From: Candidatus Altimarinota bacterium
GTDB taxonomy: Bacteria > Patescibacteriota > Gracilibacteria > UBA4473
Assembly: GCA_021735575.1 (NCBI GenBank)
Contig: JAIPGU010000002.1
Coordinates: 1-39,616, forward strand
Length of the DNA: 39,616 nt
Direction: 5' to 3'
In this document: one piece after another, positions 1 through 39,616 of the stretch
Layout of the letters: the number at the start of each line of letters is the position of its first letter
Position numbering within the stretch: position 1 is the first letter of the stretch
The notes under the pieces: generated by a model
The model's database searches: none
What the model was told of the DNA's origin: nothing
The model's input: only the letters and a program-made list of their open reading frames with translations
Made by a program: the position numbers and the translations under genes

Positions 1-1615
1 TGGTCGCAACACGCGTAATATAGTCTTTCCCCTCGGAATCTATCATTTCTTGAAGTCGCTCTTGAGTGAGTAAAGAAAAAATTCCTCCCCTCTTTTTGAA
101 TAGATTTATGTCTTCCAGATTATCCACATCTACTTCATTATATAAACTTAATACTTGGTCGACATCTTCCAAACTTAAAGTTCTAATACCTACTTCTCTC
201 CCAGATTGAAGTTCGAATACATTTTCTTGAATCGAGCTTGGGTTTCGCTTTGGAATACCCACTTGAGGCGCTTCCTCCTTCTTTCTCAATACTACCTGAT
301 AGAAAGGCACTTCTCCTTCTCCAGAACAGTGTGGGTCTTCTTCCTTTCCCCCTGCAGTGCGAAATTCACTTACTTCAAATCCAGGTATTTTTTTACAAAG
401 TTCACGGATTTTAATTTCATCTCGGAAAACAAATGTCTTTCCTCCTGTAAGATACGCTCTTTTAAAAATGCGATACAATGGTCCTTCGTAATTCTGTTGA
501 GCTTCCGGAGGATCAACAGAACTCTCGCTTTGAATGAGTGGAACCCCTAATCCATCTATACCTCCATTCGGAGCTTCAATGGTAAAAGCAAAATAGCCAC
601 CCCCCGCCAAACATTGAAATACTAATTCAAAAATATGCTCTACTTCTCGAGTATCTCGTCCCTGCAATGCGCCGGGACCAGCATAAAAAGTATGAATAGG
701 ATCTTGATCCCCTGTCTCAATACGAGTCTGCATTTCTTCCAGAGAAGGAATGATTTTTGCAGAAACACGATCCAAATTTAAACGTTTTTGTGTGCTTTCC
801 TTCAAACGATTTTTCCTCCCTTGTATTTCAGCAACTTCTTCCTCCTGCCCTTCTCCAAGTAAAGCAATGTCTCTTGTATGAACTGAATTTTGTAAAAAAT
901 GAACTGCATCACTCATGTTATCTAATCCCAAACATACTATACATCCGGATAAAAGCCCCCTTCTATTTCCTCTATCGAGAAATTCCAAGTACTGTGAAAA
1001 TCCTGAGGGCTCCGCACTCACCCGATGCCCATGACACGGCAAATCCACAGGTACTATTTCCAACAATCTTCCCCAATCAAAACTGAGACTTCTCAGAACT
1101 TCATTACTCAATATCCAATTATATAAATCAGGATTTTGTCCTTTTTCCGTCTTAGAACGCAGTAAAGCAGAAGGAACTGTTGTCATTCCTTCCTCTATAC
1201 AATAGTCTATCTGTTCTTTCACTCTTACTGCCATTATTAAAAGGGCATTCACAAACAAGTGAGCGTTAATTTTCTGCCTATATTTCATTACCGTGTCCAA
1301 TAGAGAGTGCTCTGAAAGTGTTTCTACAATTGGTTCACTGTCCCTCATGGCAGAAATATCAATTTGGTCTTTGCAAAACTGAAGATAGTGTTCATCGGTA
1401 AAATCTTCTCCTGAGGTCACTGCAAACATTTTTCCCCTGAGCGTAGCTATTTCACTGATCAATTCTGCCTGAGTCAACAAAGGATTGTCTTCTGCTCCCT
1501 CTTTCGTTTCTAAATGCTCCCGAATGGTGGAAAAACTAAGCAAAACAGACTCTTCTGGCAAAATAACACCAGAAGTGTTCCTATCATCAACGTCTATATC
1601 CCGCGTTTCATTCAT
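1..1615 (-). CDS. Large protein with methyltransferase-like and GNAT-like regions (3' end outside window)
   Basis: An open minus-strand frame runs without a stop from an ATG at 1615 through the left edge, about 538 codons, so the C-terminus is missing. I do not recognise a named family. Around residues 310-350 there is IHTFYAGPGALQGRD followed by a helix and CLAGGGYFAFTIEAP. This resembles the late Rossmann strands of class I SAM-dependent methyltransferases (the usual LxxGGxxxF segment). Near residue 475 the segment VGIRTLSLEDVDQVLSLYNE resembles the start of a GNAT acetyltransferase domain. The first 200 residues are acidic and helical, with no signal peptide. An in-frame TAA lies a few codons upstream of the chosen ATG. 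The start overlaps the stop of a 17-codon upstream ORF (ATGA), so translation may be coupled. Function is unknown; the domain hints are inference. Confidence 0.7.
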   Translation of the reverse strand, partial: MNETRDIDVDDRNTSGVILPEESVLLSFSTIREHLETKEGAEDNPLLTQAELISEIATLRGKMFAVTSGEDFTDEHYLQFCKDQIDISAMRDSEPIVETLSEHSLLDTVMKYRQKINAHLFVNALLIMAVRVKEQIDYCIEEGMTTVPSALLRSKTEKGQNPDLYNWILSNEVLRSLSFDWGRLLEIVPVDLPCHGHRVSAEPSGFSQYLEFLDRGNRRGLLSGCIVCLGLDNMSDAVHFLQNSVHTRDIALLGEGQEEEVAEIQGRKNRLKESTQKRLNLDRVSAKIIPSLEEMQTRIETGDQDPIHTFYAGPGALQGRDTREVEHIFELVFQCLAGGGYFAFTIEAPNGGIDGLGVPLIQSESSVDPPEAQQNYEGPLYRIFKRAYLTGGKTFVFRDEIKIRELCKKIPGFEVSEFRTAGGKEEDPHCSGEGEVPFYQVVLRKKEEAPQVGIPKRNPSSIQENVFELQSGREVGIRTLSLEDVDQVLSLYNEVDVDNLEDINLFKKRGGIFSLLTQERLQEMIDSEGKDYITRVAT

Positions 1616-1726
1616 TGAAGAGAATGGTGTAAAAACTTATTTCGCCCTGCTCTGTTGGAAATCATTCTATTTCCAACACATTCCTCCTATTCTTTCTATG
1701 AATAACAATTTTCTCATTTTTGTCAA
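1612..1726 (-). promoter_or_regulatory. Promoter and structured leader of the partial left-edge gene
   Basis: On the minus strand a TTGACA (1721-1726) and TATTCA (1699-1704) are 16 nt apart. The leader of about 75 nt holds an AGGAGG (1683-1688), a four-codon ORF (ATG at 1681, MCWK), and a 9-bp hairpin (1654-1662 with 1669-1677). The loop of that hairpin contains the ATG (1665) of a 17-codon ORF, MISNRAGRNKFLHHSLQ. The TGA of this ORF overlaps the main ATG. Whether either small ORF is translated is unknown. Confidence 0.45.
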
Positions 1727-1826
1727 ATTTTTCTGCGTTTTTATTGCAATAAGAAAGCGAATAATAGACAAAAAAAATAGTCTGGCAAAAATATTTCTAA
1801 GTCTTATTGTGCAGATTTTCAAAAAC

Positions 1827-2585
1827 TCACAATTCTGCGCCATCAACCCAAATCACATCCTCCCGTCCCCGCCACCACGTCAATTGACGTTTGGCATAAT
1901 TTCGATTTCGTTTTTGATTTCGTCTCAATGCTTCTTCACGATCTATACGACCATCCAGGAAGTCCTTGATTTCACGGTATCCGAAACTGGTCAGAGCAGA
2001 CCGAGAAAGAGTGTATTTTTTCAGGATCTTTTCTGTTTCCTCGATTAGTCCGTGTTCAAATTGCCATTCAGCACGTGTATCAATGCGCTCATAGAGTGTT
2101 TTTCGATCCCAATGGAGACCGATCTTTAAAACTGGAAATCGAGGCTTCCCTCTTTGTACTGATTTTTTATTGGGGGTTTCATGAAATATGTAATTTTCAC
2201 TGATTGCATCCAACCACAACATCGTTCCCCCGCAGAGAATCGGGAGCGCTCCGCGAGAGCGAATCCGGTCGATACAATCAAAAGCGTATTTTTGAAAATC
2301 ATACGCGGAAAACGTCGCATCAGGACGTATAAGATCAAGTCCCCAATGCGGAATGCCTTGCATTTCCTGAGCAGTGACTTTGGCAGAAGAAATATCCATC
2401 TCCTGATATATTTGTCTGGAATCAACCGAAAGAATCTCCGATGGAGAAATTTTTTTTGCTACTTCAACAGAAAATCCCGTTTTTCCACTCGCGGTTGGCC
2501 CCAATATCTCAATGATTGGATTGGCGTTCTCTTGAGCAAATTTTTTGATCAATTGAAGTATTTCTATTTTTGGGTAGAGTTTCAT
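1827..2585 (-). CDS. miaA: tRNA dimethylallyltransferase (MiaA)
   Basis: MiaA transfers a dimethylallyl group to N6 of A37 in tRNAs that read codons starting with U. The sequence has the P-loop GPTASGKT near residue 30, the substrate motif DSRQIYQEMDIS, the GGT of the dimethylallyl diphosphate site, and the C-terminal RNRNYAKRQLTWWRG that contacts the tRNA. At about 252 residues it is shorter than the usual roughly 300; the insertion domain in the middle is reduced. I chose the ATG at 2585 because the upstream in-frame start would be TTG. No Shine-Dalgarno sequence is visible. A simple repeat of ATGATCA units (2590-2622) lies directly upstream. Confidence 0.93.
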   Translation of the reverse strand: MKLYPKIEILQLIKKFAQENANPIIEILGPTASGKTGFSVEVAKKISPSEILSVDSRQIYQEMDISSAKVTAQEMQGIPHWGLDLIRPDATFSAYDFQKYAFDCIDRIRSRGALPILCGGTMLWLDAISENYIFHETPNKKSVQRGKPRFPVLKIGLHWDRKTLYERIDTRAEWQFEHGLIEETEKILKKYTLSRSALTSFGYREIKDFLDGRIDREEALRRNQKRNRNYAKRQLTWWRGREDVIWVDGAEL

Positions 2586-2631
2586 CGGACTCAATGATCA
2601 ATGAACAATGATCAATGATCAAGAAAAAAAT

Positions 2632-2705
2632 GACCTCGTAGTTTAATGGAAAAACATCCCCCTCCTAAGGGGAAACTTCAGGTTCGACTCCTGACGGGGT
2701 TACCA
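2632..2705 (+). tRNA. tRNA-Arg (anticodon CCU), CCA encoded
   Basis: A full cloverleaf can be drawn. The acceptor GACCTCG pairs with CGGGGTT. The D stem is GTTT/AAAC. The anticodon stem TCCCC/GGGGA holds loop CTCCTAA (anticodon CCT). The T arm is TCAGG/CCTGA with loop TTCGACT. The discriminator A is followed by a genomically encoded CCA at 2703-2705. It reads AGG arginine codons. The HIT gene starts 20 nt downstream on the same strand. Confidence 0.95.
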
Positions 2706-2725
2706 ACAACTAACCTACATCTAAC

Positions 2726-3067
2726 ATGACATTTCTCGATACTGACATTTTCGCAAAAATCATTGCCGGAGAAATCCCCGCCGACAAGGTCTACGAAACG
2801 GACACTATTCTTGCCTTCCGAGATATTGCTCCTAAAGCCGGAACGCATATCGTGATTATCCCCAAAGAAAACCTTGTAACAGCAAAAGAAGTGACGGAAC
2901 AAAATCTCTCGCTTTTTGGAGAACTCTTTCTGGCGGCAAAAAAGATCGCCGAACAAGAAGGCTTAGAAGGCTACAAACTTCACATGAACGTCGATGAAGT
3001 GGGAGGACAAGTGGTGCCTCATGTGCATCTACATCTTTTGAGCCCCGATTTTAAGACAAGTTTGTAA
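2726..3067 (+). CDS. HIT family nucleotide-binding protein
   Basis: This is a 113-residue histidine triad protein of the HinT/PKCI type. These enzymes hydrolyse purine nucleoside phosphoramidates or related adenylated compounds in the cytoplasm. The N-terminal TDIFAKIIAGEIPADKVYE and FRDIAPKAGTHIVIIPK are typical. The catalytic triad motif PHVHLHLL (H-x-H-x-H) lies at residues 100-107, and the length matches the family. The gene sits 20 nt after tRNA-Arg and could share its transcript. The physiological substrate cannot be told from sequence. Confidence 0.93.
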   Translation: MTFLDTDIFAKIIAGEIPADKVYETDTILAFRDIAPKAGTHIVIIPKENLVTAKEVTEQNLSLFGELFLAAKKIAEQEGLEGYKLHMNVDEVGGQVVPHVHLHLLSPDFKTSL

Positions 3068-3395
3068 CTTCAACACCTACTACATGGAGTAGGTATACCA
3101 CTAGATGTAGTGGGTACCCCCTAGATCTAGTAGGTTCAAGTATTGTCATCAGCAATGACAGTTGATCATGTTTTTTTTATGTCTTCCTGAGGCATAGCTG
3201 AAGGATCTTCCGAATAAGATTATAATGAAGATTCTTCTCCGCCACGCCTGCCCGCCGTGGTGGGGCGGATCAGAAAGACAAATATTAAAATTCAAAAATA
3301 AAAACGAGAAAAAAGAATATAGAACGAAAAGTTCTTCAAACCCCCTTTTTACTTTTCTTTCTGATCACTGTTCATTGATCACTGAAAATTGACTT
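3068..3395. repeat. Intergenic region with serial hairpins and a palindromic element
   Basis: No gene is seen in this stretch. At 3077-3135 three short hairpins follow one another: CCTACT/AGTAGG, CCACTA/TAGTGG, and the self-complementary CTAGATCTAG. At 3180-3280 lies a 101-nt element with ends TGTCTTCCTGA and TCAGAAAGACA (inverted, one mismatch). Inside it GAAGGATCTTC faces GAAGATTCTTC, followed by a GC-rich inverted repeat. A simple ATGATCA-type repeat (3362-3390) precedes the stop of the minus-strand gene. Confidence 0.7.
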
Positions 3396-3968
3396 CTACC
3401 CCACATTCGTTCCAACTCCGACATCCGGGTCTTCGTCAATTCCGGACTCTGCCATCCATGTATCGGCGTTTTCTCGTATTCCCACCATTTGTTCTTCTTT
3501 TTCTCCCTCAACTTGATCTTCTTCGGCCCCTTGTTCTTGGTCTACTTGCGCCAATTCAGGTTTTGCATTCATCTCCGATTCTAGTTTCGATTTCGCCTTA
3601 TCGGCTTCCAAACGCTCTTCTCGATGCGCTTCCTCTAATGATTTTGCCGCTTCTCTTTCCGACACGTCGACCTCAATGGTTCTTCCATTGACAGTTTTAT
3701 ATTCCACTTGTTTCAGATTTCCGACATTACTCACCCCTTTTTCTACATTTCCCAACTCTGCATTCCCAGCTTTTCCCCCCCTTACACCTCCCCCTTCCAA
3801 CGCTTCTGCTCCGCGTCGAGCATTTTCAGATTCCTCAAGAGGGTCTTTCCCTTCTTCATCTTCAGGTGAAGACTCATTGTCCTCCATCTGTTGAAGTATC
3901 TCCGGATTTTTCACATTCCAGAGAACGCAAGTGTCGTCTTCCGAAAGCGAGAATGATATATTTTTCAT
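3396..3968 (-). CDS. Acidic low-complexity hypothetical protein
   Basis: This 190-residue protein is not recognised. A short N-terminal part (KNISFSLSEDDTCVLWNVKNPEILQQM) looks folded. The rest is strongly acidic and low complexity, rich in Glu, Gly, Ala and Asp. There is no signal peptide or membrane segment. Its ATG overlaps the stop of the upstream coiled-coil gene (ATGA), so it is the third gene of a translationally coupled operon behind the DHH-like protein. Frame preservation across the low-complexity stretch and the tight coupling support a real gene. Confidence 0.7.
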   Translation of the reverse strand: MKNISFSLSEDDTCVLWNVKNPEILQQMEDNESSPEDEEGKDPLEESENARRGAEALEGGGVRGGKAGNAELGNVEKGVSNVGNLKQVEYKTVNGRTIEVDVSEREAAKSLEEAHREERLEADKAKSKLESEMNAKPELAQVDQEQGAEEDQVEGEKEEQMVGIRENADTWMAESGIDEDPDVGVGTNVG

Positions 3969-4273
3969 GCAGGTAAGTGAGCGAGTTCTTGATCGAGCGC
4001 TGAAAGCTCCTTTTCTTCTTCTCTGACTGATTGTTCCTCTGCGATCCGATACGTCACTTGTATTTTTTTCTGAGCGGCACGTTTTCGGATCTGCGTCAGT
4101 TTTTTGTAATATTCGGTTTTGACCTTCTGTTCATTCTCCAATATGTCCTGCAGTTCCGCACGTTTCACCTCTTGCACGGTAGGAAGTTTCGCGCGAATGG
4201 ATTCCTTTTGCTTTTCTGTGAAAAGTTCAGAAGCTTTGAGGAGTCGGAGAAGTGCTGTTAAGTCAAAAGCCAT
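3965..4273 (-). CDS. Small coiled-coil hypothetical protein
   Basis: This 102-residue charged helical protein is not recognised. From about residue 25 to the end it has heptad-like Lys/Glu/Leu patterning (KRAELQDILENEQKVKTEYY and onward), consistent with a coiled coil. No signal or membrane segment is present. It begins 12 nt after the DHH-like gene and overlaps the next gene by 4 nt. A TACAAT hexamer (4280-4285) lies exactly 6 nt before its ATG, so it may also have its own leaderless transcript. A role as partner of the DHH-like protein is only a guess from gene order. Confidence 0.75.
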   Translation of the reverse strand: MAFDLTALLRLLKASELFTEKQKESIRAKLPTVQEVKRAELQDILENEQKVKTEYYKKLTQIRKRAAQKKIQVTYRIAEEQSVREEEKELSALDQELAHLPA

Positions 4274-4285
4274 CGGGTTATTGTA

Positions 4286-5731
4286 TCACAAATTATCATT
4301 TTTGGGAAATGATTTCTTCAGCCAATCAGGAATGCGCGAATCGCTCGGATCAAGCGTTACTTCTGCCGCACTGGTTCCCGGAGGAACGTCTGAAGATTTG
4401 GGCATTGCTCCGGTTGACTCATGCGATTGAAATGGCGCATCAAACGGGATATTTGCAGGAGGGGTAGGGGAAATAGTCGGACCCTCTGTTTTTTGGGGAA
4501 GAAATGATGTTTGAGCAGGATCGGCTTGCAGAAGCTCCTCTTTCTGAATTTCAACGTCTTCCGGGATATGCAATCGTCTTTTCTGAAAATCAATTACCAA
4601 CTGCAATAATTGAAACTGAATTTCCGCTAACGTTCGCTTCTCAAGGAAAAAATCAAGACCATGCGTCACCATCTCTCCTGCCCCTCCCAACGCTCGATTC
4701 AGCTCTGAAAAATTAATATTGGGCGCCGAAGACCGCAGAGAGACTCTTGCTCCTGATTTTTCTTCTATAAAAAGAACCGCTAGCTCTGCTCCTTTCATAT
4801 GCCGAAGCAATTCTCCTGTCATGTCTTCTATATCGGTGGATTCGGCTTCCGCCAATTCAAAATCCGCTTTACCAATCCCCGACCAAATAACTTTATGCAC
4901 AGGATCAAACTCCAAATTGCCTAAAACTCTTCCCCATATTTTAAGGGTGGGAAGTGATTTCATTTTGAAAAGATGTTCGATAATATCCGATTGTGCCGCC
5001 CCTCGTGCCTGCAAACCGGATGCGGCCTCAAACGCGCTGGCGGTAGTTCCAGGTTCCTGGAAGCTCCCCGTGCGTTCAATAATCCCCGCCAAAAGCAGTG
5101 TGGCTATGTCTTCATCTATAAAGCCGGAAAAAGGTTCCGTGCTCTGAAAAAGATCAAATAACACCTCACATACCGCAGAGCGAGATACATCTGTCAGGTT
5201 CACTCGTCCAAAAAAGTCGTTAGAGGGAGAAACGGATATATTCACAATAGGAACCGTGGCAAAGAGTTGTGTGTGCTCCTCAAATGTTTTCCCGAGTGAT
5301 TCCAATTTTTCCGCCCCCAGTACCACTATCAAGTCGAATCCTCCCTCACTTTGCGAAAACGTTACATCGCGTTCCGAAAAGAATCCTGATTTCGGAGAAA
5401 TCAGAATATCAACCGAGTTTTCTTTGACCGAATACTTTACTCGATCGACTTTGGCTTGGTCGGTCGAAACCGAAATAATAAAATCACTGTCCTCTCCTAA
5501 TCCCTGTGCGAGTGACGCTTTTCCTCCTACAAATTCCAAATTGGATGGGAATGGTCCTGGAGCAACCGCTGTTACGTCCTTACCGGAAGACTCAAGCATC
5601 TTCTTGAGCGCCAAAAGACCGCATATATCGTCCCCTGAGAACTTCTCCGGAAGCGTGATACAAATTTTCTGTGCACGCCGGAGAAAAGCTATCACTTGTT
5701 CGGTAGGGATCGTATTCTGAGAACTTGCCAT
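4286..5731 (-). CDS. DHH/DHHA1-type phosphoesterase homologue, catalytic residues lost
   Basis: The overall pattern is that of NrnA/RecJ-like DHH phosphoesterases. Motif I region is ITLPEKFSGDDICGLLALKKML. The DHH region is IVNISVSPSNDFFGRVNLTD. Motif IV region is LLAGIIERTGSF, and the DHHA1 end is LNRALGGAGEMVTHGLDF. In active relatives these read HxNPDGDA, NIDHHPSN, DTGSF and GGGGHxxAAG. Here the motif I histidine, the DHH triad, the motif IV aspartate and the GGGH histidine are all replaced, so I infer a non-hydrolytic scaffold or binding protein. About 90 C-terminal residues after position 390 form a proline-rich tail absent from NrnA. It is the first gene of a three-gene minus-strand operon. 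Confidence 0.8.
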   Translation of the reverse strand: MASSQNTIPTEQVIAFLRRAQKICITLPEKFSGDDICGLLALKKMLESSGKDVTAVAPGPFPSNLEFVGGKASLAQGLGEDSDFIISVSTDQAKVDRVKYSVKENSVDILISPKSGFFSERDVTFSQSEGGFDLIVVLGAEKLESLGKTFEEHTQLFATVPIVNISVSPSNDFFGRVNLTDVSRSAVCEVLFDLFQSTEPFSGFIDEDIATLLLAGIIERTGSFQEPGTTASAFEAASGLQARGAAQSDIIEHLFKMKSLPTLKIWGRVLGNLEFDPVHKVIWSGIGKADFELAEAESTDIEDMTGELLRHMKGAELAVLFIEEKSGARVSLRSSAPNINFSELNRALGGAGEMVTHGLDFFLEKRTLAEIQFQLLQLVIDFQKRRLHIPEDVEIQKEELLQADPAQTSFLPQKTEGPTISPTPPANIPFDAPFQSHESTGAMPKSSDVPPGTSAAEVTLDPSDSRIPDWLKKSFPKNDNL

Positions 5732-5737
5732 TTTTTA

Positions 5738-5778
5738 AGTTTAGGCTAAATTATAAAATATTTTGATAAGAAAGTCAA
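5738..5778 (-). promoter_or_regulatory. Promoter of the DHH-like operon
   Basis: The minus strand has TTGACT (5773-5778), a 17-nt spacer, and a perfect TATAAT (5750-5755), giving a leader of about 11 nt. A second -10-like TAAACT (5738-5743) lies 6 nt before the ATG and would give a leaderless transcript. No Shine-Dalgarno sequence is present. Confidence 0.7.
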
Positions 5779-5861
5779 ACAGAAATAGATCACAAGATTA
5801 CAAGACCACGAGATTACGAGTTTAAAAGTTCCCTTGTTAACTTAGTCCTCTTGGGAATCCG

Positions 5862-5890
5862 TTGACTCGTTGTCTATTTCCATTGATAAT
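5862..5890 (+). promoter_or_regulatory. Leaderless promoter of serS
   Basis: TTGACT (5862-5867) and GATAAT (5885-5890) are separated by exactly 17 nt. The serS ATG at 5897 begins 6 nt after the -10 box, so transcription should start on or next to the start codon. Confidence 0.75.
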
Positions 5891-5896
5891 GAAGCC

Positions 5897-7174
5897 ATGT
5901 TGGACATCAAAGCTCTCCGAGAGAATCCTGAATATTTCCAAAAAGCGCTCAAACGAAAAGGCGTTGATGGGAAAGTAATTCAAGATGTTCTCAAAGCTGA
6001 TGAGTTACACCGAAACCTTCTTCAACGCATTGAAGAACTTGCTGCACGCCAAAATGAGGTATCCAAAAAAATGCCTTCTCTTTCGGGAAATGAAAAAGAA
6101 AAAGTATTAGCAGATATGAAAACTATTTCAGCAGAAAAAAAGGAACTCCAAACGCAACAAGAGCAATCCGAGGGTGTCCTGCAGGGGCTTTTGGAACAGC
6201 TCCCTAATCCCCCATCAGACTCAACTCCTGATGGAAAAAGCGATGAGGGGAATGTCATCGTACGCACAGAGGGGAAAATTCCAAAATTTGATTTCACACC
6301 ACGGGAACACTGGGAAATTGCCGAAAAACTCAATCTTCTCGACACCGAACGAAGCGCGAAGGTATCAGGGGCTCGATTTTATTATTTACGAAACGAACTT
6401 GCCATTCTCCAGCAGGCACTAATGTTTTGGGCACTGCAAGAAGTCACTAAAAAAGGATTTTCTCCTACCATTCCTCCTTTTCTCACACGAAAACAGGCAA
6501 TTTACGGCACCGGCTATCTCGCCAAAGAAGAAAATTATATCGTGAATCCCGGCGAGGACGATTTATACTTGGTGGGAACCAGCGAGGTGCCGATGGTAAG
6601 TTTCTATGCGGATGAAATTCTGGAAGAATCTGATATGCCTCAAAAATTCGTTTCCTATTCTCCATGTTTCCGTCGAGAGGCGGGAAGCTATGGAAAAGAC
6701 ACGAAGGGTATGTTTCGCGTGCATCAGTTTGAAAAAATAGAAATGGTCGTGTTTTGTCTTCCCGAACAAGCAGAAGATATTCACCAAGAACTTTTGGCAC
6801 TCGAAGAACATTTGCTCCAGCAACTCGGCATCCCCTACCAAGTCGTCGATGTCTGTACGGGAGATTTGGGATTATCAGCTGCCAAAAAATATGATCTCGA
6901 AGCATGGCTTCCGGGACAAAAGCAATATCGGGAAATGACCTCTACTTCCAACTGTACTGACTTTCAATCCCGCCGGCTCAATATCCGCATACGACGAAAA
7001 AGTGGCGAAATTGTTCACGCCCACGTCCTCAATGGTACCGCTGTCTCCAGTCGTCCGGTTATTGCCATTTTGGAAAACTTCCAGCAAAAAGACGGATCGG
7101 TAGAAATTCCGAAGATATTACACGAACTGTGCGGATTTAAAAAGATAGAAAAAAAATGTCTTCCTGAGACGTAG
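5897..7174 (+). CDS. serS: Seryl-tRNA synthetase
   Basis: SerRS charges tRNA-Ser in the cytoplasm. The N-terminal antiparallel coiled-coil arm covers roughly residues 25-105. The class II core follows, with motif 2 FRREAGSYGKDTKGMFRVHQF, the serine/ATP segment REMTSTSNCTDFQSRRL, and motif 3 LNGTAVSSRPVIAILENFQ. Motif 3 is one residue shorter than the common NGxxLAVGRT form. The 425-residue length is normal. The ATG at 5897 starts the family-typical MLDIKALRENPE and lies 6 nt after the -10 box; an upstream TTG would sit inside the promoter. The last five residues (CLPET) and the stop codon are encoded by the palindromic element at 7157-7246. Confidence 0.96.
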   Translation: MLDIKALRENPEYFQKALKRKGVDGKVIQDVLKADELHRNLLQRIEELAARQNEVSKKMPSLSGNEKEKVLADMKTISAEKKELQTQQEQSEGVLQGLLEQLPNPPSDSTPDGKSDEGNVIVRTEGKIPKFDFTPREHWEIAEKLNLLDTERSAKVSGARFYYLRNELAILQQALMFWALQEVTKKGFSPTIPPFLTRKQAIYGTGYLAKEENYIVNPGEDDLYLVGTSEVPMVSFYADEILEESDMPQKFVSYSPCFRREAGSYGKDTKGMFRVHQFEKIEMVVFCLPEQAEDIHQELLALEEHLLQQLGIPYQVVDVCTGDLGLSAAKKYDLEAWLPGQKQYREMTSTSNCTDFQSRRLNIRIRRKSGEIVHAHVLNGTAVSSRPVIAILENFQQKDGSVEIPKILHELCGFKKIEKKCLPET

Positions 7175-7246
7175 GCGAAGGATCTTCGTTGTTATAAAGA
7201 AAAGAAAGATTTTTCTCCCTCGACTTTGCTCGAGATCAGAAAGACA
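7157..7246. repeat. Palindromic element overlapping the serS 3' end
   Basis: This 90-nt element has the same ends as the one at 3180-3280 (TGTCTTCCTGA at the left, TCAGAAAGACA at the right) and the same inner GAAGGATCTTC near its left end. Its first 18 nt encode the last five serS residues and the stop codon, so the element has replaced or extended the gene's end. Confidence 0.7.
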
Positions 7247-7288
7247 GTATTTTTTAATCCCCCCTTTCTCGTAATCTCGTCATCTATA

Positions 7289-7485
7289 GCCAAACAAACA
7301 TAAAATGTCATATACTTCGCTTTCTCCTTGTCATCTCGACTGAACCCCGCAAAGCGGGGTGAATGGAGAGATCTCTTGCATTTTTTAAGGGATTCCTCCG
7401 CCCATTCGACAGGCTCCCTGGCCTAGCCCGACCAGGGCAGGCCCCGGTCGGAATGACAATGTGTGTCATTTTATATTTGGTTAGC
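7289..7485. repeat. Composite palindromic element between serS and pyk
   Basis: Outer arms 7289-7310 and 7464-7485 are inverted repeats (18 of 22 match) containing ATAAAATG. Between them lie nested palindromes: CCCCGC/GCGGGG, GGAGAGATCTC, and a GC-rich stretch ending GGTCGGAATGACA. The stretch 7175-7493 holds no gene, only this and the preceding element. Confidence 0.65.
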
Positions 7486-7493
7486 GATATTCA

Positions 7494-8906
7494 TCAGAAT
7501 TCTCGAATCTGCAATGCCGGCATCATATTCTTTCCTGCGAGAATATCAGAGAGCAAAACAAACTTGTCCCCTTTTTTTATTGAACACATTTTTTGTTCAA
7601 TAATTTTTTTCATTGCTCTTTGGATCGTCTTCTCCGGGTCAGATGAGAATTTTATTTCCGCCGCTTCCACCCCCCACACCAGTTGCATTCTACGACAGGT
7701 ATCGATTTCATTTGTCATTGCCAAGACTGGCACTTGCGGACGAAAACTCGCCATCATATTTGCCATGTGTCCGCTGCGGGTAATAACCACAATCGCTTTA
7801 ATCTCCGGAAGATCGATAGCGGCCGCAGCCGCACTTTTACAAAACTCACTCCGCTCACAATCAGGTTCCGTACGTCTGATAGAACGCTTGGTCAGGTAAT
7901 TTTTTTCAGTGGCAAGCGCAATTGACCGCATCGCCTCGACAGATTTCAAAGGGAATTTTCCCCCCGCAGTCTCTCCTGACAACATTACTGCGTCGTTTCT
8001 CTGCCATGTGGCAGCAAAAACATCTGTTACTTCTGCACGAGTCGGCATCGGGCTGTGTTGCATAGACTCGAGCATCTGCGTCGCCACAATGACCGGTTTT
8101 CGGTATTGCCCCGCCATACGCGCTATTTCCCACTGGACAATCGGCACTTCAGCGAATGGGATTTCCGCTCCCAAGTCCCCTCGCGCCACCATAATGCCAT
8201 CTGATGCTTCAAAAATCGACCCCAGTCGTTCCACAGCATCGAGTGTTTCTATCTTTGCAATCACAGAAATAAATGATTTTTTGTCTTGCAGAAACTGCTT
8301 TACTTTTCTGATTTCTTCGGCGGAACGAACAAAAGACAACGCTATGAAATCCACACCCTTTTTTATCCCGAAATGAATATCCGCCCAATCTTTATCAGTG
8401 ATAGAGTCCAGCGATACATCTTTCCCAGGAAGATTGAGGTGACGGCGAGAAGTAAGTTCTCCCCCGTCGATTATTTCACAAAACACGTCTTTCTTTTTCT
8501 TCTCTTTTACTCGAAGCGTCATATTTCCATTATCCACAAGAATAGTATCCCCCACTGCCACATCGTAAATAAAGGCATCATAGTTGACAGACACTTTTCC
8601 CGAAGCTTCGTAATCGGATGCATGATCAACCGTCAAAATAAGAGTTTTTCCTTTTTTCAATTGAATCGGCACTTTTAAATCCCCCGTACGAATCTCTGGA
8701 CCTTTTGTGTCCAGCATAATAGCGCAGGGATAAGCACGCGTTTTATTAATCTTCTGAATACGATCTATCACTCGTCCATGCCACGCGTGATCTCCATGAG
8801 AAAAATTCAAGCGAAATACGTTTACCCCTTTCTCTATAAGCTTTTCCAGCATTTCAAGGCTCTCTGTCACCGGACCGACGGTTGCAACAATTTTTATTCT
8901 GCGCAT
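7494..8906 (-). CDS. pyk: Pyruvate kinase
   Basis: This enzyme converts phosphoenolpyruvate and ADP to pyruvate and ATP, the last step of glycolysis. The sequence starts RRIKIVATVGP, with RLNFSHGDH near residue 33 and the substrate segment MLDTKGPEIRTG near residue 64. The catalytic lysine lies in ISVIAKIET, Mg-binding MVARGDLGAEI follows, and the signature PVIVATQMLESM is intact. The B domain between about residues 70 and 165 is present, and the C-terminal domain continues to residue 470, so the protein is full length. Its promoter lies in the 3' end of the neighbouring upstream gene. Confidence 0.97.
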   Translation of the reverse strand: MRRIKIVATVGPVTESLEMLEKLIEKGVNVFRLNFSHGDHAWHGRVIDRIQKINKTRAYPCAIMLDTKGPEIRTGDLKVPIQLKKGKTLILTVDHASDYEASGKVSVNYDAFIYDVAVGDTILVDNGNMTLRVKEKKKKDVFCEIIDGGELTSRRHLNLPGKDVSLDSITDKDWADIHFGIKKGVDFIALSFVRSAEEIRKVKQFLQDKKSFISVIAKIETLDAVERLGSIFEASDGIMVARGDLGAEIPFAEVPIVQWEIARMAGQYRKPVIVATQMLESMQHSPMPTRAEVTDVFAATWQRNDAVMLSGETAGGKFPLKSVEAMRSIALATEKNYLTKRSIRRTEPDCERSEFCKSAAAAAIDLPEIKAIVVITRSGHMANMMASFRPQVPVLAMTNEIDTCRRMQLVWGVEAAEIKFSSDPEKTIQRAMKKIIEQKMCSIKKGDKFVLLSDILAGKNMMPALQIREF

Positions 8907-8916
8907 ATCAGGGGAA

Positions 8917-8945
8917 ATTGTAGTTTATTTTTGAAAAGACGACAA
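8917..8945 (-). promoter_or_regulatory. Near-leaderless promoter of pyk
   Basis: TTGTCG (8940-8945) and TACAAT (8917-8922) on the minus strand are 17 nt apart. The ATG follows 10 nt after the -10 box, giving an expected leader of only 2-4 nt and no room for a Shine-Dalgarno sequence. Confidence 0.65.
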
Positions 8946-9299
8946 AAAAATAAACTCCACCAATAAGAGAAAAAGTCCGAAAAGTACCGCCTCAAAAACT
9001 CCCAACAGACGAAATAACTGCAAACCCAAAAGCACGGTTACAAAAAGTGCTAGAAAAATCCCTCTTCTCAGCGCAACAAAAAACACGGGGGTTCCCAATT
9101 TTTTCCCTCGCACGATTTCTGATCCAAAAAAACACACAAATGTTCCAAAAGAGGCAATCCCAAAAAAAATCGAAATGAAGAATGTAAAAAGAGCAATAAA
9201 ACTCTGTGGCCCCAGGGGATCAAGACTGGTAAGAGAGGTATAAAAAATAGAGCCACTCAAGAGCAAAACAAGAAACGTAAGAAAAAAGTTTCGAAACAT
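8925..9299 (-). CDS. Four-helix hypothetical membrane protein
   Basis: This 124-residue protein is very hydrophobic, with four predicted membrane segments at roughly residues 4-22, 34-60, 78-97 and 101-120. A short basic loop (RGKKLG, then RRG) lies between helices two and three. I do not recognise a characterised family. The ATG at 9299 is the only ATG; an upstream GTG would lie in the adjacent palindromic element. The gene precedes pyk on the same strand and contains the pyk promoter near its end. Confidence 0.7.
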   Translation of the reverse strand: MFRNFFLTFLVLLLSGSIFYTSLTSLDPLGPQSFIALFTFFISIFFGIASFGTFVCFFGSEIVRGKKLGTPVFFVALRRGIFLALFVTVLLGLQLFRLLGVFEAVLFGLFLLLVEFIFLSSFQK

Positions 9300-9309
9300 A
9301 TTTGTTGAA

Positions 9310-9463
9310 GGAAACACTGAAAAACTACACTTTTCTAAATTTTTTAGAAAGAAAAAAGTACTTTTTCTAAAAAATTAAAAGAAAAGTTCATCCTAAAAAA
9401 TATTATCTTTTCGGCTACAAAAAGCTCAAAAATTTTTTAACGGATGATTTTTCCAGTGTTTTC
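9310..9463. repeat. Palindromic element with GGAAACACTGA ends
   Basis: This 154-nt AT-rich element has inverted ends: GGAAACACTGAAAAA at the left, and TTTTTCCAGTGTTTTC at the right. Inside is the hairpin TTTCTAAA/TTTAGAAA. Its right end directly abuts the stop codon of the prepilin peptidase gene (9464-9466), and its left end lies 10 nt before the start of the membrane protein gene. The first 45 nt are nearly identical to 27492-27540 upstream of proB. Confidence 0.65.
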
Positions 9464-10231
9464 TTAAAAAAGCCCTAAGAAAGAAGAAATCGCCTCCCAT
9501 GTACTCCCTCTATCATACAAAAAAAGAAGTGTGATAGGAAGCAGGAAAGCACCGAGAGGCACTTTTGATTTTCGTCCCAACTTTCCCCAAAAGAGAAAAG
9601 GAAGGCATACGAAAAGTCCTAAAACATAGGATAAAAAAAGTGCAGGAAATAAGAGATCTATTCCCAGCAAAAGCCCCATAAATGCTCCCAATTCCATATC
9701 TCCCGCTCCAACCCATGTCCCACGAGAAAAAAAATACTGCAATGCATAGAATGCAAAACCAATACCGCCTCCCAACAAGAAATCAAGGAATACACTTTCT
9801 CTGGTAAAACTCCAGGCAAGAGCAATTCCCACTGCCGGAAGGGAAATGCGCCGATCAACTTCCTGAAATCGTATGTCGTATACAAAAAGAAGCAGTGCAC
9901 AAAAAACGGAAAGAAACAGGAATATCGAGCCAGAAGTTGAATAAAATTTTTGTACAAACAAAAAGGCCGTCACGGCAAATAGAAGCTCTGTAAGTGGGTA
10001 AAAAATAGAAATAGAAGTGTGACAAAAGCTACATTTCCCTCGCTGAAAAACCCATGAAACAAGAGGAATTAAATGGCGCACACCAAGCGTTTTTCCACAT
10101 TTTGTGCACCGAGAACGTCCTGACAAAATACCTTTTTGATCATGGTGCAGCCTCCAAACAAGGAGAGTAGCAAAGCTCCCCAGACAGGCTCCTCCAAGCA
10201 GTGCTACCAAAGAAGGAAGAATATTATGCAT
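9464..10231 (-). CDS. pilD: Type IV prepilin peptidase / N-methyltransferase
   Basis: This membrane enzyme cleaves the leader of type IV pilin-like proteins and methylates the new N-terminus. The N-terminal part has GACLGSFATLLVWRL, then two CxxC pairs (CTKCGK and CSFCHT at about residues 42-73) of the zinc-binding loop. The two catalytic aspartates of the A24 family lie in YDIRFQEVDRRIS and in GAGDMELGAFMGL, where the common form is GxGDxKL. About seven membrane helices fit the family. At 255 residues the length is normal. No pilin gene is seen in this window, so its substrates must lie elsewhere. Confidence 0.93.
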   Translation of the reverse strand: MHNILPSLVALLGGACLGSFATLLVWRLHHDQKGILSGRSRCTKCGKTLGVRHLIPLVSWVFQRGKCSFCHTSISIFYPLTELLFAVTAFLFVQKFYSTSGSIFLFLSVFCALLLFVYDIRFQEVDRRISLPAVGIALAWSFTRESVFLDFLLGGGIGFAFYALQYFFSRGTWVGAGDMELGAFMGLLLGIDLLFPALFLSYVLGLFVCLPFLFWGKLGRKSKVPLGAFLLPITLLFLYDRGSTWEAISSFLGLF

Positions 10232-10308
10232 GCGTATTTGTAAAAGTCTGACACAGAAAGAAAACTACAAAAAGAAGAAGGAACGAGAATATACTACTGA
10301 GGTATTTG

Positions 10309-10431
10309 AGAAACCCTCAAAAATAGCAAAAAACGAGGCGACAAGCCGAACTTCCAATGAGACGTACGGATTTTGTACGACGAATGAAGTTTGGCGCAGT
10401 CAACGATGTCTTTTGCATTTTTCAGGGTTTC
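10309..10431. repeat. Palindromic element with conserved stem-loop core (copy 1)
   Basis: The inverted ends (GAAACCCTCAAAAAT and ATTTTTCAGGGTTTC) enclose ACGAGGCGACAA and a long hairpin: GCCGAACTTC (10345-10354) pairs with GAAGTTTGGC (10386-10395), with CGTAC/GTACG stacked inside. The core is about 75% identical to 33325-33413, and the stem differs there by paired changes. It fills the gap between holA and the prepilin peptidase gene. Confidence 0.7.
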
Positions 10432-10443
10432 CATTTGTAAAAA

Positions 10444-11418
10444 TTAATCGCGACACACAGCAAGTATAAACTTTTCAACCGCAAGCTCCAATTCTGATGT
10501 ATCATCAACCGAAAGAAAAATTTTTCCCGTTTTTATATTCTGTTCCATTTCAAACAATTGATCATACATGGCCTGTATCTTTCCCCGCGAGAAGTGCTGT
10601 GTATGGGGGATTGTTTTTTGTATGACAAATGGATTAAGTTTTGTACTGCTCGCAATGCTTCTTTGGTCTAATCCTTGTTCAATCCCACTTCGTAACTGCG
10701 CATGAATACGAACTTCTCGTTGAAGCATTGGAAAAATTTCATGAACCGAAATTCCACTTTCAAGCAATTCCCTGAATCGACGAAACGCCGATTGGACAGA
10801 CCGACGACTCAGACTCTCCAAAAAATCCCAGATAACTGCCTGAGGATTCGGAAGTACTAAATCCGTTATCATCTTCTCTGTCACTTCTCCCTCGCTAAAC
10901 GCAACAAGTTTTTCTATTTCTCGAGACAAGTGCCACAAGTTTTCACCACACCGAGAAAGTAATTTTTGGGCACATCCGTGAGACATTTTCCCTCCGGCTT
11001 TTTCTGCAAAACTTTGGATCCACCGAAGCGTTTTGGGTCCGTCAAAGGGATCAAACCGTTCTACTTGAGCCTGCTCCAAAAAAAACTTCGAAAATTTTGT
11101 TCTCTTGTCTAATTTTGGTTCAATTACCATGACCGTACAGGTGTCTTTTTGCTCCTCTAATTTTTCGAAAAAATTCACCTCTTCCGCTACTTCGAACTTT
11201 TCTCCATCCCAAAAACTCTCTAAAAAAAGAAGTCTTTTCCCTCCAAACAAGTTCTGTGTAAAAACAGAGTTCTCTACGTCAGCGAAGGTATTTATTTCTT
11301 CGAATATCTCTATATCACCATCGGGATATTTCTTCCGAAACGCATCACGATAAAAATTAATTCTTTCTCTCAAACGAAAATCGTCTTCCCCACAAATCAA
11401 AATAAGATTCGAGATCAT
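10444..11418 (-). CDS. holA: DNA polymerase III subunit delta
   Basis: The delta subunit opens the beta clamp and is part of the clamp loader; the clamp gene dnaN is also in this window. The sequence begins with ILICGEDDFRLRERINFYRD, the degenerate nucleotide-binding region of the family. The AAA-like lid region (residues 140-210, including LWHLSREIEKLVAFSEG) follows. The C-terminal helical collar has FRELLESGISVHEIFPMLQREVR and KTGKIFLSVDDTSELELAVEKFIL. At 324 residues the length is normal. The start overlaps the tsaE stop by 4 nt, so the two are translationally coupled. Confidence 0.93.
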   Translation of the reverse strand: MISNLILICGEDDFRLRERINFYRDAFRKKYPDGDIEIFEEINTFADVENSVFTQNLFGGKRLLFLESFWDGEKFEVAEEVNFFEKLEEQKDTCTVMVIEPKLDKRTKFSKFFLEQAQVERFDPFDGPKTLRWIQSFAEKAGGKMSHGCAQKLLSRCGENLWHLSREIEKLVAFSEGEVTEKMITDLVLPNPQAVIWDFLESLSRRSVQSAFRRFRELLESGISVHEIFPMLQREVRIHAQLRSGIEQGLDQRSIASSTKLNPFVIQKTIPHTQHFSRGKIQAMYDQLFEMEQNIKTGKIFLSVDDTSELELAVEKFILAVCRD

Positions 11419-11870
11419 GCTTCCAAAAATTTAATATTTCTCATTCCCACCCCCGCCCCATGGTCCAAACGTAACACATATTTCTTACCAGAAAAAGCAT
11501 GATTTGCTTCTTCTGATATATTATTCGGCCATTCTACAAAGGTGGAGCAGGTTCTATCTTCGGCTATATCACCAAAACCGCGTGCAAAGAACTCAGCAGG
11601 AGAAGAGAGTCTATAAAAATCGAAATGAGCGAATGCTCTCTCTCTTCCCTGATATTCGTTCAAAAAAACGTAGGTGGGAGAACATATCTCTTTTGTTACT
11701 CCGAAATGCATTAACACTTCTCGTATAAAAAACGTTTTCCCAGCCCCCAACCCTCCTTCCAAAAAAAGGGAAAAATTTTCCTCTGGCGATAAAAAATTTT
11801 GGAATATCTCTTTCGCCAATAGTTTAGTTGCTTCTTGATTGGGAACTTTTTTCTGCAAAATCAGTTTCAT
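11415..11870 (-). CDS. tsaE: tRNA threonylcarbamoyladenosine biosynthesis ATPase TsaE
   Basis: TsaE is the ATPase that works with TsaB and TsaD to make t6A at position 37 of ANN-decoding tRNAs. The sequence has the Walker A motif EGGLGAGKTFFIRE, the family segment SPTYVFLNEY, HFDFYRL, and FVEWPNNI near the end. Its 151 residues match the family. It is followed by holA with a 4-nt overlap. It is divergent from the MBL-fold gene across only 47 nt, where TTGTCT and TACTGA (18 nt apart) make a plausible promoter. Confidence 0.95.
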   Translation of the reverse strand: MKLILQKKVPNQEATKLLAKEIFQNFLSPEENFSLFLEGGLGAGKTFFIREVLMHFGVTKEICSPTYVFLNEYQGRERAFAHFDFYRLSSPAEFFARGFGDIAEDRTCSTFVEWPNNISEEANHAFSGKKYVLRLDHGAGVGMRNIKFLEA

Positions 11871-11917
11871 TTTCAGAATTTTTCAGTACACTCACGGCTG
11901 AAATGTAGACAAAAAAA

Positions 11918-12469
11918 ATGAAAATTCAATTTTTTGGTGAAAACTGTTTCTCTCTCTCCGACAAGAAAGCAACCGTTGTTTTTGATCCCAATCAAAAGTG
12001 CACACTTAAAAATGTGGACTTTGTAACAAATTCTGGACAATTCAAGAAAGCCACTCAAACACTTTCCGCCAAAAAAACACTCTCGCTTCCTGGAGAGTTT
12101 GAAATTTCTGGTGTTTTGGTGCGAGGGTTCTATTCTCGACCGGAAAATGTTGTGTACAAAGTTACTTGCGAAGATGTTGCTTGTGCTCATTTTGGAACTC
12201 TGGAAAAGAAACCTTCTCCTGAATTTTTTGAAAAATTGGGGGAAAATATAGACATTGTGCTCCTGAATCTCAATGAAAAATTCACCCCCAAAGACGCAAA
12301 GGAACTCATTGAAACCCTTGAACCGCGTTGGACTATCATCGGTGGAGACCAGTCTCTCTTCCCAAAAATGATAGAAGAGGGAGCGAAATTACTGGAGGAA
12401 AACAATTTTTCTGTATCCTCCACAGCCCTCAACGAAGAGAAAACCGAAATATTGATTTTGTCGACATAG
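11918..12469 (+). CDS. Metallo-beta-lactamase-fold protein lacking metal ligands
   Basis: The 183-residue pattern follows small MBL-fold proteins common in CPR genomes. MKIQFFGENCFSLSDKKATVVFDP corresponds to the usual MKIxYxGHSCFxI...DP. LPGEFEISGVLVRGF matches GEYEIxGVxVxG, and CAHFGTL stands where active members have CHLGDL. The HxHxDH loop is absent (VDFVTNSGQF instead), and the later aspartate and histidine ligands are also replaced. I infer the fold is kept without metal-dependent hydrolysis. The stop codon is the first three bases of the inverted-repeat element that follows. A TAGACA hexamer lies 6 nt before the ATG. Confidence 0.75.
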   Translation: MKIQFFGENCFSLSDKKATVVFDPNQKCTLKNVDFVTNSGQFKKATQTLSAKKTLSLPGEFEISGVLVRGFYSRPENVVYKVTCEDVACAHFGTLEKKPSPEFFEKLGENIDIVLLNLNEKFTPKDAKELIETLEPRWTIIGGDQSLFPKMIEEGAKLLEENNFSVSSTALNEEKTEILILST

Positions 12470-12650
12470 AGCAGATTCAGAATAAAATGATATTTAATTT
12501 TGTCTTTCTGAGCCCCGCCAAGGCGGAGAGAAGAATCTTCATTATATCCTTTAAAATGCTTATTTTGAAGTTCCTTCGACTCTCCCGCGTACGCGGGATC
12601 GCTCAGGAAGACATTTATATATCATGTCATTTTATTCTGAATCTGCTCTA
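12467..12650. repeat. 184-bp element with perfect 24-bp terminal inverted repeats
   Basis: The outer arms 12467-12490 and 12627-12650 are perfect inverted repeats (24 of 24), beginning TAGAGCAGATTCAG. Just inside are TGTCTTTCTGAG (12501-12512) and CTCAGGAAGACA (12602-12613). These are the ends of the element type seen at 3180 and 7157. The centre carries GCCCCGCC/GGCGGAG and CCCGCGTACGCGGG palindromes. No coding capacity is seen. The left arm supplies the TAG stop of the MBL-fold gene. Confidence 0.75.
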
Positions 12651-12660
12651 GAAAGACACA

Positions 12661-12697
12661 AAAAAACCGCCTCCGTTTGTATATGGGGCGGTTTTTT
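12661..12697 (-). terminator. Intrinsic terminator after the cold-shock gene
   Basis: An 11-bp stem (AAAAAACCGCC with GGCGGTTTTTT) carries T runs on both strands. It lies 20 nt past the cold-shock stop on the minus strand and could also stop plus-strand transcription. Confidence 0.85.
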
Positions 12698-12716
12698 CCA
12701 GAACACTTTGAGACAT

Positions 12717-12917
12717 CTATTCCGTCACAAGTGCAATCTTTTCTGCTTTTGGTCCTTTATCGGACTGACCCATCTCAAAAGTGACGACGTCACCTTCTTT
12801 GAGGCTTTCAAATTCAACGCCTTCAAGATCGTTGGCGTGGAAGAAAACATCTTTTGATTCTCCCTCGGGAGAGATGAATCCAAAGCCGTTTAAAAGCTTT
12901 TTTATGGAACCTTTCAT
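12717..12917 (-). CDS. Cold-shock domain protein
   Basis: This 66-residue single OB-fold protein binds single-stranded RNA and DNA and acts as an RNA chaperone. RNP1 is NGFGFIS (residues 10-16; the usual form is KGFGFI) and RNP2 is DVFFHAND (23-30). The length and the C-terminal GPKAEKIALV are typical of CspA-like proteins. It is monocistronic with a strong terminator downstream. No Shine-Dalgarno sequence precedes the ATG; a leader rich in T and C is present. Confidence 0.95.
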   Translation of the reverse strand: MKGSIKKLLNGFGFISPEGESKDVFFHANDLEGVEFESLKEGDVVTFEMGQSDKGPKAEKIALVTE

Positions 12918-13168
12918 GGTAAGAAGAGGTTAAGAAATATATTCCGCAAGATTTGTATTGGAGGAATCTATTATCAAACCCTCTAAAACGCGACCATTGG
13001 AAACTCATATTACAAGGTAAAAGAGAATAAGCAAGGACTTTGCAAAGTTCGCAAGATTTGTGCTGACTTGCCATGCATAGTTTTGTCCACAAACAGCCCG
13101 CCTTCGCATAAAGCTTCGTCGGGCACGCTTCCATTTCCGATTCGTTACACTCATCGCAAAGCGAAGTG

Positions 13169-13265
13169 TGGTGCCGCGAGATAGAATTGAATTCACCACG
13201 GCGAACTTACAGCTACCGACACAAGGATTTTCAGTCCTTTGTCCGCCGCGGCGGACTACCGCGGA
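13169..13265 (-). pseudogene. Degenerate tRNA-Phe copy
   Basis: This minus-strand sequence matches the intact tRNA-Phe at 13515-13589 in the acceptor strand, the whole anticodon arm (AAGGACTGAAAATCCTTGTGTCG) and the 3' end with CCA. The D arm is replaced by a perfect 16-nt palindrome (GTCCGCCGCGGCGGAC). About 24 extra nt interrupt the T arm, and the first acceptor pair is mismatched, so it is very unlikely to work as tRNA. The nuclease gene runs into it and uses the TGA in the anticodon loop as its stop. Confidence 0.75.
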
Positions 13266-13494
13266 ATACAAAGTCACGCCCTTTCCCAGTTTTTAATATT
13301 TTTTCTCTCACCATAGCTTCTGAACGAGAATTGAAAAATTCAAAATGAATAAGTTTCCATGGAGCTCCATTTTTCGTAGATTTTTCAAAACCAGAATTAT
13401 GCTGAAAAAGCCTTCTTTCTAAATTATTAGTATGACCAGTATACATTTTACCTGTCTTGGAGCTGTATAAAACATACACAAAGAAGCAATCCAT
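13231..13494 (-). CDS. Small GIY-YIG nuclease, embedded between two tRNA-Phe copies
   Basis: This 87-residue single-domain GIY-YIG protein belongs to the YhbQ/UPF0213-like group. The family core is seen as FFVYVLYSSKTGKMYTGHTNNLERRLFQHN (GIY and YIG appear as VYV and YTG). It is followed by the catalytic Arg in LERRL and the metal-binding Glu near FNSRSEAMVREK. The ATG at 13494 lies 20 nt after the CCA of the intact tRNA-Phe, so tRNA and nuclease are probably one transcript. The last ten residues (about RGSPPRRTKD) and the TGA are encoded by the 5' half of the degenerate tRNA copy. Known relatives include homing-type and repair-like nucleases; the role here is unknown. Confidence 0.85.
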   Translation of the reverse strand: MDCFFVYVLYSSKTGKMYTGHTNNLERRLFQHNSGFEKSTKNGAPWKLIHFEFFNSRSEAMVREKILKTGKGRDFVFRGSPPRRTKD

Positions 13495-13514
13495 ACTTTT
13501 TTCGTAAAGAAATG

Positions 13515-13589
13515 TGGTGCCGCGAGATAGAATTGAACTATCGACACAAGGATTTTCAGTCCTTTGCTCTACCACTGAGCTACCGCGGC
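13515..13589 (-). tRNA. tRNA-Phe (anticodon GAA), CCA encoded
   Basis: The minus strand gives acceptor GCCGCGG pairing with TCGCGGC (one G-U). The D arm is GCTC/GAGC, and the anticodon arm AAGGA/TCCTT holds loop CTGAAAA (anticodon GAA). The T arm is ATAG/CTAT with TTCAATT, and the discriminator A is followed by encoded CCA. It is the first element of a tRNA-nuclease-broken-tRNA cassette. Confidence 0.95.
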
Positions 13590-13626
13590 GAACAAAGCAT
13601 GGATGATTGCCAAAAAGAACGAACGA

Positions 13627-13654
13627 ATTGTACGAGAAAATAAACGTCAGTCAA
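13627..13654 (-). promoter_or_regulatory. Promoter of tRNA-Phe
   Basis: TTGACT (13649-13654), a 16-nt spacer and TACAAT (13627-13632) on the minus strand place the start about 30 nt before the mature tRNA 5' end. This promoter probably also serves the downstream nuclease. Confidence 0.8.
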
Positions 13655-13678
13655 CGTTTTTATTGAATCCCAAACGCT

Positions 13679-13706
13679 AAAAAAGCGCCCCCGAAGGGAC
13701 GCTTTT
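13679..13706 (-). terminator. Intrinsic terminator after the SLH protein gene
   Basis: AAAAGCGTCCC and GGGGCGCTTTT form a stem closed by a TTCG tetraloop, followed by a T run on the minus strand. It lies about 20 nt past the SLH gene's stop codon. Confidence 0.85.
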
Positions 13707-13726
13707 AATAGAATCGTCATAAAACA

Positions 13727-16336
13727 TTACTGAACTGCTTCTGCCGCTAACACTCCTATTTTCGCGGCTTGTTCTCGTGTGAGAGGATCATTCGGTCCGA
13801 AGCGTTTTCCATTTAAACCTGTTTGCTCGTACCCAGAAACAATTCCATTTTCCACCGCCCACACGATCGCTGGCACATAGTCCGCTCTCACTGGCACATC
13901 AGTAAATCCTGAATCCATTCCTTGATATTGGCTCAAATCAACTTCTGCCGCTCGAGCCAAGAGAGAAATTGCATTCGCACGGGAAATAGTACTGTGAGGA
14001 GCTCCCTCTACTTCCAAGCCAGCGCTGGCTGCCGCATGGAAGTATGGAGTAGACCAATCTCCCGTGGCAGTTCCCGAAGTATCGTATCCAAAGAGACGAA
14101 GCGCAATCGCCAATGTCTGAGCGGTTGTCAGTTGATCCGTTGGTCCAAATTTCCCAGAACCATCGGCATATCCTGTCATCAAGTTTGCCGCAGATGCGCG
14201 ACGAATGTAATCTGCCGACCAAGTGGACGACGACACATCATTGAAGTTCTTCGGCGTTCCTTCCGTAAAGGCTCGTACTTTTTCCATAGCTGCCATTTTT
14301 CTTGCATTTTGTCCCATCCCCACAGATTGTTGAGTCGTTTCTGGAGCAGTTTGTTCTGTAGAAGAAGTGCTTCCTTGTGCAGATGTCCCCTCTGTTGACC
14401 CTGTTGTCGTTGCTGTACCAACGGTAACCGTGTGTGTTTCTTCTGTATAACACATATCACTGCTCCCCTGGCTTGGAACTGAAGCAAACATGGAAACCGA
14501 ACCAACTGACGAAGGAACTTCTACTACAAGCGTTCCTACCCCATATCGTATATCAATATCATTCACTGGTACTTGCGTACCGTTTAATTTTATTGTCATG
14601 GCATTCTTCGCCGTGAAAAAATTAGACAACACCTGCGAGTTTTGTTTTGGTTTAATCTCAAAAGAAGCCTTTCCTATTTCAGAAGAAGTAAAATTTAAAA
14701 GCTCTGGCGGCATACATTCTACTACTCGGTTTGATGATCCCCCTCCTCCCCAAATTCCGAAAGTAGAAGCTTGCACAGCTGATCCATCAGCAATAGCAAC
14801 AAGATTATTTCCTGCCAAATCATCTATCACAGCGGTTGTTGCTCGTATATAACTATTCACAAGAGCCATAACTAAACTGGTATCATTTCTCAACGCCAGA
14901 TAATCGGTAGCACTGAGCGTAACCACAATGGATGCTCCGTTCGCAGAAGCTGTAGTGCTATCAGTAAGCGTGTAAGAAGTAGTTGCCGTTGCCGCGTCCT
15001 GAAAAGTTATTCCTGTTACCGTAAGCGTGGCAGCATCCACTGACTCAGTAAAATTTAACGTAGCTGTTTTTGTCCCTGCCGCCATATCGAGTGTCCATGT
15101 AAGAATCTGTGGATTCGCTTTATCGGTCATTGCTACACTCGATTGATCAAGGGAACTGTTTCCCACCGCCAAATCGTCGATCATATCCGCCGCCACCGCA
15201 TCAAAGGTAGGCGAACCAGTAATATTTGTCGTATTTGCCGTACCACCCGCGATAGCCAGAGTAATCCATCGATCATCCACCGCCGCATCAAGCGCAACTG
15301 TCCCTGCGGCAACGATTGCCGCCGTTGTCAGCGTTCCACCGGCACTGATCGTGGAAGACTTATTCAAATATGATGAATCATCCACATTTTCTGTAAAGAT
15401 GAGCACTAAATGGTCAATCGTTCCATTCGAATCGTTATCATAATAATTTGCGCCCGTAATAAAAGGCGCGGCTCCGTCAATAAAAGTTACTTGTGCCTCT
15501 GCCTTTGGCGTAGTATTTTCATTGGTTCCATCTGTCAACGAGAAATTTGCGTTTCCATCCACTGATGTAATCTCAATTGTTCCCGCATTTTCAGAGGTAT
15601 CAAATGCTGACGACTCCGTTCCAAGTAACACTGTTACAGAGGAGGCAACTCCCGTGATAAGGTCCGTCGTAACACCTCCAAACGCTGCAGCAGTAAAGTC
15701 TCCGACATTACTCAATGTGAGATTGTCTGCTGCCATCACACTCGCCACATCCAATGTTTCTGAAAAGGTGATCAAAAAACGATCTATTTTCCCATCTGTA
15801 TCGCCATCTTGATAGGTCGCGCTCTTTATCTGTGGCGCTGCTCCATCATTTTCCGTATCGGTCGCATCATTATCTCCGGTTGCCGTCGCCACCAGTTGTG
15901 TATCAGCGCCATCATTATATTCAATTCCCGCATCCACTCCTTGTTGAACGTAAATAAATTCCAAATCCGCATTCAAAGTATCAACCGTTAAATCCGTATC
16001 ACCTTCAGTCAAATCCACATTCAGCACCAAAGGATCGGAAGAAGCGTTCACAAAATCAGTCGTTGCCGCGACAGTTACTGCACCAACCCCATCATTCACC
16101 GTTATTCCATCAAGACTATGAAGCGCTGCAGTATTAGTGGAATCATTATCGATTGTCACCTGAATACGATCTATCTTTCCATTCGCATTCGTATCAAGCA
16201 ATGTGATGTCTGTTATTACATTATCCGCCGCAAAAGCGCTGGACACAAAAAAGAAAGAAAAGAGAAACGCAGGCAGAAGTTTCCAGAGGGAAATATTGCG
16301 TGCGTACTGCTGAAAGCGGTGAAAGACACCTATCAT
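13727..16336 (-). CDS. Secreted S-layer-like protein with SLH domains and repeated Ig-like modules
   Basis: This 869-residue protein has an N-terminal signal peptide (hydrophobic LLPAFLFSFFFVSSAFA, likely cleaved before ADNV). About four beta-rich modules of roughly 120 residues follow. The first three carry a calcium-loop-like signature: DTNANGKIDRIQVTI near 47, DGDTDGKIDRFLITF near 175, and DNDSNGTIDHLVLIF near 298. The fourth (near 410) keeps the ATLNFTESVD strand but not the loop. After a Thr/Ser-rich linker (about 640-690), SLH motifs follow: FNDVSSSTWSADYIRRASA, then WSTPYFHAAASAGL, then FTDVPVRADYVPAIVWAVENGIVSGY. SLH domains usually anchor proteins to cell-wall polymers, so this is a surface or S-layer protein. 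It is monocistronic with a long leader. Confidence 0.9.
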   Translation of the reverse strand: MIGVFHRFQQYARNISLWKLLPAFLFSFFFVSSAFAADNVITDITLLDTNANGKIDRIQVTIDNDSTNTAALHSLDGITVNDGVGAVTVAATTDFVNASSDPLVLNVDLTEGDTDLTVDTLNADLEFIYVQQGVDAGIEYNDGADTQLVATATGDNDATDTENDGAAPQIKSATYQDGDTDGKIDRFLITFSETLDVASVMAADNLTLSNVGDFTAAAFGGVTTDLITGVASSVTVLLGTESSAFDTSENAGTIEITSVDGNANFSLTDGTNENTTPKAEAQVTFIDGAAPFITGANYYDNDSNGTIDHLVLIFTENVDDSSYLNKSSTISAGGTLTTAAIVAAGTVALDAAVDDRWITLAIAGGTANTTNITGSPTFDAVAADMIDDLAVGNSSLDQSSVAMTDKANPQILTWTLDMAAGTKTATLNFTESVDAATLTVTGITFQDAATATTSYTLTDSTTASANGASIVVTLSATDYLALRNDTSLVMALVNSYIRATTAVIDDLAGNNLVAIADGSAVQASTFGIWGGGGSSNRVVECMPPELLNFTSSEIGKASFEIKPKQNSQVLSNFFTAKNAMTIKLNGTQVPVNDIDIRYGVGTLVVEVPSSVGSVSMFASVPSQGSSDMCYTEETHTVTVGTATTTGSTEGTSAQGSTSSTEQTAPETTQQSVGMGQNARKMAAMEKVRAFTEGTPKNFNDVSSSTWSADYIRRASAANLMTGYADGSGKFGPTDQLTTAQTLAIALRLFGYDTSGTATGDWSTPYFHAAASAGLEVEGAPHSTISRANAISLLARAAEVDLSQYQGMDSGFTDVPVRADYVPAIVWAVENGIVSGYEQTGLNGKRFGPNDPLTREQAAKIGVLAAEAVQ

Positions 16337-16427
16337 GGAGAAGAATAAGAAAAAAGGACACCCCCCTTCTTTGAAAGTTCGTTGTGAGAGGATAACGTTC
16401 CCATAACTTTTATGTTTATTTCCGTGA

Positions 16428-16454
16428 AGTATAGCGATTGGTTTGCAATGTCAA
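16428..16454 (-). promoter_or_regulatory. Promoter of the SLH protein gene
   Basis: TTGACA (16449-16454) and TATACT (16428-16433) on the minus strand are 15 nt apart. The predicted leader is about 85 nt, unlike the leaderless pattern elsewhere in the window. Confidence 0.55.
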
Positions 16455-16510
16455 AGTTTTTTGTCTTGTTCTTTCTCAATTTTTTCATTCTTTCTTCATT
16501 TTTGAAAGAA

Positions 16511-17380
16511 CTATCGTTCCTGCATTTTCACCGCCAGTGTTTCCACTTCTTGCCCTGCCATAGCTTTGCCAAGCCCTTCCGATATTTCCGCTAATTTTTT
16601 GGAATCACGATAATGAATCACTGCTTCGACCATGGCTTTGGCTGTTTTTTGGGGGTTTTCAGATTTAAAAATCCCCGATCCCACAAATACCCCTTCTGCT
16701 CCTAACTCCATCATAAGCGCGACATCAGCGGGAGTAGCGATTCCTCCTGCCGCAAAATTCACCACCGGCAATTTTTTCTCCTTATGTATTGCTTCGAGCA
16801 ACTCCAACCGAAAGCCTGTTTTTTTTGCATACGCCACAAGTGCTTTTCGAGACATTTTTGTGACACTTTGGATTTGCAACTGTATTGCGCGCATATGACG
16901 CACCGCTTCTACGACATTGCCGGTTCCGGCTTCCCCTTTGGTACGAATCATTGCCGCCCCTTCCTGTATACGCCGTAATGCTTGTTCCAAATCTATGGCT
17001 CCACAAACAAAAGGGATCTGAAATTGAGATTTATCAATATGGGCACTTTCATCTGCCGGAGTGAGAACCTCTGACTCATCAATAAAATCAACTTCTAACG
17101 CTTCCAAAATGTGCGCTTCGGCGAAATGCCCGATACGCACCTTTGCCATAACTGGGATTGTTACCGCTTTCTGGATTTCTCGAATCATCTTGGGATCGCT
17201 CATGCGAGCCACTCCTCCGTCCCAACGAATATCGGCGGGGACTCTTTCGAGCGCCATAACAGCGCACGCTCCAGCGCTTTCGGCAATACAAGCCTCTTCT
17301 ACTGTTGTGACATCCATGATGACACCTCCTTTGAGCATCTGAGCCAAATTTTTACCGAGCGCGTAAGAATCTTTTTTCAT
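16511..17380 (-). CDS. pdxS: Pyridoxal 5'-phosphate synthase subunit PdxS
   Basis: PdxS condenses ribose 5-phosphate, glyceraldehyde 3-phosphate and ammonia into PLP. The 289-residue (beta/alpha)8 barrel is full length. It has [39 protein letters not shown], and the first catalytic lysine in [10 protein letters not shown]. The second lysine lies in [18 protein letters not shown], and [20 protein letters not shown] binds phosphate. It lies 27 nt downstream of its glutaminase partner pdxT on the same strand. Complete PLP synthase is notable in a lineage that usually imports cofactors. Confidence 0.97.
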
Positions 17381-17407
17381 ATTCGTTGGCAGGAGTGTAG
17401 CGGAAAA

Positions 17408-17977
17408 TTAGAATTGAGAGAAAAAATATTCATGCATCGTCGAAGACTCAGTCAGCTCCGGATGAAACGTGGAAATTAAGACGTTTTCATTCCGACACAA
17501 TATTGGTTCTCCTTCATAAGAAGCCAAAATTCGAACCCCTTTCCCTACTCGAACAATGCGAGGCGCACGAATAAACACCGCTGGGATATTTCCTTCTCCT
17601 CCTTGTACGGAAATGAGGGTAGAAAACGAATCCATCTGACGTCCGTATGCATTTCGTTCCAAATCCACATCAATACAATCCAGGGAATATGGAGATGCTT
17701 TTTTCCCGAGGAGTATGGCTCCCGCGCATGTACCCCACAATTTCAAATTTCCTTTTTCATTCTGCTTTTCACAAAACGCATCAAGTCCCGTACTCACCAT
17801 ATGGTGTCCGATCACCGTACTTTCTCCTCCGGGGATAATAAGATGCGTCAGATCTTTCGCATCCTGAAGTGACAAAACTCGTTTTACAGCAACACCCAAT
17901 CTCTCACCCACTAATATGTGCTCTTCTATTCCCCCCTGAAAAGCCACAACCCCCACTTGAACATTTCGTCTCTCCAT
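17408..17977 (-). CDS. pdxT: Pyridoxal 5'-phosphate synthase glutaminase subunit PdxT
   Basis: PdxT hydrolyses glutamine and channels ammonia to PdxS. The class I glutaminase features are intact: VVAFQGGIEEHI near the start, LIIPGGESTVIG, the nucleophile Cys in LWGTCAGAILLG near residue 83, and the catalytic His-Glu in STFHPELTES near residue 173. The 189-residue length is typical. It starts 3 nt after the stop of the preceding membrane-anchored gene and precedes pdxS, forming one operon. Confidence 0.97.
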   Translation of the reverse strand: MERRNVQVGVVAFQGGIEEHILVGERLGVAVKRVLSLQDAKDLTHLIIPGGESTVIGHHMVSTGLDAFCEKQNEKGNLKLWGTCAGAILLGKKASPYSLDCIDVDLERNAYGRQMDSFSTLISVQGGEGNIPAVFIRAPRIVRVGKGVRILASYEGEPILCRNENVLISTFHPELTESSTMHEYFFSQF

Positions 17978-17980
17978 CGT

Positions 17981-18577
17981 TCAGTAGCATAATGCATCAA
18001 GCGTAACATTTCCCGCAAAACGCACTTCCGATACCTTGTACTCTGGAAAAACCGAGTCATCATCCTGAATCAAAGTGCTTGGCAAATGAAAAATATGATA
18101 AGGCTGCTTTTTGGAAAACTGCAACTCTCGTGCAAAAGTAGCCCTGCTTTTTTGCCGATTGATACCAGTAACAGTCACTACCGGTATTTCTTCCTGAGCA
18201 ATGGAAACCGGATCCGATTTGAGCACCAAGCGAACTCCATTCTGACAAGTATTTTCCGGAATAACGTACTCTTCTTCTGCTATTTTGCGCCCCAAAATCA
18301 ACGGAAATTCACTATTTTGCTTCATGAGTACCCCCCTCTCTAATTTTGATTCCAGAGAAACAAGAGCATTCGCTATAATGCTCTCGAAAGTCTCATTTTC
18401 AACACCGTCTTCCGCAACCGCTCCCAATTCTTCCACTGTCGCCCCCTCCCCTTCGATCAAAGAAGTACGAAAAGCAACAATCGGATTCTGCCCTTGTCGT
18501 ATATTTTGACTCCACACAAAGAGTCCCAATACCAAAAAAACACCTCCCACAACCGGCCAAAAAAATTTGTTCTTCAT
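17981..18577 (-). CDS. Membrane-anchored hypothetical protein, first gene of the pdx operon
   Basis: I do not recognise this 198-residue protein. One N-terminal membrane anchor (FFWPVVGGVFLVLGLFVWSQ, residues 4-24) is followed by an extracytoplasmic domain of about 170 residues, mixed alpha and beta. The domain has two cysteines (NTCQNG and the C-terminal LDALCY) that could form a disulfide. I chose the ATG at 18577, 7 nt after a -10 box, over the GTG directly before it. It sits immediately upstream of pdxT and divergently from tspO. A link to PLP metabolism is suggested only by position. Confidence 0.75.
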   Translation of the reverse strand: MKNKFFWPVVGGVFLVLGLFVWSQNIRQGQNPIVAFRTSLIEGEGATVEELGAVAEDGVENETFESIIANALVSLESKLERGVLMKQNSEFPLILGRKIAEEEYVIPENTCQNGVRLVLKSDPVSIAQEEIPVVTVTGINRQKSRATFARELQFSKKQPYHIFHLPSTLIQDDDSVFPEYKVSEVRFAGNVTLDALCY

Positions 18578-18584
18578 CACGTTT

Positions 18585-18612
18585 ATGGTATCTCGCTTTG
18601 AAAAAAAATCAA
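18585..18612 (-). promoter_or_regulatory. Leaderless promoter of the pdx operon
   Basis: TTGATT (18607-18612), a 16-nt spacer and TACCAT (18585-18590) on the minus strand lie 7 nt before the ATG at 18577. It drives the anchored hypothetical gene, pdxT and pdxS. Confidence 0.65.
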
Positions 18613-18651
18613 AATATTCGTCTTCACGAGAACAAAGAGTAAACTAGGCGT

Positions 18652-19050
18652 ATGGATCAAGTATCGCTCTGGTACGCTTCTCTCGACAAACCATTTTTCT
18701 CTCCTCCGTCTTGGGTGTTCGGTCCCGTATGGTTCTGTCTTTATATCCTTATTTTTATCAGTTTCAGTTCCGTATTATGGCTTTTCTTAAAAAGAAAAAT
18801 CCCATTTTTCGTCGCCCTTCCCTTTTTTATTAATATCTCAGCGAATCTTGCGTTTGCACCTCTTCAATTTCAATTGCAAAACAACTGGCTCTCACTCCTC
18901 GATATTCTTATTATTCTAGGAACTCTCATTTGGGCTATGAAAGTTATTTATCCTCTAAAACGCTGGATTTTTATTTTTCAAATACCCTATTTACTCTGGG
19001 TCGCATTTGCCACTCTTTTGCAAATTTCTATCACATTTTTAAACCTGTGA
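18652..19050 (+). CDS. tspO: TspO/MBR family membrane protein
   Basis: TspO proteins are five-helix membrane proteins that bind porphyrins and related ligands; their bacterial function is debated. The signature near the N-terminus, WYASLDKPFFSPPSWVFGPVWFCLYILI, matches the family (W-Y-x-x-L-x-K-P...PP-W-V-F-x-P-V-W). Later helices contain LAFAPLQFQLQNNWLSLLDILII and PYLLWVAFATLLQISI, including the expected aromatic positions. The 132-residue length is slightly short of the usual 155. A TAAACT -10-like box lies 6 nt before the ATG, with a weak -35. Confidence 0.9.
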   Translation: MDQVSLWYASLDKPFFSPPSWVFGPVWFCLYILIFISFSSVLWLFLKRKIPFFVALPFFINISANLAFAPLQFQLQNNWLSLLDILIILGTLIWAMKVIYPLKRWIFIFQIPYLLWVAFATLLQISITFLNL

Positions 19051-19342
19051 AGCTCCTCGGGCTTACGCCCGAGGTATCTAATTATTTTACCCAGCCTTCG
19101 TTCGCCATATGGCGAACTACGGCGGGTTTATTCGCCTTTGTGCCGCGAAATCCGCCGTCTTGTCCGCCGAAGTCTTGACGAAGGTCGGAAGCAAATCTTC
19201 TTTCTGTCTACTTTTATAATGATTGCAAACGCATTCATCCCCGAGCTAACGCTCGGGGTTTTCTGCGTAGGCGGATAAAAAAATATTGGAATCTATTTTT
19301 TTGTGCTACCATAAGCGAAACAAACACTTACCATATTTCTTC
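19051..19342. repeat. Intergenic hairpin cluster downstream of tspO
   Basis: No gene is seen. Hairpins CCTCGGGC/GCCCGAGG (19055-19074) and CCCCGAGC/GCTCGGGG (19240-19259) with four-base loops frame the region and could terminate tspO. Between them are GTTCGCCATATGGCGAAC and several GCCG-rich inverted repeats. Parts (GAAGCTCCTCGGGCT and TCTGCGTAGGCGGATAAA) recur in the opposite order at 23625-23660. Confidence 0.6.
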
Positions 19343-19669
19343 ATGATTTTCCTTAAAAAACACCACCCGACTCACAAAAAATATTCTTCTATTGCACTCT
19401 TGTTCGCACTCATTCCGGCGCTTATTTGGCTTGATATGATGTATGCTTTATTTCGAGAATACATTTTGATTCCGTTGTATTATTCTCTCCCCGACAGTGC
19501 TTATGTCACTGTTATGTTAGTTTTTCCAGTGATTGCTCTCGTTTTCGCAACCATTGGGCATCTCCAAACCCCGAAAAAAACAAGAGACTACGGACTCGGA
19601 GTTATGGTGCTCTCGATTATTTTGGTTATACTGATGGCCCTTGCCTTCTCTCCTTTACGCGAGGGGTAG
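19343..19669 (+). CDS. Hypothetical protein with three membrane helices
   Basis: This 108-residue unknown protein has a basic N-terminus (MIFLKKHHPTHKKYSS) and hydrophobic segments at about residues 18-36, 53-70 and 82-103. An internal LQTPKKTRDYGLG loop separates the last two. I chose the ATG at 19343 because TACCAT lies 8 nt before it and the family-like basic start begins there; an earlier in-frame start is possible. It ends 8 nt before rsmA and is probably cotranscribed. Function unknown. Confidence 0.65.
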   Translation: MIFLKKHHPTHKKYSSIALLFALIPALIWLDMMYALFREYILIPLYYSLPDSAYVTVMLVFPVIALVFATIGHLQTPKKTRDYGLGVMVLSIILVILMALAFSPLREG

Positions 19670-19677
19670 TATCTCCG

Positions 19678-20505
19678 ATGATAAAAAAAAAGTTTGCGAA
19701 AAAATCCCTTGGACAAAACTTCTTACACTCCGTTGAAGTACGAGATCACATCCTGCAAGAAGCGGGAGATATTTGCGGAAAAAACATTTTGGAAATCGGT
19801 CCGGGACTTGGCTTTCTTACGACCAAGCTTCTCCAAAAAAAAGCAAACGTAACAGCCGTAGAACTCGACCGAAGAGCCGCTACCATGCTCCGAGAAGACC
19901 TGGCACAGAAGAAAAATTTCTTGCTTCTGGAAGAAGATATTCTCCACACAACCTTCGACACGCTCCCCTTTCCCCGAGGAAATAATGCATCGTCTGACCC
20001 ATATGCCATTATTGCCAATATTCCTTATAATATTACATCTCCCCTCCTCCGGAAAATTTTCTCTGCCACTACTAAAAAACCAGACTATGCTCTCCTTATG
20101 GTACAATATGAAGTAGCAAAAAAAATAGCCGTCGATCCGAAAGACACGAAAAAACCCAAACATTCATTACTTTCTTTATCGGTCGAGATATTTGCTGAGA
20201 GCGAATTCCTTTTCAAAGTCGGACGAGAAAACTTCAATCCCGTTCCAAAGGTTGATTCCGCCGTCATACGCATAACAACGCGAAAAAAACAATGTGTCTC
20301 TGCGTCCATGGAACATGATTTTTTCAACGTCCTTCACGCCGGATTTTCCAGAAAACGAAAAAAAATCGGGAATGTCCTCGGACCATGTCTTGGAATTCCA
20401 AGCGAAGTATTGCTCGGCAATATCGATCCCAACAGACGCGCTGAGACCCTCAGTGTGCCGGAATGGATCACTATCACCCAGAATTTTCAAAAAGAAAAAT
20501 CGTAA
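19678..20505 (+). CDS. rsmA: 16S rRNA dimethyladenosine transferase RsmA (KsgA)
   Basis: RsmA dimethylates two adjacent adenosines in the 3' terminal hairpin of 16S rRNA, a late ribosome-assembly checkpoint. The sequence starts KKSLGQNFLHS. It has the SAM-binding LEIGPGLGFLTTKLL, the acidic VELDRR, and the target-base motif NIPYNITSPLL. The C-terminal domain includes VPKVDSAVI and AGFSRKRKKIGNVL. The 275-residue length is normal. It follows a small membrane protein gene by 8 nt and precedes another rRNA methyltransferase-like gene. Confidence 0.97.
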   Translation: MIKKKFAKKSLGQNFLHSVEVRDHILQEAGDICGKNILEIGPGLGFLTTKLLQKKANVTAVELDRRAATMLREDLAQKKNFLLLEEDILHTTFDTLPFPRGNNASSDPYAIIANIPYNITSPLLRKIFSATTKKPDYALLMVQYEVAKKIAVDPKDTKKPKHSLLSLSVEIFAESEFLFKVGRENFNPVPKVDSAVIRITTRKKQCVSASMEHDFFNVLHAGFSRKRKKIGNVLGPCLGIPSEVLLGNIDPNRRAETLSVPEWITITQNFQKEKS

Positions 20506-20571
20506 GAACAGAGGAATGCTCTGTTCCTACATCCTAGAGGCGAAATAGAACGCATCAAAAAAATCATTCTT

Positions 20572-22035
20572 ATGAACAAATTTCCAAAAAGATTCCAAGA
20601 ACGTATCCACGAGCTACTTCCGCAAAAGGAATGGAACGATTTTTTCCATAAAGCCACCGAACCACTGCCTCGAACTATCCGTATTGCCACCGATTCCAAA
20701 TTAATACAACACACACCATCTGACTGGCAATTATCTCCCGTTTCGGAAATGTCGGAAGTATTTTTTATCGAAAGAACAAACCAACGTGAAGTTCCTCTTG
20801 GGAAAACATTGGAGCATTTTTCGGGGGAAATATATGTTGCCTCTCTTTCTTCTCTTTTATCCGTCCACGTTCTTGATCCAAAACCCGGCGAACGAATTCT
20901 CGACCTTGCTGCCGCTCCCGGCTCCAAAACCACCTTTATCGCGGATAAAATGGGTCACTCAGGCGTGCTGGTAGCGAATGAGCCAAGTTCTTCTCGTTCG
21001 GCAAAACTCAGCGCAAACTTAAATCGAATGGGTGTTTCCAATTGTGTTCTTCTCCAACAAGATGGTGCCTCACTGGACCGAATGTTTGGGGAGGAATTTG
21101 ACCGAATACTTCTTGATGCACCCTGTAGCTCGGAAGGATTTGGAAGAAAAAAATCAGATTTTTTTCAAAAAAGTTGGACCGAACGCACGATATTAGAATC
21201 CGCAAAACTTCAAAGAAAACTTATATTTTCCGCTTTTAATATGCTTTCCCCTGGTGGCACAATGGTCTACTCCACCTGCACCTCCGCTCCAGAAGAAAAC
21301 GAAATGATTGTCCAACATCTCCTAGAAAAGTATCCTTCCCACGTCGAAATTCTTCCTATTGACCTAGGAACTATTCCACACAAAAAAGGAATTTCCTCTT
21401 TTTTGGAACAAAAAGCTTGTCCCCGACTCCGATCCGGGATCAGTTCAAAAGTGTCAAACAATGTGCGACGCATTTTCCCTCATCTATCAACTGACAGGTG
21501 GGATTCCGAAATTTTCTTTTTAGCAAAAATACGGAAACGCGCTTCCCTCTTTCTTCCTCCTCCGTCTTTTATACAAAGACAAAATGCCAGTACTGTTCTG
21601 CAAAAAAAACAAAGCGCAACCATTATTGCCCGGACGGCGAAATACTTCGGAATGGAACGGTCTCTTTTTGAAAAATATGTTCTCACCGAACGAAATGGAA
21701 AATTATTCCTCAGCACAAAAGAAGCTGCGCAATTCGCCTCTTACAAGCAACACCAACGAGTAGGTCTTCCTTTTCTCGATCAGAACGGAGTTATCACATC
21801 CTCCTTTGCCATTCACTTTGGGAAATATGCTACGCAAAATACATTTTCCCTTTCTGAAGAAGAAAAAAACAGATGGCTCGAAGGATATGATTTGGAAATA
21901 ACATCGCCCAAAAACGTTCTTCCAAACGGAAGCGAAGTTCTCGTATTCTTTGAGAGATTTTGTCTTGGCTTGGGAAAAGTACAACAGGATGGGAAAAAAA
22001 TAAAAAACAAACTCGAAAGAAGCATTGTATTTTGA
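20572..22035 (+). CDS. RsmF/RsmB-like rRNA cytosine-5 methyltransferase
   Basis: The 487-residue protein is a NOL1/NOP2/Sun family m5C methyltransferase. It contains the SAM motif ILDLAAAPGSKTTFIADKMG near residue 105. The first catalytic cysteine lies in LLDAPCSSEG near residue 183, and the second in MVYSTCTSAPEENEMI near residue 228. The C-terminal 170 residues carry a second domain with a PUA-like end (LPNGSEVLVFFERFCLGLGKV), as in E. coli RsmF. By architecture I favour an RsmF-type 16S enzyme, but the exact target cytosine cannot be read from sequence. Confidence 0.9.
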   Translation: MNKFPKRFQERIHELLPQKEWNDFFHKATEPLPRTIRIATDSKLIQHTPSDWQLSPVSEMSEVFFIERTNQREVPLGKTLEHFSGEIYVASLSSLLSVHVLDPKPGERILDLAAAPGSKTTFIADKMGHSGVLVANEPSSSRSAKLSANLNRMGVSNCVLLQQDGASLDRMFGEEFDRILLDAPCSSEGFGRKKSDFFQKSWTERTILESAKLQRKLIFSAFNMLSPGGTMVYSTCTSAPEENEMIVQHLLEKYPSHVEILPIDLGTIPHKKGISSFLEQKACPRLRSGISSKVSNNVRRIFPHLSTDRWDSEIFFLAKIRKRASLFLPPPSFIQRQNASTVLQKKQSATIIARTAKYFGMERSLFEKYVLTERNGKLFLSTKEAAQFASYKQHQRVGLPFLDQNGVITSSFAIHFGKYATQNTFSLSEEEKNRWLEGYDLEITSPKNVLPNGSEVLVFFERFCLGLGKVQQDGKKIKNKLERSIVF

Positions 22036-22061
22036 CAGCAACGACCAAAATTTAGTAGGAT
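22032..22061 (+). promoter_or_regulatory. Leaderless promoter of the secreted basic protein gene
   Basis: TTGACA (22032-22037) and TAGGAT (22056-22061) are 18 nt apart, and the ATG at 22069 follows 7 nt later. The -35 overlaps the stop of the preceding methyltransferase gene. Confidence 0.6.
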
Positions 22062-22068
22062 GCGAGAG

Positions 22069-22572
22069 ATGAGAAGTTTTATTTTTGTATCCGGTCTCTT
22101 GCTCTCATTTTCGCTCCTTTCATCCGCTGAAGCAGCTTGGTGGGAAGACGTTTTTGAGCAAAGTCATGCAAGCCTTATCCAATACGAGAAACCGCGAAGC
22201 TCGGAAGTAAAAAGAAACATACGATCACGTATTACACCTCGATCTTTCTCCACAGAGAAAAAATCCCTTTCTCTTCGTTCTTCCGCCCCTCTTTTTGGTC
22301 CTGAAAAAAATCAACGAATCGGACTTGGAGCTATGAGAGAACGTCCGATTCCAAGACTTGGTATAAATTACAAATTCGAGCGGGAACTTCCGATGAGACG
22401 CATCAGCAATCTTGGATTTGGAGCCAGTTCTTACAAACAGCGTGTTCGAAATGAACGTGGGCGAGATAGAAGCAATGCTTCCGAACAGAAAGAGAATTAT
22501 TTACAAAACAAGAGGAATACTTTTAATCCGGAGAAACACGAAGCAGTTCCGTCACGTACAATGGAGCAGTGA
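22069..22572 (+). CDS. Secreted basic hypothetical protein
   Basis: This 167-residue unknown protein has a clear signal peptide (SFIFVSGLLLSFSLLSSAEA, likely cleaved before AWWEDV). The mature part is strongly basic, rich in Arg, Ser and Asn, without cysteines or obvious domains, and is probably disordered. I chose the ATG at 22069 over the one at 22060 because the latter overlaps the -10 box. The lipoprotein gene follows 27 nt downstream, so the two are likely one transcript and both are exported. Confidence 0.7.
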   Translation: MRSFIFVSGLLLSFSLLSSAEAAWWEDVFEQSHASLIQYEKPRSSEVKRNIRSRITPRSFSTEKKSLSLRSSAPLFGPEKNQRIGLGAMRERPIPRLGINYKFERELPMRRISNLGFGASSYKQRVRNERGRDRSNASEQKENYLQNKRNTFNPEKHEAVPSRTMEQ

Positions 22573-22599
22573 GTACATAAAAAATTTCTCCCAAAATTC

Positions 22600-23130
22600 A
22601 TGAAAAAAATTTTTATAGGAGTCTCAATCGTACTTCTAGCCGGATGTCAGCAGGTAAAAAATGAAGAGTCTCCCATGGAATTTATGTCCGAAGAAGTAGA
22701 TACTGCAGGACTCGATGAGATCTGCGGTGGATATGATGGGCTTTCTTGCGCCTCCGGTTTGGAATGTCAATTCGACGGAACGCTCTCGCAAGGACAAGGA
22801 AGATGTATTCGTTCCACAGGAGAAGAAGCTGGAGAGTGTCCCGAAGTAAAATCTCCCGTTTGCGCTCAAAAAGGAAGAACCAAGAATGCGTACTTAAATG
22901 GATGTGAAGCCCTCAGGCACGAAGCAGAATTTGTGCACGCCGGATTTTGCCAACCGGATGAAACGGTAAAAGAAAGTTGCGAAGGCGAAGTGAAGGCTAT
23001 CGGAAATTGCGATACAGTTTTTATCGGATACGAAATGTGGCAAGGAAGATGTCGAGAATTTAGCGTGACAGCCTGCGCTGCGGAAATCCCCTTTGACACA
23101 CTGGAAGCGTGTCAGTCAGCGTGTGAATAA
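22600..23130 (+). CDS. Cysteine-rich lipoprotein with Kazal-like and Kunitz-like segments
   Basis: This 176-residue protein begins with a lipoprotein signal (KKIFIGVSIVLLAGC, lipobox LAGC). The mature part has about 17 cysteines in three blocks. Residues 42-65 (CGGYDGLSCASGLECQ) resemble small disulfide domains of antistasin or IGFBP type. Residues 78-116 (CPEVKSPVCAQKGRTKNAY, then NGCEAL...GFC) follow the Kazal pattern CPxxxxPVCGxDGxTYxNxC. Residues 128-175 end in GRCREFSVTACAAEIPFDTL followed by EACQSAC, close to the Kunitz/BPTI C-terminus. Known families of this type inhibit serine proteases. Outer-surface protease inhibition is inferred, not shown. Confidence 0.75.
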   Translation: MKKIFIGVSIVLLAGCQQVKNEESPMEFMSEEVDTAGLDEICGGYDGLSCASGLECQFDGTLSQGQGRCIRSTGEEAGECPEVKSPVCAQKGRTKNAYLNGCEALRHEAEFVHAGFCQPDETVKESCEGEVKAIGNCDTVFIGYEMWQGRCREFSVTACAAEIPFDTLEACQSACE

Positions 23131-23871
23131 GGGAGTATTATGTAGCATGTAGTACGTATTATGTATTTCGTATTACGTATGAGGGAAATCACAAATTTTT
23201 CTGTAGGGGCGTAGCAATGCTACGTCCTCATAGTTTAGTTCAATCCGAAGGACTCAGGAAGACGAGTTGAAGAACCTATACATATAGAGCGAGAGAAAAA
23301 TAAAATGATTTATGAACAAGGGGTTTAAACCCCTTGTTAGAAGAAAAAAAGTATATTATTTTGTTTTTCTTCAGCTCTAGTTATTTCAAAATAAAATGAC
23401 ATTTAATTTTGTCTTTCTGCCTGCCCTCGGCCGAGCAGGCCAGGGACCCCGTTAAATCCCCGCTAAAACGGGGGTCCCGACTTTGTCGGGACTATTTAAC
23501 GGGGGAAGAATCTTCCGCTTCATGCATTTAAAATACTTATTTCGAAGCCTTGCCCGCCGTGCCTGCCCGCCGTGGCGGGGTGTGGTTCCTTCTCCAGCCA
23601 CAGCGGGATCAGGAAGACACTTATTTATCCGCCTACGCAGAAAAGCCCGAGGAGCTTCATATATCACTTTGTTTTGGATGGGCCATAATACGTGATACGT
23701 AATACTTGATACTATTTTTGTATACCCCCAGTCTACATTTTTGTAATTGCCGACAAATTGTTTTGCTTTGGCTGTATTTTGTTTTTTCTCTTTCCCCTTT
23801 CTACTTTTTTCTTATTTCTTTTCCATCCTCGTCATCTTGTAATCCAGGACTATTTATGGTATAATAAGAAG
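23131..23871. repeat. 740-nt gene-free region of nested palindromes
   Basis: No gene is supported. It starts and ends with TACGTATTA-type repeats in opposite orientation (23148-23180 and 23687-23712). Inside are GGGGCGTAGC/GCTACGTCC (23205-23225) and the palindrome AACAAGGGGTTTAAACCCCTTGTT core near 23317. A large element at 23410-23619 has ends TGTCTTTCTG and TCAGGAAGACA. Its interior holds further inverted repeats (CCCCGTTAAAT with ATTTAACGGGG, and GTCCCGACtttGTCGGGAC). The DUF1622 promoter is at the right end. Confidence 0.65.
23837..23865 (+). promoter_or_regulatory. Leaderless promoter of the DUF1622 gene
   Basis: TTGTAA (23837-23842), a 17-nt spacer and a perfect TATAAT (23860-23865) are followed by AAGAAG and then the ATG at 23872. 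Transcription should begin at the start codon. Confidence 0.8.
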
Positions 23872-24204
23872 ATGAGGGAATTTTTAGTGACGTTCGCCGA
23901 ATACGTCTCCTTCGGAATTGGAGCAATCGGGATTTCTATTATTGTTATAGGGGCGCTTCTCGCAACCTGGGAATATCTCAACCACCATTTCTTACGAGAC
24001 GGAAAAAACAAGATTTTCTCAACGCTCAGTTGCCATCTTATTTTGGGACTTGATTTTCTGGTCGGGAAAGATGTCATCGACACTTTGCTGTTAGACCCAG
24101 ACGATGACTTCTGGCAGAGCTTGGCTCGATTGGGCGCTATAGTGTTTATCCGAATAATACTTTCGTTCTTCCTCACCAAGGAATTACAACAGTTCAAAGA
24201 CTAA
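23872..24204 (+). CDS. DUF1622-like membrane protein
   Basis: This 110-residue protein has three membrane segments: about residues 8-32 (FGIGAIGISIIVIGALLATWEYL), 49-65 and 78-100. The pattern resembles DUF1622: an N-terminal helix with IGxxIIxIGA, then HLILGLDFLVGKDVIDTLL, then LGAIVFIRIILSFFLTKEL. Function is unknown. I chose the ATG at 23872 because it lies 6 nt after a perfect -10 box, whereas a longer frame would read through the promoter. It converges on proC with a 4-nt overlap of stop codons. Confidence 0.8.
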   Translation: MREFLVTFAEYVSFGIGAIGISIIVIGALLATWEYLNHHFLRDGKNKIFSTLSCHLILGLDFLVGKDVIDTLLLDPDDDFWQSLARLGAIVFIRIILSFFLTKELQQFKD

Positions 24205-25004
24205 TGCTCCTTCCCGAGTTCTCTTCCCTTTTTATCTGCTTCTAAAAGGGCTTTTTTTAAAATATCTTCCCATCCCAATTCTTTCAAAACCTCAAGGGCT
24301 CGTTCTGTTACACCTCCTTTGGAAGCCACACGTTGAGTAGCCTCTCTAAAAGACAATGTTTCATTCTGTTCCAGTAGGCGTGCCGCTCCTAAAAACGTTT
24401 GCCGTACCGCCACACGAGCCTCTGCTTCTGAAAAGCCCATCTCTTGTGCTAAGCATTCCAATGTTTCTCCCAAAAAGAAAAAATAAGCTGGTCCACATCC
24501 GGAAATGGATGTTAAAGCGTCTATCTGCGATTCCCTTGAAAATTCCAACATAGCTCCTCCTGCTTCAATAATTTCTTTCACTTGCTGACGTTCTTCTTCA
24601 GAAAACTCACTCTGCGTATCAAAGAAAAGCCCTGTTATTCCCTTCCCGACAAATTGTCCCAAATTCGGCATAATACGCACAAAAGCGGCATTCCCTTTCA
24701 CAGACGAACGAATACGGTCAATCGGTGTTCCAGCAAGCATCGAAATAACAATCGCCTTTTGCGTGAAATGCAATTGTATTTCCGAGAGGTTTTGCGGTTT
24801 GATACCAAGAAGTACAACATCGCACGACCGCAAGTCCTCCGCTTTCAGAGTGGTAGACACGCCATAGGCTGTCTTCAAAGCATCGTTTCTCTCTTGCGTT
24901 TTATTGCACACAAGAACCTCCTCCGAAGAAAAAACATTCTCTGTCAGAACACTTTTCAAAAATGCTTCTCCCATATTGCCGCAACCCAATATCCCAAGTT
25001 TCAT
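24201..25004 (-). CDS. proC: Pyrroline-5-carboxylate reductase
   Basis: ProC reduces pyrroline-5-carboxylate to proline, the last step of proline synthesis. The N-terminus has the Rossmann motif LGILGCGNMGEAFLKSVL, with VVLLGIKPQN near residue 69. The family signature is seen as MLEFSRESQIDALTSISGCGPAYFFFLGETL and SKGGVTERALEVL. At 267 residues it is full length. I chose the ATG at 25004, 8 nt after a -10 box. It is separated from proA by a promoter and a simple-repeat tract, so it is transcribed on its own although it is in the same gene cluster. Confidence 0.96.
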   Translation of the reverse strand: MKLGILGCGNMGEAFLKSVLTENVFSSEEVLVCNKTQERNDALKTAYGVSTTLKAEDLRSCDVVLLGIKPQNLSEIQLHFTQKAIVISMLAGTPIDRIRSSVKGNAAFVRIMPNLGQFVGKGITGLFFDTQSEFSEEERQQVKEIIEAGGAMLEFSRESQIDALTSISGCGPAYFFFLGETLECLAQEMGFSEAEARVAVRQTFLGAARLLEQNETLSFREATQRVASKGGVTERALEVLKELGWEDILKKALLEADKKGRELGKEH

Positions 25005-25012
25005 ATGGAACA

Positions 25013-25041
25013 ATTATGCATTATGAACGAGCCGTTATCAA
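25013..25041 (-). promoter_or_regulatory. Leaderless promoter of proC
   Basis: TTGATA (25036-25041), a 17-nt spacer and CATAAT (25013-25018) on the minus strand lie 8 nt before the proC ATG. Immediately upstream is the tract CTTTCTAACTTTTTCC, which also precedes the prfA promoter. Confidence 0.7.
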
Positions 25042-25135
25042 TGGAAAAAGTTAGAAAGTTGGAGAGACAGAAAGATAGAGAGTCTTACTATTTTTACTCC
25101 CTCGCTCTCGATCTCTCTTACTCTCCCACTTCTCT

Positions 25136-26386
25136 TCATTGCCGTACCTGTCCATCTCCTCTCAAAATCCATTTTTGAGTTACCAGTGCCTCTAACGCAA
25201 ATGGACCACGCGCGTGAAGCTTTTGGGTCGAAATACCAATTTCGGCTCCGAGTCCAAACACCGAACCATCCGTAAAACGTGTCGAAGCGTTACTGTAGAC
25301 CGCCGCCACATCCACTTCCCGCAAAAAACGATCGCAGAGATCTTTGTTTTCTGACACGATCGATTCCGAATGACGCGAAGAGTAACGAGCAATATGCACC
25401 AAAGCATCGTCAAAAGAATCGACTACTTTTATCGAACATTTCAGCCCCAAGAATTCACGTCCAAAATCACTTTCTGATGCTTTTTGAAGCAATGAATACC
25501 CTGCTTCTTGGAGCACAGAGAATGATATTTCATCCGCGAAAATTTCTACTCCTGCTTGGCGAAATTCGTTCACCAACATCGGCAGAAATGATTGAGCAAT
25601 ATCCTGCGATACGAGAATGGTATCCAAGGCGTTACACACGGACGGACGTTGGAGTTTCGCATTGAGCACAATGGCTTTCGCTTTTTCCAAATCAGCCGAA
25701 CTTTCCACAAACGTATGGCATACCCCCGCACCCGTTTCAATGGTCGGAATACGAGCGTGTTCCCGTACAAATTGAATCAAATTTTGACTCCCACGAGGAA
25801 TAAGAACATCCACATATTTCTCTGCTTCCAAAAGTTCTTGTACAAAAGCACGATCAGTCGGCAAGAGCTGTACGGCATTTTCATCTATTCCTTTGGATCG
25901 CAGCACATCATGAATAACCGCTACCAAAGCAGTATTAGAAGCTTCCGCATCCGAACCTCCGCGCAAAATGACCGCATTTCCCGAACGAAGCGCCAATACC
26001 GCTACGTCGACCGTAACATTCGGACGTGATTCATAAATCACCCCTACCACACCAAGCGGAACCGTTACTTTTTGAAGCTCTATTCCATTTTCGAGTGTTC
26101 GTGAAAGAAGTACTTTTCCTGTGGGATCGGGCAACGATGCAATATTTCTCGCGTCAGAAGCGATTGATTGAATGCGCGCCTCATTGAGTAACAAGCGATC
26201 TTTTTTGGGGTCGCTGTCTTCCATTTTTTCCGCATCACGCGCATTTGCTTCAAGTACTTTCTCCCTATTCTCTTCAAGGTTTTGAGCAATGTCTAATATT
26301 AATTGAGCACGTTCACTATCCGAGAGCATAGCCACCTCCCGCGAAGCACTTTTCGTTTTTTCAAGAAGCGGCAAAATTGTATTCAT
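25136..26386 (-). CDS. proA: Gamma-glutamyl phosphate reductase
   Basis: ProA reduces glutamyl 5-phosphate to glutamate semialdehyde. The sequence has the NADPH-binding PLGVVGVIYESRPNVTVDVAVL near residue 105, LRSGNAVILRGG, and the catalytic cysteine in LQRPSVCNALDTILV near residue 250. The end is FGLGAEIGISTQKLHARGPFALEAL. The 416-residue length is normal. I chose MNTILPLLEK at 26386; the upstream extension is only GAGAGTG simple repeat. It follows proB by 48 nt of that repeat. The first codons and this spacer are duplicated upstream of proB. Confidence 0.96.
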   Translation of the reverse strand: MNTILPLLEKTKSASREVAMLSDSERAQLILDIAQNLEENREKVLEANARDAEKMEDSDPKKDRLLLNEARIQSIASDARNIASLPDPTGKVLLSRTLENGIELQKVTVPLGVVGVIYESRPNVTVDVAVLALRSGNAVILRGGSDAEASNTALVAVIHDVLRSKGIDENAVQLLPTDRAFVQELLEAEKYVDVLIPRGSQNLIQFVREHARIPTIETGAGVCHTFVESSADLEKAKAIVLNAKLQRPSVCNALDTILVSQDIAQSFLPMLVNEFRQAGVEIFADEISFSVLQEAGYSLLQKASESDFGREFLGLKCSIKVVDSFDDALVHIARYSSRHSESIVSENKDLCDRFLREVDVAAVYSNASTRFTDGSVFGLGAEIGISTQKLHARGPFALEALVTQKWILRGDGQVRQ

Positions 26387-26434
26387 GTGTTTTTTCTCTC
26401 TCACTCTCATACTCTCACACTCTCTCACTACCCC

Positions 26435-27475
26435 CTAAAATAACACGATTTCATCCGCATGTGCAACTTCCACTCCTTTTCCTCCCTGCATTTCCCGAAT
26501 AACTCGAGACGATATTTTTGCCCGAGCCACAGCAAACACTTCTGTATTTCCGAAAGCGTCTTTCGTGCAGATTTTTAAAATATCGCGTTTTTCAAAATCT
26601 CCTTCAACTCCTATCACTCCCACAAGTAGAAGGCTTTTCCTATCCTGCAATGCCTTCCTGGCTCCTTCATCTACGATAACTTTTCCCGTCGAAAGACTCC
26701 CACTCGCCATCCATTTCTGATGGGCAGAAATATTACATGCCTGCGCCTTACAAACGGTTCCTGTCTCAAATTTTTCTGCCAAGAGCACATTCCCCTCTTT
26801 TCGAATATCAAAAATAATCGTCGCAACCCCAAAATTCGTGGCAAGTCTCGCACAATGGAGCTTTGAAAGCATGCCCCCCAAACCAAATTCCGACCGCTCC
26901 TCTTTCACACAAGAAAATATATGCTCATCAAATGTGTGTATTTCTCGAACCAGAGTTGTGTCATCCAAGAGCCCCTCTTGCACCGTTCCCAAAAGCAATT
27001 TCTCCGCCGAAAACCCAACCGCCAAGAGCGTCGCCAATTCGTCATTGTCAGAAAATTTTATCTCTCTATTCGAAACAACATCATTCTCGTTCACAACCGG
27101 AAGAACATTGTTTTTCCAAAGTTCCTCAAATGTCTCCCTCAATTGAAGAAACTGAGCACGGTTTGAAAAATGGTGCCTTTCACACAAAGCTTGCGCTACC
27201 GATATACCATATTTATGAAAATGATTCGCATAACGTCCTATGAGGATAGGATTCCCAATCGAAGCGGCCGCTTTTCTATCTCCTAATTTTCCTAAAAAAT
27301 GGGTCATAAATTTTTTTCCAAGTCCAACCGCTCCCGAAGAAACCAAAATAAGATGATACCGTTTTTGTAATTCTGCTGATTGACGGCATATTTCTCGCAC
27401 GATTTCTTCATCCATTTCGCCGGAATAACTCGTGATAGCCGCCGTCCCAACCTTTAAAACAAGTACTGGTTTCAT
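26435..27475 (-). CDS. proB: Glutamate 5-kinase
   Basis: ProB phosphorylates glutamate, the first and usually feedback-regulated step of proline synthesis. The amino acid kinase domain shows VLVLKVGTAAIT, LILVSSGAVGLGKK, VLPVVNENDVVS and FSDNDELATLLAVGFSAEKLLLGT. A C-terminal PUA domain (about residues 265-346, GKVIVDEGARKALQ onward) is present. The 346-residue length is normal. I chose the ATG at 27475 (KPVLVLKVG) because TACAAT lies 6 nt before it. The longer frame would read through a palindromic element and has no family match. Confidence 0.95.
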   Translation of the reverse strand: MKPVLVLKVGTAAITSYSGEMDEEIVREICRQSAELQKRYHLILVSSGAVGLGKKFMTHFLGKLGDRKAAASIGNPILIGRYANHFHKYGISVAQALCERHHFSNRAQFLQLRETFEELWKNNVLPVVNENDVVSNREIKFSDNDELATLLAVGFSAEKLLLGTVQEGLLDDTTLVREIHTFDEHIFSCVKEERSEFGLGGMLSKLHCARLATNFGVATIIFDIRKEGNVLLAEKFETGTVCKAQACNISAHQKWMASGSLSTGKVIVDEGARKALQDRKSLLLVGVIGVEGDFEKRDILKICTKDAFGNTEVFAVARAKISSRVIREMQGGKGVEVAHADEIVLF

Positions 27476-27481
27476 AGGTGC

Positions 27482-27487
27482 ATTGTA
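27482..27487 (-). promoter_or_regulatory. Leaderless -10 box of proB
   Basis: TACAAT on the minus strand ends 6 nt before the proB ATG. The -35 region would fall in the end of the adjacent palindromic element (CAGTGTTTCC) and is weak, so the element insertion may have altered this promoter. Confidence 0.5.
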
Positions 27488-27491
27488 CTTA

Positions 27492-27549
27492 GGAAACACT
27501 GAGAAACTACACTTTTCTAAATTTTTTAGAAAGAAAAAATAATTTTTCC
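27492..27549. repeat. Truncated palindromic element upstream of proB
   Basis: This element has the same GGAAACACTGA end and the same TTTCTAAA/TTTAGAAA hairpin as 9310-9360, nearly identical over about 45 nt. The opposite end is missing. It separates proB from a fragment of the proA 5' end. Confidence 0.65.
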
Positions 27550-27605
27550 AAAAGCGGCACAATTGTATTCATGTATTTTTTCTCTCTCACTCTCTCACTA
27601 TCCCT
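27550..27605 (-). pseudogene. Fragment of proA 5' end and upstream spacer
   Basis: The minus strand reads TTTTAGGGATAGTGAGAGAG, further GAGAGTG repeat, then ATGAATACAATTGTGCCGCT. This matches the proB-proA junction and the first ten proA codons at 26367-26437 (MNTIVPLLEK here, MNTILPLLEK in proA). The frame then runs into the palindromic element and stops. The two copies form direct repeats around proB. Confidence 0.75.
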
Positions 27606-27678
27606 AAAAGTCCTGTAGCAAGACACGCTGGACAATCAAAAAAAATCCTGAATAATCACACTGAAATAAAAAAACTCT

Positions 27679-28056
27679 ATGAGATTTATTGCAAAAGTTT
27701 TTCTGATCATTGTCCTCAATGCTGGACTCTTCTGGGCGCTCGAAACGAAAATTTTTCCTGACACATTCTCCGTCACCGGTGGAATAGAAGGATATTTCTT
27801 TATCGCCATTATTTTTACGCTCCTCAATATTATCCTGCGTCCTATTATTACTCTCATAACCATTCCTTTCCGTATACTGACACTCGGCGTCATCGGATTT
27901 TTCGTCAATGCCTTTATGCTGTGGATACTTGAGAACAGCGTCAATTTCCTAGAACTCTTCAACACGCAAATTGAAATATCCGGTTTTTCTACGTATTTAA
28001 TTGCAGGAGTGATTCTCTCCCTTTTAAATTCTATTTTTAACTGGCTCCGATCTTAA
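27679..28056 (+). CDS. Holin-4-superfamily-like membrane protein
   Basis: This 125-residue protein has four membrane segments and the family core LLNIILRPIITLITIPFRILTLGVIGFFVNAFML. It matches the group annotated as mycobacterial four-helix phage holin (PF04020-like). These proteins are widespread in bacterial chromosomes outside prophages and their function is not known. No other phage gene is nearby, so a holin role is unlikely. The start is the first in-frame ATG followed by RFIAKVFLIIV. Confidence 0.85.
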   Translation: MRFIAKVFLIIVLNAGLFWALETKIFPDTFSVTGGIEGYFFIAIIFTLLNIILRPIITLITIPFRILTLGVIGFFVNAFMLWILENSVNFLELFNTQIEISGFSTYLIAGVILSLLNSIFNWLRS

Positions 28057-28172
28057 ACGAAATACAAAATTCCCATTATCTAATCTTACGGCAAATCCAT
28101 TTCTTTCCTCCAATATTATTACATTCTTTCCAGAATATATTCTTGGAACGAATTTACTTGTGATTTTCCCCA

Positions 28173-28199
28173 AACTCACTAGAATGCGCCCGTAAAAAA
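28173..28199 (+). promoter_or_regulatory. Promoter of secG
   Basis: TTGTGA and TAGAAT are separated by 16 nt in the segment before secG, giving a leader of about 13 nt. The rest of the 28057-28205 gap is AT-rich with no other feature seen. Box coordinates are approximate to one or two bases. Confidence 0.5.
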
Positions 28200-28205
28200 A
28201 AGATC

Positions 28206-28421
28206 ATGTTTAAAGTCCTCTATATCGTATTAACATTCCTCTTTATTGCTTTGGTCCTTCTCCAGCAAAAAAACGCTACTCTCGGATCCATGATGGGAGG
28301 TGACGCCGGGGACGAAATGGCCCAAACAAGGCGTGGAGCAGAAAAGCTATTGCATCAAGCAACCATCGTACTCGCCATCCTTTTCTTAGTAGGTGGTTTG
28401 TATGCGATGTTTGTAGCATAA
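28206..28421 (+). CDS. secG: Preprotein translocase subunit SecG
   Basis: SecG is the small accessory subunit of the SecYEG channel. The 71-residue protein has two membrane helices (about 3-20 and 48-68). The conserved middle is FIALVLLQQKNATLGSMMGGD followed by RRGAEKLLHQATIVLAILFLVGG, matching the family pattern of LLQ...G followed by R(R)G.EK. It precedes the peptide-binding protein gene by 6 nt, so both are one operon, a gene pair I have seen often in CPR genomes. Confidence 0.92.
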   Translation: MFKVLYIVLTFLFIALVLLQQKNATLGSMMGGDAGDEMAQTRRGAEKLLHQATIVLAILFLVGGLYAMFVA

Positions 28422-28427
28422 ATTTGC

Positions 28428-30167
28428 ATGCGACGTTTGAGTTTCCAATTCCGATCTCGCCTCTATGGCAGTGTGGGGGTATTCGTGCTTTTATGCTTGG
28501 GAGGACTCTTTTGGGCGTGGCATAATTTTTTTCTCGCCCACTCAAAATTCGTTCCCGACGAAGGAGGTATTTTTACGGAATCTACTATCGGAACGCTCAA
28601 AAATTTGAACCCGTTAGCAAATGATGTCACACTTTTTGATCGCGATCTTCAGCAACTTATTTTCTCGGGGCTCCTTCGTTATAACCCTGTCTCCGGACAG
28701 ATAGAAGGAGCGCTTGCCGATTTCCGAATTTCAGAAGACTCGAGAACATATTTTCTCACTCTCAAAGATTCCGCACGCTTCCAAAATGGGGATCCTGTCA
28801 CCACGGACGATGTTCTTTTTACGTTTGAGAAAATTATCCAAAATCCACATTTCGACAATACTATATTGCGAGATGCCTTCGAATATGTTTCGTTGGACAC
28901 TGTTGATAATCGCACTGTTTCATTTTCTCTTCCCGAACAAAATGTATTTTTTCTTTCTCTTCTCACGACACCGGTTCTCTCCGCAAAAGAATACCGAAAC
29001 GCCCTCATTGAAGAAATAACCGATCCGGATTTTCCCGCTAATAAAAATCCTATCGGAGCCGGTCCTTATAAACTGAAAAACATTATTCCGTCAGATAATG
29101 GAAGTGTGCGAGTGTTTTTAGAGAAAAATCCCTATTTTTATGATGGCGTGCCGTATATCGAGCAAATAGTATTTTATATATATCCTGATTTTGAACACCT
29201 CAACAGCGACCATCCATGGAGTACTATGTTTTCCAAAATTCCTTTCGCGTGGCTTGAAACATTCGTGAAAAAATTATTCGACACCTATCAACTTGGCGCG
29301 GAATACCAAAAACGCGAATATTTACTCCCTCGCTTTACTGCTTTATTTTTTAATTTAGATCAACCACTGACTGCAAATCCAAATGTACGAAAAGCCCTCA
29401 AACTCTCTTTAGAAAAATCAAAAATTCTGGAAAAAGAAACCGGTTGGAATCAAATTGACTCTTTTTTCTTTTTTGAGGGAATCGAAAGTTGGCATATTCC
29501 GGATGTACGAGAAGCGACACGATATCTGCGAGACGGAGGATTTCCGTATGATTCAGAAGAAGAAATGAGAATGACACCGAATGGAACACCATTTACACTT
29601 CGTGTGGTAACATCTACCTCCCCTCCGGTATATTCTCGTTTTACTCAAAATATCGCACGCAGTTGGGGGAAAAATCTGGGAATACAAGTGGATTTGGCTG
29701 TGCTAGAACCGAATGAATTCCAAGAAGCTCTCGAAACCCGAAATTACGATGTCGTTCTTTTTGGACAAAATTTTTCGCAGAACTTTGATTCGCTCTCCAC
29801 ATGGCATTCTTCTCAATCTGGAAAGTTCAATCTTTCAAATCTCACGCATGAAGATGTCGATTTCTTGATTGATGAAGTTCGATTTTCCGGAGCAGGAAGC
29901 GATCTTTTTGCTCTCAATGAAAAACTGGATGAAATCATCCCCGCGATTGTTCTCGCAACTCCGAAGTATAATTTGCTTCTCTCCCAAGAACTTCATGGGT
30001 TTTCAAACACGTTTGGGAAAGTGCGAAGTCATTCAGAACGATTTTTTGACGCGAATAAATGGTATTTCTTCGAAAAACGAGATTGGGATTGGCCCCAAGG
30101 AAAATCAAAATTATGGGGATTTATAAAATGGATATTCGGAGCAACTCCTCCTCTTCCTCAATCATGA
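28428..30167 (+). CDS. Membrane-anchored family 5 substrate-binding protein (oligopeptide type)
   Basis: This 579-residue protein has an N-terminal membrane anchor (GSVGVFVLLCLGGLFWAWH, about 14-34), no lipobox, and then the SBP family 5 fold. Typical segments are LNPLANDVTLFDRDLQQLIFSGLLRYNP, LKDSARFQNGDPVTTDDVLFTFEKI, NPIGAGPYKL, and later NVRKALKLSLEKSKIL. Relatives deliver peptides or nickel to ABC permeases. No permease or ATPase gene is nearby, so its partner is elsewhere or it works alone at the membrane. It is cotranscribed with secG. Confidence 0.9.
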   Translation: MRRLSFQFRSRLYGSVGVFVLLCLGGLFWAWHNFFLAHSKFVPDEGGIFTESTIGTLKNLNPLANDVTLFDRDLQQLIFSGLLRYNPVSGQIEGALADFRISEDSRTYFLTLKDSARFQNGDPVTTDDVLFTFEKIIQNPHFDNTILRDAFEYVSLDTVDNRTVSFSLPEQNVFFLSLLTTPVLSAKEYRNALIEEITDPDFPANKNPIGAGPYKLKNIIPSDNGSVRVFLEKNPYFYDGVPYIEQIVFYIYPDFEHLNSDHPWSTMFSKIPFAWLETFVKKLFDTYQLGAEYQKREYLLPRFTALFFNLDQPLTANPNVRKALKLSLEKSKILEKETGWNQIDSFFFFEGIESWHIPDVREATRYLRDGGFPYDSEEEMRMTPNGTPFTLRVVTSTSPPVYSRFTQNIARSWGKNLGIQVDLAVLEPNEFQEALETRNYDVVLFGQNFSQNFDSLSTWHSSQSGKFNLSNLTHEDVDFLIDEVRFSGAGSDLFALNEKLDEIIPAIVLATPKYNLLLSQELHGFSNTFGKVRSHSERFFDANKWYFFEKRDWDWPQGKSKLWGFIKWIFGATPPLPQS

Positions 30168-30222
30168 GAAAACGCTGATACATAAAAATTTTTCCCAAAA
30201 ATCCATAAAAGAAGCACATGAC

Positions 30223-30375
30223 GGAAATACTGAGAAATTGTCTAAGAACTCGGAAACAAGCCATAATGCAAACGAGGCGTAGTAGAGGAAAACTACGGCG
30301 AGTGCATTGTGGCGAAGCTGACCCCGCATCAAGTGCGGGGCAGACTCCCTATTTTTGGAATTTATCAGTGTTTCC
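30223..30375. repeat. Palindromic element abutting the ruvX start codon
   Basis: This 153-nt element has inverted ends GGAAATACTGAGAAATT and AATTTATCAGTGTTTCC. Inside are GCAAACGAGGCGTAGT, an inverted repeat CGTAGT/ACTACG, and CCCCGCA/TGCGGGG. The right end directly touches the ATG at 30376. The ends match those at 9310-9463, and the ACGAGGCG motif matches the elements at 10309 and 33300. Confidence 0.65.
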
Positions 30376-30804
30376 ATGAAAGAAAAAGATTGGCTTGCCT
30401 CTCTCGAAGCTCAAAACGAAGGAGAATACAGTAAGAAAAATACTCTGCAAAACGTGCTTGGAGTCGATTTCGGGAAAAAATTTTGCGGACTCGCCTTCTC
30501 TCCGGATGGCATGTGCATCATACCACTGGAGGTAGTCGAAACTTCTCATATAGAATCTCGTATTCAGCAGATTCTACGCGCAAAAAAAATACAAACGATT
30601 GTCTTTGGTCTTCCAATTCTTCCCGATGGCAGAGAAAATTCTCTCTGTGCCGATATTCGACAGCTCGCTGGGAAACTGCAATCCCTGTCTCGCATCGAAT
30701 TTGTTAATGAACGGTTTTCGTCTCAAACAGTCGTAAGCCGTGCCAAACGAAAAGATGATTTAGCGGCTGTGCGAATTTTGGAGTTTGCATTTTCAAAAAA
30801 ATGA
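30376..30804 (+). CDS. ruvX: RuvX/YqgF-type Holliday junction resolvase homologue
   Basis: RuvX (YqgF) is an RNase H-fold nuclease linked to 16S rRNA 5' processing and proposed to cut Holliday junctions. The RNase H-like motif LGVDFGKKFCGLAFS starts near residue 28. TIVFGLPILPDGREN follows, then EFVNERFSSQTV, and DDLAAVRILEFAF at the end carries the acidic pair of the active site. A 25-residue N-terminal extension precedes the core. The start is tentative, since the ATG directly follows a repeat element; an upstream in-frame ATG lies inside the element. Confidence 0.9.
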   Translation: MKEKDWLASLEAQNEGEYSKKNTLQNVLGVDFGKKFCGLAFSPDGMCIIPLEVVETSHIESRIQQILRAKKIQTIVFGLPILPDGRENSLCADIRQLAGKLQSLSRIEFVNERFSSQTVVSRAKRKDDLAAVRILEFAFSKK

Positions 30805-30904
30805 TACAATGAAACTCCCTCTATGGGAGAATCAATCAGAGGGCACCCTGACCTAACCAGGTCGGAATGTGGGATTCCCGAGCAAGAATGATCGGAAAAA
30901 ATTC

Positions 30905-31480
30905 ATGCATGAAAAAATACCCGCTTCAGATATTGAAATTCTTGTCGCAAAAGCACAAAAAGGCGATGAAAAGAGCTTTGCAACCATTTTCCAAGAATTT
31001 TTTCCAAAAATTCTACGGTATACTCGATTCCGAGTAAAAGAGACTGAGGCGGAAGATATTGTCTCCGACATATTCCTGAAGGTTGTTGAAAAACTGCATC
31101 TCTATAAACCAGATAGGAAGGCCGGATTTAATGCCTGGATTTTTCGCATCTCTCACAATACAATCGTCGATTATTATCGACAAAAAAAAGAAATTTTAGG
31201 GCTGGGAGACGGCGAAGGAGCAGAAAATTTTTTTCTTCAAATCGAAGACGAATCCCCACTTCCCAATGAAAGCGCCAATCATCATTTTGATACCGAACGG
31301 CTCTACTGCATCCTCAAAAAAATGCCATCTCATCAACGCGAAATTCTAGAATTAAAATATCTAGAAGGATTTTCAAATCGTGAAATAGCTCATATAACTG
31401 GCAAAACCGAAGGGAGTATCCGCGTGATACAACTCCGCGCGCTACGAGAAATACGGAAAATGTGGAAAAGGGAGGGATAG
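30905..31480 (+). CDS. ECF-type RNA polymerase sigma factor
   Basis: The protein has about 191 residues. Region 2 spans roughly 12-85: LVAKAQKGDEKSFATIFQEFFPKILRYTRF, then DIVSDIFLKVVEKL and FNAWIFRISHNTIVDYYRQKK. Region 4 spans about 135-188: MPSHQREILELKYLEGFSNREIAHITGKTEGSIRVIQLRALREIRKMW. A linker without region 3 separates them, so this is a sigma-70 family group 4 factor. No anti-sigma gene is adjacent. The target promoters are unknown. Confidence 0.92.
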   Translation: MHEKIPASDIEILVAKAQKGDEKSFATIFQEFFPKILRYTRFRVKETEAEDIVSDIFLKVVEKLHLYKPDRKAGFNAWIFRISHNTIVDYYRQKKEILGLGDGEGAENFFLQIEDESPLPNESANHHFDTERLYCILKKMPSHQREILELKYLEGFSNREIAHITGKTEGSIRVIQLRALREIRKMWKREG

Positions 31481-31565
31481 GGACAAGGGACGAGATTACA
31501 AGGGACAAGTTAATACGCTATCATTTCTTGCCCTGCTTGTCCCATGTCCCATGTCCCTTGTCCCT
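31480..31565. terminator. Inverted repeat between converging sigma factor and DAHP synthase genes
   Basis: AGGGACAAGGGAC and ACAAGGGACAAG at 31480-31509 face CTTGTCCC, ATGTCCC and CTTGTCCCT at 31537-31565. The arms can form a long stem on either strand between two convergent genes, so a bidirectional terminator is likely. Confidence 0.5.
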
Positions 31566-31572
31566 CTAAATT

Positions 31573-32640
31573 CTATTGAACACTTTTTTTGTTCATCTGT
31601 TTCAGCATTTCCGCCATCTCCAAGACGCATTCTGTCGTTTCCTTCATTCCCAGACATGCATCTGTAATGGAAACACCATGTTCCAAATCCTTCACGCACT
31701 GGAAATTGCTCATATCCTGTTTCCCCGTTTCCAAAAAACTTTCCATCATAAACCCCTTCACGGTTTGCCCAACTTCTTTGTCCTGAGCCAGCGATTCGAT
31801 TACTTCTCGAATTACTTGTGGCTGACGATGAGGATTTTTTTTGCCCGTTTCATCGATCGAGTTTTCATGACTCGCATCCACGATAATAGAACTATTCAAT
31901 ATACCGGCTTCTTTCATGAGACGAGTCGCTTTTTGGAGTTTGTAGAGGCTGTAATTAGGCTTCGAATCCCCTCCCCGTAAAATGTAGTGAGCAAAAGGAT
32001 TGCCGGAAGTCAGAATTTGCTTCCCATGAAGCGCGCAAACATGTGGATGTTGCGCTGCAACAATAGAATTGACACCAATTTGTATATTCCCAGAAGTTGG
32101 GTTCTTGAAGCCAACGGGATGCGGAATCATAGACGCGAAGATTCTGTGTTCCTGATCCTCAGTCGATCGAGCACCAATAGCGATCCAAGAAAGCAAATCC
32201 ACAAAGTAACTGTCATTATGGGTAAAAAGCGCCTCATCTGCTAATGGTAAACCAATCTCCAACACTTTAATCATCATCTCCCGACAGTAAAAAATCCCCG
32301 CTTCAATATCAGGCGGAGAAAAAGGATCAACCTGATTCAAAGGACCAAGCCATCCAAGTCGTGTACGAGGCTTCTGAATGTAGGAACGAAGAATTACTTT
32401 GATCTGATCTGAAACCTTATCCGCCAAAGGTTTTAACTTTTCAGCATACTCGACTACCGCTTCAGATGGCCATGCCGAACACGGTCCTACGATCAGAATT
32501 TTTCGCGGGTCTTTGCCTTTCAGGATGTCACAGATTTCAGCGCGCGAACGCCCAACTTCATGGGACAAGTCGTCCGCCAGAGGAAGTCTTTGAAGCACGA
32601 GATCAGATTTCGGAAGCGTTTTTTGGATGATGTAGCCCAT
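31573..32640 (-). CDS. 3-deoxy-7-phosphoheptulonate (DAHP) synthase, AroFGH type
   Basis: This enzyme joins phosphoenolpyruvate and erythrose 4-phosphate, the first step of the shikimate pathway. The class I motifs are present: KILIVGPCSAWPSEAVVEYA near residue 48, YIQKPRTRLGWLGPLNQ (usual form RVYFEKPRTxxGWKGL), SWIAIGARSTEDQEHR, and GFKNPTSGNIQIG. Metal and substrate residues lie in ALHGKQ, LRGGDSKPNY, and IIVDASHENS. The 355-residue length matches E. coli AroG, AroF and AroH. It follows tyrA by 39 nt, so expression is probably set by the attenuator upstream of tyrA. Confidence 0.95.
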   Translation of the reverse strand: MGYIIQKTLPKSDLVLQRLPLADDLSHEVGRSRAEICDILKGKDPRKILIVGPCSAWPSEAVVEYAEKLKPLADKVSDQIKVILRSYIQKPRTRLGWLGPLNQVDPFSPPDIEAGIFYCREMMIKVLEIGLPLADEALFTHNDSYFVDLLSWIAIGARSTEDQEHRIFASMIPHPVGFKNPTSGNIQIGVNSIVAAQHPHVCALHGKQILTSGNPFAHYILRGGDSKPNYSLYKLQKATRLMKEAGILNSSIIVDASHENSIDETGKKNPHRQPQVIREVIESLAQDKEVGQTVKGFMMESFLETGKQDMSNFQCVKDLEHGVSITDACLGMKETTECVLEMAEMLKQMNKKSVQ

Positions 32641-32679
32641 GGGGAGAGAGGTTAGTATTTAGTATTTAGTTATTAGTTT

Positions 32680-33276
32680 TTAGAAGAAGGGATTGGCCTT
32701 AATTGAGGATAAAGTCCCGGGAGAAATATCTCCCATCTGTTGTACAAATTGTCGCAAACGAAGAAAACTTGCGGGAATACAATTATCCGGTACCCAATCA
32801 GCTTGCGCCACAAGGGGTTTCAACATTTCTGCCGCCAACACCCCCGCCAAGTGTGTTTTTGCCATAATACGATCATGCACTTCTCCATCGATAGCCCGTC
32901 CGTTCGGCAGATGCGTCACTATTTCACAAGACAACTGTCGGAAAAGATCCAGAATGATCTTTGTGTCCACGCAAGCCTGAGTCAAAAGAGCCGTACGACC
33001 CTCCTCAGGGCTTTTCGGACCAAAAAGCGGATGAATACTCGTCACCTTATCCGAATGACACGCACAAACTTCATGGGTGTCTTTCTGAACGGAACAAATA
33101 TTCACCAAATGTTTCCCCGCATTTTGAGTCGCTACTTCATCGTATGCCGAAAATGGAACCGCTAAAAACACGATGTCCGCATCTTCCGAAAAATGCACAT
33201 AAGGCGCCAAGAGCTCTTGGAGAAATGTTCCAAAAAGTCCTTGACCGACGATGTGAATACAAATGTTATTTTTCAT
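32680..33276 (-). CDS. tyrA: Short prephenate dehydrogenase-like protein (TyrA)
   Basis: TyrA oxidatively decarboxylates prephenate (or arogenate) on the way to tyrosine. The N-terminal dinucleotide motif is CIHIVGQGLFGTFLQELL. VNICSVQKDTHEVC and VTSIHPLFGPKSPEE match the family's S-x-K and HPMFGP segments. AIDGEVHDRIMAKTHLAGVLAAEML matches the D-H-D...H region of the prephenate site. At 198 residues it is much shorter than the usual roughly 280; most of the C-terminal helical domain is missing. It lies first in an operon with DAHP synthase and behind the aromatic-leader attenuator. Confidence 0.8.
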   Translation of the reverse strand: MKNNICIHIVGQGLFGTFLQELLAPYVHFSEDADIVFLAVPFSAYDEVATQNAGKHLVNICSVQKDTHEVCACHSDKVTSIHPLFGPKSPEEGRTALLTQACVDTKIILDLFRQLSCEIVTHLPNGRAIDGEVHDRIMAKTHLAGVLAAEMLKPLVAQADWVPDNCIPASFLRLRQFVQQMGDISPGTLSSIKANPFF

Positions 33277-33299
33277 GTGTTGTATGGCATATCATGGGC

Positions 33300-33426
33300 A
33301 TAAATTTTTCAAAAATGTTATCAGACGAGGCGACAAGCCAAAACTCAAATGAGTCGTACTGCATTTTGTACGACGAATGAGTTTTGGCGAAGTCAACGAA
33401 GTACGATGCATTTTGGAGAAATTTAT
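33300..33426. repeat. Palindromic element with conserved stem-loop core (copy 2)
   Basis: The inverted ends (ATAAATTTTTCAAAAATG and CATTTTGGAGAAATTTAT) enclose ACGAGGCGACAA and a long hairpin. GCCAAAACTCA (33337-33347) pairs with TGAGTTTTGGC (33378-33388), and TCGTAC/GTACGA stacks inside. It is homologous to 10309-10431. It sits between the attenuator's terminator and the tyrA start, so any readthrough transcript must pass it. Confidence 0.7.
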
Positions 33427-33451
33427 AAAAAAATCCGGCTGTGAGCCGGAT
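33427..33451 (-). terminator. Attenuator terminator upstream of tyrA
   Basis: On the minus strand ATCCGGCT, loop CAC, and AGCCGGAT form a perfect 8-bp stem followed by a run of T. It lies 30 nt past the leader peptide stop. Its first arm can instead pair with AGCCGGG inside the leader coding sequence (33495-33501), which would remove the terminator. Confidence 0.85.
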
Positions 33452-33481
33452 AGAAGTTCTTAAAGTGAATTTTTTTTCTCT

Positions 33482-33544
33482 TTACGAACGCTCTCCCGGC
33501 TGGACCGAGTAAAAGTAGCTCCAAAAGTAGAAGAAAGAATTCAT
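33482..33544 (-). CDS. Aromatic-rich leader peptide of the tyrA/DAHP synthase operon
   Basis: The ORF reads MNSFFYFWSYFYSVQPGERS. Residues 4-12 contain four Phe, three Tyr and one Trp; eight of nine are aromatic. It has its own promoter, with the ATG 7 nt after the -10 box, and is followed by an intrinsic terminator. In the leader, CTCGG (33505-33509) can pair with CCGGGAG (33493-33499). AGCCGGG can alternatively pair with the first arm of the terminator. A ribosome stalled on the Phe/Tyr/Trp codons would cover the first segment and free the second for antitermination. This matches the classical trp/phe attenuation design; amino acid regulation is inferred. Confidence 0.85.
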   Translation of the reverse strand: MNSFFYFWSYFYSVQPGERS

Positions 33545-33551
33545 CGGAAGA

Positions 33552-33579
33552 ATTCTAGGGAGGACGGAAAAAATGTCAA
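33552..33579 (-). promoter_or_regulatory. Promoter of the tyrA attenuator leader
   Basis: TTGACA (33574-33579), a 16-nt spacer and TAGAAT (33552-33557) on the minus strand lie 7 nt before the leader peptide ATG. The gap 33277-33720 holds this promoter, the leader, the terminator, a palindromic element and the prfA promoter. Confidence 0.85.
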
Positions 33580-33684
33580 ATTCAAAATAGATAACGAGAT
33601 AACAAGACTACGAGATTACAAGCAATGCGAGCGGGAAAGACAGAGAGTAATAATGTTTTTATACTCTCTCACTCTCTAACTCTC

Positions 33685-33712
33685 TTGCTTTCTAACTTTT
33701 CCTGTTGATAAT
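33685..33712 (+). promoter_or_regulatory. Leaderless promoter of prfA
   Basis: TTGCTT (33685-33690) and GATAAT (33707-33712) are 16 nt apart, with the ATG at 33721 8 nt further on. The tract CTTTCTAACTTTTCCTGTTGATA is shared with the proC promoter region. Confidence 0.6.
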
Positions 33713-33720
33713 TGCTTCCG

Positions 33721-34782
33721 ATGGAAGATAAAGCACGCGCTGTCATACAAGAATTCGAAGAAATCGAGCAAGAGCTCGGGAACCCCGATGTATATAACGA
33801 TCACGAAAAAGCAAAAAAACTTTCTCAGCAGAGGAAAGCCCTCGAAAGCAAGGTAGAAACAGCAAGAGTGTTTTTGAAATTGAGCAAGCAAAAAACAGAC
33901 GCTGAAGAATTGCTCACTTCAGAAAACGATGAAGAACTTCGGGAAATGGCAAAAACAGAATTAGAGGAAGCAAAAAAGCTTCTCCCTGAGGCAGAAGAAG
34001 CTCTTCTCATCGCGCTCGTTCCTACTGATCCAAATGATAATAAAAATGCGATTGTGGAAATCAGGTCCGGCGTGGGAGGAGACGAAGCGGCTCTTTTCGC
34101 AGAAGAAATCGGACGCATGGTACTCCGCTGGGCGGAAAGGAATGAATTTTCATCAGAAATTATTTCCGAAACGCTGAATGAAGGAGGTGGTATCAAAGAA
34201 ATGATTCTTCGTATTACCGGATTTAATGCGTACAAGAAATTAAAATTCGAAGCAGGTGTTCACAGAGTGCAGAGAGTTCCGACTACTGAATCCCAAGGAC
34301 GTCTGCATACGTCAGCAATTTCTGTGGTTGTCATGCCGGAAGTGGAGGAAAGCGATGTAGATATCAATGAAGCAGATGTACGAGTGGATGTGTTCCGATC
34401 ATCGGGATGCGGAGGACAAAGTGTCAACACGACTGATAGTGCCGTCCGACTCACCCATATCCCGACCGGCATTGTCGTAACATGCCAAGACGAAAAATCG
34501 CAGTTGAAAAATAAACACAAGGCATTCGGGGTACTCCGAGCCCGAATTGCCGCCATCGAAGAAGAAAAAAAACAGAAAGCCCTCGGCGAAAAACGTCTTG
34601 CTTCTATCGGATCCGGTGACAGGTCCGATAAGATCCGAACGTACAATTTTCCCCAAGATCGTGTCACTGACCATCGTATCGGACAAAATTTCTCGAACCT
34701 TCCTGATATTTTGGACGGAAATTTGGAACGCATATTTGAGGTCCTGTCTCTGGAGGAACAAAAGAGTTTTTTGGGACAATGA
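33721..34782 (+). CDS. prfA: Peptide chain release factor 1
   Basis: RF1 recognises UAA and UAG and triggers peptide release. The recognition tripeptide region reads HRVQRVPTTESQGRLHTSA (P-x-T form of RF1, not the SPF of RF2). The catalytic GGQ lies in SSGCGGQSVNTTDSAVRLTH. The N-terminal helical domain covers about residues 1-100. The 353-residue length is normal. I chose the ATG at 33721; an earlier TTG would overlap the -10 box. TGA ends several intact genes here, so an RF2 gene should exist outside the window. Confidence 0.96.
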   Translation: MEDKARAVIQEFEEIEQELGNPDVYNDHEKAKKLSQQRKALESKVETARVFLKLSKQKTDAEELLTSENDEELREMAKTELEEAKKLLPEAEEALLIALVPTDPNDNKNAIVEIRSGVGGDEAALFAEEIGRMVLRWAERNEFSSEIISETLNEGGGIKEMILRITGFNAYKKLKFEAGVHRVQRVPTTESQGRLHTSAISVVVMPEVEESDVDINEADVRVDVFRSSGCGGQSVNTTDSAVRLTHIPTGIVVTCQDEKSQLKNKHKAFGVLRARIAAIEEEKKQKALGEKRLASIGSGDRSDKIRTYNFPQDRVTDHRIGQNFSNLPDILDGNLERIFEVLSLEEQKSFLGQ

Positions 34783-34804
34783 AAGAAAATAATAAGGTTC
34801 TCCC

Positions 34805-37800
34805 TTATTCCTTTGTTCCTGTTCCTTTTCCTTTATTCCTACGCTCCTTCTCTGCCCTCAGTAACTTCACTTCCCGTACTAAATCTTCATACCAAGTCAC
34901 CGGCAATGATGGGAGAGAAAGTTTCAGCGCCGTCGCAGCAATCACCCATTTCTGTTTGGATTGTTTCACTAAGCTAAATATTTGTTTCGGAGAAAAGTTC
35001 TGCCCCATCCGAAGCACTATTTCATAATCTCTATGTGTAGCCCGATAAATTTTAACAGCGATAATATGGGCTTCTCTCAGATACATTTTGAGAGCAATCA
35101 CTTTACATAAATTTTCTACCTCGCGCGGAAGAGTCCCATAATCTTCCCTCATATCTCTCTTCAAATCGTCCAAGACCGAAATTTCCTCCGCGGAGGCTAA
35201 TTCTTTGTAGACCTGTATCTTTTCATCCGCATTTGGAATAAAGGACGGCGGTATATAAGCTGACAATGGAATTTCAACCGTAATATTTTCTTCTTCGATC
35301 ACCTCGGAAGAAATCTCTCCAGATTTCATTTCTTCCACCGTTTTATGCAACAAACGCATAAAATGAGAAACCCCAACCGTTTTAATCGTTCCCGATTGTG
35401 ACACCCCCAGCATTTCTCCTGCTCCTCTGATTTCCAAATCTCGCATGGCAATTTGAAACCCCGAACCCAATTCCGACGCTTCTACAATAGCTCTCAGTCT
35501 TTTTTTTGCCTCTAATTCCAATTTCTGTCCATGATATAAAAAATAAGCATAAGCTTGAGTACGAGAGCGCCCTACTCGTCCACGAAGTTGATAGAGCTGA
35601 GAAAGTCCAAATTTCTCCGCCCGATTAACAAGCAATGTGTTTGCATTGGGAAGATCAATCCCATTTTCAATAATAGTAGAAGCGACCAACACATCCGCCT
35701 CTCCTTTCTTGAATTGCCGAACACGATTCTCTAATTCATGAGAGGAAAGTTGTCCGTGCGCAACAATAAAACGAGCTTCCGGAATAAGAGATCTCAATTG
35801 TTCCGCCTGTCCTTCGATTGTCTGTACTTGATTATGGAGAAAATAAATTTGCCCCCCTCGCTCCACCTCTGACAAAATCCTTTCTCGAATAAGATTCAAA
35901 TTATATTTGCGAACCTCCGTCACAACCGGCAAACGTCCAGGAGGAGGAGTGGTGATGGTAGAAATATCTTTGAGTTTATTAAGGGACATATTGAGCGTCC
36001 GTGGAATTGGTGTAGCCGTCATGGTCAAAATATCAACCGCAGCCCGAAGCGTTTTTAATTTTTCTTTTTGTTGCACTCCGAAACGCTGTTCTTCATCGAT
36101 CACCAAAAGTCCAAGTTTTTTAAAAGTAATGTCATCAGACAAAAGTCTGTGTGTTCCAATAATAATATCAACCAATCCCAATTCCGTATCTTTGAGGATC
36201 CTTTTTTGTTCCGCCGCTGACTGGAAACGAGAGAGAAGTTCTATTTTGAGACCATAATTTTTGCTGGCAACACGCTTCAAAAAAGACTGATAGTGTTGTT
36301 CCGCCAAAATGGTAATAGGGGCTAAAATAACTGCCTGCATGCCTGATCGAAAGCATTTGAAAGCGGCTCGCATCGCCATCTCTGTCTTCCCAAACCCCAC
36401 ATCACCACACACGAGTCTATCCATAGTTCTGGAAGATTCCATATCATGGCGAATATCAAGCCATGTCTGCTCCTGTCCGGGAGTAAGTTGGTACGGAAAA
36501 CTTTCACAAAAATCTTTCATCATTTCATCGTCCTCTGTGAAAGCTTTCCCTTTTGCAAGCGCTCGAGAAGCGTAAAGCTTTAACAAATCCTTTGCGATTC
36601 GTTCCGCCTCTGCCTTGAGTTTTTTCTGTGCGTGTGCCCACTCCGCAGATCCAAGTTTATGGAGTGTGGGTGCGTCATCTCCAATAAATTTTGTTACTTT
36701 CTCTGCTGATTCTACTGGCACAAAAAGACGATCATTCCCAGCATATTTCAGCTTCAGATATTCACGAATCCCTCCAAAATTCTCGCCCAAATCTCTCCGC
36801 ACAATACCATCAAAAAGAGCCAGTCCATGATCGGTATGCACTACATAGTCTCCTGGTTTCAAAGATGTCATCAAATCAAGATTGATTCCAGAAACCGCTT
36901 TCCGTTGTCGACTCGTACGACGGAATTGGAATATTTCACGATCCGTCAAAAAAAGAATATTCCGTGTGTTGTTTTGAAAAGAATGTGGCACAAAGGCGTC
37001 TTGGGCCACACGCAATACTTTTACCGTCGACGGTGTACTATCCGAAAAATCCTCCGTAAACATAATATTTTCATCTTGAAATATCTTTTCTACTTCTTCC
37101 CATTTCTTTGTAAGCACTACAATATCAAACTCCCTCCTCAAACGCTCTTTCACGTCCAATACAAAATCCGGCAGTGTATAAAAGGGTAAAACGGAAAAAA
37201 AGTTGAGATGAAAAAACGTCTCATCTTCCTGTGGAAACGTAGTAAATTTCACTTGGAAAAAATCTCCTTTCGGACACACGTCCGCATCCAAATCGTCAGA
37301 AATAAAAAGAGAGTGTTCAGTCCCCTCTATTAAATTGATAAACTTCCCCTGTAATGGACCATCAAAAGACGCTGGATAAATAACCAAACTTCCTTTTTTA
37401 ATTCTGTGAACACAATCGACAGCCTTCATACTATTTCCCTCTTGATCGAAGGGTTCTAATGATTCGATAACGTCCCCGTTTAGTTGAATCCGAAAACAAC
37501 ATGGATGATTCTCCGGATAAATAAACAGATTCTCTCCTCTTCTCACGAATTCCCCGGATTGAAGCACTTGGTCTTCTGCGGGTCTGTATCCTAAACGCTC
37601 TAATTCCTCAAAAAACTTAAAAATTTGAATTTCTTGCCCCTTCCGGAGCCTCACGGAATGAGATTCCACTTCCTTATTCGAAGGAAATTCTTGATCAAGC
37701 ACTGCTGATAGATCTTCAAAAAGAAATAAGTAATTTTCTTTTTCCGCTAATCTATCGCGCAATTCGTAGAATTTGGGGATGGATACCTTTGAAGGAACAA

Positions 37801-38044
37801 GAAATACTCTCCCGCTCCAAAAAAATTCAGCCGTAGCAAATAACTGGTCTGCCTTTTCGTCTGTTGAAGCCCAAAAAACATTCTGAAAATTTGTTTTTTG
37901 CAGTATTTGTTCAATCACGAATGATTTTGCCGCAGCATTACCCAGATTCACAAGCGTGAGATACTTGGATCTCTCAAGCAATGCAATTTGCTCGGCCAAA
38001 TCGAATTGAAACGGAAGCTTTTTTGATTTTTCAAAAGCAGTCAT
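34805..38044 (-). CDS. mfd: Transcription-repair coupling factor Mfd
   Basis: Mfd removes RNA polymerase stalled at DNA damage and recruits UvrA. The 1079-residue protein has the UvrB-like N-terminal region (about 1-330) and the RNA polymerase interaction domain (GDYVVHTDHGLALFDGI near 395). The helicase motor has GDVGFGKTEMAMRAA near 550, LVIDEEQRFGVQQKE near 650, TATPIPRTLNMSL, and HNQVQTIEGQAEQL. The motif VASTIIENGIDLPNANTLLV follows, then the C-terminal TRCF domain (about 920-1030). The last dozen residues (RNKGKGTGTKE) come from a purine-rich simple repeat. It converges on prfA with 22 nt between stops. Confidence 0.97.
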   Translation of the reverse strand: MTAFEKSKKLPFQFDLAEQIALLERSKYLTLVNLGNAAAKSFVIEQILQKTNFQNVFWASTDEKADQLFATAEFFWSGRVFLVPSKVSIPKFYELRDRLAEKENYLFLFEDLSAVLDQEFPSNKEVESHSVRLRKGQEIQIFKFFEELERLGYRPAEDQVLQSGEFVRRGENLFIYPENHPCCFRIQLNGDVIESLEPFDQEGNSMKAVDCVHRIKKGSLVIYPASFDGPLQGKFINLIEGTEHSLFISDDLDADVCPKGDFFQVKFTTFPQEDETFFHLNFFSVLPFYTLPDFVLDVKERLRREFDIVVLTKKWEEVEKIFQDENIMFTEDFSDSTPSTVKVLRVAQDAFVPHSFQNNTRNILFLTDREIFQFRRTSRQRKAVSGINLDLMTSLKPGDYVVHTDHGLALFDGIVRRDLGENFGGIREYLKLKYAGNDRLFVPVESAEKVTKFIGDDAPTLHKLGSAEWAHAQKKLKAEAERIAKDLLKLYASRALAKGKAFTEDDEMMKDFCESFPYQLTPGQEQTWLDIRHDMESSRTMDRLVCGDVGFGKTEMAMRAAFKCFRSGMQAVILAPITILAEQHYQSFLKRVASKNYGLKIELLSRFQSAAEQKRILKDTELGLVDIIIGTHRLLSDDITFKKLGLLVIDEEQRFGVQQKEKLKTLRAAVDILTMTATPIPRTLNMSLNKLKDISTITTPPPGRLPVVTEVRKYNLNLIRERILSEVERGGQIYFLHNQVQTIEGQAEQLRSLIPEARFIVAHGQLSSHELENRVRQFKKGEADVLVASTIIENGIDLPNANTLLVNRAEKFGLSQLYQLRGRVGRSRTQAYAYFLYHGQKLELEAKKRLRAIVEASELGSGFQIAMRDLEIRGAGEMLGVSQSGTIKTVGVSHFMRLLHKTVEEMKSGEISSEVIEEENITVEIPLSAYIPPSFIPNADEKIQVYKELASAEEISVLDDLKRDMREDYGTLPREVENLCKVIALKMYLREAHIIAVKIYRATHRDYEIVLRMGQNFSPKQIFSLVKQSKQKWVIAATALKLSLPSLPVTWYEDLVREVKLLRAEKERRNKGKGTGTKE

Positions 38045-38089
38045 GCTTCACTCGCACACAAAAAATTGTGTTCCCAGTTTAAAATGGAA

Positions 38090-38130
38090 AAAATCCCGCA
38101 CGAGAAAGGGGGGGATTCATGCGGGAATTT
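38090..38130 (-). terminator. Intrinsic terminator after dnaN
   Basis: TTCCCGCA and TGCGGGATTTTTT on the minus strand form a stem with a T run, starting directly after the dnaN stop and 45 nt before the mfd start. It separates the two transcripts. Confidence 0.75.
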
Positions 38131-39234
38131 TTACATTTTAAGCGGCATAATCAAGTGCGTAAAATCTTTCTCTTTCACAGCGCCAATGACGGCAGGATTA
38201 AGTTTTCCTTCCAACTCAATCCGCACTTTTTCCTCTCCTGACAACGCTCCTAGCACATCAAGCACATAGTCCGCATTGAGAGCAATGATATTGGTGGTAC
38301 CCTCTAACTTCACCGGAATAGTGGTGCGTTCTTCTCCGATTTCGGTAGCATCAGTGGAAACCGTGAGTGTCCCATCATTTAAGAACTCAAGTTTCATGTG
38401 CTGATTGTTCTCTTTGGCAAAAATAGAAACCCTACGAACCGCCAATTCAAACTCTTCTCGATTCACCTCCGCCTTCGTGGAACTTTTCTTTGGAATAATC
38501 TGTTGATAATCCGGAAATTGTCCTTCAATAAGACGAGATGTAAGTTCTGTCCCCCCAACCGTAAACATAACTTGGTTCTCTTCAACCGCCACCCGTACTT
38601 TTTCAGCCGTAGTCGCAAGTCTATCCGCCTCAAACACCGCTCGAACCGGAATAACACAAGACGTCTCTCCCACTTCCTCCTGCAATTGCAATACTTTTTC
38701 GCTTAGACGGTAGGAATCGGTTGCCGCCATTCTGAGAATATTTTTTTCCGTACGGAAAAAAACTCCCGACAGAATGGGACGAGAAGAAAATTCCTGTGCG
38801 GCAAATGCCACTTCGTGCACCGCATTCCGAAAAAATTTATTATCAACCGAAAACTTCACTCCGCCTTTTACTCGGGCAATAGAAGGAAACTCATCAGCAG
38901 CAATGCCTTTTATTTTTGTTTTGGAACTTTTAGATTTAATTTCGAGCGCCGTTCCGGCAGAAACAGAAAGCTCCACTTCCTCGGTTTTGGAAAGAAGAGA
39001 CACATAAGAGGTTAATATCTTTGCTGGAACAGTAATAGCTCCTTCGTTTTTTACCGTTGCTTCGCAGGAGGTAGAAATAGAAATTTCCAAATTCGTCGCC
39101 GCAAAATAAAGCTTTTTCCCTTCACTGCGAATTAAAATATTCCCGAGCACCGGTAAAGTATTTTGTCCGGAAACTGCCCGTGATACAATTTTCAAACTTT
39201 CGAGCAACGCGTCTTGCGCAATAACTACCTTCAT
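38131..39234 (-). CDS. dnaN: DNA polymerase III beta subunit (sliding clamp)
   Basis: The beta clamp encircles DNA and tethers the replicase. The 367-residue protein has three repeats of the clamp fold. Recognisable segments are LPVLGNILIRSEGKKLYFAATNLEISI, FAAQEFSSRPILSGVFFRTEKNILRMAATDSYRL, and EGQFPDYQQIIPKKSSTKAEVNREEF. The end is VRIELEGKLNPAVIGAVKEKDFTHLIMPLKM. I chose KVVIAQDALLESL at 39234, because TACAAT lies 9 nt upstream and the longer frame would read through the promoter. No dnaA gene or DnaA boxes are seen in the 380 nt upstream that are available. Confidence 0.97.
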   Translation of the reverse strand: MKVVIAQDALLESLKIVSRAVSGQNTLPVLGNILIRSEGKKLYFAATNLEISISTSCEATVKNEGAITVPAKILTSYVSLLSKTEEVELSVSAGTALEIKSKSSKTKIKGIAADEFPSIARVKGGVKFSVDNKFFRNAVHEVAFAAQEFSSRPILSGVFFRTEKNILRMAATDSYRLSEKVLQLQEEVGETSCVIPVRAVFEADRLATTAEKVRVAVEENQVMFTVGGTELTSRLIEGQFPDYQQIIPKKSSTKAEVNREEFELAVRRVSIFAKENNQHMKLEFLNDGTLTVSTDATEIGEERTTIPVKLEGTTNIIALNADYVLDVLGALSGEEKVRIELEGKLNPAVIGAVKEKDFTHLIMPLKM

Positions 39235-39243
39235 GTCGTGCAA

Positions 39244-39270
39244 ATTGTACACGAAATCACGAGTTGTCAA
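39244..39270 (-). promoter_or_regulatory. Near-leaderless promoter of dnaN
   Basis: TTGACA (39265-39270) and TACAAT (39244-39249) on the minus strand are 15 nt apart. The ATG follows 9 nt after the -10 box, leaving a leader of about two bases. Confidence 0.6.
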
Positions 39271-39616
39271 AAGATTTTTGCGGAGAAAAATAAAACCCTG
39301 CCTTTCTGCCTACCCTAGTCAAACGAGGCTAGGGATGACGACCTCATAAGGCGAGAGAAGAAGAATTTTTATGATGTATTTTTATTAAAAAGAAGATCCT
39401 TCAATCGCATCTCGCGTCGCAAGATACTCTTCAGGATGACAGAGAAAGGATGTAGAAATATTCTTTTGTATACTGGGAGTGAAACCCCATTAGGCAGAAG
39501 CTATCGCTTTTGCCTAATGGGGACCCCGGGGCTTCGCAGGCGGGGCATCAAACCCCGCCACAGACCTTGGGGAGGGTTCCCCTCCCCTTTGGAAACCCCT
39601 TTCAAAGGATCCCCGG
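39271..39616. repeat. Gene-free right edge with successive hairpins
   Basis: No gene is seen up to the window end. Around 39297-39449 lies a degenerate repeat (CCTAG/CTAGG palindrome, then GAAGATCCTTC and CTTCAGGATGACAG). Then a perfect 12-bp hairpin (CCCCATTAGGCA with TGCCTAATGGGG, 39485-39522) is followed by GGCGGGG/CCCCGCC and GGGGAGG/CCTCCCC. The stretch from 39520 is much richer in G and C than the rest of the window. Confidence 0.6.

Follow-up and report, generated by a model that had tools for sequence, protein, structure and literature searches.

A predicted leaderless attenuator with an aromatic leader peptide upstream of tyrA and DAHP synthase in a Patescibacteria genome, and leaders of the same design before valS, thrS and argG

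The genes for a tyrA-like protein and DAHP synthase in a Candidatus Altimarinota bacterium (Patescibacteriota) are very probably controlled by a ribosome-mediated transcription attenuator, a conclusion that rests on comparative evidence only, without transcript, ribosome or expression data. The locus lies in a stretch of 39,616 nt (the window) from a draft genome, G000, that is 71% complete. Its features are as follows.

33552..33579, minus strand: promoter, TTGACA (33579-33574), 16-nt spacer, TAGAAT (33557-33552), from the sequence
33544-33482, minus strand: leader peptide ORF of 20 codons, MNSFFYFWSYFYSVQPGERS-stop, from the sequence
33491..33501, minus strand: segment 2 (AGCCGGGAGAG), the 5′ strand of the antiterminator core, in the final third of the leader ORF, from pairing and folding prediction
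33444..33501, minus strand: predicted antiterminator hairpin, leader nt 44-101, spanning the leader stop codon and reaching the first arm of the terminator, from folding and a permutation test
33433..33451, minus strand: intrinsic terminator ATCCGGCT-CAC-AGCCGGAT, a perfect 8-bp hairpin, from the sequence (-12.1 kcal/mol)
33426..33432, minus strand: terminator T tract (7 T), from the sequence
32680..33276, minus strand: tyrA, short prephenate dehydrogenase-like protein of 198 aa, first gene under putative control, from sub-threshold profiles
31573..32640, minus strand: DAHP synthase (aroF/G/H type), second gene under putative control (TIGR00034, 282.6 bits, cut-off 173.2)

The minus-strand promoter, the 20-codon ORF and the 8-bp hairpin with its T run ahead of two aromatic-pathway genes had been listed in the initial annotation, and all are present in the sequence. 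Residues 4-12 of the leader hold eight aromatic codons, and the terminator lies between the leader ORF and the first gene (tyrA), as the attenuator class requires. The promoter is the best of 12 scored in the 30-37 kb stretch, with 11 of 12 consensus matches, and 7 nt separate its -10 element from the leader ATG (33544-33542, minus strand). In the absence of 5′-end data, the transcription start is inferred from this motif and predicted at G33545/A33544; termination would then yield a short RNA of about 115-120 nt with its 3′ end in the T tract (33426..33432).

Promoters alone (12, versus 11.2 in shuffles) and terminators alone (9, versus 8.0) are not more frequent than expected by chance, so the significance of the locus lies in the combination of elements and in its conservation. 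These counts would suit a reading in which an aromatic-rich short ORF arose by chance between a promoter and a terminator of the ordinary sort and has no part in regulating the downstream genes. The combination of aromatic ORF and terminator upstream of DAHP synthase, however, occurs in 19 of 71 real regions and in none of 940 dinucleotide shuffles (strict level), and when the same test is run across the 39.6-kb window the aromatic locus is the only site to pass. Codons, geometry and pairing are conserved across diverged leaders, and matched Val, Thr and Arg leaders stand before valS, thrS and argG (see below). A chance frame is already contradicted by these comparative sequence data and can be given almost no credence.

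It could also be argued that the leader senses uncharged tRNA in the manner of a T-box, or binds a metabolite or regulatory protein, with the ORF incidental, as T-boxes are common regulators of aminoacyl-tRNA synthetase genes in Firmicutes and, in Actinobacteria, of ileS (general knowledge; PMC1262725). An Rfam search of the window returned only two tRNAs and no T-box or other family, so the T-box covariance model was not matched. With a leader RNA of only about 118 nt, half of it coding, and with codon runs that follow the identity of the downstream gene, this possibility is very improbable.

The first downstream gene was assigned from matches to NF005032 (E 2.6e-11) and PDH_N (E 2.6e-4), both under the curated cut-off; its protein had no match among PDB sequences, and a homologue in the sister genome G001 is 55% identical. 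The short tyrA is confined to the genus of the window, so a search for related loci with it as the query yielded none, and DAHP synthase, present in 80 of 353 genomes of the class, served as the query instead. Between the terminator and tyrA lies an imperfect palindrome (window 33325-33399), with copies in the genome at window 10333-10406 (87%), L227:10575-10637 (84%) and L271:6008-6044 (92%).

The initial annotation had proposed aligning the regions upstream of these genes in related genomes. Aromatic codons and competing stems were found there, with conserved pairing. Within the window's own family (f1), a diverged aromatic leader and a terminator precede DAHP synthase or its operon in 10 of the 14 genomes bearing the gene, for example MSHIFLFFWSFYFPTVSRVSA, MQNLFFYFWNFYFAPSRVRVRS, MKSFSFDFFYFWFRASEQV and MQRYFYGFYFWTGSRR. 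The gene is present without a leader in G006, G012 and G018, and the leader of G014 is doubtful, showing no 2:3 pairing. Aromatic leaders before DAHP synthase also occur in families f5, f15, f22 and f14; those of f22 and f14 appear when TGA is read as glycine, some containing in-frame TGA (L152-L184), and their length depends on the genetic code assumed. The sister genome G001 carries two leaders in series (L002/L018, G001:C35), before tyrA and then before a chorismate mutase-DAHP synthase gene. The tyrA leader, MNTLQVSYYYKNGLTAGVF (also given as MNTLQVSYYYKNG), has tyrosine as its clustered aromatic residue and follows TTGACA-16-TATGAT, while the second leader (NFFYFFF) is of the F/Y type. 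In G249 (L143), an extra Phe-run leader (MFVQALTFGFFAFPFSAGQEPVCLN) lies about 575 nt upstream of DAHP synthase, before a 102-aa ORF, and is followed by the usual DAHP synthase leader.

Apart from the run of aromatic codons and the segment that pairs, leader sequences vary freely. This bears on whether the leader peptide additionally acts in trans as a small protein, for which peTrpL of Sinorhizobium meliloti is a precedent (PMC7298713); a peptide free to diverge in this way argues against such a role, which is very unlikely here.

With the upstream part of the leader masked, the antiterminator, a long and imperfect hairpin, has a predicted minimum free energy of -23.3 kcal/mol versus -12.1 for the terminator. 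Three mutually exclusive stems had previously been drawn at this locus. Two of them, the terminator and the pairing between the leader and the first terminator arm, are solid, so that two strong and exclusive hairpins are observed, the second extending further than originally drawn (nt 44-101). The third, stem 1:2, pairs CTCGG with CCGGGAG on paper, but its strength does not exceed that of shuffled sequences (z -0.5).

Pairing was compared across 36 leaders by locating the terminator and then the stretch of the leader that pairs most strongly with the terminator's first arm, with energies taken from duplex prediction. The mean for a leader's own segment 2:3 duplex is -14.9 kcal/mol, versus -8.7 (sd 0.5) with the arms of other leaders, and none of 20,000 permutations attained the mean of the own pairs. 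The preference is seen within family f1 alone (-14.1 versus -10.3) and holds in f5 and in the recoded families; it does not hold in f15, represented by only three similar sequences. The predicted antiterminator (2:3), competing with the terminator, is thus kept by compensating changes across the leaders.

The positions of these elements are also shared. In most leaders the last aromatic codon falls at nt 28-55, segment 2 starts at about nt 43-57 and the terminator starts at nt 82-115, the exceptions being G014, G155_2 and G338. Segment 2 mostly occupies about nt 43-66, where it closely follows the final aromatic codon and either precedes the stop codon or spans it. At the locus of the window, the last aromatic codon is at nt 34, segment 2 at about nt 43-55 and the stop codon at nt 61-63; in this predicted geometry segment 2 would be covered by a ribosome that has reached the stop codon, and not by a stalled one. 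In most leaders of family f5 the end of segment 2 lies at some distance 5′ of the stop codon, and a terminating ribosome would therefore cover it only partly.

In the attenuator proposed here, RNA polymerase would start at or beside the AUG of the 20-codon leader ORF, and a ribosome would bind directly at the 5′ end of the RNA, with no Shine-Dalgarno sequence to guide it. Given ample charged Phe-, Tyr- and Trp-tRNA, this ribosome would reach the stop codon and cover segment 2 (leader nt 44-54), leaving segment 3 free, so that the terminator forms and the transcript ends after about 118 nt. When charged aromatic tRNAs are short, it would stall in FFYFWSYFY with segment 2 exposed, and the long antiterminator (nt 44-101) would form first, allowing read-through into tyrA and DAHP synthase; a stall at any aromatic codon, Trp included, would keep segment 2 free. 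That translation is coupled to transcription, and that the switch responds to tRNA charging, are inferences. An earlier inference that stalling at Phe, Tyr and Trp codons relieves termination gains comparative support from the leaders of relatives, the geometry and the 2:3 permutation test.

RNA folded up to the first terminator arm, with no ribosome, is predicted to adopt the antiterminator (-27.3), and read-through may therefore be the default. Together with the weak 1:2 stem, this leaves a three-stem scheme of the trp type only partly supported. A two-state attenuator without the 1:2 stem, in which read-through is the default and termination occurs only once a ribosome completes the leader, fits both observations; it is a sub-variant of the attenuator explanation rather than exclusive of it, and differs from the trp type when the leader is untranslated. 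In several relatives, however, the 1:2 hairpin is good (z -3.5 in G094, -3.8 in G198 and -3.5 in G215; mean -1.7 over the 36 leaders), which counts against this variant, and it is favoured only slightly.

Translation of the leader from a leaderless mRNA had been considered unusual for an attenuator, a view that does not hold up in this genome. In 11 of 12 f1 leaders and in all eight f5 leaders, the leader ATG lies 7-12 nt beyond the end of a near-consensus promoter. Across G000, a Shine-Dalgarno-like 4-mer precedes just 33 of 463 ORFs of at least 200 aa, amounting to no Shine-Dalgarno signal, while two peaks stand upstream of ATG codons (first-ATG guesses at the starts), one of -10-like hexamers at -15 to -12 and one of TTGAC at -37 to -35, a pattern that suggests many leaderless genes. 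The 3′ end of the G000 16S rRNA reads ATCACCGCCTT, with CCGCC in place of the usual CCTCC anti-Shine-Dalgarno core (L387, G000:C27:15437-16918). Of the 11 readable f1 genomes (L387, L396-L404), nine carry an altered core (CCGCC, TCGCC or CTGCC), and CCTCC is kept in G011, G017 and most other families. Given the absence of Shine-Dalgarno motifs, the promoter-element peaks before starts and the altered anti-Shine-Dalgarno, leaderless leaders would be the expected norm here.

The genomes of S. meliloti and Corynebacterium glutamicum retain Shine-Dalgarno initiation for many genes. Leaderless attenuators are nevertheless known in both: the rnTrpL transcript of S. meliloti starts at the leader AUG (PMC7298713), and the transcript start of C. 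glutamicum ilvBNC lies one nucleotide from the leader AUG (PMC11857589). The present leader would resemble trpL and ilvBNC in a start at or within one nucleotide of the AUG, here inferred from the promoter, and in lacking a ribosome-binding site; it differs in belonging to another phylum and in that the anti-Shine-Dalgarno itself is altered in most of family f1.

An amino-acid-blind scan for the same architecture covered about 0.80 Mb of G000 (stretches plus the window). Four of its six strongest matches are the aromatic locus and the leaders of argG, valS and thrS, listed here.

G000:C36:10861-10949 (L255:10861-10949; also L194): valS leader MKNASRPSFSQVVVVVD (Val5) with terminator GACTCGC..GCGAGTT, a leaderless attenuator as judged by sequence
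L222 about 2647, G000:C3, minus strand: thrS leader (V)STIITTTTTNTD (Thr5), GTG-started, with terminator
L221:1472, G000:C1: argG leader MNFKVLFTNLRRRP (Arg3), with terminator

The other two matches were set aside: one reads the valS leader in an overlapping frame, and the other is a tRNA-like stretch (L268), judged by eye to be a tRNA gene. Neither reversed nor Markov controls of the scan gave a match with comparable duplex energy, and relaxing it in G000 (promoter score 8) added only noise. An Ile/Leu/Val-rich short ORF with a leaderless promoter and terminator (L245:2115-2207) was dropped as an unproven attenuator because no coherent large gene lies downstream.

The identities of valS, thrS and argG were confirmed by TIGR families. 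Val-run leaders precede valS, and Thr-run leaders thrS, in nine further family genomes each, and Arg-run leaders precede argG in G001, G004, G009 and G012, behind near-leaderless promoters. In an amino-acid-blind tally over the family, the leader codons are observed to match the regulated gene (aromatic locus with Phe/Tyr/Trp 9/14, valS with Val 9/18, thrS with Thr 8/14, argG with Arg 4/12), and off-diagonal matches are few. The few genomes examined from other families showed no valS, thrS or argG leaders. Judged from these leaders, the putative aromatic attenuator is not isolated; it is a member of a regulon with valS, thrS and argG, built to the same design. It is a reasonable, if not secure, inference that a family in which the anti-Shine-Dalgarno core is largely lost senses amino acids in general through a regulon of leaderless, ribosome-mediated attenuators (at aromatic synthesis, valS, thrS and argG) that by default allow read-through when the leader is untranslated.

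In Escherichia coli, the pheA and pheST leaders and the trp attenuator combine a short leader ORF rich in codons for the product with an antiterminator and a terminator that share an arm; proteobacterial attenuators of the Phe type govern biosynthesis as well as an aminoacyl-tRNA synthetase, and their leaders are Shine-Dalgarno-led. The system in G000 is alike in its product-codon leader ORF, its shared arm and its putative control of both biosynthesis and aminoacyl-tRNA synthetases, and unlike in the predicted position of the leader at the 5′ end, in the weakness of stem 1:2 and in the mixing of Phe, Tyr and Trp codons. Attenuators of trpS and leuS have been predicted in Streptomyces (PMC1262725), likewise from comparative genomics and with codon-matched leaders before aminoacyl-tRNA synthetase genes; the amino acids differ here, and valS, thrS, argG and an aromatic operon occur in one genome with one promoter and leader geometry. 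DAHP synthase loci of the Legionella type (L054, L073, L076, L082, L083, L113) have their own aromatic leader (..CFFYFSFFSPELGGR) and a strong terminator. This arrangement before DAHP synthase is similar, although the Legionella leader has a longer N-terminal part and its stop lies about 180 nt before the gene.

Ribosome-mediated attenuation is thus a known kind of regulation, and it is the Patescibacteria case for which no published precedent was found. The initial annotation knew of no described example in this group, and the open-licence literature likewise yielded no case of leader-peptide attenuation in Patescibacteria/CPR, nor any paper on attenuation leaders of thrS plus valS. If the reading is correct, this would be, as far as the literature found allows, the first described amino-acid attenuation regulon in Patescibacteria, and a streamlined genome would have retained fine control over costly biosynthesis and aminoacyl-tRNA synthetases. 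Each leader would then spell out what its downstream gene responds to, aiding annotation in a poorly characterised group, and the tie to a degenerate anti-Shine-Dalgarno would make translation start in these bacteria a directly testable question.
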